Assembly (NCBI RefSeq): GCF_034119865.1
Contig: NZ_CP139421.1
Location: 2,852,001 to 2,916,000, forward strand
From: Algoriphagus sp. NG3
GTDB taxonomy: Bacteria > Bacteroidota > Bacteroidia > Cytophagales > Cyclobacteriaceae
Direction of reading: 5' to 3'
Length of the DNA: 64,000 nt
In this document: piece by piece, positions 1 to 64,000 of the stretch
Layout: every line of letters starts with the position of its first letter
Position numbering within the stretch: the stretch's first letter is position 1
Program-made: the position numbers and the translations under genes
Notes under the pieces: model-generated
Databases searched by the model: none
What the model saw: the letters and a program-made list of their open reading frames with translations, nothing else
Told to the model about the DNA's origin: nothing

Positions 1-1
1 T

Positions 2-580
2 TTCGAAGCCACAGGAGAGGCACAATGGCTGGATTTGGCAAGACCTTTGACAGACTTATGTCTGGCTGAATTTCACGATGAGACAGATGGATTCTTCTTT
101 TTTAACAACCCAAATGCTGAGAAACTCATCGCCAATAAAAAGGAGCTGTTCGACAATGTGATCCCTGCGTCTAATTCTATGATGGCAAGGAATCTTCATA
201 GGCTTTCACTTTTCACCTACGAGGAAAAATACACTGAAATAGCCTCCAAAATGCTCGGGGGAATGAAAGAATTAATTTTAAAAGAACCCGGTTTTCTTTG
301 CAACTGGGCTTCCTTATTTCTCGAAAAACTTGTCCCAACAGCAGAAATAGCAATAATTGGAACAGGAGCTTCGATAAGAGCCAAAGAATTTCATCAGAAC
401 TACACGCCCAATATAATTGTGGCGTTCTCGGAAAGTCCGACAGATAATGCCGCAATTCTTGCGGATAAAATGCCTGATATGACTGGAAATGCCTTAATTT
501 ATGTTTGCTTCGACCATGCCTGCCGCAAGCCTGTAAGTACTCATGAAGAAGCTATTTCTCAACTCCCATATTTAGCCTAA
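2..580 (+). CDS. YyaL-like thioredoxin-domain protein, C-terminal part
   Basis: The reading frame is open from base 2, so the gene begins upstream of the window; a TTG at 35 is only an internal codon. About 193 C-terminal residues are present. They resemble the end of the YyaL/DUF255 (spermatogenesis-associated protein 20) family, which joins an N-terminal thioredoxin-like domain to an (alpha/alpha)6 toroid like that of glycosidases. Visible family-like features are the segment DGFFFFNN and the final stretch YVCFDHACRKPVST before the stop. The biochemical role of the family is unclear. The stop is 5 bases before the priA start, so the two may be cotranscribed. Family call is from recalled similarity, not a search. 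Confidence 0.75.
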   Translation, partial: FEATGEAQWLDLARPLTDLCLAEFHDETDGFFFFNNPNAEKLIANKKELFDNVIPASNSMMARNLHRLSLFTYEEKYTEIASKMLGGMKELILKEPGFLCNWASLFLEKLVPTAEIAIIGTGASIRAKEFHQNYTPNIIVAFSESPTDNAAILADKMPDMTGNALIYVCFDHACRKPVSTHEEAISQLPYLA

Positions 581-585
581 GACTA

Positions 586-3105
586 TTGGAAAGCCTATTT
601 GGAGATCAAGATTTATATCCTACAGATAGCGGAAATAACTTCGCCGACATCATTCTGCCTGTTCCGATTCCGAGGATGTTCACCTACAGCATCCCCCATT
701 CCATGCATCGGGAGATTAATCTGGGTGCGCGGGTGATTGTTCAGTTTGGCAAGAAGAAGGTGCTCACAGGAATCATCGGCAAAGTACACAACAAGCCTCC
801 CCAAGCCTATCAGGCCAAACCGATTTTGGAAGTGTTGGATGATCAACCAAGCGTCAACCCGCTTCAAATCCGATTTTGGGTATGGATGGCAGAATATTAC
901 TTCTGCCACATCGGTGAGGTAATGCATGCGGCTTTGCCTTCTGGACTTCGGCTGAGCAGCGAAAGCAAGGTGCAGCTTAATCCGAATTTTGATAGAGAAG
1001 ATAGCAAGTATCCTTTGGATGATCGAGAGATCATGATTTTGGATGCGTTGGAAGACAAACCTGAACTTTCCTATGACGACTGCGAAAAGGTTCTGTCTAT
1101 CAAAAGCATCCATCCAATACTGAAGAGTTTGGTGAAAAAAGAAGCAATTCTGATTTTTGAGAAAGTCCAGGAAAAGTACACGCCTAAAGTAGAAACCAGA
1201 ATTCGATTGACTCCTGAAATTGTTGAAAGTAAAAGCGCCTTACAGGAGGTTTTCGATAGCTTGTCTAAGAGAGCAAAACAGGAATCTATTCTACTGAAAT
1301 ATTTACGGGACGTTCCCTTTCTCCAAAAACCAAAGTCCAACGAAAAAGGAGTCGCCAAAGCAACGCTGCTGGAAGAGGGTGATTCTGAGAGTTCGCTGAA
1401 TACCCTAATCAAAAACGGGATTTTTGAATCATTCAAAGTCGTGGTAAACAGACTTGCCGAAGAAGAACCCGAATCGGAGCCGGCCGTTCTTTCCACCAGT
1501 CAGCAGGCTGCTTTCGAGGAGATCAAACATCAATTTGAGAGCAAACAAACGGTGTTGCTTCATGGGGTGACAGGCAGCGGAAAGACAGAAATATATATTC
1601 AGATGGTTCGGGAAGTGTTGGACAGCGGCTCGCAGGTATTATTGCTTTTACCCGAAATCGCCCTTACCACCCAGATCGTCACTCGGCTAAAGAAAGTATT
1701 CGGAAGTCAAATGGGTGTTTATCATTCCAAGTATTCTGACAATGAGCGTGTGGAAGTCTGGAATGGAGTCTTAAGTGGAAGATTTTCCTTTGTGGTGGGA
1801 GTGCGATCCTCTATTTTCCTACCTTTTGATAGCCTAGGACTGATTATCGTAGATGAAGAGCATGAGTCAAGCTACAAGCAGTTTGATCCTGCACCTAGGT
1901 TTCAGGCACGGGACTCTGCGATTATGCTGGCTTATTTTCACCAAGCCAGAACGCTACTGGGCTCAGCCACACCATCTTTCGAATCCTATTTCAATGCCAG
2001 CCAGGGCAAATTTGGGTATGTGGAATTGACCCATCGCTTTGGTGATGCCAGCATGCCTCATTTCCATCTTGCCGATATGGCTGCAGATAAACGGAAAAAC
2101 CTACTCAAACTTGACACCACCCGGATTCTAAGAGAGAAGATTCAGGATGCACTGGCAAGGCAAGAACAAGTCTTGATTTTCCAAAACCGTAGAGGCTATT
2201 CGCCTTATATCCAATGCGAGGATTGTGGGTGGACAGGACAGTGTGTGCAGTGCGATGTCAGTCTTACCTATCACCAATTTTCCGAGGAACTCCGATGTCA
2301 TTATTGTGGGTACAAGGAAAAAGTGCCCAGCTCCTGCCCTGCCTGTGGAAGTACACAACTGACTACCATGGGCATGGGAACGGAGCGGATTGAGGAATCG
2401 CTTAGTTTACTTTTCCCAGAGGCTAGAATCGGCAGAATGGATCTGGATACGACACGGAACAAGCATGGTTATCAGCGCTTACTGGATGAGTTTGGCTCCG
2501 GAAATCTGGATATTCTCGTCGGCACACAGATGATCACCAAGGGACTGGATTTTGGAAGGGTGACCGTAGTGGGAATTTGGGATGGAGATAGAATATTAAA
2601 CTTCCCTGACTTCCGTGCCGGGGAAAGAGCCTTTCAGCAAATCACCCAAGTAGCCGGAAGAGCTGGCAGAAGAGAGGCACAAGGGCAAGTGATCGTACAA
2701 ACCAGAGATCCGGAAACCCAGATGTATGCTCAGGTGATCAAGGGAGATTACTTTGAGTTTTTCAACCATGAAATTCACGACAGAAAGAAGTTTTATTACC
2801 CACCTTTTGTGAAATTGGTAAAAATCACCACCCGCCATGCGGATTATAAAGTCGCAGAAAAAGCGGCACTAAATCTTCATCACGGCATGGCAGAGATACC
2901 CATTAAAAAGATCGTGCTTGGCCCGGAAAAGGGTATTATTGCCAGAATCAAGAATCAATACCAATTTGAAAGTTTGATCAAACTTGATCGATCAGGGAAT
3001 ACTCCTGTGGTGTTTAAAGAACACCTTTGGAAAATCACAGAGGAACTGAAATCCAGACCCGAGTTCCGCTCGGTGAGGTTTGTGGTGGATGTGGATCCTT
3101 CGTAA
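586..3105 (+). CDS. priA: Primosomal protein N' (replication restart helicase PriA)
   Basis: Superfamily 2 DNA helicase that recognises stalled forks and reloads the replisome. At 839 residues it is slightly longer than E. coli PriA (732). The N-terminal 3'BD-like region (about 20-120) is followed by a helicase core with Walker A GVTGSGKT (327-334), DEEH box (423-426) and GSATPS (459-464). A zinc-binding module has eight cysteines at 544, 547, 553, 556, 571, 574, 584 and 587. The C-terminal helicase lobe contains a GTQMITKGLDF motif and QVAGRAGR. The start taken is TTG, 5 bases after the preceding stop; no closer in-frame ATG precedes the conserved region. The motif set is complete, so the gene looks functional. 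Confidence 0.97.
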   Translation: MESLFGDQDLYPTDSGNNFADIILPVPIPRMFTYSIPHSMHREINLGARVIVQFGKKKVLTGIIGKVHNKPPQAYQAKPILEVLDDQPSVNPLQIRFWVWMAEYYFCHIGEVMHAALPSGLRLSSESKVQLNPNFDREDSKYPLDDREIMILDALEDKPELSYDDCEKVLSIKSIHPILKSLVKKEAILIFEKVQEKYTPKVETRIRLTPEIVESKSALQEVFDSLSKRAKQESILLKYLRDVPFLQKPKSNEKGVAKATLLEEGDSESSLNTLIKNGIFESFKVVVNRLAEEEPESEPAVLSTSQQAAFEEIKHQFESKQTVLLHGVTGSGKTEIYIQMVREVLDSGSQVLLLLPEIALTTQIVTRLKKVFGSQMGVYHSKYSDNERVEVWNGVLSGRFSFVVGVRSSIFLPFDSLGLIIVDEEHESSYKQFDPAPRFQARDSAIMLAYFHQARTLLGSATPSFESYFNASQGKFGYVELTHRFGDASMPHFHLADMAADKRKNLLKLDTTRILREKIQDALARQEQVLIFQNRRGYSPYIQCEDCGWTGQCVQCDVSLTYHQFSEELRCHYCGYKEKVPSSCPACGSTQLTTMGMGTERIEESLSLLFPEARIGRMDLDTTRNKHGYQRLLDEFGSGNLDILVGTQMITKGLDFGRVTVVGIWDGDRILNFPDFRAGERAFQQITQVAGRAGRREAQGQVIVQTRDPETQMYAQVIKGDYFEFFNHEIHDRKKFYYPPFVKLVKITTRHADYKVAEKAALNLHHGMAEIPIKKIVLGPEKGIIARIKNQYQFESLIKLDRSGNTPVVFKEHLWKITEELKSRPEFRSVRFVVDVDPS

Positions 3106-3246
3106 ATTAAAGATTGGAAGAACTTGTCCGCCGGGGCGGATTGCAAGATTGGAAAATTGAGACACTAACCTTATCTATTGAAAATCAATTCATTAAATCA
3201 CATCTTACACGAAAACTAAAGGAAATGAAGGATCTCTGTGTTGGCA

Positions 3247-3318
3247 CGTCATTGCGAGGAGGTACGACGAAGCAATCTTATTATTTGAATTGGGATTGCT
3301 TCGTGCCTCGCAATGACG
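3247..3318. repeat. Palindromic intergenic repeat, copy A (CGTCATTGCGAGG family)
   Basis: Perfect 13-base terminal inverted repeats, CGTCATTGCGAGG (3247-3259) and CCTCGCAATGACG (3306-3318), enclose a second inverted repeat (ACGAAGCAATC and GATTGCTTCGT). The whole unit can fold into one long hairpin. Repeats with this core are common between genes in Bacteroidota. A second copy is at 4331-4425, so the toxin-antitoxin pair lies between two copies in the same orientation. Confidence 0.9.
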
Positions 3319-3464
3319 ACCCCACAAAACACTGTATTACAACAGAAAACTAAACACAATCTCACTGCCACCACACTTTAATGGTACTAATCTTCCAGCA
3401 TAACAGAAGTATAAGGCTTGAAAATTAAGTTTGTATTTCAATAAGCTAAAAACATAGCTTAAAT

Positions 3465-3496
3465 TTATGCGTATAATCACTTAATCATGCGCATAA
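3465..3496. promoter_or_regulatory. Probable autoregulatory operator of the toxin-antitoxin pair
   Basis: TTATGCGTAT (3465-3474) and ATGCGCATAA (3487-3496) form an inverted repeat with one mismatch over 10 bases. The two TATGCG cores are about 20 bases (two helical turns) apart. The second arm ends 1 base before the antitoxin ATG. RHH antitoxins normally bind such sites and repress their own operon. Operator function is inferred from position and symmetry. Confidence 0.6.
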
Positions 3497-3497
3497 A

Positions 3498-3770
3498 ATG
3501 AAAAAGAGACTTAACCTTACCATTGAAGAAAATCTGTTGGATAAAATCAAAACCTACGCAGATCAAAATGACACAAGTATTTCTAGCTTGGTAGAAGAGC
3601 ATTTTGAAACTTTGGTGAAACCCAAACCCAAATTAAAAAATGGGATGAGCTTGGTGGAATACATGAAATCATTGCCGAAATCAAAGGTGGAGTATCCTGA
3701 AGATTACGACTGGAAAGAGGAGTATTATAAAGCCAAAGCGAAAAAAATGGGCTATGAAGATCTTCTTTGA
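3498..3770 (+). CDS. Antitoxin, DUF6364-like ribbon-helix-helix protein
   Basis: A 90-residue protein whose N-terminus (KKRLNLTIEENLLDKIK, then SISSLVEEH) matches the short beta-strand plus two-helix pattern of ribbon-helix-helix DNA-binding antitoxins of the DUF6364 type. The charged C-terminal half, rich in Lys and Tyr, is the usual toxin-binding tail. The coding region overlaps the downstream PIN toxin by 17 bases, which indicates coupled translation. It probably neutralises the toxin and represses the operon through the inverted repeat immediately upstream. Confidence 0.85.
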   Translation: MKKRLNLTIEENLLDKIKTYADQNDTSISSLVEEHFETLVKPKPKLKNGMSLVEYMKSLPKSKVEYPEDYDWKEEYYKAKAKKMGYEDLL

Positions 3771-4173
3771 TGTAAATATCCTTCTTGATTTTTTTTTGGA
3801 AAGAAGCCCAAAGCAAGATTTAATAAATTCAATTTTTGAAAAATTGGATAGAAATCAAATTCAAGGTTATGTCACCATCTCAGTTATTCAAACTTGTGCT
3901 TATTATCTCAAACAGGCAAAAGATCTTACTGTTTGCAAAGAAATAATAGGTGTGATTTGCGAGAAATTTACGCTTGTTGAAGGAGATCAAAATTCCATTA
4001 TTTCTGCAATTCAATCCACCCACACGGATATAGAAGATTCCATCCATTATTTTATTTGTCTTGATCACCATATGGATGCAATAGTAACCTCAGACCGCGA
4101 TTTTCTCAAACTCTCAAAACCTTATTTACAAGTGATAACTCCAGAGGAGCTGATAGAAAGTCTTTCAAAATAA
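3754..4173 (+). CDS. PIN-domain toxin (VapC-like ribonuclease)
   Basis: A 139-residue single PIN domain. Candidate metal-binding acidic residues are Asp6 (KIFFDVN), the TDIED cluster at 91-95, and Asp114/Asp116 in TSDRDF; this is the three-part acidic pattern of VapC-type endoribonucleases. Such toxins cleave RNA, often tRNA or rRNA, when freed from the antitoxin. The first 17 bases overlap the antitoxin gene. The next 280 bases hold a palindromic repeat and no gene. The target RNA cannot be predicted from sequence. Confidence 0.88.
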   Translation: MKIFFDVNILLDFFLERSPKQDLINSIFEKLDRNQIQGYVTISVIQTCAYYLKQAKDLTVCKEIIGVICEKFTLVEGDQNSIISAIQSTHTDIEDSIHYFICLDHHMDAIVTSDRDFLKLSKPYLQVITPEELIESLSK

Positions 4174-4330
4174 ACAGTCACTATAACAGCCTTTCTTAAG
4201 GGATACTCTTTAATCAGCCCTTCTGCAGGTATCTTGAGGAGATGGCTAAATTTCCTGATCATCGTTAAAAAAACAGGATTACAGCGCTTCACTCGAAATG
4301 ACGGAAACAAACTCTATCTCTGGGTTGAAA

Positions 4331-4425
4331 CCGTCATTGCGAGGAGGAACGACGAAGCAATCTCAATATTTGAATTGGGATTGCTTTCCCGATCCATCGG
4401 GACAGGCTGTGCCTCGCAATGACGG
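4331..4425. repeat. Palindromic intergenic repeat, copy B (CGTCATTGCGAGG family)
   Basis: Same terminal arms as copy A (CGTCATTGCGAGG at 4332-4344; CCTCGCAATGACG at 4412-4424). The right half carries an extra segment of about 20 bases that itself contains a small hairpin, CCCGATCCATCGGG. It lies between the PIN toxin and the end of aguA. Apart from this repeat, the space 4174-4455 shows nothing coding. Confidence 0.9.
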
Positions 4426-4455
4426 TAACACAGAATCTTTACGGCACACTTTTCA

Positions 4456-5529
4456 CTAAACCGCAGGCTCCTGCTGGCTCAGGCAATGAAAACTACCCAA
4501 TCCCCAGATAATGTCAGTAGAGTCAACCCCAACGACCTTTCTATCCGGAAAGCAATCTGTAATAATATCCAATGCTACCTGATCATTCTCATCCCGGAAA
4601 GTAGGCACCACCACTGCGTGATTTGATATATAGAAGTTGGCATAGGAAGCCGGAAGTCGCTGATCATCCCAGATAACAGGAGCAGGCATAGGCAATTCTA
4701 CCACATTGAGTTGTTTGCCATCAGCCAACCTCATTTTATGAAGTCGCTCCAAATTCTCCTGAAGTAAGGTAAAATTCTCATCGGCTCTGTTTTTTTCCAC
4801 GGCGGTCACCACTGTATCTTCATTGACAAAGCGTGTGATATCATCAATATGACCATCGGTATCATCACCGACAATCCCATCTCCTACCCAGAGAACTTGC
4901 TTCACCCCATAATAATCCTGCAGATATCGCTCAATCTCATCTTGCCTCAGGTGTGGATTTCGGTTCTCATTTAGCAAGCATGCTTCAGAGGTCAACAGCG
5001 TACCTTTTCCATTAAATTCCACTGCCCCACCTTCCATCACTATTCCGGGCTTGAAGCAAGGAATCCCCAACTCCTCAGCAATTTTGATCGGAATCTGGTT
5101 GTCCAGATTGTGGGGAGGATATTTTTCTCCCCAGGCGTTGTAATTCCATTTTACCAACACTTTCTTCACCTCCACATCGGGGTTGATCAGGAAAGCAGGA
5201 CCATGGTCACGGCACCAAGCGTCATTTGTCGGAAAAAAGTGAAATCGTATGTTCGACAAGTTTACACCGGCATTTTCCAAATGGGATAAAGCAAAATCCT
5301 TCATGGCCTGATCTGCCACGTTGATATTGACGATTTCACCTAATGCCACGTACTTGATAAACTCGGAATATGGAGCAAAGATGGTCTCCAGTTTCCCTGG
5401 CCAAGAACCTTCCTTATGCGGCCAGCTCAACCAAGTAGCTGTATGCGGCGCAAATTCTGCAGGAAAATAATATCCCAACTCAGCGGGAGTTTTAGTCCCC
5501 GAATTGGCAAGTGCAAAGATATCTGTCAT
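4456..5529 (-). CDS. aguA: Agmatine deiminase
   Basis: Converts agmatine to N-carbamoylputrescine and ammonia, the first step of the agmatine route to putrescine. At 357 residues it matches the peptidyl-arginine deiminase-like (PF04371) family. Visible signatures are the TNDAWCRDHGP segment, the VMEGGAVEFNG segment, the GDDTDGHIDD segment with acidic and His residues of the active site, and the catalytic Cys349 in GSFHCLSQQEPA near the C-terminus. The ATG start is 6 bases downstream of the aguB stop on the same strand, so aguB-aguA form an operon with consecutive pathway steps. No arginine decarboxylase is in the window. Confidence 0.96.
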   Translation of the reverse strand: MTDIFALANSGTKTPAELGYYFPAEFAPHTATWLSWPHKEGSWPGKLETIFAPYSEFIKYVALGEIVNINVADQAMKDFALSHLENAGVNLSNIRFHFFPTNDAWCRDHGPAFLINPDVEVKKVLVKWNYNAWGEKYPPHNLDNQIPIKIAEELGIPCFKPGIVMEGGAVEFNGKGTLLTSEACLLNENRNPHLRQDEIERYLQDYYGVKQVLWVGDGIVGDDTDGHIDDITRFVNEDTVVTAVEKNRADENFTLLQENLERLHKMRLADGKQLNVVELPMPAPVIWDDQRLPASYANFYISNHAVVVPTFRDENDQVALDIITDCFPDRKVVGVDSTDIIWGLGSFHCLSQQEPAV

Positions 5530-5535
5530 GAATGG

Positions 5536-6411
5536 CTATTCTTCGTCTAGGAATCTTTTGGTTATCGGCTGATAGGAATCTATTCGACGATCCCTTAAGA
5601 ATGGCCAGTGGGTACGATACTGGTCAGATTTGGTAAAATCTAGTTCCTCCACATGGATTTGCTCCTCATCATGGCTTGCTTTGAAGATCACTCGACCAAA
5701 AGGATTAGCTACAAAAGAACCTCCCCAGAACTTCATATCCCCTTCGTTACCACAACGGTTCACAGACACTACCGGAATACCGTTTGCCACCGCATGAGAT
5801 CGCTGTATGGTTTGCCAAGCGCCGTATTGCTCGTCATTGACATCAGGTGCCTGATCCTTATGCCAGCCTATAGCCGTCGGGTAAACAAGGAAGTCAGCTC
5901 CTTTTAGCGCAGTGATTCTCGCAGCTTCCGGATACCACTGATCCCAGCAGATCAACACACCGATTTTCCCGAATTTTGTCGGGAAAACTTTATACCCCAA
6001 ATCTCCCGGAGTAAAGTAAAATTTCTCAAAATAACCGGGATCATCCGGAATATGCATTTTTCTGTATTTGCCCAAATAAGCTCCATCTGCATCCAAAACT
6101 GCCGTAGTATTGTGATAAAGTCCCTCCGCCCTTTTCTCAAAAAGAGAAGCGACGATCACCACTCCCAGTTCCTTGGCGAGATCGCCAAGTGTGTCGGTAG
6201 ACGGACCGGGAATCGCTTCGGCAAGTTTGAAGTTCTCATAATCCTCCACATCACAAAAATATAAGGAGCGAAAAAGCTCCTGAAGCACCACTACTTGAGC
6301 GCCTTTTGCCGCAGCTTCACGCACGCCTGCGATGGTTTTGGTCATATTTTCGGCCACATCCGGAGAGCAACTCAGCTGGACTAAGCCTACTTTTACAGTT
6401 TTATTTGCCAC
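5536..6411 (-). CDS. aguB: N-carbamoylputrescine amidase
   Basis: Nitrilase-superfamily enzyme that hydrolyses N-carbamoylputrescine to putrescine, CO2 and ammonia. The 291-residue length is typical. The Glu-Lys-Cys triad is visible as Glu45 (LQELF), Lys118 (YRKMHIPD) and Cys155 (LICWDQWYPEA). It is the first gene of the aguB-aguA pair, with 6 bases between the two, so the operon carries out the last two steps of arginine-derived putrescine synthesis. Confidence 0.96.
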   Translation of the reverse strand: MANKTVKVGLVQLSCSPDVAENMTKTIAGVREAAAKGAQVVVLQELFRSLYFCDVEDYENFKLAEAIPGPSTDTLGDLAKELGVVIVASLFEKRAEGLYHNTTAVLDADGAYLGKYRKMHIPDDPGYFEKFYFTPGDLGYKVFPTKFGKIGVLICWDQWYPEAARITALKGADFLVYPTAIGWHKDQAPDVNDEQYGAWQTIQRSHAVANGIPVVSVNRCGNEGDMKFWGGSFVANPFGRVIFKASHDEEQIHVEELDFTKSDQYRTHWPFLRDRRIDSYQPITKRFLDEE

Positions 6412-6570
6412 AATAGATCATTTTAATGAATGAGACGTAAAGATACTTTTGCCCGTCGCCAATCCCAAATGAGAATTTTGAAATTCACAAAAGAGCAATT
6501 TAGAGGGCAAGGATCAGAATAACTGAAAGCAGATGGAAATGATTCAGATAGTTAAATGTCAATGTAATTA

Positions 6571-6732
6571 TCCGCAATGATGCCAGTAACTATATTCTCT
6601 TTGCTTTACTGGACCGAAGACCGAAGATGCCTGCCAGCCGGCGGGATTGACCTAAGCACCTTGACGCTAGGGTTTTCCGAATCCTATGATGCCTTTATCG
6701 TTTTGCAGGCAGAAAAGCGGATATACCTAATG
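6571..6732. repeat. Dispersed repeat, interrupted copy
   Basis: It shares ATGATGCCAGTA near its left end and a 17-base exact match (GCAGAAAAGCGGATATA, 6709-6725) near its right end with 12672-12740. Here the two shared parts are about 90 bases further apart than at the second site, as if extra DNA had been inserted or the other copy had lost it. The nature of the ancestral sequence is unknown. Confidence 0.5.
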
Positions 6733-6759
6733 GCAAATTAAAGAATACTCGAAAAGAAG

Positions 6760-6870
6760 ATGATTGAAAAAATAATCCGGTTGCACCATGAAGACATCAA
6801 CTGCAACTTTGGCTTTTACACCAATCTATGGGACCGCCTATTTGGCACCTACCAAACCCCAAGAGGTTAG
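6760..6870 (+). pseudogene. C-terminal remnant of a fatty acid hydroxylase / sterol desaturase
   Basis: A 36-codon reading frame reads LHHEDINCNFGFYTNLWDR and then LFGTYQTPRG before TAG. This matches the conserved end of the fatty acid hydroxylase superfamily (PF04116), where a His-containing segment is followed by NYGx5WDxLFGT. The preceding 200 or more residues with the other His boxes and membrane helices are missing, so this is a remnant and not a functional enzyme. Confidence 0.7.
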
Positions 6871-7005
6871 GCGAAATTTAAAAGTGGTGGAATTTGACTA
6901 CTTGTAAGTGCAGGCAGGTTTGCGAAGTTTTGTACTAAACCTTTCAGAGTGGGTCGAAAAACACAATCTCTTGAAATGAAGAAATAACAACTTGTTTCAG
7001 ATTAC

Positions 7006-7467
7006 TCATTTGTTGAATCCCTCCATTGCCGTCAAGGTAGCCACCCAAATAATTACACAGGAGATAAATATTCCGATAGCATTTGCAAAAAACGCCTTTT
7101 TCCTATCCAGACCAAAAAGATAACCCGCTATAGAACCGACATACACACCCGTCCCTGGAAAAGGCATAGCTACAAAAATCATGAGTCCCCAGAAACCATA
7201 TTTCTTTACGTTTTTCCCGGCACCTGCCTTCGCTCTTCGGCCTATAAAAATCGCAACTTTCTTATAATAGTACCATTTCAAAAAGTACCGGTTGATTACA
7301 TCAAAAAAGAAATTCATCAGAGGAAAGACCAATAAATTGGCCAAAAAACAACCAAGGAACGTCAGGTAAATATTCACACCATTCAGCAGACCATAAGGAA
7401 TTCCAACTTTAGCCTCTCCAAACGGGGAAATGCTCCAAAGCATTGCGGTAAGTAAATCTAATAACAT
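7006..7467 (-). CDS. Small multidrug export family membrane protein
   Basis: A 153-residue integral membrane protein with about four hydrophobic segments. It matches the small multidrug export family (PF06695/COG2426). Visible signatures are the N-terminal ISPFGEAKVGIPYGL segment and MPFPGTGVYVGSIAGYLFGL in the second half, which recall the SNARE-associated/DedA type of Gly- and Pro-rich loops. The family name reflects early annotation; transport activity is not well proven. A probable -7 box (TACTTTTG on the minus strand) at 7488-7495 supports the ATG at 7467. Confidence 0.85.
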   Translation of the reverse strand: MLLDLLTAMLWSISPFGEAKVGIPYGLLNGVNIYLTFLGCFLANLLVFPLMNFFFDVINRYFLKWYYYKKVAIFIGRRAKAGAGKNVKKYGFWGLMIFVAMPFPGTGVYVGSIAGYLFGLDRKKAFFANAIGIFISCVIIWVATLTAMEGFNK

Positions 7468-7759
7468 TCAGTAATCATTGAATGCGGCAAAAGTAATCAG
7501 TTTCGGATTGTAAATGATGCTATTTTTTAGTAATTATTTAAACAGGCCTATAATCCGGAATCTGTAGTTCAACTCATAATTAATTATCCATTGGATATCC
7601 TCCGTTCTCTCATTCATATGCTCAAAAAAATGATATCTGATCTGGAAATCCCAAGTGAAAAGATGCTTTTTCTAACCACGAACTGAAGTCTGCCAAATCA
7701 TTCTACACCGCAATCCGTACTAGGTATGCAGTCTTGATCTTTTTACTTTATATCTTAGA
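7468..7759. other. Intergenic region without a supported gene
   Basis: Apart from the -7 box at 7488-7495, nothing is identified. A stop-free stretch of about 45 codons ends near 7686 (…FLTTN then TGA) but has no good start and no recognised family, so it is not called. Confidence 0.4.
7488..7495 (-). promoter_or_regulatory. -7 promoter box (TAnnTTTG)
   Basis: On the minus strand the sequence reads TACTTTTG, matching the Bacteroidota -7 consensus. It lies 20 bases upstream of the ATG at 7467, leaving a short leader. Confidence 0.5.
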
Positions 7760-8242
7760 ATGTTTTCAAAAATCCAAAAAACCAACTTTCCTCCAGCCGA
7801 ACCGATATTTCTATGGGATGGGAATTGCGGTTTTTGTAAATACTGGATAATCGTCTGGAAGAGCAACACGGAAGGATTGACCTATAAAACTTTCCAGGAA
7901 GTAGGATCCGAATTCCCTGACATCCCCATCAAAGAGTTTAAAAAAGCTTCTAGGTTGATCGAAACAGATGGCTCTGTTTTTAGCGGACCGGATTCTGCTT
8001 ATAGGACTTTCTGGTATTTCCCAAAACCCCAAAAAAAATGGCATCGTTGGTATCAAAAGTCTGGGTTCTTTCAGTCTATAAGTGATCACAGCTACAATTG
8101 GATTGCGAAAAACCGCCCCTTGATGATGAGGCTTACAAAAGCATTTTGGGGTAAAAATCCAATACGTCGTAAACCTTATTGGCTGTTGTGGCTGGGTTGC
8201 ATCCTAGCACTTGTAGGAATATTCATTTACATTATCCACTGA
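7760..8242 (+). CDS. DCC-family thiol-disulfide oxidoreductase-like protein
   Basis: A 160-residue protein of the DCC family (DUF393, PF04134), named for an N-terminal DxxCxxC motif, seen here as D20-G-N-C23-G-F-C26. A hydrophobic segment close to the C-terminus (about residues 140-158, LLWLGCILALVGIFIYII) suggests membrane anchoring, with the thioredoxin-like domain probably facing the cytoplasm. The family is presumed to be redox-active but its substrates are unknown. Confidence 0.85.
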   Translation: MFSKIQKTNFPPAEPIFLWDGNCGFCKYWIIVWKSNTEGLTYKTFQEVGSEFPDIPIKEFKKASRLIETDGSVFSGPDSAYRTFWYFPKPQKKWHRWYQKSGFFQSISDHSYNWIAKNRPLMMRLTKAFWGKNPIRRKPYWLLWLGCILALVGIFIYIIH

Positions 8243-8358
8243 GGAAAAGGAATTAATGGAAATTGTTTAAAATAGTTTTGAAAAAAAGTGGGAATCCAAA
8301 CCACAGAAGTTAGTTATCAACAATATTTAAAATCTTATGAAACTGAAAATCCATCCTG

Positions 8359-9189
8359 ATGATTAAGATTCTTTCACTCCTTGTTTTTGTGATGCTTTTG
8401 CATCAAACAGCATTTGCCCAAGTGATTTCCGGTAAAATCAAGGATGAAAACAACCATATCTTACCTTATGTGAATATTGGGATTATCAATGAGGATAAAG
8501 GAACAATTTCCTCGAAAACCGGACAGTTTACTATCGACATTACAGAGTTGGATGATGAAGTAATAGTTAGATACTCTTTGATTGGGTTTGAAAACATGGA
8601 ACTCACCCTTAAGGAACTAAAGTCACTCGATAAACCTGAATTGACAATTATCCTCAAGAGCATCCCTATCGACCTGGATCAGATAGATGTGAGTGGATCA
8701 AAGGGCTCGCCTGTTAGGTTAGGCTCCCAAAAAGCTGGGAAATTTTCTTGGATTTGGAGTAATGCAATCAAAGGAGATGAAATCGGAATGCTCTTCAGAG
8801 TGGAGAACCCATTTTATCTGGACAAATTTTCATTCCATATCAAAAGAAACACCTGTGATAGCATTTATTACAGAATCAGGATCTATGACGGAAAAGAAGA
8901 GTTACCCGTCAAGACTATTAATCAAGAAGACATTCGGTTTATGTCTAAGTTGAAAAAAGGCTGGGAAACAATCGATATATCTAGGTATAATATTTTGATT
9001 GAGTCCGATTTCATTATTACTATGGAAACTTTGGATAGCTCTTGTTCTGAAATATACAACCCATCCAGAATCTCAATGAGCGATGAGGTTGGATTAAGTT
9101 ACTCAAGACCTTCCAGCATGGCGGAATGGCTAGAACTTGGTAATCAAATGAGTTTTCGAATTGAAGGTGTGGAAATTTTGGATGATTAA
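8359..9189 (+). CDS. Secreted protein with carboxypeptidase-like regulatory domain
   Basis: 276 residues. The signal peptide (residues 1-20, ending QTAFAQ) is followed by a CarboxypepD_reg-like beta-sandwich (about 22-105: VISGKIKDENNHILPYVNI, then a GTISSKTGQFTI segment), the domain also found at the N-terminus of SusC proteins. The remaining 170 residues form a beta-rich region of unknown function with four cysteines. There is no TonB-dependent barrel, so it is a periplasmic or surface protein. The start is ATG directly before a canonical signal peptide. Confidence 0.8.
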   Translation: MIKILSLLVFVMLLHQTAFAQVISGKIKDENNHILPYVNIGIINEDKGTISSKTGQFTIDITELDDEVIVRYSLIGFENMELTLKELKSLDKPELTIILKSIPIDLDQIDVSGSKGSPVRLGSQKAGKFSWIWSNAIKGDEIGMLFRVENPFYLDKFSFHIKRNTCDSIYYRIRIYDGKEELPVKTINQEDIRFMSKLKKGWETIDISRYNILIESDFIITMETLDSSCSEIYNPSRISMSDEVGLSYSRPSSMAEWLELGNQMSFRIEGVEILDD

Positions 9190-9222
9190 ACTACCTTAAG
9201 TCCTGAAAAATTGTTTGTTATC

Positions 9223-9675
9223 ATGAAAACTCTTTTACCGCTTCTTGCTCTTTTCCTTTTTACCCATTATTCTGCATCAGCCCAGGTCTGTATGACAGAG
9301 GCATCCATCAAAGCCTTAGATGCTCAATGGGAAGAAAATAACCTGAATCCAGATCCTGAATTCTTCAGAAATGTCTTGGCAGAGGATTTTGTCTGGGTGC
9401 ATAACCATGCTTCCATGATAGACACGAAAGAAGCTGTGGTAAAACGAGCAGAAACCCAATCGGCAAAAAGCACAAGTGACACACGATCCAGAATACAAAG
9501 CAGTATAAAAGTAGCGATCACGGGAAACACGGCCATCGTGACAGGGTTCACGATTGTGGATCGTGGCCCCACTCCTACCAAGTATCATTTTATGAGAACT
9601 TATGTGGAGATAGAAGGGAAATGCCTGTTGACGGGAAATCATACGATGGCTATTCCTGAAGGCGAACAAGACTAA
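9223..9675 (+). CDS. Exported NTF2-like protein (DUF4440)
   Basis: 150 residues from the ATG at 9223, chosen because it begins a clear signal peptide (MKTLLPLLALFLFTHYSASAQ); an upstream in-frame TTG at 9211 adds four non-signal residues. The mature part fits the SnoaL/NTF2-like cone fold of DUF4440: LDAQWEENN, LAEDFVWVHNHA, then TAIVTGF and MRTYVE strands. Members are often annotated as putative isomerases or of unknown function. It lies 33 bases after the preceding secreted protein, so the two may be cotranscribed. Confidence 0.85.
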   Translation: MKTLLPLLALFLFTHYSASAQVCMTEASIKALDAQWEENNLNPDPEFFRNVLAEDFVWVHNHASMIDTKEAVVKRAETQSAKSTSDTRSRIQSSIKVAITGNTAIVTGFTIVDRGPTPTKYHFMRTYVEIEGKCLLTGNHTMAIPEGEQD

Positions 9676-9731
9676 TCCCTACCATTCCAAAATATTTTTC
9701 ATGAAATAGTGAAATATATAATATTTCATTT

Positions 9732-9750
9732 TACTTTGTACCTCAAAGTA
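9732..9750. promoter_or_regulatory. Perfect palindromic operator, copy 1 (TACTTTG-N5-CAAAGTA)
   Basis: TACTTTG (9732-9738) and CAAAGTA (9744-9750) form a perfect 7-base inverted repeat with a 5-base spacer, ending 9 bases before the ATG at 9760. The same palindrome with the same spacing recurs at 10685-10703. The likely ligand is the winged-helix regulator encoded at 10376-10669. Binding is inferred. Confidence 0.75.
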
Positions 9751-9759
9751 CTTTTAGAT

Positions 9760-10374
9760 ATGAGAAAACCGGAACAAGAACTTGCCGAAATCAAATCCAT
9801 GATGGAGCGGAGCACCCGCTTTCTGTCCCTCAGTGGACTTTCTGGAATTCTAGCAGGCACCTATGCACTTATTGCTGTTGGGATGGCATATGCCTGGATT
9901 TATTATCCTAATCCACCTTACGGATTCCGAACTACTTATATCTTGGATATGGGCACGCTCACCAAGCTAGTTGTTACAGCATGCGTAGTTTTGGTAATTT
10001 CTATTGCCACTGCCTTGATCTTAAGTCAGCAAAAGAGTCAAAGAAATTCCAGTAAAATATGGAGTCCGGTTGGCAAACGGTTTATAAAAGCATTACTAAT
10101 ACCTCTTTTGATAGGCGGTTTCTTTTGCATCGCCCTCTTTCTCCGGGGATACACCATCATCATTGCCCCAGCCACGTTGATTTTTTATGGTTTGGCGTTA
10201 ATAAATGCTTCACATTTCACACTTAGCGATATAAAATACCTTGGCTACTGCGAATTAGTATTAGGAGTACTTTCAGCTTTCTTTCCAGGCTACGGGCTTA
10301 TTTTTTGGGCTTTAGGTTTTGGAGTGCTACACATCATCTATGGTACTATGATGTACTATAAATACGATAGATAA
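9760..10374 (+). CDS. Membrane protein encoded with a winged-helix regulator
   Basis: 204 residues from the ATG at 9760 (MRKPEQELAEIKSMMERST…). This start is preferred over an in-frame GTG at 9709, because the palindromic operator at 9732-9750 would otherwise be inside the coding region. A polar N-terminal helix precedes about five hydrophobic segments (roughly residues 25-45, 68-88, 112-132, 137-157 and 175-200). The stop is 1 base before the GTG of the regulator gene, so both are cotranslated. Function is unknown; the arrangement suggests a membrane partner of the regulator. Confidence 0.8.
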   Translation: MRKPEQELAEIKSMMERSTRFLSLSGLSGILAGTYALIAVGMAYAWIYYPNPPYGFRTTYILDMGTLTKLVVTACVVLVISIATALILSQQKSQRNSSKIWSPVGKRFIKALLIPLLIGGFFCIALFLRGYTIIIAPATLIFYGLALINASHFTLSDIKYLGYCELVLGVLSAFFPGYGLIFWALGFGVLHIIYGTMMYYKYDR

Positions 10375-10375
10375 G

Positions 10376-10669
10376 GTGAAGGGGAATTACGATAAGGCAT
10401 TTGAGAATGTGGTCAGACTCCGCGTGATGTCCATCTTGATGGTCAATGCAGAGTATGACTTTAATTCCTTTAAGGAAATCTTGGAGGTCACAGATGGTAA
10501 TCTGGCTTCCCATCTGAAAAACCTCGAAAAACAGGAATACATCAAAGTCAATAAATCTTTTGTAGGAAGAAAGCCGATGACCAATTATTCAGCAACCAAA
10601 GCGGGCAAGCAGGCCTTTCAAGAGCATCTGGAGTTCCTGGAAAATTTGATTAAGGAAAACAAAAGCTAA
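10376..10669 (+). CDS. Winged-helix transcriptional regulator
   Basis: 97 residues forming one winged-helix DNA-binding domain (PF13601-like). The recognition-helix region reads VTDGNLASHLKNLEKQEYI and the wing contains SFVGRKPMTNYSATKAG. The GTG start follows the preceding stop by 1 base, so translation is probably coupled. This regulator type often sits beside creD in Bacteroidota. Two identical perfect palindromes, before the first gene of the operon and before the following gene, are the obvious candidate binding sites and imply negative autoregulation. Confidence 0.88.
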   Translation: MKGNYDKAFENVVRLRVMSILMVNAEYDFNSFKEILEVTDGNLASHLKNLEKQEYIKVNKSFVGRKPMTNYSATKAGKQAFQEHLEFLENLIKENKS

Positions 10670-10684
10670 AAAAATTTATCCATT

Positions 10685-10703
10685 TACTTTGAAATGCAAA
10701 GTA
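10685..10703. promoter_or_regulatory. Perfect palindromic operator, copy 2 (TACTTTG-N5-CAAAGTA)
   Basis: TACTTTG (10685-10691) and CAAAGTA (10697-10703) repeat the arms and the 5-base spacing of copy 1. The site ends 19 bases before the ATG at 10723, so the downstream membrane-protein gene probably has its own promoter under the same regulator. Confidence 0.75.
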
Positions 10704-10722
10704 CTTTCTAAACTAATGAAAT

Positions 10723-11049
10723 ATGAAAACAAAAATCAAATTTCTACAAGGCATCAAAGCAAAACCTGCAATTATCGCAGGTATCATCGGAGCGGGAATT
10801 CCGCTATCATGGCTCAGTTTCATTATCCTGACAAAAGAAGAGCTCTTCGAAACCTGGATGTTGATTCCACTGACATTTATTCCTATTGGCGGAATTTTCG
10901 GAGGATTATTCTTCTACCTGATGGGCTTTATCTGGTTTCCTACAGGAGGAAAAAAGCTCGCAGCCATCGTGTTCAGTGTCCTTATTTACTTCATCACAAT
11001 CTGGATCTCTGCTGTCTTGGCTTTCAGCATTACAGGCCATTGGGATTAA
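10723..11049 (+). CDS. Small membrane protein under the winged-helix regulator
   Basis: 108 residues with three hydrophobic segments (about 15-35, 45-70 and 82-105), ending SITGHWD. No family is recognised. The reading frame is chosen over an overlapping +2 frame (10689-11072) because it has a regular membrane-helix pattern and an ATG right behind the second palindromic operator. It lies between the regulator and creD and is probably part of the same envelope-related regulon. Confidence 0.7.
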   Translation: MKTKIKFLQGIKAKPAIIAGIIGAGIPLSWLSFIILTKEELFETWMLIPLTFIPIGGIFGGLFFYLMGFIWFPTGGKKLAAIVFSVLIYFITIWISAVLAFSITGHWD

Positions 11050-11139
11050 TCCACCGAATCACTAAAACATAAAAGCCTACCTGAAAAAGGGCTTCGACTT
11101 CCTGCTCTCAGAGAGGCGGATCTGCTGGAAAAACATTTC

Positions 11140-11190
11140 TAAACTGTGACCTCTGCGAAAATCTCTGTGTCCACAGTGTATAAAAACTAG
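11140..11190. repeat. Dispersed CTCTGCG-type intergenic repeat
   Basis: The stretch CTGTGACCTCTGCGAAAATCT followed by CTGTGTCC belongs to a degenerate repeat class (CTCTGCGT...CTTTGTGG...GGTAAAA) found between genes in many Bacteroidota. Other copies in this window are near 14994, 26670, 32388 and 35763. Next to it, CTGCCTTACGGCAGGCAGGTCTGCGG (around 11240-11266 in two parts) forms a small hairpin. Confidence 0.6.
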
Positions 11191-11316
11191 ACTTAGAGAA
11201 AATCCCTAGTGAAAATCTGCGCCTTTTTCAGCGTTCGATCTGCCTTACGGCAGGCAGGTCTGCGGAAAACAAGTTGACCCCTTTAAAATCACTCTTCTAC
11301 CATTAACAACTACACT

Positions 11317-12648
11317 ATGGAAACAAACACAAATCTTTCGCTTCTTGACAAATTTCAAGATTGGATTTCTAGATCAACCAGCTTGAAGCTGGTAATCATC
11401 GGCTTTATCATCCTTATTCTTCTGATCCCCCAAGCATTGACCACTGACCTTATCATTGAAAGGCAGATTCGGCTGGAAGAAGCGGAAAACGAAGTGACTG
11501 GGAAATGGTCCAGATCTCAAACCGTCATCGGCCCCTATTTGGCATTACCCTATCACTACTACAGAGAAGTACAGAGCAATGGGGAAAACAAAATAATCAA
11601 GGAGCTTAAAACAGCTTATTTCTTGCCTGATCTATTGGATATCACGGGAGATCTTCATGCAGAATCCCTTCATCGGGGAATTTTTGATGTGGTGGTTTAT
11701 CAAAGTGATATTCAGCTCAAAGCTGACTTCGGCTCCATAGCTCTCGAAAAATTAGACATCACTGCCGAGCAGGTACTTTGGGATCAGGCTTCATTCTTGA
11801 TTTCGGTCAGTGACCTTAGAGGAATCGGCGAAAATCCTGAGCTAACGCTCAACAATACCCCACTTATTTCAGAGCCATTTACTGATTCGCAGACTTATCT
11901 AAAAGGACTTCAATTTCCTGTATCATTTGATTCTGCGTCAAAGGATTTTACATTTTCAGGCAAAATCAAGCTCAAAGGAAGCAAAGATTTCCATATCGTT
12001 CCATTGGGTAAAACCACCGAACTAAAACTTACCGGTAACTGGCCAAATCCCAGCTTTCAGGGTGAGTTTTTGCCGGAAGAAAGATCCCTGGATGATGATG
12101 GTTTTCAAAGCAACTGGAAAGTCCTTCATTTCAACCGACCCTTTGGACAGGAATTTAACGGCACACTCCCCAATTTCCATGATAGCGCATTTGGTCTAAG
12201 CCTAAAAATGCCGGTGGATCAATACCAACAAAGCATCCGTACTTCGAAGTATTCAATCCTCATAATTGTCCTGAGTTTCTTGGCTTTGTTCCTAATGGAG
12301 ATTTTCACCAAAAGTAGGGTTCATCCTCTTCAATATATCTTAATAGGTTTTGCCTTGGTGTTATACTATACACTTTTGATTGCTCTTTCTGAACAATTGG
12401 GCTTTTCTTTAGCCTATCTGATGGCAAGCCTTGCCACAGTGGGATTACTTGCACTCTACGCCAAAAGCCTTTTCTCCCAACTCAAAATCACAGGGATTTT
12501 CACAGGTATACTCTCCCTGTTTTACATTTTCATATTTGTAATCATCAAGCAACAAGACTATGCTTTGTTGATTGGAAGTATTGGATTATTTGTAGCTCTT
12601 GCTGCTACCATGTTTATATCAAGGAAAATTGATTGGTATAAAAGTTAA
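11317..12648 (+). CDS. creD: Inner membrane protein CreD
   Basis: 443 residues. An N-terminal transmembrane helix (about 24-42) is followed by a large periplasmic domain with the family segments LTTDLIIERQIRLEEAENEV, WSRSQTVIGPYLALPY and, near 275, FGLSLKMPVDQYQ. Several C-terminal helices (about 308-437) complete the CreD pattern. E. coli CreD belongs to the CreBC regulon and affects envelope stress and beta-lactam or colicin tolerance. No creBC two-component genes are nearby; instead a winged-helix regulator operon precedes it, with a 267-base gap, so control is likely different. Confidence 0.92.
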   Translation: METNTNLSLLDKFQDWISRSTSLKLVIIGFIILILLIPQALTTDLIIERQIRLEEAENEVTGKWSRSQTVIGPYLALPYHYYREVQSNGENKIIKELKTAYFLPDLLDITGDLHAESLHRGIFDVVVYQSDIQLKADFGSIALEKLDITAEQVLWDQASFLISVSDLRGIGENPELTLNNTPLISEPFTDSQTYLKGLQFPVSFDSASKDFTFSGKIKLKGSKDFHIVPLGKTTELKLTGNWPNPSFQGEFLPEERSLDDDGFQSNWKVLHFNRPFGQEFNGTLPNFHDSAFGLSLKMPVDQYQQSIRTSKYSILIIVLSFLALFLMEIFTKSRVHPLQYILIGFALVLYYTLLIALSEQLGFSLAYLMASLATVGLLALYAKSLFSQLKITGIFTGILSLFYIFIFVIIKQQDYALLIGSIGLFVALAATMFISRKIDWYKS

Positions 12649-12671
12649 TCAGATTATTCGCATCCGGTAGT

Positions 12672-12740
12672 TCGGATGATGCCAGTAGCTAAAGAGTGAT
12701 TTTGCCTTATTACTTGCAGAAAAGCGGATATATCCAATAA
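12672..12740. repeat. Dispersed repeat, compact copy
   Basis: ATGATGCCAGTAGCTA near the left end and GCAGAAAAGCGGATATA (12716-12732) near the right end match the interrupted copy at 6571-6732. The interval between them is much shorter here. Confidence 0.5.
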
Positions 12741-12776
12741 TTCATACTTCCACACCGAATCCCAAAAAAACACGGG

Positions 12777-12810
12777 GGCAGGTACCATGGGAACAGGTAC
12801 CTGCCTTTTT
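12777..12810 (+). terminator. Probable intrinsic terminator downstream of creD
   Basis: GGCAGGTACC (12777-12786) and GGTACCTGCC (12796-12805) form a perfect 10-base-pair stem with a 9-base loop, followed by five T. It lies about 130 bases after the creD stop. Confidence 0.65.
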
Positions 12811-12850
12811 GATGCAATGAACTGGTTGTGGTTTCGCAACAGAGGCAAAT

Positions 12851-13015
12851 TCAAATAGCGTCATCTTCCACATTGTACAGGGATGAGTTATCCTTCCTTT
12901 TTGGTAAAATAATCCCTAGGGAAACACCTCAAATCACCGGTAGCCACATCCCCATAGTAGCTGCAGCTATCCCTACCATAATCCCCAAAGTAATCACTCC
13001 TAAAAACAACGACAT
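12851..13015 (-). pseudogene. Possible broken small membrane-protein gene
   Basis: On the minus strand an ATG at 13015 begins MSLFLGVITLGIMVGIAAA, a glycine-rich membrane helix, and continues to LPVI before a TGA (12929-12931). The same frame then goes on for 25 codons (GVSLGIILPKRKDNSS… ending EDDAI) to a second TGA. One TGG-to-TGA change would explain the break. The family is not recognised and the call is tentative. Confidence 0.3.
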
Positions 13016-13064
13016 GGCGAATTTCGAACTAGGTCTAGTAGATGCCGTGGTGATAAAATAGATT

Positions 13065-13385
13065 TCAGCCACAACAAGTGGAAAAACATAAACGAAAACA
13101 TAAAGGAAATTTAAAATTCATAAAATGAAAATACGAAGTAAAAAAACGTGGACCATCATTCAGATCAACAGTCACTTCATTCCCCTTTTCATCAAGATGG
13201 AAATTTCGCATATAGCCGGATACAATAAAATTATGGTACATAGGTATCTTACCTGCCGGCTCCAAAATCGTGTCCTTCTTCACCTGAATTGGTTTGAAAA
13301 ATAAACGGCAAACCTCCTTATCTCCTTCTGGGATATCCCAGATTTGATTGATATAGGCAAACATTACATCGAAATAATGATCCAT
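13065..13385 (-). pseudogene. Truncated Crp/Fnr-family regulator
   Basis: The first 90 or so residues match the cyclic-nucleotide-binding-like fold of Bacteroidota Crp/Fnr proteins: CRLFFKPIQVKKDTILEPAGK, NFIVSGYMRNFHLDEKG, then NDGPRFFTSYFHFMN. After FHFMN the frame runs into unrelated sequence (FKFPLCFRLCFSTCCG) and stops. The rest of the sensor fold, the dimer helix and the helix-turn-helix are missing, so it cannot act as a regulator. Confidence 0.75.
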
Positions 13386-13830
13386 TTTCTTTATGAATTT
13401 AATCCTTAATAAGTATAAGAAAACAATTCAACATTCGCCTAAAAAGTGAAGTTACATCTTAATAAAAATGGGAGTATATGCAAGCTCAATTTCTGCTCGT
13501 CCGCTGGGCGTATGCTTTTCAATAGAGCTAAAATCACCTAATTCAAACCTCAAGGATTTAGAGGACAAAGTTGAAATCAGTTAAGTTTTTTATAGTTTTA
13601 GGCTATCGACTTAGTTCGAAAAGCTTCAACCTTCTTTCTTTATGATAGGGATTACTTTCCTTACCGAATTTCCTTTCAATCCGCACTTTGCACTATTTCA
13701 ATCTGATTTAGCTAACTTGAACTCGATAAAAACCTAACCTAAAATGAAATCGAGCATGACCCCGTAACTACGGGGATGATTATTCACCCTGCGAGATTCC
13801 ATGTGGCCACCAAAAAACAATTATAGACAC
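13386..13830. other. Long intergenic region before the isomerase gene
   Basis: No gene is seen. Near its right end CCCCGTAACTACGGGG (about 13759-13774) forms a small hairpin. An ATG at 13801 is in frame with the next gene but precedes its signal peptide by 10 residues. Confidence 0.5.
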
Positions 13831-14742
13831 ATGAAAAAACACTTAGACCTTAGTATTAGCTTTCTTCTAGCCTTGTCGCTGGGCTTTACAGCCTGCGAAA
13901 GTAAAACAGGAACTAAAGAAACTTCAACAACAGTAGAAACAGCAGCTGTAGAAAGCTCAAGTTTCGGCGGATTAGCCCTTTATACAGTCCGTGACTCCAT
14001 GGCAAGTAATCCTAAAAGCACACTTCAGGCTGTGGCCGACGCGGGCTATGCTTACGTAGAGGCAGCAAACTATGAAGATGGTAAATTCTACGGCATGGCA
14101 CCGGCCGAGTTTAAATCTTACGTGGAATCCCTCGGCATGACTGTCAAAAGTGCCCACATGGGAATGGTGAATATGGAGAATGCAGACCAGTTGATTGCTG
14201 ACGTAAAAGCCGCCGGCATTGAGTATTTTGTGATCCCTGTCCCTCCAATGGGCATGTTTACCTTTGGACCGGAAGGCATGGGCATGAAAGGAACCCCCGA
14301 TGAATTGGTTACTATCATGAACACCTTGGGAGAAAAATGCACAAACGCAGGAATCAAGCTCCTTTACCATAACCACGATTTTGAGTTCAAAGCTATGGCC
14401 GATGGAACAATCATCGAAGAGCTACTCTTGGAAAAATGTGATCCAAAACATGTCAACTTTCAGATGGATCTATTCTGGGTAAGTAAAGCCGAAGTAGATC
14501 CTTTGACCTATTTCGAAAAATATCCTGGAAGATTTATCGCATGGCACGTGAAAGACATGAATGACGAAGGCAACTTTGCTCCTGTGGGTACTGGTAACAT
14601 CGATTTCAAAAGAATTTTGGCAGAAAAAGATAAATCAGGCATGAAGTTTTACCTGGTAGAGCAAGACCAGACGTTCGGTTTGGATCCTATGGAAGCCATC
14701 AAAATCAGCCATAAAGGACTGGAAGAAATCGGGTTCAAATAG
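13831..14742 (+). CDS. Sugar phosphate isomerase/epimerase-family lipoprotein
   Basis: 303 residues from the ATG at 13831, chosen because it opens a lipoprotein signal (MKKHLDLSISFLLALSLGFTAC); the ATG at 13801 would put 10 extra residues before it. The mature protein is a xylose isomerase-like TIM barrel (PF01261): FGGLALYTVRDSM, SAHMGMVN, FVIPVPPMG, LLYHNHDFEF, VNFQMDLFWV, IAWHVKDMN, and FYLVEQDQ carry the His, Glu and Asp residues that usually bind metal. Substrate is unknown; secreted members are common in Bacteroidota carbohydrate catabolism. A strong terminator follows. Confidence 0.9.
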   Translation: MKKHLDLSISFLLALSLGFTACESKTGTKETSTTVETAAVESSSFGGLALYTVRDSMASNPKSTLQAVADAGYAYVEAANYEDGKFYGMAPAEFKSYVESLGMTVKSAHMGMVNMENADQLIADVKAAGIEYFVIPVPPMGMFTFGPEGMGMKGTPDELVTIMNTLGEKCTNAGIKLLYHNHDFEFKAMADGTIIEELLLEKCDPKHVNFQMDLFWVSKAEVDPLTYFEKYPGRFIAWHVKDMNDEGNFAPVGTGNIDFKRILAEKDKSGMKFYLVEQDQTFGLDPMEAIKISHKGLEEIGFK

Positions 14743-14771
14743 AATAAAAGAATCCAAACTTCCCCAATCGA

Positions 14772-14803
14772 AAAAAGCCATCTGAGTATTCGGATGGCTT
14801 TTT
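14772..14803 (+). terminator. Intrinsic terminator
   Basis: AAAAAGCCATC (14772-14782) pairs with GATGGCTTTTT (14793-14803) around a 10-base loop, 30 bases after the isomerase stop. The A/T-flanked stem could also work in the other direction. Confidence 0.85.
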
Positions 14804-14836
14804 AATTATAGGCATAATCACTAGCTTAAACTTTTG

Positions 14837-14956
14837 ATGAGCAACACATTTATCTATAGTATAGTCGGGATAGTAATCCTACATTTTGTGGTTGGGATAG
14901 GATATTTGATATCTAAGATATCTGCTAAAAATCATCCGAAGAGAAAAGATGATTAG
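14837..14956 (+). CDS. Small single-helix membrane protein
   Basis: A 39-residue reading frame beginning MSNTFIYSIVGIVILHFVV, with one hydrophobic helix (about residues 5-27) and a basic tail ending NHPKRKDD. The composition (N-out helix, positively charged C-terminal end inside) is that of real small membrane proteins. No family is recognised. It has its own space after a terminator. Confidence 0.5.
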   Translation: MSNTFIYSIVGIVILHFVVGIGYLISKISAKNHPKRKDD

Positions 14957-14989
14957 CAAATCCATCTTCTACGGGAGCAGGACAATACT

Positions 14990-15035
14990 AACCTGCGTCC
15001 TCCGTGAAACCTCAGTGACCATAGTGGTAAAACAA
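14990..15035. repeat. Dispersed CTCTGCG-type intergenic repeat
   Basis: The stretch CCTGCGTCCTCCGTGAAACC then CAGTGACCATAGTGGTAAAA matches the degenerate repeat class seen near 11140, 26670, 32388 and 35763. Confidence 0.5.
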
Positions 15036-15087
15036 TAAAAAACCACTCCTAAACAGAAGTGGCTTTCCTCAATAGAACCATTTAATT

Positions 15088-16587
15088 TTATCCAAGTAAT
15101 AAGGTCAAGTTCCTGTGAATGGTGTTTCTACCGATCCACTTATAGCCATCCGTGGTCCGGGCAGTGGCAGTCAACACAAAACTGTATGCACAGGATTGGG
15201 GAGGTCTCCAGTTACCTGAAGCAGGAACCAGTTTATTGGTGAAACCTGCCCAATTGCCCATAGCAGGGGCATAATTTTCTGAATATATGCCCGTAGAAAG
15301 TCCAGCCCCGTAGGTAGCATAGAAGCTCACCCCTCGGAGATTACCTTCTGGATCATTTGCTGTAATCCGGAAATTCAATCCGTCTGGCGCAGCCCCTATT
15401 GTCTCAATGGCACAGGCGGAAACTTCACTGGATCCATGCTTCACACTCTCAATAATAGTTGCAGGTACGTGATTATCTATAAAGATTTTCTCCTCTTGGC
15501 TTTCCAACACATTATAGCTCGTTCCTACAAAGAAGGATATTTTCACCCTGTAAAGACCCGGAAGCAAACCAGAAGTAGGGAATTGTATCAGTAAATCATC
15601 AATAGAATAATCTGAAGCTGGGTTGGCCAACTGATAGTATCCAAAAGACGAAGGGGCAAAGGATTCCAATACGTAGGTGCTACCATTCCAACGGTAATTA
15701 GACCAGTTGCTTATCAACTTGGAAAAACTACCTCCCGGAGGCGCTATTTCCACCAAATATTTTCGGTTGCCTGCTGTATACAAGGACTGCAGCTTAGTTC
15801 GGTTTCCGATTAAGTTCAATGTGCCTCCGAACGCCGCATTTTGCACAAAATGATAATATGTGGAATCTGTAGTAGCACGTCCTTGGGCATTGATTTTAGT
15901 CGTCGGGATCAGTCCTATACTTCCTATGATGGGGCCTAGATCTTTGGAAGGAATACTAGGCTTTCTACTTAATACCAACTGTCGGAGTTTAGTGAAATCC
16001 TTATAAAAATTACCAGGGAAGTCAGTGGTAAACGAAGGGTTACTGGATTTGACTCTAAATCCAAAATAGGTATATGGAGTACTCAGGGGCCAGGAGAGTG
16101 CTACGTTTATCTCACTCAGCTCTATTCTGAATTTCCAGATGCGGTGCGACACCTCTGAGTTGGGACTGGGGCCGAATTCCTGCACCACTGCCGAATTCGA
16201 AGCGTCAGAGAGCAAGCCAGTCCAGCGACCAGGGCCTAGGTATTTCTGCTTACCGAGTTTGTTGGGCTGTCCTGGGTAAAGCCCATAGTTCACGTCCACA
16301 TTAGCGGTGATGGCTCTGTCGCGGTTGTTGTCAAAAGTGAGCCAAAAGTAATCATTTGTACCAGTATCATTGCCGGTATCGGATACCACATCCAGCGTGA
16401 GATAGAGGAAATTCGCATCGTTTTTCGCCAGCACAAAGCCTCTGGTGAATTTAAGACTTCCTGCACCTTCCCAGTCACCGTCCATGATGGGTTTGTTGAT
16501 GTCCACGGGGCTGATAGCCCAGGTGCTTTTCAAAGGCAAAGCAAAAAGCAAGGGAGTTGTGATGGACAAGTTTCTAAGTTTAGCCAT
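15088..16587 (-). CDS. Large secreted protein with CBM9-like N-terminal domain
   Basis: 499 residues. The N-terminus (AKLRNLSITTPLLFALPLKSTWA) looks like a signal peptide. Residues about 25-190 resemble CBM9/DOMON-like sugar-binding sandwiches, as in DGDWEGAGSLKFT and LYLTLDVVSDTGND followed by NDYFWLTFDNNRD. The rest is beta-rich with segments like FRITANDPEGNLRGVSFYA, suggestive of Ig-like domains. No catalytic signature is seen. It is encoded alone, so it is likely a surface or periplasmic binding protein. The domain call is by eye. Confidence 0.65.
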   Translation of the reverse strand: MAKLRNLSITTPLLFALPLKSTWAISPVDINKPIMDGDWEGAGSLKFTRGFVLAKNDANFLYLTLDVVSDTGNDTGTNDYFWLTFDNNRDRAITANVDVNYGLYPGQPNKLGKQKYLGPGRWTGLLSDASNSAVVQEFGPSPNSEVSHRIWKFRIELSEINVALSWPLSTPYTYFGFRVKSSNPSFTTDFPGNFYKDFTKLRQLVLSRKPSIPSKDLGPIIGSIGLIPTTKINAQGRATTDSTYYHFVQNAAFGGTLNLIGNRTKLQSLYTAGNRKYLVEIAPPGGSFSKLISNWSNYRWNGSTYVLESFAPSSFGYYQLANPASDYSIDDLLIQFPTSGLLPGLYRVKISFFVGTSYNVLESQEEKIFIDNHVPATIIESVKHGSSEVSACAIETIGAAPDGLNFRITANDPEGNLRGVSFYATYGAGLSTGIYSENYAPAMGNWAGFTNKLVPASGNWRPPQSCAYSFVLTATARTTDGYKWIGRNTIHRNLTLLLG

Positions 16588-16782
16588 AAGAATTGTTTTT
16601 ATAAATAGAAAAGAATAGTTTATCTCTATGAAAAATCTGAGACGTTTACATTAAATTTAATCCTACATTAATCATAGGAACCAGCTGATCAAAGGATATA
16701 AAACACATAACAATACCTTATTGATCAATCACTTATCAAAAGTACCATCTAGCCTGTCTCAATGAAAAAATTGAGGTATAAA

Positions 16783-16813
16783 AAAAACCTGACTTGCACT
16801 AAGTCAGGTTTTT
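16783..16813. terminator. Bidirectional intrinsic terminator
   Basis: AAAAACCTGACTT (16783-16795) and AAGTCAGGTTTTT (16801-16813) are perfectly complementary around a 5-base loop. On the minus strand it lies 20 bases after the fahA stop, so it mainly terminates fahA. Confidence 0.9.
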
Positions 16814-16833
16814 AAATTATTGATTTTTGCAAA

Positions 16834-18102
16834 TCACTTTGCCGGGAGCACCTTCGCTTTTACTTCCCCAAATCCAACTCTGACATCCCCCTTCTCCGCA
16901 AATCCTTTCATTATCACCGTGTCACCGTCTTCTATAAATTTCCTTTCAGTACCTGATTCGAGTTTTACAGCTTCCTTTCCATTCCAAGAAAGCTCCAACA
17001 TCGATCCGTATGAATCCGGCTCCTGACCAGAGATTGTCCCTGAAGCCATCATATCACCCACATTGATATTGCAGCCATTAACCGTGTGGTGTGCAAGTTG
17101 CTGGGCTATATTCCAGTACATACCTTTGAAATTTGAAGAGCAGACTTTGCTGCTTTTCTCCCCTTCTGGCTGAATGTAAGCTTCCAACTGAATATCGAAA
17201 CTGTGTGGTTTATCACATTTCAGGTAATCTAATACTTCTGGTTCCTGTTTAGGTCCATCTTCCCTAAACTGCTCCAAAGCCTCCAATGTCACCACCCATG
17301 GAGATATAGAAGAAGCAAAACTTTTTCCCAAAAATGGACCTAATGGCACATATTCCCATGCCTGAATATCTCTGGCGGACCAGTCATTGAACAGCACAAA
17401 ACCAAAAATATAATCCTCCGCATCAGCAGTGGAAACAGAATCCCCAAGCTTGGTGGATTTTCCGGTGATGAATGCCAGCTCCAGTTCGAAGTCCAGCTTT
17501 TTACTCGGACCAAAAACAGGAGTATATGAATCAGGATTGCTCATCTGCCCCTTCGGTCGGGTGATCGGCACCCCCGAAGCAATGATGGAGGAAGCTCTAC
17601 CGTGATATCCTACCGGAAGATGCTTCCAGTTTGGTAACAGCGCATTTTCCGGGTCACGAAACATCTTACCCACATTCGTCGCATGCTCTAAACTGCTGTA
17701 GAAGTCTGTGTAATCACCGATTTTCACCGGCAAAAGCATGGTAGCTTCCTTCCGGTTCACCATCACCTTTCCTCTAGCGGAATGATCTCTCAGCTTCTCA
17801 TTGTCTGCCAAAAGAAGATCCTGAACACGCTCTCTGATTTTTTTGGTAATCGCCTTACCCAACCCAATCAGGTCATTAAGGGATTCACTTAAAAAGACCC
17901 CCTCAGGCAAAAACATATCTGAAAAGAATCCTTCCTGGTCAAGGACACTCAAATCCACAATCTTGTCTCCGATTGCAATTCCTATACGTGAACTAAGTCG
18001 TTTATTCTGAAAAACTCCAAATGGAAGATTGTAAATGGTGAAATCAGAATTTTTTGTTACTTCCACCCAAGTAATCAGGGTGTTGGTTGGGCTGTCGCTC
18101 AT
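16834..18102 (-). CDS. fahA: Fumarylacetoacetase
   Basis: Hydrolyses 4-fumarylacetoacetate to fumarate and acetoacetate, the last step of tyrosine degradation through homogentisate. 422 residues from the ATG at 18102. An in-frame TTG at 18126 is rejected, because a -7 box (TAAATTTG) overlaps it. Family segments include YTDFYSSLEHATNVGKMFR, PVGYHGRASS, the metal-binding FELELAF and FVLFNDWSARDIQAWEYV, and DMMASGTISG. Other genes of the tyrosine pathway are not in the window. A terminator follows directly. Confidence 0.96.
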   Translation of the reverse strand: MSDSPTNTLITWVEVTKNSDFTIYNLPFGVFQNKRLSSRIGIAIGDKIVDLSVLDQEGFFSDMFLPEGVFLSESLNDLIGLGKAITKKIRERVQDLLLADNEKLRDHSARGKVMVNRKEATMLLPVKIGDYTDFYSSLEHATNVGKMFRDPENALLPNWKHLPVGYHGRASSIIASGVPITRPKGQMSNPDSYTPVFGPSKKLDFELELAFITGKSTKLGDSVSTADAEDYIFGFVLFNDWSARDIQAWEYVPLGPFLGKSFASSISPWVVTLEALEQFREDGPKQEPEVLDYLKCDKPHSFDIQLEAYIQPEGEKSSKVCSSNFKGMYWNIAQQLAHHTVNGCNINVGDMMASGTISGQEPDSYGSMLELSWNGKEAVKLESGTERKFIEDGDTVIMKGFAEKGDVRVGFGEVKAKVLPAK

Positions 18103-18123
18103 GGGTAAAAATCTTTGTGACCG

Positions 18124-18131
18124 CAAATTTA
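18124..18131 (-). promoter_or_regulatory. -7 promoter box of fahA
   Basis: Minus-strand TAAATTTG fits the Bacteroidota -7 consensus TAnnTTTG exactly. It lies 21 bases upstream of the ATG at 18102 and decides that start. Confidence 0.65.
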
Positions 18132-18308
18132 GGCTTTATGTATGAAATGAAAAGTTTAAAAAACGAAGGGCGGAAATTTCATATTTACATCTTCCACATA
18201 AGTCATTGGCTACTTGATGTTTAATCCTGAGAATCTAAATTTCAAATAATTCTAAACCATAAAATCAACCAGCTATCATTTTCCTTACCGCCAAATCGAT
18301 CTCTTTAC

Positions 18309-18316
18309 TAACTTTG
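18309..18316 (+). promoter_or_regulatory. -7 promoter box of the CocE-type hydrolase
   Basis: TAACTTTG fits TAnnTTTG and lies 23 bases before the ATG at 18340. A clear -33 element is not seen. Confidence 0.5.
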
Positions 18317-18339
18317 ATTGAAACCGAAATCCTAAGCAA

Positions 18340-20226
18340 ATGAAAAATCTATACAACATCTTCCTGACGCTCCTGCTGGTCATGATCCTTTCTGTTTCTT
18401 TTTCCCAGGAAAAAAGCATTATAGATCAACTGGATGAAATCGCTATCGTGGACCAGAAAGTCATGATGCCTATGCGGGATGGTACCCGGTTGGCTACGGA
18501 TATTTACAGGCCCAAAGGCGAAGGAAAATATCCGATTGTATTTTCCCGAACTCCCTACAATTTTAACACCTGGGGAAATGGTGAAATGAATACCCGTACC
18601 ATGGAAACCGCACTTACTTGGGTAAAAAAGGGCTATGCCTATGTGGTGCAAAATGAACGAGGCAGGTACTTTTCCGAAGGAGATTGGGATATTCTCGGGG
18701 TGCCGCTGACGGATGGCAACGATGCATTTGAGTGGATGTCCAAACAGGATTGGAGCAATGGAAAAGTCGGTTTGCTGGGCTGCTCCTCCACTGCCGAATG
18801 GCAGATGGCTGTGGCATCGCTGGATCATCCTGCCTTGGCAGCACTGGTTCCACAAGGCTATGGAGCAGGAGTCGGTAGAATTGGAGAATTCAATGAGCAA
18901 GGCAACTGGTACCGAGGTGGCGCCGGACAGATGCTTTTTACCAACTGGCTTTATGGCGTTCAGCAGGATCCGATGGCTCCGAAACTACCAAAAGGCATCA
19001 GCCAGGAAGACTTGCTTAGACTTCAGCGATTTTATGATATGTCACCCGAATATCCAAGAATCGACTCCAAAGAAGCCTTGAGCCACCTTCCTATTCAGGA
19101 TATTATCAAAAATCAGAATGGCCCGATGGGAATCTACGAAGAGATGATCACGCGTAAACCTAACGATCCTAAATGGTATGAAGGGGGATTGTATCATGAT
19201 AATATGCCTTTTGACAAGCCAAGCTTCTGGTTTGTTTCCTGGTTTGATGTATCTGCTGGGCCAAATATTGCTTTATTCAATCATGCGCGGGAAAACGCAG
19301 TTTCGCAGATGGCGAGAGACAACCAGTACTTAGTGATCGCTCCGGTACTTCACTGCTCTTATACACGTGCTACAGAAAACACCATGGTCGGTGATCTGAA
19401 TGTGGGTGATGCACGATTGAATTACGATGAGATGATCACGGCTTGGTTTGATGTATGGCTTAAAGGTGAAAAGTCTGAAGTCATGGAGGAAATGCCCCGT
19501 GTTCAGTACTACACTATGGGCTCAAATAAATGGCAGACTTCAGATGTATGGCCACCTGCGGATGCTGAGATGATTACTATGTATCTGGACTCCAAAGGCC
19601 AGGCAAATACACTAAACGGTGATGGAAAGCTTACCGACAGAAAGCCGAAAAAAGACAATCCTGACACCTTCAAATATGACCCAATGAATCCGGTAACTTC
19701 CTATGGCGGCAATGTTTGCTGCACGGGAAATGCTATTGACGGCAATGGAGGTTCAAAAGATCAATCTGAGATGGAAAAGCGCGATGACATCTTAGTCTAT
19801 ACTTCAGATGTGCTGGAAGAAGGAATTGAGGTCTCAGGATTTATAGAGAGCTACCTCTACCTTTCCTCAGATGTCAAAGACACAGATGTTACCATCAAGC
19901 TGATTGATGTATATCCTGACGGAAAAGCATACAACTTGGATGAAACCATACAGCGTGTCCGCTACAGAGAAGGTTATGACAAAGAAGTATGGATGGAAGA
20001 AGGAAGCGTATATGAAGTAAAAATGACCCCCATGAGCACCTCCAACTACTTCGCCAAAGGCCATCGAATCCGTATCGAAGTCAGCAGTTCCAATTTCCCA
20101 CGATTCGATAGAAATATGAATACCGGAGGAAATACCTACGATGAAACCGAAGGAGTGATTGCTACCAATTCAATTCACCATGGAGGGAAAAATCTGAGCA
20201 GGATTGTGCTGCCGATAGTGAAGTAA
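18340..20226 (+). CDS. CocE/NonD-family alpha/beta hydrolase
   Basis: 628 residues. A signal peptide (about 1-22, [15 protein letters not shown]…SFSQ) sends it to the periplasm. The X-Pro dipeptidyl-peptidase S15-like alpha/beta hydrolase domain has the N-terminal [18 protein letters not shown] signature and a nucleophile elbow GCSSTAEW with Ser149. A C-terminal jelly-roll (from about 410, including [20 protein letters not shown] and [17 protein letters not shown]) completes the family layout. Members act as X-Pro dipeptidases, cocaine esterase or glutaryl-7-ACA acylases; substrate here is unknown. Monocistronic, closed by a strong terminator. Confidence 0.93.
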
Positions 20227-20250
20227 CAACTTTTGGTATTTTTAAATTAC

Positions 20251-20280
20251 AAAGGAGGGACTGTCAACCCTCCTTTTTTA
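20251..20280 (+). terminator. Intrinsic terminator
   Basis: AAAGGAGGG (20251-20259) pairs with CCCTCCTTT (20268-20276) and is followed by TTTTTA, 25 bases after the hydrolase stop. Confidence 0.9.
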
Positions 20281-20430
20281 GTTCTGCAGCAGACTAACTT
20301 GAAACACCAAAAAGTATCAAACTAATAATTTCCCACTGGTAGAAATTTAAAAAAGAAGCAGTTCCTCTCATGAGCATTTGATGAAATTTTCATATATTTT
20401 AAAGGATTAATACACTTTAACCAAAAACAT

Positions 20431-23403
20431 ATGATAAGGAAACATTTACTCATTATGCTTCTACTAGTATGCATTGTAGGAGTCTCGTGGGCACAAACCT
20501 CAATCACAGGTAATGTGTCCGATGAAAGAACTGGCGAGCCTTTGATTGGAGCTACTATTCTGATTAAAGGCACTACGGCTGGAGCAGTTACTGACCTAGA
20601 AGGAAATTTCAGTCTAGTGCTCACTGGTACAGAGGGGGTCGAACTCATATTTTCCTCAATAGGGTATTTGACCAAAACTATCCCATTATCCCCCAATCAA
20701 ACCGAGATTAATATCCAACTCAGCGAAGATGCTACAAACTTGGAAGAAGTGGTAGTCACCGGCTTGGCATCTTCTGTCAAACGAAGCAACCTTGCCAATT
20801 CTGTTGGTACGGTTTCAGCTCGTGATTTGACAGGTACCACCACTATTCAAACAACAGATGGTGCCTTATATGGAAAAGTAGCAGGTGCAACAATCCGGTC
20901 TAATGGTGGTGCCCCTGGAGGTGGTATGTCCATCCAATTACGTGGAATCTCAAGTTTAATAGGCGCCTCACAACCACTGATTATTGTGGATGGCGTTTAT
21001 ATCAACAATTCATTTCAAAGCACAGGACGAGCTACAGTATCAGGAGCTGGGGGATCAAATCAAGATGACGGATCTAATAGATTGGCGGATCTAAATCCAG
21101 CCGATATTGAAAATATTGAGGTTCTTAAAGGCCCATCAGCTGCTGCCATTTATGGTACACGGGCAAATGCTGGAGTAATCATTATTACGACCAAAAGAGG
21201 CAAAGAAGGTAGGACTACCGTTTCACTTTCTCAAGATGTAGGTTTTGCAAAACCCCTAAGATTACTAGGTGTAGATGAATGGAGTGAAGAAAAAATAAAT
21301 TTCTTTTTCCCAGAGGCCAGAAGAGCAGTAGAACTTGAGCGATTTAGAGAAGCACAGGCTACAAATAACTTTATCGATTATGAAGATTACTTTTACAACA
21401 ATGAAGCCTTATTACTAAATACTAGAATCAACGTTTCAGGCGGTGACGAAAAGACTAAATTCTTTGTTTCTGGAAATATCACCTCAGAGGAAGGAACGAT
21501 AAAAAATACTGGATTTGACAGATATTCCATAAGGGCAAACATTGATCACAAAATCACTAACTCTATCAAGTTAGGTGTTAGCTCAAACTTTATTAATTCA
21601 AAAACTGAAAGGGGCTTTACTGGAAATCAGAATAACTCCGGCGCCAGTATTGGATATAGTATCGCATATGTTCCTAATTATTTTGATTTAAGAAGAAACG
21701 AAGATGGCACATATCCTGTCAACCCTTACTTTTCAGAAAACCCGGTAGCAGTGACAGATTTTGGTGAAAACAGCTCAGATGTCAATCGCTTTATTCAGGC
21801 TTTTACTTTGGATTTTGATTTGCTTAAAACTGATAAACACTACTTGGCTGCAAATATTTCTGGGGGTTTAGACTTCTTGCAAAACTCTACTCAGGTTTAT
21901 CTTCCTGAGTTTTTGCAATTCCAAAGTTCACAAGCTAATCCTGGAGACATATTGGTAGGAAGACAGGAAAGTTTCAACACCAACTTTCAAGCTGCTTTGG
22001 TTTACAATTGGAATTTAGGTCGTGTCAACATGAATTCTCAAGCAGGAATGGTCAGACTAGACTTTAAAAACCAATCGCTATTCAATAGAGGCAGAGGCCT
22101 AGTGCCTGGACAGACCAATCTACAACAAGCCGCAGTACAGCAAATCAACAATCAATTTAATAGTGAAGTACAGGAAGCTGGTGTTTTCCTGCAGCAGGAA
22201 ATGAATTTTGAAGATAAGATTATCGGCACAGTAGGTATTAGATGGGATAAGTCAAGTTTGAATGGTGATGCCAATGAATTTTATTCATTTCCGCGAGCAT
22301 CATTAGCTGTAAATATTGCAAATTTTGACTTTTGGGAAAGTGCAACTTTAACTTCTTTAAAACCTAGAATTGCCTATGGGGAAACCGCAGGGCCAGTTCA
22401 ATTCGGCGCGACTTTCACCCCATTAACAGGTACAAATATCGGAGGTCTATTAGGCTCTGAAGTTTCTACTCAAATTGGAAATACATTCATCAGGCCGGAA
22501 ACTGCCTCCGAACTCGAATTTGGGATAGATGCAGGATTTTGGAATGGACGAATGAGTTTAGAAGCAACTTATTACATTAAAAATACCCAGAATAACATCC
22601 AAAACCTCAACCTGGCTCCATCCACTGGAGTAAATACAACCCCAAGTAATGAAGCAGAACTTTCTAACAAGGGTATAGAATTGGGGTTATCTGGAACAGT
22701 TGTACAAAAAAGTAATTTCAAATGGTTCTCCAGAGTTTTATTCTGGAAGAATGAAATCGAGATGACCAGATTAGGTATCCCAACTTATATATCTGGTGGA
22801 TTTGGATCCGGCTTAGGAACCTTTCTTTATGCAGAAGGCTATTCTCCTACTACTATAGTAGGTACTCCTGCAGACTCTTCTGTGCCTGGCGGATTTACAA
22901 TCTGGGGCAATGCACAACCTGATTTCAATCTTTCCTTCTTTAACTCTTTGGACATCCTCAAAGGTTTGCAACTATCTTTCTTAATAGATTGGAGAAAAGG
23001 TGGCTCTAATATCAATCTTTCATCCTTTCTAAGTGATGGTGGAGGAACCACTGAAGGCTGGTTTGATGATGACAACGGAGATGGAGTGCCAAATGGTCGG
23101 CAGAGAGAACCTGAACCTTACAATAATGCAGGCCGATGGGTACAGGATGCAAGTTTTGTCAAAGTGAGAGAAATTGGTTTGTATTACACCTTTCCAAGAG
23201 AAACCATCTCAGGCTGGTTTGGATCGACAGTCCAAAACATCAAAATTGGTTCTTCTGTTAACAACGCATTTTTATTTACAGACTATGAAGGGTATGATCC
23301 TGAGACCTCAACTTTTGGAGCTCAATCAGTTGCCAACAACGTTGATATCGCTCCCTACCCTACTTCCAGAAGAATTTTCTTCCACCTAACTATTGACTTC
23401 TAA
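20431..23403 (+). CDS. SusC/RagA-family TonB-dependent outer membrane transporter
   Basis: 990 residues. A signal peptide (1-22, ending GVSWAQ) is followed by a CarboxypepD_reg-like domain (about 24-110, SITGNVSDERTGEPLIGAT), then the plug domain (LEEVVVTGLASS, and VLKGPSAAAIYGTRANAGV with the usual IIITTKRGK), and a long 22-strand barrel ending with an aromatic residue (HLTIDF). It imports an oligomeric nutrient bound by its SusD partner, encoded 12 bases downstream. No glycosidase, peptidase or sigma/anti-sigma genes adjoin, so the substrate cannot be guessed. Confidence 0.96.
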   Translation: MIRKHLLIMLLLVCIVGVSWAQTSITGNVSDERTGEPLIGATILIKGTTAGAVTDLEGNFSLVLTGTEGVELIFSSIGYLTKTIPLSPNQTEINIQLSEDATNLEEVVVTGLASSVKRSNLANSVGTVSARDLTGTTTIQTTDGALYGKVAGATIRSNGGAPGGGMSIQLRGISSLIGASQPLIIVDGVYINNSFQSTGRATVSGAGGSNQDDGSNRLADLNPADIENIEVLKGPSAAAIYGTRANAGVIIITTKRGKEGRTTVSLSQDVGFAKPLRLLGVDEWSEEKINFFFPEARRAVELERFREAQATNNFIDYEDYFYNNEALLLNTRINVSGGDEKTKFFVSGNITSEEGTIKNTGFDRYSIRANIDHKITNSIKLGVSSNFINSKTERGFTGNQNNSGASIGYSIAYVPNYFDLRRNEDGTYPVNPYFSENPVAVTDFGENSSDVNRFIQAFTLDFDLLKTDKHYLAANISGGLDFLQNSTQVYLPEFLQFQSSQANPGDILVGRQESFNTNFQAALVYNWNLGRVNMNSQAGMVRLDFKNQSLFNRGRGLVPGQTNLQQAAVQQINNQFNSEVQEAGVFLQQEMNFEDKIIGTVGIRWDKSSLNGDANEFYSFPRASLAVNIANFDFWESATLTSLKPRIAYGETAGPVQFGATFTPLTGTNIGGLLGSEVSTQIGNTFIRPETASELEFGIDAGFWNGRMSLEATYYIKNTQNNIQNLNLAPSTGVNTTPSNEAELSNKGIELGLSGTVVQKSNFKWFSRVLFWKNEIEMTRLGIPTYISGGFGSGLGTFLYAEGYSPTTIVGTPADSSVPGGFTIWGNAQPDFNLSFFNSLDILKGLQLSFLIDWRKGGSNINLSSFLSDGGGTTEGWFDDDNGDGVPNGRQREPEPYNNAGRWVQDASFVKVREIGLYYTFPRETISGWFGSTVQNIKIGSSVNNAFLFTDYEGYDPETSTFGAQSVANNVDIAPYPTSRRIFFHLTIDF

Positions 23404-23415
23404 ATCGGCCAAATC

Positions 23416-24795
23416 ATGAAAAATATAGCAATAAAATTCACAAAAATCATGATTGCAGCAGCTATACTTACCAGCTGTAATCCATTCGAAATAGATGAAA
23501 TACAGGATCCCAACAATCCTTCCGTAGGAAGTGTGAGCAATAATGCTTCACCCGAACAAATCCAATTTTTGATCACTGGTCTCGAAGCTCGTCATAGAAG
23601 CTATGTGAGCAATGTGGTTAGAGCCTGGGGAACATTTGGAAGGGAAGTATGGAATTTCAATGCCTCAGACCCAAGATTTCAAACAGACTGGCTAGGACAA
23701 AACGGAAGAGTACCTGACAGATCTTACTTTGGGTTCGGAAATACCGGAGGAGGCTCATGGGCTTCACCTTATCAGGCTATCAAGCAGGCAGATGTACTAA
23801 TCGTAGCTGGAGAAAACACAGAAAGCATCACGACAGAAGCAAAAAGTGCTGTAGTGGGCTTTGCCAAAACTATCCAGGGTTACCAGTTTATGATCCCAGC
23901 CAACTGGGTATATTCAAATGGAATCCGTATGGATGTAAAGGATCCGCTAAATCCAGGTCCTTTTGTCTCCTATCCTGAAGCTTTGGACGCAATCAAAGTG
24001 ATTTTGGATGAAGGCGATGCCGCTCTTCAGGCTGCCGGAACAGGTGATTTTCCATTTACGCTTACCAGTGGATTTGATGGTTACAATACAATCACAACAC
24101 TGCGTCAAGTCAATCGAGCAATTTTAGCAAGACTAAATGCATACAGACAAGACTGGCAGGGTGTGTTAACTGCGGTTGATGCCTCGTTCATCAATTTAAA
24201 TGGGGAGCTGAATGCTGGCCCGGCACACCCATATGGTGCTGCCCCAGATTTGTTCAATCCCATCTATTATTTACCCAATGCTGCAGTTAACACTATCATA
24301 GTAGTTCACCCTTCTATGCTGGATGATGCTACTCCAGGAGATAGACGGGTTGAAGAAAAGTTCTTTGAGCGGGATCAGCCTGTAGTAGTTACTACAGATG
24401 CCGGAGCTTTGACAGGCAACTATCAGGATGGCAGATGGGATTCTAACACCGATCCTATTCCTTTTATCCGAAATGAAGAACTGATCCTCTTAAAAGCAGA
24501 GGCTCACGCCCAATTGGATCAGACCTCAGAAGCCATCGCAGCCATCAACATTATTCGAAATGCAGCAGGAATTGGAAACTACACTGGTAGCACCGACAAA
24601 GACGCCCTGATCGATGAGATTCTATATCAAAGGAGATACTCACTTTGGGCAGAGCCATGGGGTCACCGTTGGATTGACGCCAGAAGATATGACCGCTTGG
24701 ATGAAATTGACACTTCATATGATTCAGGCACCATATTCACTGAATTTCCACATCCGCAGGCAGAGCTGAGCTGGGATGAGTATGTTGGGGACTAA
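23416..24795 (+). CDS. SusD/RagB-family surface lipoprotein
   Basis: 459 residues. A lipoprotein signal ends in ILTSC (Cys about 21), placing it on the outer membrane. The TPR-like alpha-helical SusD fold is shown by AILARLNAYRQDWQGVL, FIRNEELILLKAEAHAQL and, near the C-terminus, ILYQRRYSLWAEPWGHRWIDARRY. It binds the ligand and acts as the lid of the SusC barrel encoded just upstream. A terminator follows, so the pair forms a two-gene operon. Confidence 0.95.
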   Translation: MKNIAIKFTKIMIAAAILTSCNPFEIDEIQDPNNPSVGSVSNNASPEQIQFLITGLEARHRSYVSNVVRAWGTFGREVWNFNASDPRFQTDWLGQNGRVPDRSYFGFGNTGGGSWASPYQAIKQADVLIVAGENTESITTEAKSAVVGFAKTIQGYQFMIPANWVYSNGIRMDVKDPLNPGPFVSYPEALDAIKVILDEGDAALQAAGTGDFPFTLTSGFDGYNTITTLRQVNRAILARLNAYRQDWQGVLTAVDASFINLNGELNAGPAHPYGAAPDLFNPIYYLPNAAVNTIIVVHPSMLDDATPGDRRVEEKFFERDQPVVVTTDAGALTGNYQDGRWDSNTDPIPFIRNEELILLKAEAHAQLDQTSEAIAAINIIRNAAGIGNYTGSTDKDALIDEILYQRRYSLWAEPWGHRWIDARRYDRLDEIDTSYDSGTIFTEFPHPQAELSWDEYVGD

Positions 24796-24817
24796 TTCTT
24801 AGAAACTTCCAAAATTC

Positions 24818-24846
24818 AAAGGGGAGCTTAACTGCTTCCCTTTTTT
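24818..24846 (+). terminator. Intrinsic terminator of the SusC/SusD operon
   Basis: AAAGGGGAGC (24818-24827) pairs with GCTTCCCTTT (24834-24843), with one G-T wobble, followed by a T run. Confidence 0.8.
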
Positions 24847-25012
24847 CATTTTTAAACTTTTATAGAAAGTGCTGAAACTTAAAATCAGCTATCTTCATCC
24901 AGAATAATTTTGGTAAGAAATAGTAAAACTGGATATTCAACAAAACTCCAATTGCCTGATATTTAGTCATAACTTCTGCCACAAATCTACCTTTTAAGAA
25001 AAGTTAAAATAG

Positions 25013-25987
25013 ATGAAAGCCATCGTATTCAAAAAGTACGGAAAACCAGAAAAGGTACTGGAATTGAAAGAAATGGCTATGCCTATTCCTAAAGAAAATG
25101 AGGTTTTGATTAAAATCCATACCACTGCTATCAATGATTATGATTGGAGTATGGTCAGAGGGAAGCCTTATTTGTATAGACTGATGTTCGGAATGTTCAA
25201 GCCCAGGCATCCAATCACTGGAATGGAACTGGCGGGAATAGTTGAAGGAATTGGGGCAAAAGTAAGCAAGCTGAAAATTGGGGACGCCGTGTATGGCGAT
25301 ATATCACAATTCGGTTTCGGGACTTTTGCGGAGCACATCAGTATTCATGAAGATGCAGTCCTAATCAAGCCTGATGAGCTGCGTTTTGAACTTGCAGCTG
25401 CCATTCCCCATGCCTCTACCCTAGCCATGCAAGCACTTCGGGATATAGGAAAAATGGAGCAAGGACAGAAAGTACTCATTAACGGTGGCGGTGGCGGTGT
25501 AGGTACTATAGCTCTTCAACTGGCAAAACTCAAGAACTGTGAAGTAACCGGTGTGGACTCTGACGGAAAATCAGCTATGATGAAGTCACTTGGCTTCGAT
25601 CAGGTGTTTGATTATAAAATGGTTGACTTCACAAAGACCGGAAAAACCTATGACCTAATCCTGGATTGTAAAACAAACAAATCCCCATTCTCATACCTAA
25701 GAGCTTTGCGACCAACTGGAATCTATGTGACCATTGGTGGGGATCTCGGTAGTTTAATCTCAGTCCTTTTTTGGGGTAAGGTTTTCTCCCTATTTTCATC
25801 AAAAAAACTTCGAATCCTTAGTTTAAAACCAAATGAAGGGCTGGATGAAATCGCCCAACTGGTCATCCAAAATAAAATCAAACCTGAAATAGACGGCTCT
25901 TATCCACTTGAAGATACAGCTAGACTAATTCAATACTTTGGAGAAGGAAAGCATAAGGGGAAAATTGTGATTAAGTTGAATAGATGA
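25013..25987 (+). CDS. NAD(P)-dependent alcohol dehydrogenase / quinone reductase family (MDR)
   Basis: 324 residues of the medium-chain dehydrogenase/reductase superfamily, zinc-independent type. The GroES-like N-terminal part contains TTAINDYDW and TGMELAGIVEGIG. The Rossmann nucleotide site is INGGGGGVGTIALQLAK (about 157-173). The catalytic zinc Cys/His ligands and the structural four-cysteine loop of classical alcohol dehydrogenases are absent. Such proteins reduce quinones or enones with NADPH. It stands alone, between a terminator and a small exported protein gene. Confidence 0.9.
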   Translation: MKAIVFKKYGKPEKVLELKEMAMPIPKENEVLIKIHTTAINDYDWSMVRGKPYLYRLMFGMFKPRHPITGMELAGIVEGIGAKVSKLKIGDAVYGDISQFGFGTFAEHISIHEDAVLIKPDELRFELAAAIPHASTLAMQALRDIGKMEQGQKVLINGGGGGVGTIALQLAKLKNCEVTGVDSDGKSAMMKSLGFDQVFDYKMVDFTKTGKTYDLILDCKTNKSPFSYLRALRPTGIYVTIGGDLGSLISVLFWGKVFSLFSSKKLRILSLKPNEGLDEIAQLVIQNKIKPEIDGSYPLEDTARLIQYFGEGKHKGKIVIKLNR

Positions 25988-26112
25988 TCAGTAGTAAGAA
26001 AGTAGTTAATTTGACCTTATTGAAATTCTCTGTAATTTATATGCATTTAAATCCTTCACTTTAGTTTTTCACTATTTAGCCATACTTAACCAAGAAATTT
26101 AGTTTAAAAACC

Positions 26113-26481
26113 ATGAAAAAGACAAGAGTTAAAACCCTCGTTATTTTAGGAGGAATTATTTTGCTCAGCAATTTTATGTCAGGATATATTAATTTATTCA
26201 CTGAAGGAATAATTACAACTGATCTTTATCAGAGTGATAAGGCCGAATTTGAATTCATGACCGCACCTGCAAAAAGCAGAGATATTAAAATGATGGAAAG
26301 TGAATTTAACAACTTTAAGCAATCAAATCCTGAATATAAAGACTTGAAACTTTATAGAACTTTTAAGAAAAAACCCTTTGAATTTTGGAATTGGTATGCT
26401 TACCTGACTGATCCTAAGTATCAATATGAATATCAGAATGAAATAGATCTAAAAACTGGAAAAGTAACTTCTGGAAGCTAA
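26113..26481 (+). CDS. Hypothetical membrane-anchored protein
   Basis: 122 residues. The N-terminus has one hydrophobic segment (about 8-26, TLVILGGIILLSNFMSGYI) acting as a signal anchor. The rest is polar, with many aromatic residues (FWNWYAYLTDPKYQYEYQNE), and ends in KTGKVTSGS. No family is recognised. The ATG and lack of competing frames support it as a real gene. Confidence 0.6.
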   Translation: MKKTRVKTLVILGGIILLSNFMSGYINLFTEGIITTDLYQSDKAEFEFMTAPAKSRDIKMMESEFNNFKQSNPEYKDLKLYRTFKKKPFEFWNWYAYLTDPKYQYEYQNEIDLKTGKVTSGS

Positions 26482-26626
26482 AAGTAAAATAGGATATAAT
26501 CATCATCTCTGTAGATGAGTTAAAGTATTGAAGGAAAAATTTGGCAAGGAGTGGTTCCATTAATGAAAGTAATAAGTGGAATGATTCCCCTTAGTTTTGT
26601 TTCTATCCCTACTTTCATAAATCTAA

Positions 26627-26713
26627 CCTGTCCAGCTTCTGGAGAAGCAGGGCAACTCTAAAGCTACTCCCCTTGCGTAATCCTAATCCTCCGCAACCTT
26701 TGTGGTTAAAAAA
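26627..26713. repeat. Dispersed hairpin repeat plus CTCTGCG-type tail
   Basis: It begins CCTGTCCAGCTTCTGGAGAA, where GCTTCTGGAGAAGC is a perfect hairpin, and ends with CTTGCGTAATCC…CTTTGTGGTTAAAA. A closely similar unit is at 32351-32425, and a split one at 35672-35806. The GTG inside its right end (26702) creates a false upstream start for the next gene. Confidence 0.8.
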
Positions 26714-26734
26714 ATCACTAGTTTCACACTTATA

Positions 26735-27316
26735 ATGACAGCCCTCGAACAAAATATAATAAGCTACTTTGGAATGATGCGCGAGGATAGTTTACAGGCT
26801 ATTAGCTCACGCTTTCACCCGGAAACGCTGAAAAAGGGAAATTACTTTTTGAAAACAGGTAAACCCTGTAACAAGCTTAGTTTCGTTAAATCAGGGCTTA
26901 TGAGAATTTACAAGCAAACGGAAGACAAGGAAGTCACTCAATGGATTTCTAGTCCAGGTTACTTTGTGGCAGATCTCTCCAGTTTACTTTTTGGCAGCCC
27001 GGCTCGCTGGACTATCGAAGCCTTGACAGATGCTGAGCTTTTCACCATCAGCGGAGAGGATTATAAATCCATCGGAAATGTTGTTCCCAATTGGCATGAA
27101 CTTGAAAAATTATTTATCGCCAAATGCTTTACCTTTTTGGAAGACCGTGTATTCACCCATTTGTCCATGACTGCCGAGGAACGTTATTTGCATTTCTTTG
27201 AGTATAATAAGGAGCTTTTCAACCAAGTTCCACTCCAATACATCGCATCAATGCTTGGCATGACACCGGAGACATTCAGCAGAATCAGAAATAAACAACT
27301 CAGCTCAACTTCTTGA
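26735..27316 (+). CDS. Crp/Fnr-family transcriptional regulator
   Basis: 193 residues from the ATG at 26735 (MTALEQNIISYFGMM…). The in-frame GTG at 26702 lies inside a dispersed repeat and is rejected. The cyclic-nucleotide-binding-like beta-roll spans about 20-110 (LKKGNYFLKTGKPC, LSFVKSGLMRIYK, GYFVADLSSLLFG). The dimerisation helix is followed by a helix-turn-helix at about 165-185 (YIASMLGMTPETFSRIRN). The ligand-binding residues of cAMP-CRP are not conserved, as in most Bacteroidota members. It may regulate the DUF4260 gene 63 bases downstream. Confidence 0.92.
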   Translation: MTALEQNIISYFGMMREDSLQAISSRFHPETLKKGNYFLKTGKPCNKLSFVKSGLMRIYKQTEDKEVTQWISSPGYFVADLSSLLFGSPARWTIEALTDAELFTISGEDYKSIGNVVPNWHELEKLFIAKCFTFLEDRVFTHLSMTAEERYLHFFEYNKELFNQVPLQYIASMLGMTPETFSRIRNKQLSSTS

Positions 27317-27379
27317 TATTTATCAAGAGCGCCCTCCCTTCTACTTCCCAATTTTGCCTCCACACTAATTCACTTAAAA

Positions 27380-27748
27380 ATGAGGGACTTAATAAAATTG
27401 GAAGAAGCAGCAATGTTCCTGCTGAGCATTTATTTATTCAGCACATTAGACTTTGCCTGGTGGTGGTTTCCAGCACTCTTGTTGGTTCCTGATGTAGGAA
27501 TGATCGGGTATTTATTCAACCCGAAAACTGGAGCATATATCTATAATATTTTCCATCACCGATTGGTGGCTGCAGGTGTCGCTTGCTACGGACTGGGATT
27601 TGAAAATGAGTATTGGGTACTTTCCGGAATCATACTTTTCGCTCACATTTCCTTTGATAGAATGATGGGCTATGGCTTGAAATTCAAAGATAGTTTTCAG
27701 CATACGCATCTGGGAACGGTAGGAAAAATGGAGAAAATCAAGGACTAG
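27380..27748 (+). CDS. DUF4260 family membrane protein
   Basis: 122 residues with three or four hydrophobic segments. Family-like motifs include the N-terminal LIKLEEAAMFLLSIYLF, WWWFPALLLVPDVGMIGY, NIFHHR and the C-terminal GLKFKDSFQHTHLG. DUF4260 has no known function. It follows the Crp/Fnr gene at 63 bases, a frequent pairing of a regulator and its target. A copy of its last 20 or so codons reappears at 29011-29082. Confidence 0.9.
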   Translation: MRDLIKLEEAAMFLLSIYLFSTLDFAWWWFPALLLVPDVGMIGYLFNPKTGAYIYNIFHHRLVAAGVACYGLGFENEYWVLSGIILFAHISFDRMMGYGLKFKDSFQHTHLGTVGKMEKIKD

Positions 27749-27847
27749 CATACGAAAATTCAAATACAATTAACTCATTTTCAGATAATTGTTTTGATTA
27801 ATCACTATTTTATGTAAATTAGGAATCTCATTCCAAAATTACATAAA

Positions 27848-28993
27848 ATGGATTACTTTGATAGGGATATTAAAAACAAGGCACTTAACCTTTTGAGCAA
27901 ATTCCCCTTATTAGCTATTACTGGCCCCCGCCAATCCGGAAAAACAACTTTCGCCAAAAGATTGAGACCAGATTTTACTTATGTAAATCTCGAATTGCCG
28001 GAAGCAAGGAATTTTGCTAAATCTGATCCTCTGGCCTTTCTCAGATCTTATCAAAATGGAGTTATTTTGGATGAAGTCCAGTGGGTACCAGAGTTATTCT
28101 CCTATTTACAGGTATTGACTGACGAAAGAAATATACCGGGAGAATATATACTTACCGGGTCTCAAAATTTCCTCCTTTCTAATCAAATCACCCAATCCCT
28201 AGCCGGACGGGTGGCTATGCTGAACTTACTTCCATTTTCAAAGGCAGAACTAACCCCTCATATCCAACTGCAATCATGGGAAGCCCTGACTGTAAATGGT
28301 GGGTATCCTAGAAAATATCAGTTTGACATCTCTCCAAACGACTACTATCCCAATTACATCCAAACTTACATCGAGCGTGACGTAAGGCAGATCCTAAATG
28401 TGATGGATTTGGGTAATTTTCAAAAGTTTCTCCAATTGCTAGCAGGAAGAGTGGGTCAGATCTTCAATCAAAGCAATTTCTCAAATGAATTGGGAATCGA
28501 TCAGAAAACCGTAAATGCTTGGCTTTCCGTACTGGAAACATCTTTCATTGCATTTAGACTTCCCTCTTATTATCGCAATTTTAATAAACGGATTTTGAAG
28601 TCTCCGAAAGTGTATTTTTACGATACAGGTGTACTATGCAGTCTATTGGGAATCAAACGTGCAGAAGATTTGAATGTGCATTTTGCACGGGGTTCCTTAT
28701 TTGAAAACCTGGTAATTCTGGAACTTATGAAAAAAGAACTCAATGCTGGAAATACTCCTTCCATATTTTATTGGAGGGACAGCAACCAAAATGAAGTGGA
28801 TCTTTTGCAAGAAAATGACGGGAAATTGACGGCTATAGAAATCAAATCTTCGGAAACTTATCATTCAGATTTTCTGAAAGGGTTGAAGTACTTCCAAAAA
28901 ATAGCTCCCGAAGGTACTGCGAAACTTATCTATGCGGGGAATATAGACCATGAGCGAGATGGAATACAGATTAGTAATTTTCAAAATTTATAA
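27848..28993 (+). CDS. AAA_14 / DUF4143 ATP-binding protein
   Basis: 381 residues. An N-terminal AAA+ ATPase domain (PF13173) has Walker A GPRQSGKTT (26-34), Walker B GVILDEVQ (71-78) and the sensor segment LTGSQNFLLS, then SLAGRVAMLNL. A C-terminal DUF4143 domain (about 190-340) has a nuclease-like core with FYWRDSNQNEVDLL and AIEIKSSETY, the D-ExK-type pattern of PD-(D/E)XK folds. The family is widespread and often horizontally transferred; its role is unsettled, with a link to defence or toxin-like systems proposed. DUF4260 tails lie on both sides, suggesting insertion. Confidence 0.92.
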   Translation: MDYFDRDIKNKALNLLSKFPLLAITGPRQSGKTTFAKRLRPDFTYVNLELPEARNFAKSDPLAFLRSYQNGVILDEVQWVPELFSYLQVLTDERNIPGEYILTGSQNFLLSNQITQSLAGRVAMLNLLPFSKAELTPHIQLQSWEALTVNGGYPRKYQFDISPNDYYPNYIQTYIERDVRQILNVMDLGNFQKFLQLLAGRVGQIFNQSNFSNELGIDQKTVNAWLSVLETSFIAFRLPSYYRNFNKRILKSPKVYFYDTGVLCSLLGIKRAEDLNVHFARGSLFENLVILELMKKELNAGNTPSIFYWRDSNQNEVDLLQENDGKLTAIEIKSSETYHSDFLKGLKYFQKIAPEGTAKLIYAGNIDHERDGIQISNFQNL

Positions 28994-29010
28994 TCAATTA
29001 CAATAAGGAG

Positions 29011-29082
29011 CTTGGCTTGAAATTCAACGACAGCTTTCACCTTACGCATCTTAGAGGGATTGGAAAAGCAAAGACTTATTAG
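29011..29082 (+). pseudogene. Duplicate C-terminal fragment of DUF4260
   Basis: The frame reads LGLKFNDSFHLTHLRGIGKA then KTY and a stop. It aligns with the end of the intact DUF4260 protein at 27680-27748 (GLKFKDSFQHTHLGTVGK). No start or membrane part is present. It lies 17 bases after the AAA_14/DUF4143 gene. Confidence 0.8.
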
Positions 29083-29194
29083 GATTGTAAAACAAACCCA
29101 TAAATCCGACTCCGTTCCTTTTCGCTAGACACATACTGATGAAACTTAATTCCTTTTCTCAGACTTAGTTACAATAGAATTTAGAGAATACCCT

Positions 29195-29698
29195 ATGAGC
29201 AGAGGATTTGTAAAAGAAGATGATCAGGAAGAGACACCTCTTGTACCACCAAGAGCTGATTTACCAGAAGGGGTTACGAATTATGTCACCGAAAATGGAA
29301 TGGCAGAATTACTAGCCGAAAAAAAAGCACTGATCGGCGAGAAGTCTGCAATAGATGCTTCTACAGAACAGGAAAAACGCATCGCCTCTAATTTCATCAA
29401 TGCAAAAATCCGCTTGCTTGAAGATCGGATTGCCTCTTCCAAAATAGTAGCATTAGATGAACAGCCAAAAAATGAAATCCGCTTTGGAGCGACAGTGACA
29501 CTGCAGATCGGAAAAAGTACTAAAACCCTAACTTATCAGATCGTTGGTGTGGACGAAGCAGACATTGCCAAAAGCAAAATATCCTTTATTTCACCGATTG
29601 CCAAGGTATTGATCGGTAAGAAAACAGGAGAAAAGGCAATCTTAAAGCTGGCTAAAAAAGACAGCATTTTTGAAGTGATGGAAATCAACTATTTGTAG
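29195..29698 (+). CDS. GreA/GreB-family transcription elongation factor
   Basis: 167 residues. The N-terminal part (about 10-85) is a coiled coil rich in charged residues, with GMAELLAEKKALIGEKSAI; the C-terminal FKBP-like domain contains IRFGATVTLQIG, YQIVGVDEAD, KISFISPIAKVLIGKK and EVMEINYL. These match GreB-like secondary-channel factors, which stimulate RNA polymerase to cleave backtracked transcripts. The tip residues, normally two acidic ones, cannot be assigned with certainty, so it could also be an inhibitory paralogue. Confidence 0.85.
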   Translation: MSRGFVKEDDQEETPLVPPRADLPEGVTNYVTENGMAELLAEKKALIGEKSAIDASTEQEKRIASNFINAKIRLLEDRIASSKIVALDEQPKNEIRFGATVTLQIGKSTKTLTYQIVGVDEADIAKSKISFISPIAKVLIGKKTGEKAILKLAKKDSIFEVMEINYL

Positions 29699-29857
29699 TT
29701 TATTGAAGATATTTTTGCCCATGCATTTTTTGGGATGGAAATTGAACTAGTGATTACAAATCCCAATGAACCCCCATCTTTTCCTCTCATCATAAGTATG
29801 CTGAATATCTAAACTTGTACCTATAATGTTTAGTTAATAAAACTAAAAGACGGGAAA

Positions 29858-31363
29858 ATGGAAGAAACAACAGTCGGAATTATTGGTGGAGGAGCCTGCG
29901 GAGTCGCCGCATTAGCAGAGCTGATGGTTCAGCTAAAAATTACCGGTAAACATAAAACCACCCAAATTTTACTAATAGAAAGGCGGAGCGAGCTAGGAGT
30001 AGGACTCGCTTTCAGTACCGATCAGCCAGGTCATTTGTTAAACACTCAAGCAGACCTAATGGGCATACATTCCTTTGAGCCAAAGCACTTTTCGACTTGG
30101 CTGAAAAATCATGAAGAAGACGTGACACATGAGGTGAAGGGAGAAAACACGCTAGATGACTCCTACACCACGCGCCGTCTCTATGGGGATTATATCCACG
30201 AGCAGGCCAAGTACTACCTCAATGAAGCCAAGGAGATTGGATTAAACATTGAAGTCATCCACGATGAAGCTATTGACCTTATACCTGAGAATGGCCATTG
30301 GAAAATTGAGCTTGCAAATGAACCAAGCAGAAATGTTGACCACGTAATCCTAGTGCCCGGCACTCCAAAACCCAATAATTTTTCAGAATTTGATGAACTG
30401 GATTCTTATTTTGGGTTTCCATGGCCAAGCGAGCCAATAATTAACGGAACACCTAAAGATGCTGATGTATCCATATTGGGCTCCAGCCTCAGTGCCATTG
30501 ATGCAATCATGACACTAGCCGATAGTGGGCACCACGGAAAAATCAGTCTTTTTTCCCTGGATGGCCTGATGCCCCGGGTACAGCCTAAAGAAGAATCTTC
30601 CTATGAAAGAAAGTTTTTGACGCTAGCGTGCGCACATCAAATTCGCCGTACAGCATGGAGGCAACCTAAAATTAAAGAGTTGTTCAGGTTATTTCAGCAG
30701 GAGGCTGAACACTACATAGGCCATTCCATTGACTGGAAAAAAACAGGACGAAAGGGGATTCCAGCGCAGCAGCTTCTGGCAGAAGATATCGGGATCGCTG
30801 AGAATGGTGGCGATGCATTTATCAACATTTTGTACAGCCTACGCTACGAGGCATCTCAGATTTGGGAATGGCTTTCTGTTGATGAAAAGCAAAGATTTAA
30901 GAAATGGCTAGGTTCTTATTGGACGATAACCCGCCATGGGATGCCCTTGGTCAATGCCAAAAGATTAAATGAACTGTTTAAAGACGGGAAACTGGAAGTC
31001 AACTCTCCAATGCATGAGGTCACGTATGATGATGCAAAGAAAAAATTCGTACTCGAGTATGGGGATGGAAAACGACATGAAGCAAGTTATTTAATCAACG
31101 CAACGGGTCCGGCTACAAAAATAGAAAAGATGAAATCCACCTTAATGCAAAATTTATTAAAAAGTGGAGTAATAGAAACCTATCCCGTTGGGGGAATCCA
31201 TATAGATCCTGACAAAATGGAAGTCATCAGCTCAAAAAAGCCCCATAAAAATCTCTATGCGGCAGGGCACATTTGCAATGGAATATTGCTGGATGTGAAT
31301 GCAGTTTGGTTTAATGTAAAGTCCATTTCAACACTTTGTAAGCACATCACAAAAAACATATGA
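29858..31363 (+). CDS. FAD/NAD(P)-binding protein (NAD_binding_9 family)
   Basis: 501 residues. The N-terminal Rossmann motif GIIGGGACGVAAL (about 8-20) and ERRSELGVGLAFST define PF13454. Later segments include HLLNTQADLMG, a second dinucleotide motif ILGSSLSAIDAIMTLA and YLINATGPA; a C-terminal Cys/His-containing segment is YAAGHICNGI. Members are flavoproteins of uncertain substrate. The AEC transporter gene starts 1 base after its stop, so enzyme and transporter are cotranscribed and probably act on the same metabolite. Confidence 0.88.
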   Translation: MEETTVGIIGGGACGVAALAELMVQLKITGKHKTTQILLIERRSELGVGLAFSTDQPGHLLNTQADLMGIHSFEPKHFSTWLKNHEEDVTHEVKGENTLDDSYTTRRLYGDYIHEQAKYYLNEAKEIGLNIEVIHDEAIDLIPENGHWKIELANEPSRNVDHVILVPGTPKPNNFSEFDELDSYFGFPWPSEPIINGTPKDADVSILGSSLSAIDAIMTLADSGHHGKISLFSLDGLMPRVQPKEESSYERKFLTLACAHQIRRTAWRQPKIKELFRLFQQEAEHYIGHSIDWKKTGRKGIPAQQLLAEDIGIAENGGDAFINILYSLRYEASQIWEWLSVDEKQRFKKWLGSYWTITRHGMPLVNAKRLNELFKDGKLEVNSPMHEVTYDDAKKKFVLEYGDGKRHEASYLINATGPATKIEKMKSTLMQNLLKSGVIETYPVGGIHIDPDKMEVISSKKPHKNLYAAGHICNGILLDVNAVWFNVKSISTLCKHITKNI

Positions 31364-31364
31364 T

Positions 31365-32285
31365 ATGGAAGTAGTTTTAGGATTATATAAAAATCTTCTT
31401 CCTGTACTTGCGTTTATTGCAGTTGGCTATTTTTTAAAAAAGCGGTTTGATATTAAACCCAAATTCATTTCCGTTCCTTTGGTTTTTTTCCTTCTTCCCA
31501 TTTTGGTCATCTACAATTTTTCTGAGGCAGACACATCCAAAATAATCGTCATGCCTATCGTGTCTTTTTTGATTGCTTTAGCCATGAACCTTCCTGCATG
31601 CTTAGCGAACAAAAGGATTGCCAAGGAAGATGAGGATCCTAACTTGTTAAAGAGCTCCTTCACATTCTTCAACGTGCTTTTTTTTGGAATACCAGTCGTT
31701 ACAGCATTGTTTGATGAGGGAGCTACAAGCGTTCTGATCTGCCTATATTTAGGCACAGCCTTGTATGGAAATACGATTGGATATTTTCAAGTGGCAAAGA
31801 CCAAGCTCTCCACCAAAAAATCATTGAAAGAAATGGTGAAAATACCGTTTCTCTATACTTTCATAGTTGCCATAGGTATAAAAGTGTGGGGTGTAAAAAT
31901 GCCAGAGGAGGCAGCTCCAGTTATGGATGTGACGAGCTGGGTAGTCTCTGCGCTAGGGATGATGATCGTGGGAATACACCTTACTGACGTCAATTTCAAA
32001 AATATAAACTTTCCATATTTTGGAAAAATATTGGGTTTTAGGACACTAGCAGCCATGCTTCTGTCAGCAGTAATTATCGGCAGCGAATATTTACTCTGGG
32101 AAAATCTGGAAACTGAAGACTACATGATGCTGATTTTAATCCCATTTCTGCCAGTCGCTTCCAATATTTCCTTATTCGCTTCTTATCTGGAGACAGAGCA
32201 GGAACGGTTTTCATTGGTCGTAGTGCTATCTATTGGGCTTTCACTAGTTCTGGTACCGATAGTAGCTCAATTTTTCCCAGCTTAG
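31365..32285 (+). CDS. AEC-family (auxin efflux carrier) transporter
   Basis: 306 residues with about ten hydrophobic segments arranged as in the AEC/BASS-type fold. Typical are the N-terminal LPVLAFIAVGYFLKKRF, the FVFFNVLFFGIPV-like segment near 105, and the conserved SALGMMIVGIHL around 195. Bacterial members export or import dicarboxylates such as malate or malonate, but specificity cannot be read from sequence. The ATG follows the flavoprotein stop by 1 base. Confidence 0.88.
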   Translation: MEVVLGLYKNLLPVLAFIAVGYFLKKRFDIKPKFISVPLVFFLLPILVIYNFSEADTSKIIVMPIVSFLIALAMNLPACLANKRIAKEDEDPNLLKSSFTFFNVLFFGIPVVTALFDEGATSVLICLYLGTALYGNTIGYFQVAKTKLSTKKSLKEMVKIPFLYTFIVAIGIKVWGVKMPEEAAPVMDVTSWVVSALGMMIVGIHLTDVNFKNINFPYFGKILGFRTLAAMLLSAVIIGSEYLLWENLETEDYMMLILIPFLPVASNISLFASYLETEQERFSLVVVLSIGLSLVLVPIVAQFFPA

Positions 32286-32350
32286 CAGCGAGATTTTCAA
32301 GTATTTCATGAAATATATAGCTATACCTTTCTATTAAGACACTCTTAAAA

Positions 32351-32425
32351 TCCAGCTTCTGAAGAAGCAGGACAACTCTATAACTGCTCCCTCTGCGTAA
32401 TCCTCCGCTGTCTTTGCGGTAAAAT
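32351..32425. repeat. Dispersed hairpin repeat plus CTCTGCG-type tail
   Basis: TCCAGCTTCTGAAGAAGCAG opens it and CTCTGCGTAATCC…CTTTGCGGTAAAA closes it. It closely matches 26627-26713 over its entire length. Confidence 0.8.
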
Positions 32426-32480
32426 AAGAATGAAAGCATAATTGATCTCCCAATCATGCCTCCGAAATAGGGTTTTTCCC

Positions 32481-32488
32481 TATTTTTG
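32481..32488 (+). promoter_or_regulatory. -7 promoter box of valS
   Basis: TATTTTTG fits TAnnTTTG and lies 23 bases before the valS ATG. Confidence 0.5.
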
Positions 32489-32511
32489 CCCCTCTAAATA
32501 ATCATCCGAAT

Positions 32512-35145
32512 ATGTCTATTGCCAGCAAATACGATCCCGCAGCTACCGAAGCCAAGTGGTATGCCTACTGGATGGAGCACAAGCTTTTTTCATCGAAAGT
32601 GGATCCTAACAAGGAGCCATATGTGATTACCATGCCTCCACCAAACGTCACAGGCGTCTTGCACATGGGGCATATGCTGAACAATACCATTCAGGATGTA
32701 TTGATCCGTCGTGCCAGAATGCAGGGCAAAAATGCGCTTTGGGTTCCCGGAACTGATCATGCTTCTATCGCTACGGAGACCAAAGTAGTAAACCTGCTAA
32801 AAGAACAGGGAATCGATAAAAAGTCCCTTAGCCGTGAGAAATTCCTGGAGCATGCCTGGGAATGGAAAGAGAAATACGGGGGAATTATCCTGGATCAACT
32901 AAAGAAGTTAGGAGCTTCCTGTGATTGGGACCGCACGGCCTTCACCATGGATGCTGGCTTGAGCGATGCTGTGATTTCAGTTTTCGTAGACTTGCACAAA
33001 AAAGGAAAAATCTACCGTGGTATCCGCATGGTGAACTGGGATCCAAAAGGAAAAACCGCCCTTTCCGATGATGAGGTAATCACGAAGGAAATCGCTTCCA
33101 AACTCTACTACATCAAGTATCAGATCGAAGGAACAGAAAATGAATTTCTGACCATCGCTACCACTCGCCCTGAGACCATCATGGCCGATGTGGCAATCTG
33201 TGTCAATCCCAATGATCCGAGATTCACGCATTTGAAAGGTAAGAAAGCCATTGTTCCCCTGATCAACAAAGCCATCCCAATCATCGAAGATGAGTACGTG
33301 GATATGGAATTTGGAACTGGCTGTCTGAAAGTGACTCCTGCTCATGATATCAATGACTACGAACTTGGACTGAAGCATAAACTAGAGGTGATTGACATCT
33401 TGAATGATGACGGCACCCTGAATGAAAAAGCTCAAATCCTCGTGGGTGAAGACCGTTTCATCGCAAGAAAGATGATCGGCAAAAAACTGAAGGGAATCGA
33501 TCAGCTGGAGAAAATAGAAGATTACAAATCCAATGTAGGTCACTCCGAAAGAACCGATGCGGTGATCGAGCCAAAGCTTTCATTGCAATGGTTCCTAAAA
33601 ATGGATGAGATCACCAAGCCTGCCCAAAAGGCTGTGATGGAGGATATCATCCAATTGTATCCGCCAAAATTCAAGAACATGTACCGTGCTTGGATGGATA
33701 ATGTACGCGACTGGTGTATCTCCCGACAGCTTTGGTGGGGACATAGAATCCCAGCTTACCACCTTCCAAACGGTGAATTTGTCGTTGCTAAAACTGCGGA
33801 AGAAGCTTTGCAACTTGCCAATGAGCAATTTGATGGCACGTTTACTATGGCTGACTTAAAGCAAGACGAGGATGTCTTGGACACCTGGTTTAGCTCTTGG
33901 CTTTGGCCTATTTCTGTGTTTGACCCGGAGGTTTTCACTACAGGCAAGCCTAATGAAGAATTGAAATATTACTACCCTACCAATGACTTGGTGACTGCTC
34001 CGGAGATTCTATTCTTCTGGGTAGCTCGTATGATCATTGCCGGCTACGAATACATGGGCGAAAAGCCTTTCAAAAATGTTTACCTGACTGGTATCGTTCG
34101 TGATAAACTGGGCCGAAAGATGTCCAAATCCCTCGGCAACTCCCCGGATCCTTTGGATCTGATCGCCCAAAATGGTGCAGATGGAGTACGCACAGGAATG
34201 CTTTTCTCCTCTCCTGCCGGAAATGATTTGCCATACGATGACAAGTTGGTAGAGCAGGGAAGAAACTTTGCCAATAAGATTTGGAATGCATTCCGACTGG
34301 TAAAAGGCTGGGAAATCGATCCAAACTTGGATGGTTCCGCAAATGCTTCCAGTATAGCATGGTTTGAAAACCGATTCAATCAAGCGTTGGTAGAAATCAA
34401 TGAGCACTATGAGAAATTCAGGATTTCTGATGCCTTGATGACTACCTATAAGTTAGTGTGGGGAGACTTCTGCTCTTGGTACCTGGAGATGATCAAGCCG
34501 GAGTATCAGCATCCTATCGATCAGGCCACATACGATAAGACAATCGCACTTTTCGAAGATATTCTGAAGATCTTGCATCCATTTATGCCATTTATCTCAG
34601 AAGAACTTTGGCACCAGATCAAAGAAAGATCTGTCGAAGAATCATTAATCCTGGCTTCTTGGCCTCAGGAGAAAGGATTTGACAGCAAAATCATCGAGGA
34701 AGCCAATCAAGTATTTGAGGTGGTTTCTCAGGTAAGAAACCTCCGAGCTTCTAAGGGGATGTCTCCCAAAGAATCCTTGGATCTGACTATCAATGCTAAA
34801 AATGAAGCATTGTACGGAAGATTCTCGGCTGTACTAAATAAGCTGGCAAACTTGTCATCGCTAAACTTCGGCGAGAAGGCAGCCAATTCAATCAGTTTTG
34901 TGGTGAAGTCTGATGAGTGCTTTATCCCAATGGGTGATTCCATCAATGTGGAAGAGGAAAAGGGGAACATTCAGAAGGAGATTGATTATACCAAGGGCTT
35001 TCTGAATTCCGTCATGAAAAAACTAAGCAATGAGCGATTTGTCGCTGGAGCGCCTGCGCAGGTGATCGAAATGGAGCGAAAGAAACAAGCAGATGCTGAA
35101 GCCAAGATCAAGGCTTTGGAGGAGAGTCTGGTAAAACTGGGATAA
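32512..35145 (+). CDS. valS: Valine--tRNA ligase
   Basis: 877 residues, a class I aminoacyl-tRNA synthetase that charges tRNA-Val. The HIGH-type motif is HMGH (51-54, in NVTGVLHMGHM). The editing domain contains IATTRPETIMADVA and VTPAHDINDY. The second signature KMSKS is at 536-540 (RKMSKSLGN). An anticodon-binding domain and a C-terminal coiled-coil arm (about 805-877, NVEEEKGNIQKEIDYTKG) complete the standard layout. It is monocistronic; a hairpin repeat and a terminator follow. Confidence 0.98.
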   Translation: MSIASKYDPAATEAKWYAYWMEHKLFSSKVDPNKEPYVITMPPPNVTGVLHMGHMLNNTIQDVLIRRARMQGKNALWVPGTDHASIATETKVVNLLKEQGIDKKSLSREKFLEHAWEWKEKYGGIILDQLKKLGASCDWDRTAFTMDAGLSDAVISVFVDLHKKGKIYRGIRMVNWDPKGKTALSDDEVITKEIASKLYYIKYQIEGTENEFLTIATTRPETIMADVAICVNPNDPRFTHLKGKKAIVPLINKAIPIIEDEYVDMEFGTGCLKVTPAHDINDYELGLKHKLEVIDILNDDGTLNEKAQILVGEDRFIARKMIGKKLKGIDQLEKIEDYKSNVGHSERTDAVIEPKLSLQWFLKMDEITKPAQKAVMEDIIQLYPPKFKNMYRAWMDNVRDWCISRQLWWGHRIPAYHLPNGEFVVAKTAEEALQLANEQFDGTFTMADLKQDEDVLDTWFSSWLWPISVFDPEVFTTGKPNEELKYYYPTNDLVTAPEILFFWVARMIIAGYEYMGEKPFKNVYLTGIVRDKLGRKMSKSLGNSPDPLDLIAQNGADGVRTGMLFSSPAGNDLPYDDKLVEQGRNFANKIWNAFRLVKGWEIDPNLDGSANASSIAWFENRFNQALVEINEHYEKFRISDALMTTYKLVWGDFCSWYLEMIKPEYQHPIDQATYDKTIALFEDILKILHPFMPFISEELWHQIKERSVEESLILASWPQEKGFDSKIIEEANQVFEVVSQVRNLRASKGMSPKESLDLTINAKNEALYGRFSAVLNKLANLSSLNFGEKAANSISFVVKSDECFIPMGDSINVEEEKGNIQKEIDYTKGFLNSVMKKLSNERFVAGAPAQVIEMERKKQADAEAKIKALEESLVKLG

Positions 35146-35174
35146 CCTTTGAGGTTTTAAAAACCTCGAAGGTT
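35144..35174. repeat. Inverted repeat AACCTTTGAGGTTTT...
   Basis: AACCTTtGAGGTTTT and AAAACCTCgAAGGTT form a long near-perfect hairpin that begins inside the valS stop codon. Similar AACCT...AGGTT palindromes recur in Bacteroidota genomes, and half of one is at 35719-35738. It has no T tail, so termination is left to the stem at 35243. Confidence 0.7.
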
Positions 35175-35242
35175 AGGAGAAACTATCAGCCGTATATCAT
35201 GATCTAAATGGAGGCGATTTGATACTCCACTCTTATTCAAAG

Positions 35243-35276
35243 AAAAATCCGGAGTCGAAACACTTCGGATTTTTTT
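35243..35276 (+). terminator. Intrinsic terminator downstream of valS
   Basis: AAAAATCCG (35243-35251) pairs with CGGATTTTT (35266-35274), with a secondary AGT/ACT pairing inside, and is followed by a T run. Confidence 0.85.
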
Positions 35277-35291
35277 ATAATTCAAAAAGCT

Positions 35292-35519
35292 GTGCTGTAT
35301 GGTTCTAGAGCCTTAGGAACATATCGTCCCAATTCTGATATTGATCTGACGTTGGTAGGAGAGAATTTATCTTTTACAGAGCAGCTTGAGATAGATAATG
35401 AGCTGGATGATCTACTTTTTCCTTATCAAATTGACCTTTCTGTTTTTCATAGATTAGATCACAAAGGGCTCATTGACCATATTGAGAGAGTAGGAAAAAC
35501 ATTTTACTTAATAAAGTAA
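35292..35519 (+). pseudogene. Truncated MNT-type nucleotidyltransferase
   Basis: The frame carries the active-site motif GSRALGTYRPNSDIDLTL of minimal nucleotidyltransferases, with the two Asp that bind metal, then LPYQIDLSV-like and DHIERVGKTFY segments of the Bacteroidota family. Normal members start about 25 residues earlier. Here the upstream frame runs directly into the valS terminator without an ATG; only a GTG at 35292 is available. No HEPN partner gene follows. The 5' end has therefore been lost, though residual expression from the GTG cannot be excluded. Confidence 0.7.
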
Positions 35520-35671
35520 ATGTGAGTTTGTTTTCTTGCGGCGGCGCGGCGTTGAATGTTCGTGAAGTGTTGGGAAGCTTGATGGCAGGAACTTATATTT
35601 TAACAGTAGAAGCAGGTCACCTATAAGTTGGAATGTTAATTTGTTAAAGGTTAACCGAGAAGCTAGCTTAC

Positions 35672-35806
35672 TTGTCCGGCTTCTGGAGAAGCAAGACAAC
35701 GATTATCCCAAGTGATCTAAAAACCTTCTAGGTTTTGAAAATTTCAGAGACTGTGAATTCAACCCTGCGCTCTCTGCGTAAACCTTTGTGGACTCTGCGG
35801 TAAAAG
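35672..35806. repeat. Dispersed hairpin repeat, split copy
   Basis: TTGTCCGGCTTCTGGAGAAG and CAAGACAAC (35672-35700) match the head of the units at 26627 and 32351. The CTCTGCG...CTTTGTGG...GGTAAAA tail comes only at 35763-35806, after about 60 unrelated bases. Confidence 0.65.
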
Positions 35807-35808
35807 AC

Positions 35809-35846
35809 AAAAATCCCGACTGAAATCAACTTCAGCCGGGATTTTA
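35809..35846 (-). terminator. Intrinsic terminator of ppc
   Basis: AAAATCCCG (35810-35818) and CGGGATTTT (35837-35845), with inner CTGAA/TTCAG pairing, form a stem 20 bases after the ppc stop. The stem has A and T runs on both sides, so it can work on the minus strand. Confidence 0.8.
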
Positions 35847-35866
35847 ATTATTCTTTGATTAGGAAA

Positions 35867-38401
35867 CTATGCCGCGTTTCTCGCCGCATTGATTATCCCG
35901 AACATACTTCTCAAGATTAATTTCTCAAGTACTTCTGAAGACTTACCTGTTTCAAGTATTTGCTGAATAGCATATTGCTGTACCGTAATCAGCGGCAATA
36001 CTATTCGCTCACGGATTTCGATAGATCGCTTGATCACCTTATTGTCTCCCATCAATTCATCCATGGAAGAAACATCCTTCAATTTTTCAATAGATCTAAG
36101 GTATTCATCATACATGATTTCCCAGAGCCCTCCGTAATTTTTATCGTCTTTTAAATAAGCCGTCGCAGGATAAAAACACTTGGTCAGGGACTGCATTGAA
36201 TTACCCAAGAGTGCGCGGAAGAATAGGCTATTATTATATAATTCTTTTAAATCCTCCAGTTTACCCTTCTTTTCCAATACCTCTATAGCAGCTCCTACCC
36301 CATAGAAACCTGGGATATTTTGTTTCATCTGAGCCCATGAGCCTACAAATGGAATTGCCCTTAGATCTTCAAATTTCAACCCTTCCCCTTTCCCTCTTTT
36401 CAGAGGTCTGGAGCCAATATTGGTTTTGCCAAAATACTTAAGTGGTGTCACATGCTCCAGATAAGGGACAAACTTTGGATGGCTTTTGAATTTTTTATAG
36501 GATTCGTAAGCTTCACCAGCTAGCTCATCGATCAAAGCTCTCTGCTCAGTATTCAGATTCTTATCTGCACCTCCGTACAAGTGATTTTCCAGCCCTGCGC
36601 TCAGAAGTTGCTCGAAGTTGTAGGTACAAGAAGCCTGCTTACCATAGTTAGCAGAAATCGTCTGTCCTTGGATCGTAACCTGGATCTCAGAGTTCTCTAC
36701 TTTTTCCCCAAGTGAAGCATAGAAATTGTGCATATTCCCTCCACCACGTGCAGGAGGTCCACCTCTACCATCAAAGAACACGACCTCAATTCCATTCTCT
36801 CTGGAGACTCTCGTCATTTCCTCTTTTGCCCTCAGAATAGACCAGTTAGCCTGTAAGTACCCACCATCTTTCGTCCCGTCAGAGAACCCAAGCATGATTG
36901 TCTGTTTATTTCCTCTGAATGCCAAATGAGCTTTGTACTCAGGCATATTATACAAACTAGTCATGATGCCCGGTGCTTCGGCCAAATCATCAATCGTCTC
37001 AAAAAGTGGCACAATGTCCAATGGCATATTTTCCTTGTCTTTACCCAAGATCAACTTATTCAGTTTGAACACCTCAAGTAGATGCTTTCTGGATTGACAA
37101 TTGGAAATAATGTATCGGTTCATGATCTCCTCGCCACTCTCCTGCTGGATAGCGTCTATCACACCCATGGACTGAAGCATTTCCTGGTTAAACGAATCCT
37201 GGAAGGAAGCTATTTCAGGGAGCTCGGTGAGACTCATGATTTGAGCGATCTGCTCGTCTTCTGTACCTTTAAGTTCCTTGCCTTGAAGCTGAAAAATCTC
37301 TTCTATCAAGGTGTCATGCTTACGGCTATCCTGGCGCATATCCATGCATGCGAAGTGGAAGCCAAAGATTTTTACCTTGAGGATAAACTGATCCAAAACA
37401 TCCAAGAAAAGCCCTTCATGGTATTTGATCAGTCCCTCTCTTGCTGAAAGCAATTCTTCTAGCAACTGCTCCTTAGTTTGATAAACCGGATTATTTTCAA
37501 ATAGAGTAGAATAAAGTCCTCGCTCTATTTTAATCAAAATTTCTTCTACATGCTTAAAAGTCAATCTTCTTCGCACCTTACGCACATCTTTATAATAGCA
37601 TTTCAACACCCACTTTTTCAGGCGGGCAGCTACCTGCGTGGTAATTGTATGTGTGACAAACGGATTGCCATCTCTATCTCCTCCCGGCCAAAAACCGACC
37701 TTTAGCAAACCTGGGTTTTCCCAATCGTGAAGAGGAATGTCCAATGATCCAAGTAAGCGGGTCATGATATCGGAAATACTCTCATAGAATATATTTTCAA
37801 GGAACCAGATCAAGCTCACCGCTTCATCATAAGGAGTGGGTTTTTCCCTTTTAGTAAAACCAGTCTTGCCTAATTGCTGCAAAAGGGAATTGATTTTACC
37901 TATGTCATCCGTACGGATAGCATTCTCGAGGTCTGTGATAATCGCCAGCACATTTCCTGGATAGAATTGCGTGGGGTGGGCGGTAAGGGTAAGCCTTACT
38001 GAGAAAGTCTTCAACTTCTCGATCAGCTGTTCCCGTTTATTGTCGTTATCAGTACGGTCTATTAGTGCTTTGACGGTGCCCTTCCCCTTCAGATCATGGA
38101 TTTTCTCGTATGCGGCATCTTCGATAGAATCAAACAGCACCACTTGCCTTTCTACGTATTGGATCATCTGAAACAGCAAATCAGTCTGCTGAGAATCAGT
38201 AGAATCAGGCATCAATTCTTGGAAAAACCCAGCTATAATTTCCTTAGGAGTCAATCCCTTCTGGAAACCATCCTGACAGGCCGTACCCAAAATCGGAAGT
38301 AATGTTCCGGTACGGTAGATGTCATTGAAGGGAAGATCTAAAAATAAACTGTTGTAAATCGTGAAGCGCTTGGCTACTTGGGTATCATAGGTTGTGTACA
38401 T
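35867..38401 (-). CDS. ppc: Phosphoenolpyruvate carboxylase
   Basis: 844 residues. Carboxylates phosphoenolpyruvate with bicarbonate to form oxaloacetate, refilling the TCA cycle. Family segments are RLTLTAHPTQFYPG with the catalytic His, GFWPGGDRDGNPFVT, FHFACMDMRQDSRKH, MLGFSDGTKDGGYLQANW and the glycine loop FFDGRGGPPARGGG. The usual C-terminal end NTG is replaced by NAARNAA, which is found in Bacteroidota forms. It is monocistronic, with its own terminator. Confidence 0.97.
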   Translation of the reverse strand: MYTTYDTQVAKRFTIYNSLFLDLPFNDIYRTGTLLPILGTACQDGFQKGLTPKEIIAGFFQELMPDSTDSQQTDLLFQMIQYVERQVVLFDSIEDAAYEKIHDLKGKGTVKALIDRTDNDNKREQLIEKLKTFSVRLTLTAHPTQFYPGNVLAIITDLENAIRTDDIGKINSLLQQLGKTGFTKREKPTPYDEAVSLIWFLENIFYESISDIMTRLLGSLDIPLHDWENPGLLKVGFWPGGDRDGNPFVTHTITTQVAARLKKWVLKCYYKDVRKVRRRLTFKHVEEILIKIERGLYSTLFENNPVYQTKEQLLEELLSAREGLIKYHEGLFLDVLDQFILKVKIFGFHFACMDMRQDSRKHDTLIEEIFQLQGKELKGTEDEQIAQIMSLTELPEIASFQDSFNQEMLQSMGVIDAIQQESGEEIMNRYIISNCQSRKHLLEVFKLNKLILGKDKENMPLDIVPLFETIDDLAEAPGIMTSLYNMPEYKAHLAFRGNKQTIMLGFSDGTKDGGYLQANWSILRAKEEMTRVSRENGIEVVFFDGRGGPPARGGGNMHNFYASLGEKVENSEIQVTIQGQTISANYGKQASCTYNFEQLLSAGLENHLYGGADKNLNTEQRALIDELAGEAYESYKKFKSHPKFVPYLEHVTPLKYFGKTNIGSRPLKRGKGEGLKFEDLRAIPFVGSWAQMKQNIPGFYGVGAAIEVLEKKGKLEDLKELYNNSLFFRALLGNSMQSLTKCFYPATAYLKDDKNYGGLWEIMYDEYLRSIEKLKDVSSMDELMGDNKVIKRSIEIRERIVLPLITVQQYAIQQILETGKSSEVLEKLILRSMFGIINAARNAA

Positions 38402-38576
38402 TATTTATCTTCCTTTTTTAATGGTTGAGCAAATTAGTAAAAATTCTAAAAATCGAAACGACTTTTGCCTATTCATTAACAAATAATCCGATTTACATCC
38501 TTTTTATTAATCAAATGAATCATTTTTCAATAAAAACACAAATGCATCATCTCTGATAATTCTATATCTTTCTGCT

Positions 38577-39716
38577 ATGAAGAAAACACTTTTAGCAGCA
38601 GCATTACTTGCAGGTTCCCTTGCCTGCTCCACCAATAAAACCATCGAAATGACGGAAGCTCCAATAACCTACTCTTTTTTGGTAGGTACCTATACAGAGG
38701 AAGCAAGCCAGGGAATCAACCAACTTGATTTCACCCCCTCGGAAGGCAAACTGGAAATACGGACTGTCTTCCCGGGAATTCAAAATCCTTCTTTTGTGCT
38801 GGCCAGTTCTTCAGGAGAGCTGGTCTATTCCCTTGAGGAAATAAATGATGTGCCGGGAGGAAATGTCATCAGTTTTAGCCGCTCCTCCGATCAAGCTGAA
38901 CTCACCAAAATCTCTGAAACACCAAGTTTTGGTAATCATCCCTGCTATCTGGCGCTTTCTCCCGATGAAAAATCCCTAACTGTGGCCAATTACAGTGGTG
39001 GCAACCTAAGTGCTTATAAAATAGCCCCTAATGGAGAATTAGCTCTTCTTCAGACTGTTCAGCACGAAGGTAGCAGTACCAATAAAGACAGACAAAATTC
39101 TCCCCATGTGCATAGTACCGTATTCAGTCCTGACGGAAAATATCTGCTTGCCGCCGACCTAGGCACAGATCAGATTTACGTTTATGATTTTGACCGAAAT
39201 GCATCTGAACCACTTGTATTAAATAACACATCCAAAACCCAGCCTGGGGATGGTCCTCGGCATCTTGTGTTTTCATCCGATGGTACAGAGGTATTTATAT
39301 TGCAGGAACTGACAGCTATGCTGGAAGTATTGGATTTCAGCGAAGGCAAGCTTGTCTCCAAGCAAAGAATATCTCTTGTAACCGATGGATTCACCGGAGC
39401 AGTTGGGGCTGCTGAAATACGGGTTTCCCCTGACGGAAAGCATATCTATGCGTCCAATCGTGGAGATGCCAATACACTTTCAGTATTTACCAAAAAAGAT
39501 GACGGGAATTACTGGCTGATCCAGCAGATAGATTCCGGGGGAAGAATGCCTCGAAATTTCAATCTGACTTCGGATGGCAAATACCTTCTTTCCGCCAATC
39601 AAGCAAGCAATGACATTGTGGTATTTGAGCGGGATGAAGAGAGCGGAAAGCTCACCCAAACTCCTATGAAGGCGGAAGTTCACAAACCCGTATATCTGTT
39701 TAGGCTTGGTGACTAA
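38577..39716 (+). CDS. Lactonase-family beta-propeller lipoprotein
   Basis: 379 residues. A lipoprotein signal (MKKTLLAAALLAGSLAC) anchors it in the membrane. The rest is a seven-bladed propeller of the 6-phosphogluconolactonase type (PF10282, Pgl/YbhE): TYSFLVGTYTEE, NPSFVLASSSGELVYS, HPCYLALSPDEKSLTV, SPHVHSTVFSPDGKYLL, DGPRHLVFSSDGTEVFI and GRMPRNFNLTSDGKYLL. Being exported, it is unlikely to serve the cytoplasmic pentose phosphate pathway. Its stop overlaps that of menC by 4 bases in convergent orientation. Confidence 0.9.
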   Translation: MKKTLLAAALLAGSLACSTNKTIEMTEAPITYSFLVGTYTEEASQGINQLDFTPSEGKLEIRTVFPGIQNPSFVLASSSGELVYSLEEINDVPGGNVISFSRSSDQAELTKISETPSFGNHPCYLALSPDEKSLTVANYSGGNLSAYKIAPNGELALLQTVQHEGSSTNKDRQNSPHVHSTVFSPDGKYLLAADLGTDQIYVYDFDRNASEPLVLNNTSKTQPGDGPRHLVFSSDGTEVFILQELTAMLEVLDFSEGKLVSKQRISLVTDGFTGAVGAAEIRVSPDGKHIYASNRGDANTLSVFTKKDDGNYWLIQQIDSGGRMPRNFNLTSDGKYLLSANQASNDIVVFERDEESGKLTQTPMKAEVHKPVYLFRLGD

Positions 39717-40795
39717 GATGGCTCCTCCCATACAAGAGTTGGGTTATATATGATATGACCCTGAGAAATCACCAGTGGTGACTCCAGGTTATTGTTATAT
39801 AATTTCCCAGTACCCAAACCTTGTTGAATAGTAGCCCCCAACTTATCCGCAAACTGTGAGATGGCATTAAGCCCTATGTTACTCTCCAGTGCAGAAGTCA
39901 TCCACCAGCCTATCCCACGTTCCTCAGCGAGGGCGATCCATTCTTGTGTTTCCAATATCCCGCCTACCAAGGTTGGTTTAAGTATAATATGTTGAGGTCT
40001 TACAGCATCCAGTAGTCCTGCTTTGTCCTTCACTCCGATCAATTCTTCATCGAGTGCTATAGGTAGGGGAGTGATTGCGCAAAGCTTCTTCATGGCATCC
40101 CAGTTTCCAGCTCTAATAGGCTGCTCTATGCTATGCAGGTCGTATTTGGCGAGCTTATCCAATTTTTCCGCAGCTTCTTCTACAGCAAACGCACCATTCG
40201 CATCCACTCTTAGAACTATTTCATCCTTAGAAAATCTGGTGCGTATATACTCCAGCAAATCCAGCTCCTGGGTAAAGTCTATGGCTCCTATTTTCATTTT
40301 GAGGCAGTCAAACCCTTCTTCCAATTTCTCCTCGATCTGTTCCAGCATAAAATCCTTTTGCCCCATCCATATGAGCCCGTTGATGGGAATGGCCTTTTTC
40401 CCCACTACAAAATCCCCTTCGAAAATCTTCTTTACACCCCCATTCAGCAAATCAAGAATGGCTGTTTCCAACGCAAACCTTAGACTAGGCAATTCAAAGG
40501 GTATTAATTTGCTCAACTGGATCAATACGCCTTTTTGATCGATTTCCCATTTCACTTGGGCCAGTTCCTTCAAAGTCTCCTGAAGAACCTGTTCAAAATC
40601 CACTCTATCATCCAAACTTAACTTCACTAATGGAGCTGCCTCTCCCCAGCCTACCCGTTGGGAATTTCCTTCAAAAAACGCTTTGATCCAATATACTTCT
40701 TTGGTTTTCAATACTCCCCTGGAAGTACCGGCATCAAACTTGAAGCTCAAGGTTCTCTTTAGATAATCGAAAGTAATTTGGGTAAAATCAGACAT
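39713..40795 (-). CDS. menC: o-Succinylbenzoate synthase
   Basis: Enolase-superfamily enzyme that dehydrates SHCHC to o-succinylbenzoate in menaquinone synthesis. 360 residues from the ATG at 40795 (MSDFTQITFDYLKR); a longer frame upstream would overlap queA and is rejected. Visible catalytic residues are the KxK of CLKMKIGA, the metal ligands in LRVDANGAF, HSIEQPI and IALDEEL, and the second Lys in IILKPTLVGG. It is divergent from queA. Other men genes are not in the window. Confidence 0.92.
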   Translation of the reverse strand: MSDFTQITFDYLKRTLSFKFDAGTSRGVLKTKEVYWIKAFFEGNSQRVGWGEAAPLVKLSLDDRVDFEQVLQETLKELAQVKWEIDQKGVLIQLSKLIPFELPSLRFALETAILDLLNGGVKKIFEGDFVVGKKAIPINGLIWMGQKDFMLEQIEEKLEEGFDCLKMKIGAIDFTQELDLLEYIRTRFSKDEIVLRVDANGAFAVEEAAEKLDKLAKYDLHSIEQPIRAGNWDAMKKLCAITPLPIALDEELIGVKDKAGLLDAVRPQHIILKPTLVGGILETQEWIALAEERGIGWWMTSALESNIGLNAISQFADKLGATIQQGLGTGKLYNNNLESPLVISQGHIIYNPTLVWEEPS

Positions 40796-40837
40796 GGATA
40801 AAGTGAAGTTAAGGCAGGTACTTGAAATGAGTTGAGC

Positions 40838-40845
40838 TATATTTG
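40838..40845 (+). promoter_or_regulatory. -7 promoter box of queA
   Basis: TATATTTG fits TAnnTTTG and is 20 bases before the queA ATG, in the 70-base space shared with menC. Confidence 0.6.
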
Positions 40846-40865
40846 CAGGCAGAATAACAGCACCT

Positions 40866-42074
40866 ATGCAGATCCCAGCAATTGATTTAAAAGAATACGA
40901 ATATACATTACCCGAAGATAAGATTGCCAAATTCCCCCTGGCAACCCGGGATGCTTCAAAATTATTGCATTATAATTCAGGTAAGATCTCCCACCTAAAT
41001 TTCAACAACATACCCGATTTGCTCCCGGCGGACACCTTGCTGGTTTACAATGACACCAAAGTTATCCCTGCGCGGTTGATATTTCAGCGGGAGACAGGTG
41101 CCAGAATTGAGATTTTTTTACTCCAACCAATTGCTCCCACTACTGTGATCCCCGAAATCATGCTGGCCCGACACCCGGTGGTATGGGAAACGATGATCGG
41201 AAATTCAAAAAAGTGGAAAGACGGGGAAATTTTAAAAGGACAGGTTCAATACGGAGCAAATACGATCAGTCTATATGCAAAATTAATTGATAGAGAATCC
41301 CGGCAGGTAGAGTTCTCTTGGGACAATTCAGAGGTGGCTTTTGTAGATCTGGTAGAAGCCAGCGGAGAGGTCCCCCTTCCTCCTTACCTAAACCGAAAAC
41401 CTATAGAAGAGGATAAATCTCGCTACCAAACCGTGTATTCGGAAAAAGAAGGTGCCGTAGCCGCCCCAACAGCTGGTTTGCACTTTACAGAGAAAATATT
41501 TCAAAAACTTAAAGCCAAAGGCATACAGCAAGCCCAGGTCACACTCCACGTGAGTGCTGGCACGTTTCAGCCGATCAAGGCTTCCCAGATCACTGAGCAC
41601 CCGATGCACAGTGAGCAAATCCATGTCACGCGGGAGACGATTGAACGGATATTGCCCAATCTAGGACAGGTAGTAGCCGTGGGTACCACCTCAGTACGTA
41701 CCTTGGAAAGCTTGTATTGGTTTGGCGTAAAATTGCTTGAGGAAAAAGGGGAAGACCTACATATCGAAAAGCTATACCCTTATCAAGAAAGGGAAAGTCA
41801 ACCTAGCCCTCAATCGTCTTTTGAAGCTGTTCTTGCCCACATGGAGAACAAAGGGTTAAATACACTTATGGGTACTACCGAGATATTTATTTTCCCCGGT
41901 TATACATTCAAGGTTGTCCGAGGTCTGATCACCAACTTCCATCAGCCAGGCTCAACACTGATCCTATTGATCGCAACAATACTCGGGGAGGACTGGAAAC
42001 GGGTATATGGGGAGGCGTTGGAAAAAAACTACAGGTTTTTAAGCTATGGAGACAGCAGCTTGCTTTGGATCTAG
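40866..42074 (+). CDS. queA: S-adenosylmethionine:tRNA ribosyltransferase-isomerase
   Basis: 402 residues. Transfers and isomerises the ribosyl moiety of SAM to preQ1-tRNA to make epoxyqueuosine. Family segments include the N-terminal YEYTLPEDKIAKFPLATRD, LVYNDTKVIPARL, YQTVYSEKEGAVAAPTAGLHF with the conserved His, THLHVSAGTFQPIK-like HVSAGTF, and LITNFHQPGSTLILLIA near the C-terminus. It is slightly longer than E. coli QueA because of an insert near 300-320. A good -7 box supports the ATG. Confidence 0.96.
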   Translation: MQIPAIDLKEYEYTLPEDKIAKFPLATRDASKLLHYNSGKISHLNFNNIPDLLPADTLLVYNDTKVIPARLIFQRETGARIEIFLLQPIAPTTVIPEIMLARHPVVWETMIGNSKKWKDGEILKGQVQYGANTISLYAKLIDRESRQVEFSWDNSEVAFVDLVEASGEVPLPPYLNRKPIEEDKSRYQTVYSEKEGAVAAPTAGLHFTEKIFQKLKAKGIQQAQVTLHVSAGTFQPIKASQITEHPMHSEQIHVTRETIERILPNLGQVVAVGTTSVRTLESLYWFGVKLLEEKGEDLHIEKLYPYQERESQPSPQSSFEAVLAHMENKGLNTLMGTTEIFIFPGYTFKVVRGLITNFHQPGSTLILLIATILGEDWKRVYGEALEKNYRFLSYGDSSLLWI

Positions 42075-42116
42075 CAAGCAGATAACATATTGCTTCCTAA
42101 CCATTAAATTCGACTC

Positions 42117-42371
42117 TTAGAACCGGGACAAATAGTACTCTGAAAAGTCGGAATAATCTATTTCTTTCACCATAAGTATCAGGGCGTTGGAAAACTCCTG
42201 TTTGCAAGAGCAAACAGCATGGGGAAAACATGGGTCGCAGGATGGAGTGATCTGAAGAGAACCAAAAAAACGATTGAGTTCTTCCAGGGAATCAGAACTG
42301 ATCGTAACGCATCCTACATTGGTTTCACAGTTTTTTATCAGGAATTGTGCAGTAGAAGTCTGGAGTATCAT
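42117..42371 (-). CDS. Cysteine-rich hypothetical protein
   Basis: 84 residues with six cysteines, four of them clustered in SCDPCFPHAVCSC (about 44-56). No signal peptide or membrane segment is seen. A -7 box on the minus strand (TAAATTTG at 42394-42401) lies 22 bases before the ATG, which argues for a real gene. The cluster could bind a metal. The family is not recognised. Confidence 0.55.
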   Translation of the reverse strand: MILQTSTAQFLIKNCETNVGCVTISSDSLEELNRFFGSLQITPSCDPCFPHAVCSCKQEFSNALILMVKEIDYSDFSEYYLSRF

Positions 42372-42393
42372 ACGCTAGGATTTTAATGATTGG

Positions 42394-42401
42394 CAAATTT
42401 A
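42394..42401 (-). promoter_or_regulatory. -7 promoter box of the cysteine-rich gene
   Basis: Minus-strand TAAATTTG fits TAnnTTTG; leader of about 15 bases to the ATG at 42371. Confidence 0.5.
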
Positions 42402-42416
42402 GGGCTGGCAGATGAC

Positions 42417-42445
42417 AAAAAAATACCCTATACAGGGTATTTTTT
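42417..42445. terminator. Symmetrical hairpin with A and T runs
   Basis: ATACCCT (42423-42429) and AGGGTAT (42434-42440) pair around a 4-base loop, preceded by seven A and followed by a T run. It can stop transcription in either direction and would shield the tRNA gene from readthrough. The space from here to the tRNA holds only the tRNA promoter. Confidence 0.75.
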
Positions 42446-42537
42446 CTGTTTTCGGGAACAAACTGTCAAATTATTTTATTTGATTTTCAGCCCATTAGCC
42501 AAAAAGAAGAAATCATTAAATTCCTATTGGATAATGA

Positions 42538-42570
42538 TTTGTTAAAGTCTGATCATTTGGTTTATATTTG
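42538..42570 (+). promoter_or_regulatory. Promoter of tRNA-Ser (-33 TTTG, -7 TATATTTG)
   Basis: TTTG (42538-42541) and TATATTTG (42563-42570) are separated by 21 bases, as in Bacteroidota housekeeping promoters. Transcription would begin near 42577, about 95 bases before the mature tRNA. Confidence 0.65.
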
Positions 42571-42672
42571 CATCGCTTTACAAGGTATTACCAGCGGAAA
42601 CAATCAGGAATCTTGAGAAAATCTGTAGGAGAGAGACATTGTAAAGTGATATTAAGCCGATAAAACATTCCT

Positions 42673-42761
42673 AGAGGGTTGGGTGAGTGGCTTAAACCAG
42701 CAGTTTGCTAAACTGTCGTACGTGTCAAAGCGTACCGGGGGTTCGAATCCCCCACCCTCTA
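42673..42761 (+). tRNA. tRNA-Ser(GCT)
   Basis: The acceptor stem AGAGGGT (42673-42679) pairs with ACCCTCT (42754-42760). The anticodon arm CAGTT-T-GCT-A-AACTG has GCT at 42707-42709 (reads AGC/AGU). A long variable arm (CGTACGTG...CGTACC) marks a class II tRNA, and the T-arm is GGGGGTTCGAATCCCCC. CCA is not encoded. A tyrosine recombinase follows 360 bases downstream, so its 3' end is the likely integration site of the mobile element. Confidence 0.95.
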
Positions 42762-42781
42762 CTGGTAAATACCTGAAAATT

Positions 42782-42822
42782 AGCGAGTTACGATTTTAAA
42801 AATTGTGAACTCGCTTTTTTTA
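42782..42822 (+). terminator. Intrinsic terminator after tRNA-Ser
   Basis: AGCGAGTT (42782-42789) pairs with AACTCGCT (42808-42815), followed by a run of seven T. Confidence 0.85.
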
Positions 42823-42972
42823 GTGCCTTTTTTGGAATCAAACCACTGATTATCAACTGGTTAAGTATTTTCTTTACAGAGCCAGACTCTTGAGTGGACC
42901 AAATGAAAAAACCGCCTTTACGGTGTTTAATCAAGGTCAGACCCCTATTATTTTCATAATTGCCTGTAATTC

Positions 42973-43020
42973 CAGTGCGTCATTCGTGGCGTTCGCCTAG
43001 TCGAAAAAAAAGACGCACTG
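42973..43020. repeat. Inverted repeat between tRNA-Ser and the integrase
   Basis: CAGTGCGTC (42973-42981) and GACGCACTG (43012-43020) are perfect inverted arms separated by 30 bases. The location between attachment site and integrase makes it a candidate recombinase or excisionase arm site, or a regulatory hairpin for int. Function is inferred. Confidence 0.6.
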
Positions 43021-43120
43021 AAATCTTTATAGCTTATTGATTTACAACATGTTCAATAGCTGATCATCTTGTGATTTAGAACGTGTATTCCGAGTTTTGT
43101 TCAACCTAACTAATCAAATC

Positions 43121-44335
43121 ATGTTAGAAAAAAGCTTCGGATTGCTCTTCTTTTTGAAACAATCGAAAAAAAACACCACAGGAGACAAGTATGTATACTT
43201 GCGAATTACAGTTGACGGAAAATCTAAAGACCTGTCAACAAAAAGATTATGGAGCCAAAAACGTTGGAATGCAAACATTGGCCGGGCAAACGGTAACAAA
43301 GAAGAGGACCGCACTTTAAACGCCTACCTAGATTCTCTCCACCACAAAGTACTTCAGGCAAAAAAACAGCTAATTGATTCAGATAAGGAAGTGACTTCTG
43401 AAGCATTAAAAAACTTGTTACTTGGAATCGGAGAAAAGAAAAGGATGATTCTTGAAATCTTCCAGGAACACAACGACCGGGTAGAGGCCTTATTGGATAA
43501 AGAATTTGCCTATGGGACACTTCAACGGTACCGCACATCCTTAGATCATACCCGAAGTTTTATTCGCTGGAAATACAATATGGAGGATATAGATATCAAG
43601 TCTCTTGATTACGATTTCATCTCTGGCTATTCCTTTTGGCTAAGGTCTATCCAAAACTGCAGTCACAATACCACAGTAAAATACTTGGCCAACTTTAAAA
43701 AAATCGTCTTGATCTGTATAAAGAATGGCTGGCTTCTTAGGAACCCATTTATCCAGTTCAAGATGGTCAAAAAAGAAGTTAACCGCGTTTTTTTAACATG
43801 GCATGAAATCCAAACTATCACTAACAAAAGATTTGCAACTGACCGGCTAAACCACGTGAGGGATATCTTTCTCTTTAGCTGCTATACTGGACTTGCTTAC
43901 ATAGATGTCAAAAACCTCAGCAGGAATCAGATATCCAAAGGAATTGACGGAGAACAGTGGATCTATACCCATCGACAAAAAACGGACTCTCCTACCCGTT
44001 TGCCCTTATTGCCAAAAGCTTTGGAGCTTATTGAAAAGTACAGAGACCACCCTCAATGTAAGGACGGGACTCATGTATTGCCGGTATTGAGCAACCAAAA
44101 GATGAATTCCTATTTGAAAGAGATTGCGGATGTATGTGAGATCAATAAACCACTCACCTTTCATATTGCACGTCACACCTTTGCTACAACCATAACCTTG
44201 GCCAATGGTGTCCCTATTGAAACCGTATCAAAAATGCTAGGGCACAAATCGTTAAAACAGACTCAGCATTATGCAAAGATTTTGGACACCAAAATAAGCT
44301 TTGATATGCAGGCTCTTAGAGAGAAGCTACAATGA
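43121..44335 (+). CDS. Tyrosine-type site-specific recombinase (integrase)
   Basis: 404 residues from the ATG at 43121; an in-frame TTG at 43097 is less likely. It has an N-terminal arm-binding domain (about 5-85), a SAM-like core-binding domain (about 110-200) and a C-terminal catalytic domain. The active site includes His348 and Arg351 (HIARH), His375 (LGHKS) and the nucleophile Tyr384 (QHYAKI). In the first motif (CYTGLAYIDVKNL) the usual Arg is replaced by Ala, as in other Bacteroidota integrases where this Arg is absent. It probably integrates and excises the element at tRNA-Ser. Confidence 0.94.
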   Translation: MLEKSFGLLFFLKQSKKNTTGDKYVYLRITVDGKSKDLSTKRLWSQKRWNANIGRANGNKEEDRTLNAYLDSLHHKVLQAKKQLIDSDKEVTSEALKNLLLGIGEKKRMILEIFQEHNDRVEALLDKEFAYGTLQRYRTSLDHTRSFIRWKYNMEDIDIKSLDYDFISGYSFWLRSIQNCSHNTTVKYLANFKKIVLICIKNGWLLRNPFIQFKMVKKEVNRVFLTWHEIQTITNKRFATDRLNHVRDIFLFSCYTGLAYIDVKNLSRNQISKGIDGEQWIYTHRQKTDSPTRLPLLPKALELIEKYRDHPQCKDGTHVLPVLSNQKMNSYLKEIADVCEINKPLTFHIARHTFATTITLANGVPIETVSKMLGHKSLKQTQHYAKILDTKISFDMQALREKLQ

Positions 44336-44403
44336 ATCAAGTCTGACTCTTTTTTAATGAAGAGCTAGAAACTCACAAATGAAACTTAAATTGAACAGTA
44401 ATA

Positions 44404-45375
44404 ATGGAAAATAAAATCGAAATATACCAAGGCTCCAATGGTCAAACCCAAATAGAAGTAAAGTTTGAAGGCGAAACGTTTTGGCTTTCGCTCCAACAAA
44501 TTGCAGAACTTTATAATCGTGATAAATCAGTTATTTCCAGGCATATAAGAAATATTTATAATGAAGGTGAGCTCGAAAGAGAATCAACTGTTGCAAAAAA
44601 TGCAACAGTTCAAACCGAAGGAAAAAGGAGGATTCATCGTGAAATGGAATACTTTAACCTCGACCTCATTTTATCTGTGGGGTATCGGGTGAATTCTAAA
44701 CAAGGTACGCAATTCAGAATCTGGGCTACTCAAAGATTAAAAGACTTTCTCGTTCAAGGGTATGCGATCAATGAGGCAAGACTTTCTCAGAAACAACAAG
44801 AAGTCCAGACCCTTAAAGACGGTATTCGAATCTTAAGTCGGGCAATTGAACAAAAAGCAATAGATCAAAACTTGGATTGGCTTAACCATTTTGCCAGAGG
44901 TCTTGAGCTGCTCGATGATTATGATCATGAAAACCTTGATAAAAAAGGGTTAACTAAAAGACAGGCACATTATCCAGAGTTGGCTGATTACAAAAAAGTA
45001 ATTCAGTCAATGAAATCAGATTTTGAGTCTGGTGTGTTTGGGAGGGAAAAAGACGGAAGCTTTGAAAGTGCAGTTGCACAAATCAGCAAAGGTTTTGGTG
45101 AAGAGGAATTCTATCCTACTCTAGAGGAAAAAGCAGCTACACTTCTGTACCTTATTGTCAAGAACCACGGATTCGTAGATGGCAACAAAAGGATAGCTGC
45201 AGCTTGTTTCCTTCTCTTTTTACAGTCAAACAACCTATTGCATAATAGTGAAGGTGTTTCTATCATCAGCAATGATGCACTTGCCAGCTTAACCTTGTTC
45301 ATTGCTTCCAGCAAGCCGGAAGAAATGGAAACGGTGAAGAAACTTGTGATCAGTGTGCTGAATAGGAATTATTAA
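44404..45375 (+). CDS. RhuM-type N-terminal domain fused to Fic/Doc domain
   Basis: 323 residues. Residues about 1-140 form a RhuM-like domain with a winged-helix look (FWLSLQQIAELYNRDKSVIS and YFNLDLILSVGYRVNSKQG), found in virulence-associated and phage proteins. A linker coiled coil (about 145-170) leads to a Fic/Doc domain, with the active-site loop H255-GFVDGNKR following the HxFx(D/E)GN(K/G)R pattern. Doc-type proteins phosphorylate EF-Tu, Fic-type AMPylate targets. No Phd-like antitoxin is adjacent. The strong hairpin at 45394 closes the gene. Confidence 0.92.
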   Translation: MENKIEIYQGSNGQTQIEVKFEGETFWLSLQQIAELYNRDKSVISRHIRNIYNEGELERESTVAKNATVQTEGKRRIHREMEYFNLDLILSVGYRVNSKQGTQFRIWATQRLKDFLVQGYAINEARLSQKQQEVQTLKDGIRILSRAIEQKAIDQNLDWLNHFARGLELLDDYDHENLDKKGLTKRQAHYPELADYKKVIQSMKSDFESGVFGREKDGSFESAVAQISKGFGEEEFYPTLEEKAATLLYLIVKNHGFVDGNKRIAAACFLLFLQSNNLLHNSEGVSIISNDALASLTLFIASSKPEEMETVKKLVISVLNRNY

Positions 45376-45393
45376 TCAACCAAATAATCACTT

Positions 45394-45425
45394 GAGGGAT
45401 AACTATTTGCTATCCCTCTTTTTTT
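45394..45425 (+). terminator. Intrinsic terminator of the RhuM-Fic gene
   Basis: GAGGGATA (45394-45401) pairs with TATCCCTC (45411-45418), followed by seven T. Its right arm overlaps the stop codon of the convergent coupling-protein gene. Confidence 0.85.
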
Positions 45426-47401
45426 ATCACCAAATGTTTCTGCCCCGGATCATTCAACAGCCTACTCATTTCAGCCTGAATGATATCCCGCACATCCTGC
45501 TTGATCTGTAGGTAGTTGCGCTGTACTATCGTGCTGTTTATCTTTCGGATTTCAGGGATAGGGACATAGTTTTCCTGCTCTCTTTTCAGGGCATTGTGGT
45601 CGTTGATAATCTCGGAATGAAAAGCTTTCAGAGTCATTTTACAATCCGGATTATCGGCCACCATTCCCACAAATTCACCTGATGAAAGAGAAGAAATGGT
45701 AGATGGTGGAACTGCTGATTCCAGTTGTTTGGACTTACTGATAGAAGTATCCCCACTGTTGATTGAAAGGCTCTGTCTATCTTGCATGATCTTCCCTATC
45801 CTGTCAGATAATTGTTTAGCAGAATCCCCGTTAACCTGTCCCGAAACAATGTTCCCTACTATGCCCATGATCACATCGGCAAGCTCCCTTCCATAGTCTT
45901 TTCTTAACTGGCTCAGATCCTGAATACCTATGGTCGTAGCAACTTTATTGCTCCGGGCAGTGGCAATCAGACTGTCCATGCCATTCAAATAGATTGTCGG
46001 AAACTCATCAAAAATCAGACTGCTTTTTAGCTTTCCTTTCTGGTTTACCAGCTTCACCAGACGGTTTACATACAATGAAAGTACGGCTCCATAGATCTGT
46101 ATTTTCTGGGGATTGTTTCCCATGCAGACCAGTTTTGGCTCCTCTGGATTGTTAATGTCCAGCGTAAAATCATTGCCGGAAAGCACATAATATAACTGTG
46201 CGGAGGACAGCCTTGCCATGGATATTTTCGCCGATGCAATCTGCCCTTCCAGCTGCTCCATTACATCATTTAGGTATGCATTTACAAAGGGATTGATCAG
46301 CACATCGATATCCTTTTCTGTGCGTAAAACCGTAAACAATTCATCGTAATCCGCCTGCATTAATTCAATGACATGGGGTAAAGTACAGAATTCCCCATCG
46401 TTGTATTTGCGAAGAAACCAGATGATAGCTGTCAGAAAATTGATCGGTGATTCCACAAAGAAGTCTCCCTGTTTTTTGATCCATTCCCTGTTCAAGCCCA
46501 TCAAAATAGTCCTTGCCGATTCTGCTGCATCAGTAATATCCAGCATGGTTTCTGGTGCCAGAGGATTACAGCGATGGCTCCTAGTGAGATCATCGAAATT
46601 GATCACATAGAACTCAGGGATAATTTTATAACGATGTTTATTCTGCAGCCAGGTATTGTAAACAATAGCGGATAAATCATCGAATTTGAAGTCGTACACA
46701 AACATAGAGAAGCCTTTTTTAATGTGCTGGGTGATCACATGACGGATCACAAAATAGCTCTTCCCCGACCCCGGTGTTCCCAAAACCATCACCCCGCGAA
46801 AAGGATTGATGATATTGATCCAGCTGTCTCGAATTTTACCTTTCAGACTATATTTAGCCGGGAGATTTACCGAAAACTCATTCTCAATCAGCCGTTCTTC
46901 CTGGGGAAAAGTCTCATTTTCTGAATTGAAAACATCAGCACTGAGACGATCATGAATAATTCTAGAGAGCTTGGTCCCGCCAGAAAGGATTAGCAAAAAA
47001 CCTATGGAGGTGACTGTCATGTAAGCCATCGAAATCCATTCAAACGGAGCTTTCCAATACAATATGAAGTAACTTCCAAAATAAAATATCAGTCCCAGAA
47101 GACCATAAACCGATGCTGTTTTGGTATTCATTTTTTCATTCTTCCTCCCCTTGATTCCCAAAAGAGAGATGGCCAGCAAGGCAATTGCAATAAGTTTGGA
47201 GGTGGAAAAATTCTCAAAGAGACCGGTATTAAAAACGTGCTCTAAAACCCCATTCGTCAGATCAGTAAACAACCCCCAAACCTGGAATGTGGTATAGCAA
47301 TAATAGTAAAAATGTAGTCCCAAAACCCCAATCCCCATTAGCCTGGTCATATCCAGAATCTTTCGTAACCCCTGTTCATTTTCGCCAGTCTGCATTCCCA
47401 T
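45410..47401 (-). CDS. TraG/VirD4-family coupling protein (MobC-like)
   Basis: 663 residues. Four N-terminal membrane segments (about 20-40, 65-82, 98-115, 122-140) precede a soluble ATPase domain with Walker A GTPGSGKS (208-215) and a Walker B-like LIFDEFPTIYL (about 460-470), then NKVATTIGIQDLSQLRKDYG. This is the layout of type IV coupling proteins, which bring the relaxase-DNA complex to the secretion channel; in Bacteroidota elements the gene follows the relaxase. Here the relaxase lies 18 bases upstream, so they form one operon. Confidence 0.93.
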   Translation of the reverse strand: MGMQTGENEQGLRKILDMTRLMGIGVLGLHFYYYCYTTFQVWGLFTDLTNGVLEHVFNTGLFENFSTSKLIAIALLAISLLGIKGRKNEKMNTKTASVYGLLGLIFYFGSYFILYWKAPFEWISMAYMTVTSIGFLLILSGGTKLSRIIHDRLSADVFNSENETFPQEERLIENEFSVNLPAKYSLKGKIRDSWINIINPFRGVMVLGTPGSGKSYFVIRHVITQHIKKGFSMFVYDFKFDDLSAIVYNTWLQNKHRYKIIPEFYVINFDDLTRSHRCNPLAPETMLDITDAAESARTILMGLNREWIKKQGDFFVESPINFLTAIIWFLRKYNDGEFCTLPHVIELMQADYDELFTVLRTEKDIDVLINPFVNAYLNDVMEQLEGQIASAKISMARLSSAQLYYVLSGNDFTLDINNPEEPKLVCMGNNPQKIQIYGAVLSLYVNRLVKLVNQKGKLKSSLIFDEFPTIYLNGMDSLIATARSNKVATTIGIQDLSQLRKDYGRELADVIMGIVGNIVSGQVNGDSAKQLSDRIGKIMQDRQSLSINSGDTSISKSKQLESAVPPSTISSLSSGEFVGMVADNPDCKMTLKAFHSEIINDHNALKREQENYVPIPEIRKINSTIVQRNYLQIKQDVRDIIQAEMSRLLNDPGQKHLVIKKEG

Positions 47402-47419
47402 ATACCCTAGTTTACGTCA

Positions 47420-48706
47420 CTAATTTTTCAGCTTCTTTCTCTTTTTTCTTTTCTTCTTCCGCAACTCAAATGGCACATGGCTATACGTTTCTTCCGGAGT
47501 GAGCACTGTCTCCAAAAGGCTTCGTGAAGACCTGCTTGGACTGTCACTTATTCTTTCGGTATCTGTAATAGTTGACGGGAGAACTCCCTCATTATCCCGT
47601 GGCATTCTTTGAGTTTTTGCCGGTAATGCTTGAGTGATTTTAGCTTCATTCTGATCGGATTCAAATCTTTCCATCAGTCCTTTGGCGCTATATTGTTTAC
47701 CCAATACACTTCCATTAAATACACATTTGGTTCGATGATCCACAAAGGTGACCCCATACAATCGCCCATCTTGATTCTCTCTTTTTACAGTGGTTATCCC
47801 CTGCTTTTCCAGGCTTTCTATTGCTTCATCTAAATGGCCTTTTGACATTTTCAACACAGTTATATCAATGGCTGAGCGTATTGAATTGATATGTTTCTTG
47901 CGCTCCACTTTATTGGATTCAAACTTGGATTCAATCCCATTCAGCGTTGCCCGAAAGTGAAAACTGCTGGCCTTTATTGGTACGCCAATCTTATTTCCTT
48001 CATCATCCAACACCCGGTAAAGCAGGCCCTTGTTTTTAAAAACCCGTGATTCTTCAGTCCCACGATCAGCTACTATTTTATAGCCCTTCAATACCGCATT
48101 TAGCTCAGGCAGGGAAGTGTAGCTGTAGTTTTTTAACACATGTTGCAACACATTTCCAATAGCCCGTTTTGTTTCTGATTTACCATATTCCAGTGTTGAA
48201 ATGGAAACTGGTTTGGCGATAAAAAGCCCCTGTTTCTGGGACTCGGCTGGCACCAAAACAAACTGTTTCTCGATTGCTTTCCGGGTTGGTTCAGACTTGA
48301 GTTTACCGATGTTATGCAATGGAATCCGCTTGCCGTCAAGCTCAATATTTGTCGTCACAATATGCAGATGTGGGTGGCCTGCATCCGTATGTTTATATAC
48401 AAGATAAGGCTGGTTTTCAAAGCCGATCCCTCGCATATATTCTCTGGAAATCTCCTGCAATTTTTTATTTTCAAAGTCCTCTCCGGGGGCAAAATTCAAT
48501 GAGATATGGACTGCATTAACCAAAGTCCTGGAGTTTAATTCAGACAGTTTCAATAAATATTTTAACCGCAATTCAGCAGTCTGATCCGCATTTTTGATAG
48601 GATAGTTTTGAGCCAAAAGCAATTCAGCCAATCCTTTTTCCACCTTTGTTTCATTATAGTGAAAAGGTCGTCTCAAAGATGCACTGGTCTTTATGATTGC
48701 AACCAT
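47420..48706 (-). CDS. Relaxase / mobilization nuclease
   Basis: 428 residues of the MobA/VirD2-type relaxase family (PF03432). The N-terminal VAIIKTSASLRRPFHYNETKV carries the Tyr candidate (Tyr17). The 3H metal site is H111, H113 and H115 in GHPHLHIVTTN, with DAG before it. The long C-terminal part is basic and ends in a Lys/Arg-rich tail. It nicks oriT and leads the transferred strand. It overlaps the MobC-like gene by 16 bases, so both proteins of the relaxosome are translationally coupled. Confidence 0.94.
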   Translation of the reverse strand: MVAIIKTSASLRRPFHYNETKVEKGLAELLLAQNYPIKNADQTAELRLKYLLKLSELNSRTLVNAVHISLNFAPGEDFENKKLQEISREYMRGIGFENQPYLVYKHTDAGHPHLHIVTTNIELDGKRIPLHNIGKLKSEPTRKAIEKQFVLVPAESQKQGLFIAKPVSISTLEYGKSETKRAIGNVLQHVLKNYSYTSLPELNAVLKGYKIVADRGTEESRVFKNKGLLYRVLDDEGNKIGVPIKASSFHFRATLNGIESKFESNKVERKKHINSIRSAIDITVLKMSKGHLDEAIESLEKQGITTVKRENQDGRLYGVTFVDHRTKCVFNGSVLGKQYSAKGLMERFESDQNEAKITQALPAKTQRMPRDNEGVLPSTITDTERISDSPSRSSRSLLETVLTPEETYSHVPFELRKKKRKKRKKLKN

Positions 48707-49077
48707 TTCTCCGCTGTTTGATCAATAAATTGGTTCACTTGCTTCAGTGATTCTTGGATACTTTGCTCCAATTTCACGACCTTAAAACGGTTGGTGTTTA
48801 ATTCATCATCTGTAGCCGTATTCATCTTTTTAGCCAACTGATTATAATTAGTCGCCAGGCCATGGAGATCTCGTTTCAGTGCTGTCAACTCCCTTAAAAG
48901 TTCCTGAATACCGGTATCCCGATACCTGCCAATCACCAATTTTTTGAGCAATATCCTTCTGGAATATTCACTCAGATTATCATGCACTGTTTCTTCAAAA
49001 TTTCCCTTTAGCTTCAGCAATTCCCGGTCAGTCAATCGGATATGCAACCATTTGTTCCTCTTGTTTTCTTCCTTCAT
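48691..49077 (-). CDS. MobC-like relaxosome accessory protein
   Basis: 128 residues. The N-terminal KWLHIRLTDRELLKLKGNF and SEYSRRILLKKLV fit the ribbon-helix-helix of plasmid mobilization accessory proteins (PF05713-like). A coiled-coil region (about 55-115) follows. It would bind oriT and help the relaxase. The 3' end overlaps the relaxase start by 16 bases. oriT is expected nearby, most likely in 49304-49397, but no clear structure was recognised. Confidence 0.85.
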   Translation of the reverse strand: MKEENKRNKWLHIRLTDRELLKLKGNFEETVHDNLSEYSRRILLKKLVIGRYRDTGIQELLRELTALKRDLHGLATNYNQLAKKMNTATDDELNTNRFKVVKLEQSIQESLKQVNQFIDQTAEKWLQS

Positions 49078-49096
49078 CGCAGTTCATTTTCACCGT

Positions 49097-49303
49097 TCAA
49101 AAACTTTTTAAATTCAAACCCCACGACTTCGGAGTAAGGGGTTTCAAGATCCGGTTGTGATACAACCGTACATCTTGCCGATTTCGGAAGACACAGGAAA
49201 TCCCGTTAGCTTTTAGAATGATTTTGAAGCTTTGGAAAAATCGCTGGTCCATTTCATAATCCCAGTCGGTAGGTGATACAAGTATAAATAGTGAAAGGAT
49301 CAT
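49097..49303 (-). CDS. Possible small element protein
   Basis: A 68-codon frame on the same strand as the mobilization genes, ending 19 bases before the MobC-like start. It begins MILSLFILVSPTDWDYEMDQ and has a protein-like mix of residues, but no recognised family. It could be a real leader gene of the mobilization operon or chance. Confidence 0.35.
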   Translation of the reverse strand: MILSLFILVSPTDWDYEMDQRFFQSFKIILKANGISCVFRNRQDVRLYHNRILKPLTPKSWGLNLKSF

Positions 49304-49397
49304 TTACCTATCCTGATCAATTTCTAAATAGGCCCAAGTCATTGGATCAGAGTAGTTTTATCCATGAAATTATTCTACATATAAAACCATTGAAGCT

Positions 49398-49679
49398 ATG
49401 GCTAATTCATCACTTGAAACAATCTACGATACACTCCTTGCCGTTCCCGGAATGCATGACACGGTGAAAATTGATCTGAAAATTCCCCGCAAAACCGTAT
49501 TGCTCCTAACCGAAGTCATCACCCGCGGAATGGAGCTGAAGTCAGAAACAGAAAAACCCGCAATCCGGATTTCTAAAGAATCCGAAGAAGAGCTAAATAC
49601 AATTATCACGGAGAGTTTGGAAAAAGCGGGATTGACTATCCTAAGTTCCAAACTCAAGGGGTTAACAAATCACGGATGA
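49398..49679 (+). CDS. Hypothetical protein of the mobile element
   Basis: 93 residues, acidic and helical, with SLETIYDTLLAVPGMHDTV at the start and RKTVLLLTEVITRGMEL in the middle. No family is named, but small proteins of this kind often sit upstream of the mobilization genes in Bacteroidota elements. It is divergent from the mobilization operon and followed after 25 bases by another small gene. Confidence 0.6.
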   Translation: MANSSLETIYDTLLAVPGMHDTVKIDLKIPRKTVLLLTEVITRGMELKSETEKPAIRISKESEEELNTIITESLEKAGLTILSSKLKGLTNHG

Positions 49680-49704
49680 TATTGGTACCGCAACCAATCA
49701 ACTC

Positions 49705-49962
49705 ATGGAACGAAAAAAAACAGAAAAGCCAAATTGGGAAGAAAGAATAGACCCGGATGCAAATCCATTAACCTCCTTCGGCCGGGACAATGATTTTACA
49801 GAAGAGCTCATCAAAGGTATCTGTGAAAAAAAAGAGACAGTATCTCTCGCATCTAATGAAAGTACCAGCAATTCAACCCTCCAAAAAAAACATGATAAAC
49901 CGTATGGAAATGCAACTGTCAGAAAGAAACGAAATACCAGAAAAAAAAGAGGCATTCGTTGA
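49705..49962 (+). CDS. Short, highly charged element protein
   Basis: 85 residues, rich in Lys, Glu and Asn, ending in a basic tail (RKKRNTRKKRGIR). The charged, low-complexity N-terminus resembles that of DUF3408-type conjugation proteins, whose folded C-terminal part would be missing here; the gene may therefore be truncated. The start 25 bases after the previous gene suggests one transcript. A second frame (49790-49990) overlaps it and is less likely. Confidence 0.45.
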   Translation: MERKKTEKPNWEERIDPDANPLTSFGRDNDFTEELIKGICEKKETVSLASNESTSNSTLQKKHDKPYGNATVRKKRNTRKKRGIR

Positions 49963-50126
49963 ACCTGTAATAGCATCTGTCAGAAATTGAAACATCGGAT
50001 TATTTTTTGATAGCAGAGTCAATTTATTCTAGGGTATAACTAAAAAAAATTCAGACAGCCTAAGAATCATTCTACTGATCAAATCTGCCTTATCCCAAAC
50101 AACTCATGGACGCAAGGGATTGATTG

Positions 50127-50495
50127 CTACTGGATGTGGGAGATCTTCTTTATGCCAAAGTCCTTTTCCGCCGGAACAAGGAAGTGGGCTGTAGGTTCTG
50201 ACTCAATTCTCTCAGTCTGTTTATCCCTGTCATTCTTCCCTTTACCAATATCCTTGACTAACAAATACCAAAAAATTAAAATCAACATCCCCAGGATTAT
50301 TATGGGAATGCTCAAAAGCATAATAAACCCTTCAAAAGTTGATATAATGACTGCTTTCCTATACCTGGAAAAATGCTGCAATCCACCGGGACCCCGTCGG
50401 TAAAATCTTCTGCGGTTCACCCACACCCGCAGCGCAAAGCCTCCTCCCAAAAGACAAATACCTACCGCTACAATAAATGCATCCTGCCAAAACAT
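50127..50495 (-). CDS. Small membrane protein of the mobile element
   Basis: 122 residues with two hydrophobic segments (about 5-25 and 50-80), separated by the basic NRRRFYRRGPGGLQHFSRY loop, and a polar C-terminal tail. The RRGPGGLQ-type loop is seen in small membrane proteins of Bacteroidota conjugative elements that are often mis-annotated as transporter permeases. It lies 11 bases after the stop of the first RteC gene, on the same strand, so it probably belongs to that operon. Confidence 0.65.
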   Translation of the reverse strand: MFWQDAFIVAVGICLLGGGFALRVWVNRRRFYRRGPGGLQHFSRYRKAVIISTFEGFIMLLSIPIIILGMLILIFWYLLVKDIGKGKNDRDKQTERIESEPTAHFLVPAEKDFGIKKISHIQ

Positions 50496-50506
50496 AGGCG
50501 ATTCCT

Positions 50507-51343
50507 TTAATACCCCATATCCGTATCATCCATCCGCTTCACCAGACTTTCCTTCAGGCTGTCCAGGAAAATGGTCCTGTTCTTCTTTCTGCCCCGCATA
50601 CTCTGAAAGGTGCGGTAAAAGTTTCCTACCTGCACATTAAATAGGGATTCCATCAGTGTGATGATCGCCTTCACATCACTTTTCCCATGATTTACTGCTC
50701 CCCTGGAATGTAAGGCATAAGCCAACTCGATCAAGCTAGATTTTGAATCCGTCCATTCATGCACGGAAACCTCACTCCCTACAGCATCACTACCCATTTC
50801 CAGCCTATGGATAATTTTGCGGATATGATCGGTCAGACTTTCATAGGCCATAATCTTAGCCAGCTTGCTGCTGTTGACAGTGGAAAATGAAGGGTCAAAA
50901 TCAAAGGAATAGTCGCGGATCAGTGACACAGGCATGGAATTCCTCATAAACAGTTTCTCATCCTGATCACTTTTCCCCAGTTGGTAATAAATGTATAGCT
51001 GGTGATTCCTGACAAAGAACTCCTGGATCTGATCCAACACATGGGGGAAATAGCTTTTGATCTGCTCTTTTTTGCCAATTGGCTTTTTCGCCTCTATGTA
51101 AGTAAGCTCGGAATAGAAAATCAGTTCCTTAAAGAGCAGGGGCTTGTATTCCTTAAAAAACAGGATCTCCTCTTCCCCATCACGGAATGTATAGCCCGCC
51201 ATAAATTCCTTCAACCGGATCAATATCGCATTGATCACCTGACAACATCGCTCAGCTTTTTGTATCTCGTTTGAAGTATCCTTCGCCACCTCTTTCAGCG
51301 ATAACTCCATCTCCCCAAAAAGCGTTTCTACAAATGCTTTCAT
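50507..51343 (-). CDS. RteC-family regulator, copy 1
   Basis: 278 residues from the ATG at 51343; a GTG at 51370 is in frame but adds only nine residues. It matches the RteC family (PF09357): an N-terminal helical region with EEILFFKEYKPLLFKELIFYSE, a middle segment YIYYQLGKSDQDEKLF, and the conserved C-terminus NFYRTFQSMRGRKKNRTIFLD. RteC of CTnDOT activates the excision operon after tetracycline induction. Here no rteA/rteB two-component genes are seen. A second, divergent copy lies just upstream. Confidence 0.88.
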   Translation of the reverse strand: MKAFVETLFGEMELSLKEVAKDTSNEIQKAERCCQVINAILIRLKEFMAGYTFRDGEEEILFFKEYKPLLFKELIFYSELTYIEAKKPIGKKEQIKSYFPHVLDQIQEFFVRNHQLYIYYQLGKSDQDEKLFMRNSMPVSLIRDYSFDFDPSFSTVNSSKLAKIMAYESLTDHIRKIIHRLEMGSDAVGSEVSVHEWTDSKSSLIELAYALHSRGAVNHGKSDVKAIITLMESLFNVQVGNFYRTFQSMRGRKKNRTIFLDSLKESLVKRMDDTDMGY

Positions 51344-51429
51344 ATCCTCCTTGTTTATTACCAAAAACACTGACTGCCTCTCAACTCATTCAGCGTCATT
51401 TTTTATTCTAAATCATTTGCAATGATTTA

Positions 51430-52278
51430 TCATCCTTTTGATTCAAAACTGTCCATATAAGCCTCAAGACTTTCTATGCATCGGTCAAGAAATACTGTCC
51501 TGTTTTTCTTTCTGGACTTGATTTCCAGGAAAGTCCTGTAATACCCCTGCAGTTCTATGCCAAACACCTCTGACATGACGGTTGCCAATTCTACAACACT
51601 GGCATTTCCGTAATTAACAACATTGGATGCATTTAAAGCATAAACCAATTCCACCAGGTCTGCCTTATTTCCCGTCCAATTCAACGATGGCTTTTTATCC
51701 TCCCCAATCGAATCTTGAGCACCATTTAGAACCAACAATTGATCATGAATATAAGCAGCAAGCGAAAGAGTCCCCATGATCCTGGCAAAGTACAAAGTAT
51801 AGACAGTACAATATCTTGTATCCAGTGTATGCCAGAATAAATTAGGCTTATATATTGGAGCCTGCGCACTTCTTAAGAAAAACACCCGATCCTGATTCTC
51901 TTTTTTCATCAAGAGGTAATTGTACAGGTTCTGGTTATTTTGGAGAAATTCCTTTACGCTAAGCAACTCCCTTTCATAGAATTTTCTGATTTCATTTTTA
52001 GAACCGGCCGGTTTGATAGATTCCATATTGAACAGTTCGGAGAAATACACCGATTCCCTGAGAAAGTATGTCATTCGGGATTTGAAGAATTCTATTTCCT
52101 CTTCTTCAGACACAAATTCATACTGGTCCATAAAAAGCTTGATTTCGTCCATCGCCCTATCCACCAGATGAAAAGCAGATTCAAACTGGATGAGTTTGTT
52201 TTCACCGTCCAGTTTCAGAACACTCAGCTCATTTTTTAATCTGGTGATGATCCGGTCGGAAAATGTGAGGATACCCAT
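51430..52278 (-). CDS. RteC-family regulator, copy 2
   Basis: 282 residues with the same layout as copy 1: EEEIEFFKSRMTYFLRESVYFSE, YNYLLMKKENQDRVFF, SNVVNYGNASVVELA and the C-terminal YYRTFLEIKSRKKNRTVFLD. Identity to copy 1 is modest by eye, so this is an old tandem duplication. It starts 22 bases after the stop of the Crp-terpene synthase gene on the same strand. Having two RteC paralogues suggests that more than one signal or target is involved in control of the element. Confidence 0.88.
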   Translation of the reverse strand: MGILTFSDRIITRLKNELSVLKLDGENKLIQFESAFHLVDRAMDEIKLFMDQYEFVSEEEEIEFFKSRMTYFLRESVYFSELFNMESIKPAGSKNEIRKFYERELLSVKEFLQNNQNLYNYLLMKKENQDRVFFLRSAQAPIYKPNLFWHTLDTRYCTVYTLYFARIMGTLSLAAYIHDQLLVLNGAQDSIGEDKKPSLNWTGNKADLVELVYALNASNVVNYGNASVVELATVMSEVFGIELQGYYRTFLEIKSRKKNRTVFLDRCIESLEAYMDSFESKG

Positions 52279-52300
52279 AGTTTAAAAATTTATTCCCGAA

Positions 52301-53854
52301 TCAATTCTTTTTGTACCGGGGAGAAATCGACAGAGACCAATGGACAGACCCGGCAATTTTGTATTTAATCTGCTTGAGATATTTAAGGATGCCACTGTTT
52401 TCAGGCCTATATTCTTCCCTCCATTTTCTTTCCAGCACCATGAATTCTTCCAGAGTCTCCGCATGCAGATTAAGAACTTCCTGCTGAGCCACTGTGAAAT
52501 CAATCCGCTTATGATGCATAAGCAACGCCACCGCATTCATAAAATCACCCCGATCAGCTTCCTTTTGGTAAGATATCAAGTCATTGGACAGGTAGATCAA
52601 CTTGGCTGCCAACCCACGGAGATCGGCTGTTTTCCTCCAGTCTGAACAATCACTTGTAAATTTCTCACCCGATTCAAAAGCACAGAGTGCCAAGGCTAGA
52701 TTTCCCCCGGAAAAAGCTGGCCGGATAACCTGATATTCTTCCCAACTGGGCGGCATCCCCTTATCCTTATATTCAGCTTCAATTTTATTCTGTTGGAGAT
52801 AACTCAGAACCTCGGAAAATATCAGTCGCTTCAGTTCCTTATGGCCAGAAACCAGTGCATCGAATTCTGTGGCCAGATCTATAAAAGCATTTAGGAAAAC
52901 TGAGATACGGGCTGGATTCAATCCCAATGGTTTACCCCCCATGATGTTTTCAACCCCTGTCAGGAGGTAATCCCAAAAACCTGCCTTGTGCCCGACATGT
53001 AGATCATCTGTCATATCGTCAAGATAAAACAGCCATAGATATAGCTTGGAAATCCAAACCCCTCGTTCAAAATCAATTTCAGGATACAGGCAGGAGGACA
53101 GGTAGCTGAATTTCTGCTTTTTATAGTATGTTACTTCTTCGCCGTCCCTTAAAATTGAGTGGAAGTGAAAAGCCCAGGAGGCAGTTTTCTCCTCGATTTC
53201 AGCTGCATCAGTGTGGACATATGCAGGAAATGGATAGTGTAGCAATTTTCCCAGTTGCCCACTTTTATCCGAAGGTTTTCTTCCATTGTACTCTTTCTTA
53301 ATACGTGCTGCAGTAGTATAACTTACCCCCAGCAGACTTGCTTTTTCTTTGTTTGTCAGATCATACTTGAAATTGGGAAACTTATCTTCAATCACCCGGA
53401 GTTTATCCCGGTAGTTCATCTGGGTAAATGCATGCCATTCTACATCAGCATGCCGGACTTTTGCTATCTGGGATTTTGAAAAATCTGTGAACTCAGGTAT
53501 TTCCTTCAGCAACAGCGTCTCATTTGGGTAGGAAAGGCTTATATAAACAGATTCTCCCAAAGACCTAAAGCGATATTTACTGGGCATCTGTATCTGATAG
53601 GATTCAAAATCCATAAATACATCACCCGGAAAGTAAAGTCTGGATAAGTTCCCCATATAGTACATCCCGATCATTCCTTCCACCAGAAACCTAGATTCGG
53701 TTTCCACAGTACCGGCATGACGGATAGTAGCTTTCCGTTTAGCATTCCTTATTTCCAGAAATTCTCCTACTTTTTCAAAAGCACTATCACTTACTTTGCC
53801 TTCTAGGCCGAAAAGTTCCTTTAAAAACGTTGGGTTCAAATCATACCGCTTCAT
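52301..53854 (-). CDS. Crp/Fnr-type regulator fused to class I terpene synthase
   Basis: 517 residues in one uninterrupted frame. Residues about 1-190 are a complete Crp/Fnr-like protein: a beta-roll (RFLVEGMIGMYYMGN, SRLYFPGDVFMDF), a dimer helix (about 125-150) and a helix-turn-helix (LTNKEKASLLGVSYTTAARI, 166-185). Residues about 205-517 are a bacterial class I terpene synthase: aspartate-rich DDMTDD (279-284), NSE motif N424-D-L-I-S428-Y-Q-K-E432, the pyrophosphate-sensor Arg378 exactly 46 residues before N424, and a terminal RY (513-514). Such enzymes cyclise prenyl diphosphates. It is upstream of two rteC genes. Whether it is an enzyme, a sensor or both is open. Confidence 0.93.
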   Translation of the reverse strand: MKRYDLNPTFLKELFGLEGKVSDSAFEKVGEFLEIRNAKRKATIRHAGTVETESRFLVEGMIGMYYMGNLSRLYFPGDVFMDFESYQIQMPSKYRFRSLGESVYISLSYPNETLLLKEIPEFTDFSKSQIAKVRHADVEWHAFTQMNYRDKLRVIEDKFPNFKYDLTNKEKASLLGVSYTTAARIKKEYNGRKPSDKSGQLGKLLHYPFPAYVHTDAAEIEEKTASWAFHFHSILRDGEEVTYYKKQKFSYLSSCLYPEIDFERGVWISKLYLWLFYLDDMTDDLHVGHKAGFWDYLLTGVENIMGGKPLGLNPARISVFLNAFIDLATEFDALVSGHKELKRLIFSEVLSYLQQNKIEAEYKDKGMPPSWEEYQVIRPAFSGGNLALALCAFESGEKFTSDCSDWRKTADLRGLAAKLIYLSNDLISYQKEADRGDFMNAVALLMHHKRIDFTVAQQEVLNLHAETLEEFMVLERKWREEYRPENSGILKYLKQIKYKIAGSVHWSLSISPRYKKN

Positions 53855-54150
53855 GATGCTATCTCCGTTTAGATTACATTTTTCTTCCGATTACAAAACT
53901 CCTTGCCAGAGCCTAATTTTAAATTGCCTTTACAGTTAAAGATCTAACTGTTGAACTTGCTTAGTTCATTTGTTCACTAAAAAAACAGTAATCCAGTTTA
54001 AAATCTCAACTCCTAAAAACCAAGTAATCAACTACTTTATTTTCCCAATTCCCCTGAAATTGTATAATTGACACACTTTTTTTGTTTATCACCCAACTTG
54101 TGAAATCCGGATTTTTATAATCCCCAACTTTCCATTGAACATAACCCTGA
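53855..54150. other. Divergent control region between the Crp-terpene synthase and MauE-like genes
   Basis: 296 bases, A/T-rich. It contains a perfect palindrome at 53932-53951 and a shorter inverted repeat TGAAC-N7-GTTCA (53952-53968). No clear TAnnTTTG box was found for the minus-strand gene. Confidence 0.6.
53932..53951. promoter_or_regulatory. CRP-like palindrome upstream of the Crp-terpene synthase gene
   Basis: ACAGTTA (53932-53938) and TAACTGT (53945-53951) are perfect inverted arms with a 6-base spacer (AAGATC). The spacing is the same as in CRP sites (TGTGA-N6-TCACA). It lies 78-97 bases upstream of the start codon of a gene that itself encodes a Crp-type helix-turn-helix. Autoregulation is inferred. 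Confidence 0.6.
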
Positions 54151-54579
54151 ATGGAAAACACAAAAAAAATAGCTATCCCAAGTATCCTGTTAATCCTCTT
54201 GTGGACCTATACAGGATTTGACAAAATCATTCACTGGGAGTCAAGTCGGAAGGCGTTCCATAACCAGACCTTTCCTCCAGAGCTGGCAGAAGTATTGGCC
54301 TACGCAGTACCAATCACTGAGTTGCTGATTGCCCTGCTCCTGCTCTTTTCAATGACTAGATGGTGGGGATACCTCTCAAGTATCCTCCTCCTCACCGTCT
54401 TTACCACCTATGTGGGATTGATCTGGGTAGGAGCTTTTCCCCGAGTCCCGTGCAACTGTGCAGGGATTTTGGAAAGCATGGGATGGGAAGCACATTTCTG
54501 GATGAATCTGGGATTGATTGGAGTGGCGGTGTGGGGGTTACATCTCGGAGATAGAGAAAAGAGGTTAAAGGTTAACTAG
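54151..54579 (+). CDS. MauE/DoxX-like redox-associated membrane protein
   Basis: 142 residues with four transmembrane segments (about 8-24, 45-65, 72-95 and 115-132). A conserved PCNC motif in the loop before the last helix (FPRVPCNCAGILESMGW) marks the MauE-like branch of the DoxX family, thought to carry redox equivalents across the membrane. It precedes a DUF6520 peptide gene and a SusD/SusC/TlpA locus; this combination suggests a role with thioredoxin-like proteins in the periplasm. Confidence 0.85.
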   Translation: MENTKKIAIPSILLILLWTYTGFDKIIHWESSRKAFHNQTFPPELAEVLAYAVPITELLIALLLLFSMTRWWGYLSSILLLTVFTTYVGLIWVGAFPRVPCNCAGILESMGWEAHFWMNLGLIGVAVWGLHLGDREKRLKVN

Positions 54580-54998
54580 TTGACTGTTGCCCTTTTGAAT
54601 TAAGTCCAGCCCCCAAGAAAAAAGCCCAAGGATTTTACCTCAGGCTTTCAGGGCGTTAAGTTTTAATTAGAATAGAAGCATACGGCCTCTATGAATCAAA
54701 TTTAATGAATCAACTCAATAATGTATTACAAACATAAAAATCCAGTTAAAAACGGGGCAGGAAAAGGCAATATCCCACCCCAAAAAATAGCTAAACAAGA
54801 ATCAAATCAATAACCGCATCACCTGTCTCCAAGGCTGGAAGTGGAGACTCCAGACTACACTGGGTGGTGTAAAAGGGAGAAGCCGAAAACCCTATAACAG
54901 AGTAGGTATTTTAACCACTTCCGGTAAACAGCATGTAGCTCAATCCGGAAACCCTAAACGTTTTCCCTGTTTTTGATTGTTAAAAAACAGGATACTAT
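54580..54998. other. Long leader upstream of the DUF6520 gene
   Basis: Holds a weak terminator-like stem after MauE (AAAAAAGCC at about 54618 with GGCTTTC at about 54642). From 54830 to 54985 lie several short inverted elements (GTGGAGACTCCAG; TACAC...GTGTA; CCGGTAAACAG...ATCCGG). No coding potential is seen. It may be a structured 5' leader, but no known riboswitch was recognised. Confidence 0.4.
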
Positions 54999-55280
54999 AT
55001 GAAGAAGCTCGAGGGCAAGTTGCCCCTAATCGCGTTTGTTGTAGCTGCCTTCGCGGCAGTTGCGTTTACCAGTCCCAAAGACTTAGATCCCGAATATGCC
55101 CAGGACCCTTTAAATCCGGCAATTTGGTATGATCTAAGTAATGAAACTCCTGGAGATGATACATACAGATGTAATCTTGAGGTCACAGATGTGTGTACAC
55201 GTACACTTCCTGATGATATGGCTCCTGCAAAGAAAAACGGGGAATTCATTATCAATGGTGAACTGGAGGAAGTGGAATAG
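54999..55280 (+). CDS. DUF6520-family secreted precursor
   Basis: 93 residues. The N-terminus (MKKLEGKLPLIAFVVAAFAA then VAF) is a signal peptide, leaving a mature peptide of about 68 acidic residues with one cysteine pair, Cys58 and Cys66 (YRCNLEVTDVC). These features fit DUF6520 proteins, which accompany SusC/SusD or TlpA genes in Bacteroidota; their role is unknown. The Cys pair is a possible disulfide substrate of the MauE and TlpA-like proteins next to it. A terminator follows directly. Confidence 0.8.
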   Translation: MKKLEGKLPLIAFVVAAFAAVAFTSPKDLDPEYAQDPLNPAIWYDLSNETPGDDTYRCNLEVTDVCTRTLPDDMAPAKKNGEFIINGELEEVE

Positions 55281-55296
55281 TTAGACTCCCAGTCAT

Positions 55297-55328
55297 AAGG
55301 GGCATTCCTAAAGGGATGCCCCTTTTGC
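55297..55328. terminator. Terminator between DUF6520 and SusD
   Basis: AAGGGGCATTCC (55297-55308) pairs with GGGATGCCCCTT (55313-55324), with one wobble, and is followed by TTGCATTTTT. It separates two convergent genes. Confidence 0.8.
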
Positions 55329-55345
55329 ATTTTTATACAGATGTG

Positions 55346-56716
55346 TTACCGTGGATTTTGAACCATAGGATTATACTGGATTTCCAAAGGTGGAATAGGT
55401 AAGGCATACTTCGGAGAATCCGGTGGCAACATTGCTATCTGCTCTCTTTCAGGATTATATTCACGGCTCAGTGTCACCGCCAAATCAGGATAAGAGTTGT
55501 AGCGTCTTAGATCCGACCACCTCACTCCTCTGCAAAACAGTTCCTTTCTACGCTCCTCAACTATTTTTTTCATCAATTCACTCTCCTTCATTTCTCCCAA
55601 AGGATTGAAACTGCCAGTTCTATACCTGTTTTCATTCAACCTGTTCAGCAACTCCACTGCCTCCCCTGTGTTTCCCAATCTCGCTGCAGCTTCAGCCATA
55701 TCCAACATCACCTCATCCACGGCCAGTCCTGAGAAATAATAAAAGTCCCCCGAGTAACTTCCGCGAACAGTAAACATTCCCTCCGTCCTCGAAGGCTTGA
55801 AAAAGTACTCCAATCTAAGATCAACACTGTCATAAAGGGTAAGCAGATCAGGGTTTACAAAGGTATTGGAATTGCTTTCTATCCTGCTGGTGGATATCTG
55901 CCGGTAAAAGATGACTTCAGGGTTAAACAATTCAAAAGAGTAGTTCAAAGAAGGATCCAAGGAATTATAATCCATCAGCGTATCATCGATCTCCAAGGCC
56001 TTCTGGGCATGAAGATATGTATTTTCGTAGTCCTTCATCGTCAGATATACCTTGCTCAACAATGCCTCACTTGCCCAGACGGAAGGCCTGACTGGCCTGT
56101 CTTCCTTCATCGAAAGGATCTCCAGTCCAGATTTTAAATCCTGGATGATTTGTTCATAGACTTCTCTTTGAGTCGATCTATCTTTTTTCACATTGATATC
56201 CGATGTCAACCTAACTGGAACACCTAGCTGATCCGGGTTTCCCTGATCATAAGGCTGGGAATATAATTCCAGCACCTCGAAATGCCCCATTGCCCGAAAG
56301 AATTTTGCCGATGCTTCCAACACCGCCATACGTTCTGCTTCCTCTGCTGAGGCGGGTGTGTAGTCTGCCAATCCATCCAGTACCACATTGGCATAAAAGA
56401 TCTTGGTGTAGGGAGCAGACCAACTTACATCTGAGGTACCGTCCATAAATACCTCATCTTCCCAGAAATAGGTAGCCCGTTGGGCCAAAGATACCTGCTG
56501 AAGAAGTGCATTTCCCAATACCAGGTCATCGGCACTCAATAAACACAAAGAGGGCGACCTGTACATTCCGCTGGGCTCCGCATCCAATAGCGCTTGAAAA
56601 TCATCCAGGGTTTGGGGAATTGCCAGATTAATGGATGGCTTTTCATCCAGAAAGCCATTGCAGCCCCAGAGGCAAACGAGGCAAATAAATCCGAGAAAGC
56701 TGTTTATATTTTTCAT
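55346..56716 (-). CDS. SusD/RagB-family surface lipoprotein
   Basis: 456 residues from the ATG at 56716, which opens a lipoprotein signal (MKNINSFLGFICLVCLWGC); a longer frame from 56776 has no signal and is rejected. SusD fold segments include FLDEKPS near the N-terminus, WASEALLSKVYLTMKDYENT, DEVMLDMAEAAARLGNTGEA and, near the end, IVEERRKELFCRGVRWSDLRRYN. It follows the SusC gene after 145 bases on the same strand and is its partner. Confidence 0.94.
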   Translation of the reverse strand: MKNINSFLGFICLVCLWGCNGFLDEKPSINLAIPQTLDDFQALLDAEPSGMYRSPSLCLLSADDLVLGNALLQQVSLAQRATYFWEDEVFMDGTSDVSWSAPYTKIFYANVVLDGLADYTPASAEEAERMAVLEASAKFFRAMGHFEVLELYSQPYDQGNPDQLGVPVRLTSDINVKKDRSTQREVYEQIIQDLKSGLEILSMKEDRPVRPSVWASEALLSKVYLTMKDYENTYLHAQKALEIDDTLMDYNSLDPSLNYSFELFNPEVIFYRQISTSRIESNSNTFVNPDLLTLYDSVDLRLEYFFKPSRTEGMFTVRGSYSGDFYYFSGLAVDEVMLDMAEAAARLGNTGEAVELLNRLNENRYRTGSFNPLGEMKESELMKKIVEERRKELFCRGVRWSDLRRYNSYPDLAVTLSREYNPEREQIAMLPPDSPKYALPIPPLEIQYNPMVQNPR

Positions 56717-56861
56717 AATTTTTATCGTTGGACAATCCATCCGGTGGCAGTAACCAGCTGCCGTCCCCTCCTCCACGTCAGTTACCTGACCCTTATGAAG
56801 AAAGCTATAAAATTCTGTAGAAGAGGTTTCTTTTACCGGATGGACTGTGGTTAGTAATAAA

Positions 56862-59800
56862 TTAAAGACCCATTCTCAATCCAATGGAAAATGAAGTCAA
56901 GGCTGGGTTGAAAATATAATCCGGATCTTCTATCCGATCACTGGCTTTCCAGAGTATCCCCAAATTATTGGCATAGCCATAGACTTCCAGGGATTTACCC
57001 GAAGTGGAAAATAGCTGTGGGAAACTATAGGCCAGCCTGACATCCTGAAGACGGATATGATCCCCCTTTTCTATTAAAGAAGAATTATTGAATTGGAACC
57101 GTGTTCGTAGATTGTTTACACTTTCAGGATCTGAAGGAATAGCTGTTGTTAATTCATCACCAGGATTTTGCCATCTCAATGCATAATCCGAATGACTGAT
57201 GTCCCCCCTGTTCAGGTCGTCATAGTTGACCGTAGGCCTGACAATGCTATACCTCAGACGATAACTGATGTTTAGCGAGAGCGACCATCCCTTATAGTTT
57301 AGCGTATTTCTTAATGCACCAAATACGGTAGGCCTTGAACTTCCATGATAAACCAGATCATCCGCATCTGCTTCATTGATGATTCTGGCATACTCCGTAC
57401 TCGGCTCACCGTCCACAAATCCCATGGGATCCCCTGTAGCCGGATCCAGGCCTGCCCAGGCATAGCTGAATACATGATAGAGTGGCTTGCCCAATACAGG
57501 CACAGGTACAACAGAACGGGAAGTCACGATCTGCACCGGGGTAGGCTGGGACTCAAAATCCACCACTTTCTCATTTACCGTGCTTAAGAAGAAATTGGTC
57601 AGCCAGACAAATTTACCCTGGGTATTCCTTGAATTCAGTACCAGATCCAATCCCCTTGTTTCAGTGGAAGCATAATTTCGAGTTGCTGACAATACCCCCG
57701 AGGAGGGAAACATGGCCTGTTCGCCCAACAGGTCAAGCCCTGCCTTGGTGTAATACTCAAATGACCCGTGAAGCCTGCCGCTAAAGAGATCAAACTCAGT
57801 CCCCACATTGATAATCTTTATCCGTTCCCAGCGTAGTTCTGCATTGGGTGGACTGATGATATTCAGGTAGGGATGGCCGATGAGGGTATTCGAACCTGCA
57901 CCAAAGTAATTAGCGGTGGTAAAAGCAGTGGCATTCGGATTGGTGTTACCATTGTAACCGAAGGAAGCTTTTAGCTTCATGTAATCCACCGCATCAACAT
58001 TCCAGAAATTCTCTTCCGAAAGTATCCATCCTGCTCCTGCGGACCAGAGCGGAACACCCCGCTGATTGGTATTCACCCCAAAAATATTCGAGGCATCTTT
58101 TCGGGCACTGCCCGTGATCAGGTACCTGTCCCGGAAAGAGTATCCCATATTCACAAATCCGGAAAGGTAGCGGTTGGTATTTCCGGAAAATAATTCAGCA
58201 AACGGAATAGAAGCCGGGAAGCCGATGGAATATCTGGTATAAAATTCATTATAGTTTACAGGAGCAGAGGTTCCGTTAGCAGGGTTATACCCATAAGCCC
58301 GGTTTGCACTTCCCGAGGAATTGAAATCCTTGGCTTCAAATCCTGCCAATACATTCAGTTCATGTCCCTGGCCTAACAGCTTATGGTAGGTCAGCTGGCT
58401 TCTGAAATTATGGCTTTGGGAGCGGGTTCTATCCTGATCTAATATACCTCCCATAGGCACCTGATACGTAAGCCCTCCCTGTTCATCCACCTGTGTGAAA
58501 TCATTGATCAGATCCCTCGCCAAGTAGGATTCCATCGGATTCAGTGTTTCTCCAAATCTGACATTGTTCCAGTATTGGTAATAGGCCATTGCTTTCAGCC
58601 CCGGAAGTATTTCATAATTTACCTGGGCATTCAGGCGCAGTTCATTGGTACGGATCAGGGTAGGACTCATTCCCAGCTCCTCCAGTGGGTAATATTCCCA
58701 ATCCAGCAATCCAGCCCCTTCAAGCCCCTGTTTGAACCGGTTATTGTAGCCTCTGTAAACAGGCAGTGGATTTCCCGCTTCATTAGCCAATACATCGTAG
58801 GGATAGAGGTTGGCAATGGAAGGGACTGCGCTTGAGCGATTGCCTATAATGGCATTTGCCCCCACGCTGACCTGCACCCTGTCCTTTGCCAGCTTCCAGT
58901 TCTGACGGGTGAGCAGGGTAAATCTTGAATCCGAGGCTGTCCGGCTGGACCCTCTGTTATCATCCCAGCCTGTACTGATCAGGTAATTGTGCTTTTTTGA
59001 TCCCCCGGAAACATTCACGGCATACTGCTGCTGAACAGCAGGTTGGTATATAAAACGTTCCAGTTCATTCCTCACATCCCTGGAACGGTAGGCATCCAGC
59101 GATTCGGAAAGTTCACTGTCCGAAATCATCCCTTCCCGGTGAGAAAGCAACGTCTCCACCACCGGGGAAAGCCGGGTCTTCCGGAAGGAATTTACCTGAC
59201 CGTCATAATAGCCACGGTCAAAAAGAACCCGCTCCTTGTCCACAAAATCAGAAATGGACATCTGGGGCTGATAGAAAGGATCAGGCTGCTCTATCACCGT
59301 GGTATTTGCTGTAAAGTCCACCCGGAGCGGAGATTCAAAGGAACCTTTTTTGGTAGTGATCACAATCACGCCATTTCCTGCCCTGGCTCCCCAGATGGAT
59401 GCAGCCGCAGCATCCTTTAGTACCGTTATGCTTTCCACGTCATTGGGATTGATTGCAGACAGTTCACCGTCATAGGCTAGATTGTCTATCACGATCAGCG
59501 GCTGGCTTTCTCCACGTATTGTGCTGACTCCCCGTATGGAGATGCTTTCTCCATAGCCCAGATCTGTTCTGTCTCTGTTGAAAATCAGACCGGGTGTCAC
59601 ATCTTCCAGTCTGTCCACCAGATTGGTGCTCACCCTTCTGGTTACCAGCTCTCTGTCCAAAAAGGCAAAGGAACCTGTGGAACGCTCTGCAGGAAGCTCT
59701 TCAAAACCGGTAGATAAAACCTCCACTCCTTCCAGCTCATATTCGTCCTCCAGCACGATCAGCAGTTCCTCCGACAGGGGTACTTCCACCTGGATTTCCT

Positions 59801-60080
59801 TGGTCACAAAACCTATGAAACTCACCGTCAGGGTAGTATTTCCAGCAGGAAGACTCAGCATAAATCCCCCTTGCCCATCAGTGGCAGTTCCTTGTGCCGT
59901 ACCCGATACGACTACATTGGCTCCGGGAAGGGCAAGGCTATCCGTGCGCTGCAGCACCTTCCCCCTGACTTCGTATCTGTTTGTTGGTTGTTGCGCCTGA
60001 ACGCAGGTAAACAGCACAAACAGTCCGATGCATGTTAGCACTACCGTTTTTAAATGAGGTAAATTGATTTTCAATTTCAT
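56862..60080 (-). CDS. SusC/RagA-family TonB-dependent outer membrane transporter
   Basis: 1072 residues. Signal peptide (1-29, ending CVQAQ), CarboxypepD_reg-like domain (about 36-115, EVRGKVLQRTDSLALPGAN), plug (VEVLSTGFEELPAERSTGSF, VLKDAAAASIWGARAGNGV, then IVITTKKGS) and a beta barrel that ends FSIGLRMGL. Its ATG overlaps the stop of the upstream TlpA-like gene by 4 bases, so they are coupled. The FEELPAERSTGSF type of plug, together with TlpA and DUF6520 neighbours, suggests a substrate with redox or peptide character, but that is inference. Confidence 0.95.
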   Translation of the reverse strand: MKLKINLPHLKTVVLTCIGLFVLFTCVQAQQPTNRYEVRGKVLQRTDSLALPGANVVVSGTAQGTATDGQGGFMLSLPAGNTTLTVSFIGFVTKEIQVEVPLSEELLIVLEDEYELEGVEVLSTGFEELPAERSTGSFAFLDRELVTRRVSTNLVDRLEDVTPGLIFNRDRTDLGYGESISIRGVSTIRGESQPLIVIDNLAYDGELSAINPNDVESITVLKDAAAASIWGARAGNGVIVITTKKGSFESPLRVDFTANTTVIEQPDPFYQPQMSISDFVDKERVLFDRGYYDGQVNSFRKTRLSPVVETLLSHREGMISDSELSESLDAYRSRDVRNELERFIYQPAVQQQYAVNVSGGSKKHNYLISTGWDDNRGSSRTASDSRFTLLTRQNWKLAKDRVQVSVGANAIIGNRSSAVPSIANLYPYDVLANEAGNPLPVYRGYNNRFKQGLEGAGLLDWEYYPLEELGMSPTLIRTNELRLNAQVNYEILPGLKAMAYYQYWNNVRFGETLNPMESYLARDLINDFTQVDEQGGLTYQVPMGGILDQDRTRSQSHNFRSQLTYHKLLGQGHELNVLAGFEAKDFNSSGSANRAYGYNPANGTSAPVNYNEFYTRYSIGFPASIPFAELFSGNTNRYLSGFVNMGYSFRDRYLITGSARKDASNIFGVNTNQRGVPLWSAGAGWILSEENFWNVDAVDYMKLKASFGYNGNTNPNATAFTTANYFGAGSNTLIGHPYLNIISPPNAELRWERIKIINVGTEFDLFSGRLHGSFEYYTKAGLDLLGEQAMFPSSGVLSATRNYASTETRGLDLVLNSRNTQGKFVWLTNFFLSTVNEKVVDFESQPTPVQIVTSRSVVPVPVLGKPLYHVFSYAWAGLDPATGDPMGFVDGEPSTEYARIINEADADDLVYHGSSRPTVFGALRNTLNYKGWSLSLNISYRLRYSIVRPTVNYDDLNRGDISHSDYALRWQNPGDELTTAIPSDPESVNNLRTRFQFNNSSLIEKGDHIRLQDVRLAYSFPQLFSTSGKSLEVYGYANNLGILWKASDRIEDPDYIFNPALTSFSIGLRMGL

Positions 60081-60517
60081 CTGGATGCGGTTTTAGGTGA
60101 AGGAAAAGAAACAGTGCCCAGCAGCTCTAAAAATTTCTCTTTCAGCTGTGGGTAATCAGAACCACCGATTTTAAAAGCCCTGATGGTTCCGTCGCTATCA
60201 AGCAAAAAGGCACGGGGAAAGCCAACTATCTCATAGGTATCTATCCAAGAGTCAAGGGCATCTTCGGTCATCCTGAGATTGGTCAGCTCCGGACTGGAAT
60301 AATCAGTCAGCGCAGACTGCCAAAGATCAGGATCGGAATCCGCAGATATGCCTACCAGCTGAAAACCCTCTTTATCCGCCAATTCCTGATAAAGCGGCCA
60401 CAGGTATCGTTTGAAATAATTGGCGCTGTGTGTGCACGTGGAGAAATAAAAGTAAAGCAGGGTCGGCTGATCCACCACATCGGCAAGCATCACCGTATCC
60501 CCAGCTAAGGTTTCCAA
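60077..60517 (-). CDS. TlpA-like thioredoxin domain, C-terminal part of a split gene
   Basis: 146 codons beginning with TTG directly after a TAA that ends the preceding frame. The two frames are in phase, so this is the C-terminal thioredoxin domain of a longer TlpA-like protein. Segments include TLLYFYFSTCTHSANYF, where the redox motif is reduced to CTHS with a single Cys; VGISADSDPDLW; VGFPRAFLLDSDGTI. If translated alone it lacks a signal peptide and would stay in the cytoplasm. The stop overlaps the SusC ATG by 4 bases. Confidence 0.75.
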   Translation of the reverse strand: METLAGDTVMLADVVDQPTLLYFYFSTCTHSANYFKRYLWPLYQELADKEGFQLVGISADSDPDLWQSALTDYSSPELTNLRMTEDALDSWIDTYEIVGFPRAFLLDSDGTIRAFKIGGSDYPQLKEKFLELLGTVSFPSPKTASR

Positions 60518-61798
60518 TTACAACGGAATCAACGGAGCACCGGGAACCATGGATTCCTTCAGCTGAACCAGCCGGTCTCTCCAGGGTTGCGATTTCATTT
60601 CAGACAGGTAGGGTTCCAGCACTTTGGCAGGATCTCCGTATCTTCTCAGATTCTGCGTAAGAAAACCCGCTCCAATCCGATCCCGAAGTTCCCCTGAAAA
60701 CTGTCGGTTCAGCACCTCATGAAACTGCTCTCCCTTGATCAATGCTTCTACCAACACCCGTTCAAGCTGAAGCTCCAAAAAGGCAGCTGAGATTAGGCGG
60801 GATTCATCGGAATAATCCTTGGACTGCAACGCTGCAAGGTATCCGCTCCATCTTTTCAGTTCTTCCCTCCTACCTTCTTCCCCCAGTATCGTCGTGAGTT
60901 TTCCATAATAGGACTTATGGAATACACTGAGAAGGCGATAATAATACCTACTGTAGATCTCCAACTCCAGCAATTCACGTTGCCCATCTGAGAGTCTGGA
61001 AGCATAAAACTGCAGGACATCCAATTGTCCTTGCAACTTCTTATCGCTCCCTTCCCATTGCTGATGCAATTGTTCCAGTCCAGCTCTTCCGAAATCCATA
61101 ATTTCCAGCTGGCTTCCGAATTGCTTTTGATAAGCCATCCATTCTTCCCTTCTTCCCTCTTCTTCCAGCATGGGATTATTGTCGGCCAGATACAGTCTGC
61201 GGGGCTGATCAAATTCTTCTGATGCCTGCTGTGATTTGAGAGCAGCCTGTGCCTGATAGAAAGAGGCTGCTGGCCCCCCGAAAACAACAGAAAACTCCAG
61301 TAAGTCAAGCTCAATTTTCAGGCTGTCATCTGGACTAAGCAAGTATTGGGAAAGTATTTTTCTGTTTCCCAGACTTAGATCCAAATACCCCGCACGGTCA
61401 AAATCAGGGATAGTCACCCTAAACTTTTCCTTTCGTGCGTCAAGTACACCGTCAAAGAAAGCTCCCGGTTCTATTTCGGGAGAATAAACCTGCTGTCTGA
61501 AAGTTGACTTTCTTCCCAGGTAATACGGTGTAAATGTGATCTGCAAGGGAGCCAAAGAATCTGGATTGATGATTTCCCCATAGATGAGAACTCCCAATTG
61601 GGCAGAAGAGTCTTCGCTCTCCGGCAAAGTATCGGAGCGGGTCTCCCCGCCCCGATGGGTGTCTCCTTGTTCAGGGGAGAGCTGGGGCTGCGACCTATGA
61701 AGAAAATCCGCCCCGGGTGAATCAGCAACTTGTGCCAACAGAGTGCTTATGGGAAGACATAGCAGTCCCACTAAGCAGATGAGTATGTTTTTTTTCAT
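60518..61798 (-). CDS. N-terminal part of split TlpA-like exported protein
   Basis: 426 residues. A signal peptide (MKKNILICLVGLLCLPISTL then LAQ) leads to a DUF4369-like beta domain (about 70-170) and a long helical region (about 180-420). The frame ends in PGAPLIPL then TAA, exactly where the thioredoxin domain would begin (LETLAGDTVML in the same phase after the stop). A full-length protein of 573 residues would have the order signal, DUF4369-like, helical, thioredoxin, which is standard for Bacteroidota TlpA-like proteins. One substitution (for example CAA to TAA) can explain the split. Confidence 0.75.
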   Translation of the reverse strand: MKKNILICLVGLLCLPISTLLAQVADSPGADFLHRSQPQLSPEQGDTHRGGETRSDTLPESEDSSAQLGVLIYGEIINPDSLAPLQITFTPYYLGRKSTFRQQVYSPEIEPGAFFDGVLDARKEKFRVTIPDFDRAGYLDLSLGNRKILSQYLLSPDDSLKIELDLLEFSVVFGGPAASFYQAQAALKSQQASEEFDQPRRLYLADNNPMLEEEGRREEWMAYQKQFGSQLEIMDFGRAGLEQLHQQWEGSDKKLQGQLDVLQFYASRLSDGQRELLELEIYSRYYYRLLSVFHKSYYGKLTTILGEEGRREELKRWSGYLAALQSKDYSDESRLISAAFLELQLERVLVEALIKGEQFHEVLNRQFSGELRDRIGAGFLTQNLRRYGDPAKVLEPYLSEMKSQPWRDRLVQLKESMVPGAPLIPL

Positions 61799-62399
61799 GT
61801 GCTTTTTGTTTTAAGCTGGAAGACCGGAGACCGAAGACGGAAGCTTGTCACGCCCGAACTAAGTCGAAGCGAAATAGCTCCTGTACGCTATGAAAGGAGT
61901 GGAAAATCTGAAATCTAAAGTCAGAAAGCTGAAAGCCTAGCACCTTACCTGCTCTGGGTTCTTGATTCTTGGCTCTTGGTACTTTGTACTCCAAACAAGA
62001 CATAGTAATCCCACCTCAGTCTATCCGACCAACCAGCATTAATTAATAATAAGATGTAATGTGTCAGCTCTACCAGCTATTCTGAGCTTGCTGACGTGAG
62101 TGTGTGGTAACCGATCTGCTCAGGGATGTGCACCTCCCCTTTCACGGTCTTAAAAGTCAAACCCTTAGATTGGGTTTTTGGGCTTTCTTTTGAATAACAA
62201 ATCAAACAGTGTATTTGAAACAACAAAATCTAATATCTTACAATCTTCTGAAAGGGTATAAATGTATTTTGAAGAACTAATTTCCACTGATGATTTTTTC
62301 ATTACTCACCCAATTTGCGCCATTACTCAGAAAAAAATAAACTATTAAGGTTGATTTTTAATCAAAAAAGGTTGACATTTATTTGAAATAAAAGATATT
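61799..62399. other. Long intergenic region with repeats and a possible structured RNA
   Basis: It holds a GACCGGAGACCGAAGACGGAAG phrase in two overlapping parts (61819-61840) that recurs near 6610, a TTCTTGATTCTTGGCTCTTGG stretch typical of Bacteroidota spacer repeats, and the structured segment 62056-62180. No gene is seen. Confidence 0.5.
62056..62180 (+). ncRNA. Candidate structured RNA ending in a terminator
   Basis: A nested hairpin GTCAGC-tctacc-AGCT-attctg-AGCT-t-GCTGAC (62063-62095) is followed about 60 bases later by a terminator-like stem AAACCC-ttagatt-GGGTTTTT (62159-62179). No reading frame spans it. It could be a small RNA, or a leader with an attenuator. No known RNA family was recognised. 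Confidence 0.3.
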
Positions 62400-62777
62400 A
62401 TGAATAAGCATAAAGGAAAAATAGTGGCGAAATACCGAAGCTTTAAGGGAATTAAGCAAGATTCTTTAGCTCAGGATCTTAATATTTCTCAATCTGAAAT
62501 GTCAAGGATAGAGAATCTGGAAGATATTGATGACGAGCTGTTTTCTCAAATCGCCGAAGCACTTGGTGTATCACCAGAGTTTTTGAACAATTTTGATGAA
62601 AATTCCGCCTTGTATCATATCTCCAATAATGTTGATAATACTACGATAAGCGAAAATTCAAATGGGATTAGCCAAATCTTTAACCCTCTTGATAAGGTTA
62701 TTGAGCTTTATGAAAGACTTCTAGAAAGTGAGCGTGAAAAAATCGAACTATTTAAGAAAGATAAATCCAATAAATGA
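62400..62777 (+). CDS. XRE-family helix-turn-helix protein, copy 1
   Basis: 125 residues. The XRE helix-turn-helix lies at about 8-62 (IVAKYRSFKGIKQDSLAQDL, then NISQSEMSRIENLEDIDDEL). A linker rich in Asn and Ser (about 70-95) leads to a C-terminal amphipathic helix (VIELYERLLESEREKIELF) that probably mediates oligomerisation. It overlaps the next XRE gene by 4 bases and has the same three-part layout. Confidence 0.88.
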   Translation: MNKHKGKIVAKYRSFKGIKQDSLAQDLNISQSEMSRIENLEDIDDELFSQIAEALGVSPEFLNNFDENSALYHISNNVDNTTISENSNGISQIFNPLDKVIELYERLLESEREKIELFKKDKSNK

Positions 62778-63175
62778 TGGAAAATATATCTGAAAAATTA
62801 TCCTTTCATAAGGGAAGAAAAGTTGAAAGGATCAGAAAACTTCGAGGTCTTAGCCAATCTGATTTAGGTGATAAACTTGGTGGAATAACTAAGCAAGCAG
62901 TATCTAAACTTGAACAATCCGAAAACATATCGGATGAAAAATTACAACAAATAGCAAATGCTCTTGAAGTTACTCTTGAAGGACTGAAGAGCTTTAGTGA
63001 AGAAAAGGTTCTTTACAATACAATCAATTTTTATGAAAATAGTAATGTTAATGCATCTAGCATCAATGCGAACGTTGAGAATATAAACAACCCATTGAAG
63101 GAAACTATTGAAGTTTTTGAAAAACAACTTGAAAAGCTTCGAGAAGAATTTATTAAAGTCATTAAGGAAAAATAG
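62774..63175 (+). CDS. XRE-family helix-turn-helix protein, copy 2
   Basis: 133 residues. The helix-turn-helix (about 12-65) reads VERIRKLRGLSQSDLGDKLG, then ITKQAVSKLEQSENISDEKL. The Asn-rich linker (YENSNVNASSINANVENINN, 90-109) and C-terminal coiled coil (IEVFEKQLEKLREEFIKVI) parallel those of copy 1, so the pair arose by tandem duplication. The 4-base overlap means translational coupling; heterodimers are possible. Confidence 0.88.
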   Translation: MMENISEKLSFHKGRKVERIRKLRGLSQSDLGDKLGGITKQAVSKLEQSENISDEKLQQIANALEVTLEGLKSFSEEKVLYNTINFYENSNVNASSINANVENINNPLKETIEVFEKQLEKLREEFIKVIKEK

Positions 63176-63215
63176 AGGTGGAGTCGCCTACCCGAGCAAT
63201 CGAACTAAAAATTAG

Positions 63216-63362
63216 TTGGATCAGCTTCGCCCTATTCCCAGGGAACGGGAAGAGATCATTATGCAGAATTTCGTAGATGGCGATACTTTTTGGGTGAGGA
63301 TAGAGAATGGAAAAGTTGAGAAGATCCAGCAGCTACAGCAGCATAAAAAAGGACTGATGTAA
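63216..63362 (+). pseudogene. Possible tail remnant of a type I restriction S subunit
   Basis: A frame from TTG 63216 to the TAA at 63362 (ATG at 63261) ends KVEKIQQLQQHKKGLM. The EKIQQLQQHKKGLM pattern resembles the C-terminal coiled coil of HsdS specificity subunits. The preceding VDGDTFWVRIENG part is not recognised. No other part of a restriction gene is present, so it is at most a remnant. Confidence 0.35.
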
Positions 63363-63542
63363 GTTTATTCCCCGAACTTTGACGAAGGGTGTTTCATGTT
63401 GTCTGAATCACGGATGAGAAGTATTAAACGATAATACAGATGAAAAGTAGCAAAAGTAAGATTCTTGAAACCTCCAATGCTGAGAATCAGGGTATAGACA
63501 ATTGAGTGTATTTATTAGAATCAATGATTAATATAGCGGAAC

Positions 63543-64000
63543 ATGATAACTGAAGATAAAGTACAAGCACTGCTCGCTGACATGGAAAGCGATTTGATTG
63601 AAAGAACCATATCCATTAGAGAAAACAAATTGGGGCCTGCGGTTTGTGCACTATCCAACGACTTCCCGAATCATCAAAAGCCCGGATATATTTTATTGGG
63701 CGTGCATGATGATGGAAAATTAGCAGGGATGAATTGGTCAGATGATGAATTGCAGGCCATAGGAAACGTGAAAACAAATGGAAATGTGCTTCCTCAGCCA
63801 TCTATGGTGGTTAGTCCTGTTTTCAAATTTCCAGAAGGAGAAGTTGTAGTTATCGAAGTTGCCCCCTCCACGTATCCTCCTGTTCGCTACGATGGCAGGT
63901 GTTGGATACGAATAGGCCCCAGAAGAGATAAGGCTACCATAGAAGAAGAAAAAGTTTTGATAGAAAGGCGAGCTTCTTATGCAAAAACCTATGATCTGGT
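63543..64000 (+). CDS. Schlafen/AlbA_2-domain protein, N-terminal part
   Basis: The frame starts at ATG 63543 and is open to the end of the window (152 codons), so the gene continues beyond it. Residues about 15-140 match the Schlafen AlbA_2 (divergent AAA_4) domain: LIERTISIRENKLGPAVCALSN, GYILLGVHDDGKLAG, then VAPSTYPPVRYDGRCWIRIG-like sequence and PRRDKATIEEE. Full-length proteins often add an HATPase_c_4 and a winged-helix domain and occur in defence-rich or mobile regions. Nucleic-acid binding or processing is presumed. Confidence 0.85.
   Translation, partial: MITEDKVQALLADMESDLIERTISIRENKLGPAVCALSNDFPNHQKPGYILLGVHDDGKLAGMNWSDDELQAIGNVKTNGNVLPQPSMVVSPVFKFPEGEVVVIEVAPSTYPPVRYDGRCWIRIGPRRDKATIEEEKVLIERRASYAKTYDL

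Follow-up and report, generated by a model that had tools for sequence, protein, structure and literature searches.

A Crp/Fnr-type regulator fused to a class I terpene synthase stands in the MauE-divergent position of a SusC-SusD cassette in Algoriphagus

Why a terpene synthase should share one polypeptide with a transcriptional regulator is the question raised by a gene of Algoriphagus sp. NG3. The gene lies on the minus strand (52301..53854) of the window, meaning the whole stretch of 64,000 nucleotides analysed here (NZ_CP139421.1, positions 2,852,001 to 2,916,000), to which all coordinates refer. Its single open frame encodes 517 aa, with a Crp/Fnr-type regulator in residues 1 to about 190 and a class I terpene synthase in residues from about 200 to 517. 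The original prediction had described such a joint frame, and homologues of the same layout bear it out. Protein searching retrieved at least 17 of them, with lengths of 517-522 aa and identities of 38-89%; repeating the search from a more diverse alignment recovered this set again, and 17 is to be read as a lower bound because each search scored only 7998 candidates. Looking for the same domain order in other genomes, as the prediction had proposed, yielded 33 complete fused copies across 11 genera, window included. A join by assembly or frameshift was rejected since relatives carry the same fused frame; no support was found for an assembly or sequencing error, against which both the homologues and the complete copies stand, and its probability is close to nil. 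The fusion occurs at six loci in named Algoriphagus records, with A. ratkowskyi DSM 22686 and A. yeomjeoni DSM 23446 among the carriers. Of the homologues, two are filed under source names, "terpene synthase family protein" and "CRP-like cAMP-binding protein [Algoriphagus ratkowskyi]", and one more as "hypothetical protein". The fusion protein is thus already in databases, but labelled after one half or the other.

The Crp/Fnr-type part, delimited by profile A4 and the structure model, spans residues 1-195 (53270..53854, minus strand) and comprises a beta-roll, a long helix, a helix-turn-helix (HTH) and a linker. Separate profile checks of the two halves, suggested in the original prediction, gave a divided answer: the synthase half is recognised by Pfam, whereas the Crp half has no Pfam match in the single-sequence scan, cNMP_binding included, and is recognised through profile A4. 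That profile matched 3dn7 at 1.4e-14 and E. coli CAP at about 2e-6, over the beta-roll and the C-terminal HTH, which places this part by sequence homology in the Crp/Fnr superfamily. PF00027, the cyclic-nucleotide pocket, matches 5 of 13 related Crp parts, the window member not being among them; some members of the superfamily do not bind cNMP. Folded alone, the Crp half gave a poor model (pLDDT 52), unfit for structure search. The HTH occupies residues 166-187 (53294..53359, minus strand) according to residue conservation and the modelled helices 168-175 and 179-185. Positions T181 (T/S) and R184 (R/K) are retained in all 33 fused proteins and in 39 and 41, respectively, of 45 paired, unfused Crps, and a recognition-helix signature with a conserved Arg is therefore present in the predicted DNA-binding part. 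Bacteroidota Crp/Fnr-type regulators such as 3dn7 show the same order of beta-roll, long helix and HTH, to which the fusion protein adds the synthase at its C-terminal end. In the tree, the Crps of the cassettes group together (99/95) and are separated from four other Crps of the NG3 genome.

The synthase part (residues 200-517; 52304..53257, minus strand) is supported as a class I terpene synthase by both fold and profile matches. Among the matches listed by Foldseek and VIA for the whole-protein model (pTM 0.64) there are only synthases, and the Crp half remains uninformed by them. All signatures named in the original prediction are present in the window protein, each on the minus strand: the first metal motif DDMTDD (residues 279-284; 53003..53020), the expected pyrophosphate sensor Arg378 (52721..52723), the NSE triad in NDLISYQKE (residues 424-432; 52559..52585) and the RY pair (residues 513-514; 52313..52318). 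Across the 33 fused proteins, D279, N424 and R513 are invariant, E432 is found in 32, and D280, S428, Y514 and R378 in 30 each, with the whole triad in 30. The 42 unfused synthases of the family retain D279/D280 and RY in every case, the NSE triad in 39 and R378 in 31. The nearest solved relatives are sesquiterpene synthases (10-epi-cubebol, 1-epi-cubenol and T-muurolol synthases), at about 20-23% identity. Compared with these enzymes, the synthase here is fused behind a Crp part in a regulatory slot, and some of its relatives have lost the metal motifs.

Enzyme-type one-component regulators, the "trigger enzymes" such as PutA, NadR and BirA, likewise combine an enzyme fold with a DNA-binding domain in a single polypeptide. 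The fusion protein shares this arrangement as far as its sequence and model predict the DNA-binding domain; to our knowledge, no such regulator uses a terpene synthase. A terpene cyclase is also known as one domain of a larger bacterial protein, where the partner domain is of biosynthetic type and not a regulator. The nearest precedent is the 2-methylisoborneol (2-MIB) operon, beside which stand the Family 2B encapsulins with terpene-cyclase operons; in these systems a terpene cyclase gene adjoins a gene with a cyclic-nucleotide-binding-type domain, which in the encapsulins forms an insertion in the HK97-type shell, the cyclase being separate. The cnb genes of the 2-MIB operons are presumably such encapsulin shells. 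The cnb genes of cnb-mtf-mic operons are described as first taken for Crp-Fnr regulators (PMC3072421), the inserted cyclic-nucleotide-binding-type domain of Family 2B encapsulins as binding no cyclic nucleotide (PMC12407261), and terpene cyclases as a main partner of Family 2 encapsulins (PMC8346489). Unlike these systems, the present protein carries a Crp part with an HTH on the same chain as the synthase. Pfam scans of the frame and its scanned neighbours contained no HK97-type shell family, and Crp and synthase fill the 517 aa; with an HTH present and a shell part absent, the fusion protein is not a member of the Family 2B or MIB type. The original prediction knew of no characterised protein with this architecture, and no report of a Crp-terpene synthase fusion was found by title or abstract opening in an incompletely covered literature. 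One candidate paper has a separate cyclic-nucleotide-binding gene within a terpene cluster.

The genomic setting of the fusion is a cassette. Divergent from the fusion, with 296 nt between the two start codons, lies a gene for a MauE/DoxX-like membrane protein (54151..54579, plus strand; PF07291, E 3.9e-32), followed by a small DUF6520-like protein of 93 aa (54999..55280, plus strand; PF20130, E 7.7e-4, below the curated cut-off). Facing these two genes, on the minus strand, are a SusD-like protein (55346..56776; PF14322, E 1.8e-30), a SusC-like TonB-dependent receptor (56862..60080; PF13715, E 1.2e-17; Plug, PF07715, E 1.8e-13) and a TlpA/thioredoxin-like gene (60077..61798; PF13905, E 2.3e-10 on a 146-aa piece). 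A single in-frame stop breaks the TlpA gene of the window into pieces of 426 and 146 aa, and its counterparts in the sister cassettes L169-L171 form one frame of 601-614 aa. Behind the fusion, also on the minus strand, follow two RteC-family genes, at 22 nt (51430..52278; PF09357, E 2.1e-56) and, after a further 59 nt, at 50507..51370 (PF09357, E 2.6e-67). The likely operon ends with a 122-aa predicted membrane-type protein (50127..50495) that has no family above the cut-off and is found again behind RteC in relatives. MobC-, MobA/relaxase- and coupling-protein-like genes lie beyond (45410-49077); fused cassettes often adjoin mobilisation genes, which appear again in L025, L026, L100-L103 and L106.

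This arrangement recurs. As far as the contigs extend, the 44 further loci fetched from the genus and the window have TlpA-SusC-SusD running one way, the DUF6520-like and MauE genes the other, and then Crp and synthase divergent from MauE. In the ORF maps of the genus loci, MauE is divergent in 43 of 44, the exception (L120) having a MauE profile match at the expected place; SusC and SusD are present in 42 and DUF6520 in 34. The labels rest on profiles built from these same loci, with the window members verified against Pfam. Every one of the 45 PF19086 genes of the genus is either fused to this type of Crp (17) or located within 200 nt behind it (28). In other genera, 34 of 35 synthase matches were fetched, the omitted one being on a short contig, and 32 of the 34 loci are Crp-linked: 17 are fused (one of them broken), 12 have the Crp within 200 nt and 3 have it about 1.4 kb away, and the loci L167 and L168 have no Crp. 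MauE is divergent in 27 of these 34 loci, and SusC and SusD occur in 28. Behind the unfused pairs (L027, L031, L033 and others), genes for DUF6266 (about 214 aa), an unassigned 248-aa protein and DUF5675 (about 142 aa) recur.

The distribution is narrow. Within Algoriphagus, PF19086 occurs in 28 of 72 genomes with 45 matches, of which 17 are fused (window included) and 28 unfused; the family sample has it in 29 of its 245 genomes, which represent 15 of the 84 genera sampled. Fused genes belong to 11 genera of this one family, own genus counted, and the total of 33 complete copies excludes one broken gene (L149) and one cut by a contig end (L237). Sampling 395 genomes of the phylum and 390 of the order showed no fused gene outside the family. 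In the phylum sample, PF19086 appears in five genomes, three of them outside the genus, where the frames measure 336-408 aa and none is of fused size; in the order sample there is one match outside the family, of 318 aa. Four weak matches in plasmid records are synthase-only. The 318-aa synthase (L251; genome G722, another family of the order) stands alone, with a LytTR-like frame nearby and no Crp within 3.6 kb. Some members are decaying: the synthase of L115 is in two pieces, the fused gene of L149 has its Crp part broken off, and L216 combines a short Crp with a degenerate synthase.

An indication of function comes from what occupies the same place in sister cassettes. Seven MauE cassettes are present in the NG3 genome, an eighth match being a fragment. 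At the place divergent from MauE, three of them (L169-L171) hold a histidine kinase and a LytTR regulator, assigned by Pfam with the L170 kinase match below the cut-off; one (L033) holds a Crp alone, two (L022, L023) hold the Crp and the synthase as adjacent separate genes, and the window holds the fusion. Across the genus, 50 MauE cassettes not already known to hold a synthase were fetched, four of them from the NG3 genome and 46 others from the MauE match list; small fragments and one match at a contig start were omitted. A histidine kinase and LytTR regulator occupy 38 of them, Crp and synthase two (L216 and L237), and Crp only one; the remaining nine are contig ends or other cases. No synthase is found at any of the 38 kinase-bearing loci. 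The set used for a Fisher test has a synthase in 47 of 48 Crp slots and 0 of 38 kinase slots, a comparison that is descriptive only because 45 of the 47 were collected through the synthase search and the loci are related. Common descent of the loci means that none of the counts given here represent independent events. The cassettes are otherwise equal and the position is the same, but the proteins are unrelated, a two-component pair replacing the Crp and synthase. This setting is the new element here: all PF19086 synthases of the genus are tied to this Crp in a slot that mostly holds a kinase and LytTR in other cassettes. The kinase/LytTR genes of L169-L171, and of most loci among L205-L244, are followed by a gene of about 850-900 aa, which mostly points the opposite way; its counterpart at L033 has no Pfam match.

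Since Crp and synthase stand where a sensor and output pair otherwise stands, the simplest inference is that the Crp is the output and that the synthase either acts in place of the sensor or produces the signal. The Crp-only cassette L033 indicates that the Crp can do without a synthase. Its Crp falls within the cassette Crp clade, which suggests that a synthase was lost there.

Phylogenetic trees point to a single origin of the fusion. The 33 fused synthase parts lie on one side of a branch (100/99) that separates them from 49 unfused synthases, and the fused Crp parts likewise form one clade (98/99). Synthases from outside the cassette (L132-L134, L168) group among the unfused ones, so that the separate Crp/synthase pair likely came first and the fusion later; the synthase tree is unrooted and several of these rows sit on long branches. 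Distances between partner Crps and synthases correlate with r 0.92 for 33 fused proteins and 0.83 for 43 unfused pairs; permuted partners reached at most 0.19 and 0.21, respectively. In 25 of 28 unfused pairs of the genus, the Crp and synthase frames overlap, the overlaps being upper bounds because frames were counted from the first possible start codon. The likely ancestor of the fusion is a Crp gene and a synthase gene, mostly overlapping, as such pairs are still found in this slot of paralogous cassettes. In the other genera, most of the loci L135-L151 have the fusion immediately preceded by another Crp-like gene (about 190-240 aa), so that the order is Crp, Crp-synthase; eight of these extra Crps form their own clade and the others join the paired Crps.

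A second line of evidence is provided by synthases without their motifs. One fused clade of three genomes of one genus (L164-L166) has lost D280, S428 and Y514 together, and one unfused clade of three genomes (L129-L131) has lost the NSE triad. These synthases still score above the PF19086 cut-off where scanned; the Crp parts of L164-L166 retain T181 and R184, and the Crps of L129-L131 retain the HTH Arg. In the motif-less synthase parts, dN/dS is 0.10 for L165/L166 (dS 2.7), 0.10 for L129/L131 (dS 1.5) and 0.06 for L130/L131 (dS 3.0), values that are rough because dS is high. For comparison, four intact fused pairs give 0.13-0.18 (dS below 1) and a fifth 0.03 (dS 4.4), and four intact unfused pairs give 0.21-0.31; dS was saturated in four further pairs, two of them from the motif-less lineages, which leaves few usable pairs there. 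The motif-less synthases thus appear, roughly and from few pairs, to stay under purifying selection beside an HTH-bearing Crp. This combination suggests that the synthase fold has been kept at least twice for a role other than ionising a prenyl diphosphate.

A candidate target of the Crp part is the intergenic region between MauE and the fusion. It contains the inverted repeat ACAGTTA-N6-TAACTGT (53932..53951, no strand assigned), which may be an operator or form an RNA hairpin. Five-base half sites spaced by N6 are also typical of the E. coli Crp site. Relatives carry GCAGTTG...CAACTGC or ACAGTTG...CAACTGT, with both arms changed, and L109 has N5 between the same arms, which an RNA hairpin fits equally. 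Over 71 such regions, inverted repeats are mildly enriched, arms of at least 8 occurring in 13 of 71 against 8.9% in shuffles. The repeat is perfect once in the NG3 genome and has 16 copies with one or two mismatches, compared with 58 for a reversed control pattern; no regulon is therefore claimed, and no second copy was seen near SusC. In the MauE-Crp gap of L022, L023, L030, L113-L116 and L128, there are GC-rich inverted repeats with A- and T-runs (for example, CCGAC-ATAT-GTCGG and CCCTC-ATTT-GAGGG), at a distance of about 130-210 nt from the end of the Crp start region that was fetched and before it. Their stems change on both sides between loci, a pattern that fits a terminator, a leader hairpin or operators.

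Given that the synthase accompanies this Crp throughout the genus, holds the kinase/LytTR slot and is kept in two lineages even without its metal-binding motifs, it looks like a component of a regulatory module, and most likely it is the input domain of a one-component regulator. The fuller statement, in which this regulator controls the divergent MauE-DUF6520 genes and itself, is on balance probable. Mechanistically, the Crp part would bind the MauE/fusion intergenic region, and the synthase part would read the isoprenoid state of the cell by binding a prenyl diphosphate, which most members would probably also turn over. Farnesyl diphosphate would be the likeliest ligand, given that sesquiterpene synthases are the nearest relatives of solved structure. 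Occupancy, or the product, would then alter the Crp part and hence transcription; as transcription of SusC-SusD-TlpA starts at the far side, direct control may be limited to MauE-DUF6520 and the fusion's own operon. A more specific version is possible rather than probable: a synthase fold turned sensory domain, forming an isoprenoid-reading one-component system that would replace the kinase/LytTR pair before SusCD-MauE and respond to prenyl-diphosphate occupancy, with two lineages having given up catalysis. The original prediction had offered two readings, an enzyme whose ligand controls DNA binding and a synthase fold reused as a sensor. A regulatory role is favoured by the slot and the motif-less lineages. 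The window protein, with its complete active-site motifs, would fit either reading, and the complete motifs of most members also fit an ordinary biosynthetic enzyme.

That ordinary enzyme is the main competitor. A working sesquiterpene synthase with its own regulator would have its Crp part answer an ordinary Crp-type signal, its terpene served by the cassette through export, uptake or signalling, and the fusion would do no more than couple production and control. Most members have complete DDxxD, NSE and RY motifs, the nearest solved relatives are true sesquiterpene synthases, two PF00348 (polyprenyl-synthase) matches in the genome represent genes for prenyl-diphosphate supply, and terpene cyclase operons with an adjacent cyclic-nucleotide-binding-type gene are known (PMC3072421). 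Against it, the mapped loci and scanned window neighbours contain no recurring tailoring-type gene beside the synthase, the slot otherwise holds a sensor and a regulator, and two lineages retain the domain without metal motifs. We regard it as unlikely, although it carries more weight than the remaining alternatives. In a related scheme the enzyme would be the signal maker and not the sensor, and its terpene would bind the beta-roll in the Crp part of that very chain. Ligands of Crp-type beta-rolls include small molecules besides cAMP, the window Crp lacks a cNMP_binding match, and both halves are intact in most fused members. The lineages L164-L166 and L129-L131, however, could make no signal, yet their Crp and synthase stay together, and product feedback is accordingly improbable.

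The genes behind the fusion raise another possibility, namely that it is part of the adjacent mobile element, with its RteC and Mob genes, and would control excision or transfer instead of the SusCD-MauE cassette. The short gaps to two co-directional RteC genes, the Mob and coupling-protein genes that come next in the window and several relatives, and the presence of RteC in 15 of the other 16 fused loci of the genus are consistent with it, and RteC figures in the literature on the conjugative transposon CTnDOT. Beyond the genus, the fetched stretch lacks RteC at 12 of 17 fused loci, compared with SusC and SusD in 28 of the 34 loci. Kinase/LytTR cassettes may carry RteC too (L215, L242), and the unfused pairs are mostly without it. 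A mobile-element role is very improbable on this evidence, and the one-component regulator of the cassette remains the preferred reading.

Terpene synthases are known as enzymes. A synthase that is locked to a Crp, replaces a kinase and is partly devoid of its motifs would suggest that the fold can also serve as a signal-input module. With this system, the ways in which bacteria might sense farnesyl diphosphate or a terpene become open to testing, and biosensors for prenyl diphosphates or terpenes might be built on its natural scaffold. A further benefit is a handle on an unexplained cassette of the family, TlpA-SusC-SusD with DUF6520-MauE, which is present in seven copies under three kinds of control in a single genome.
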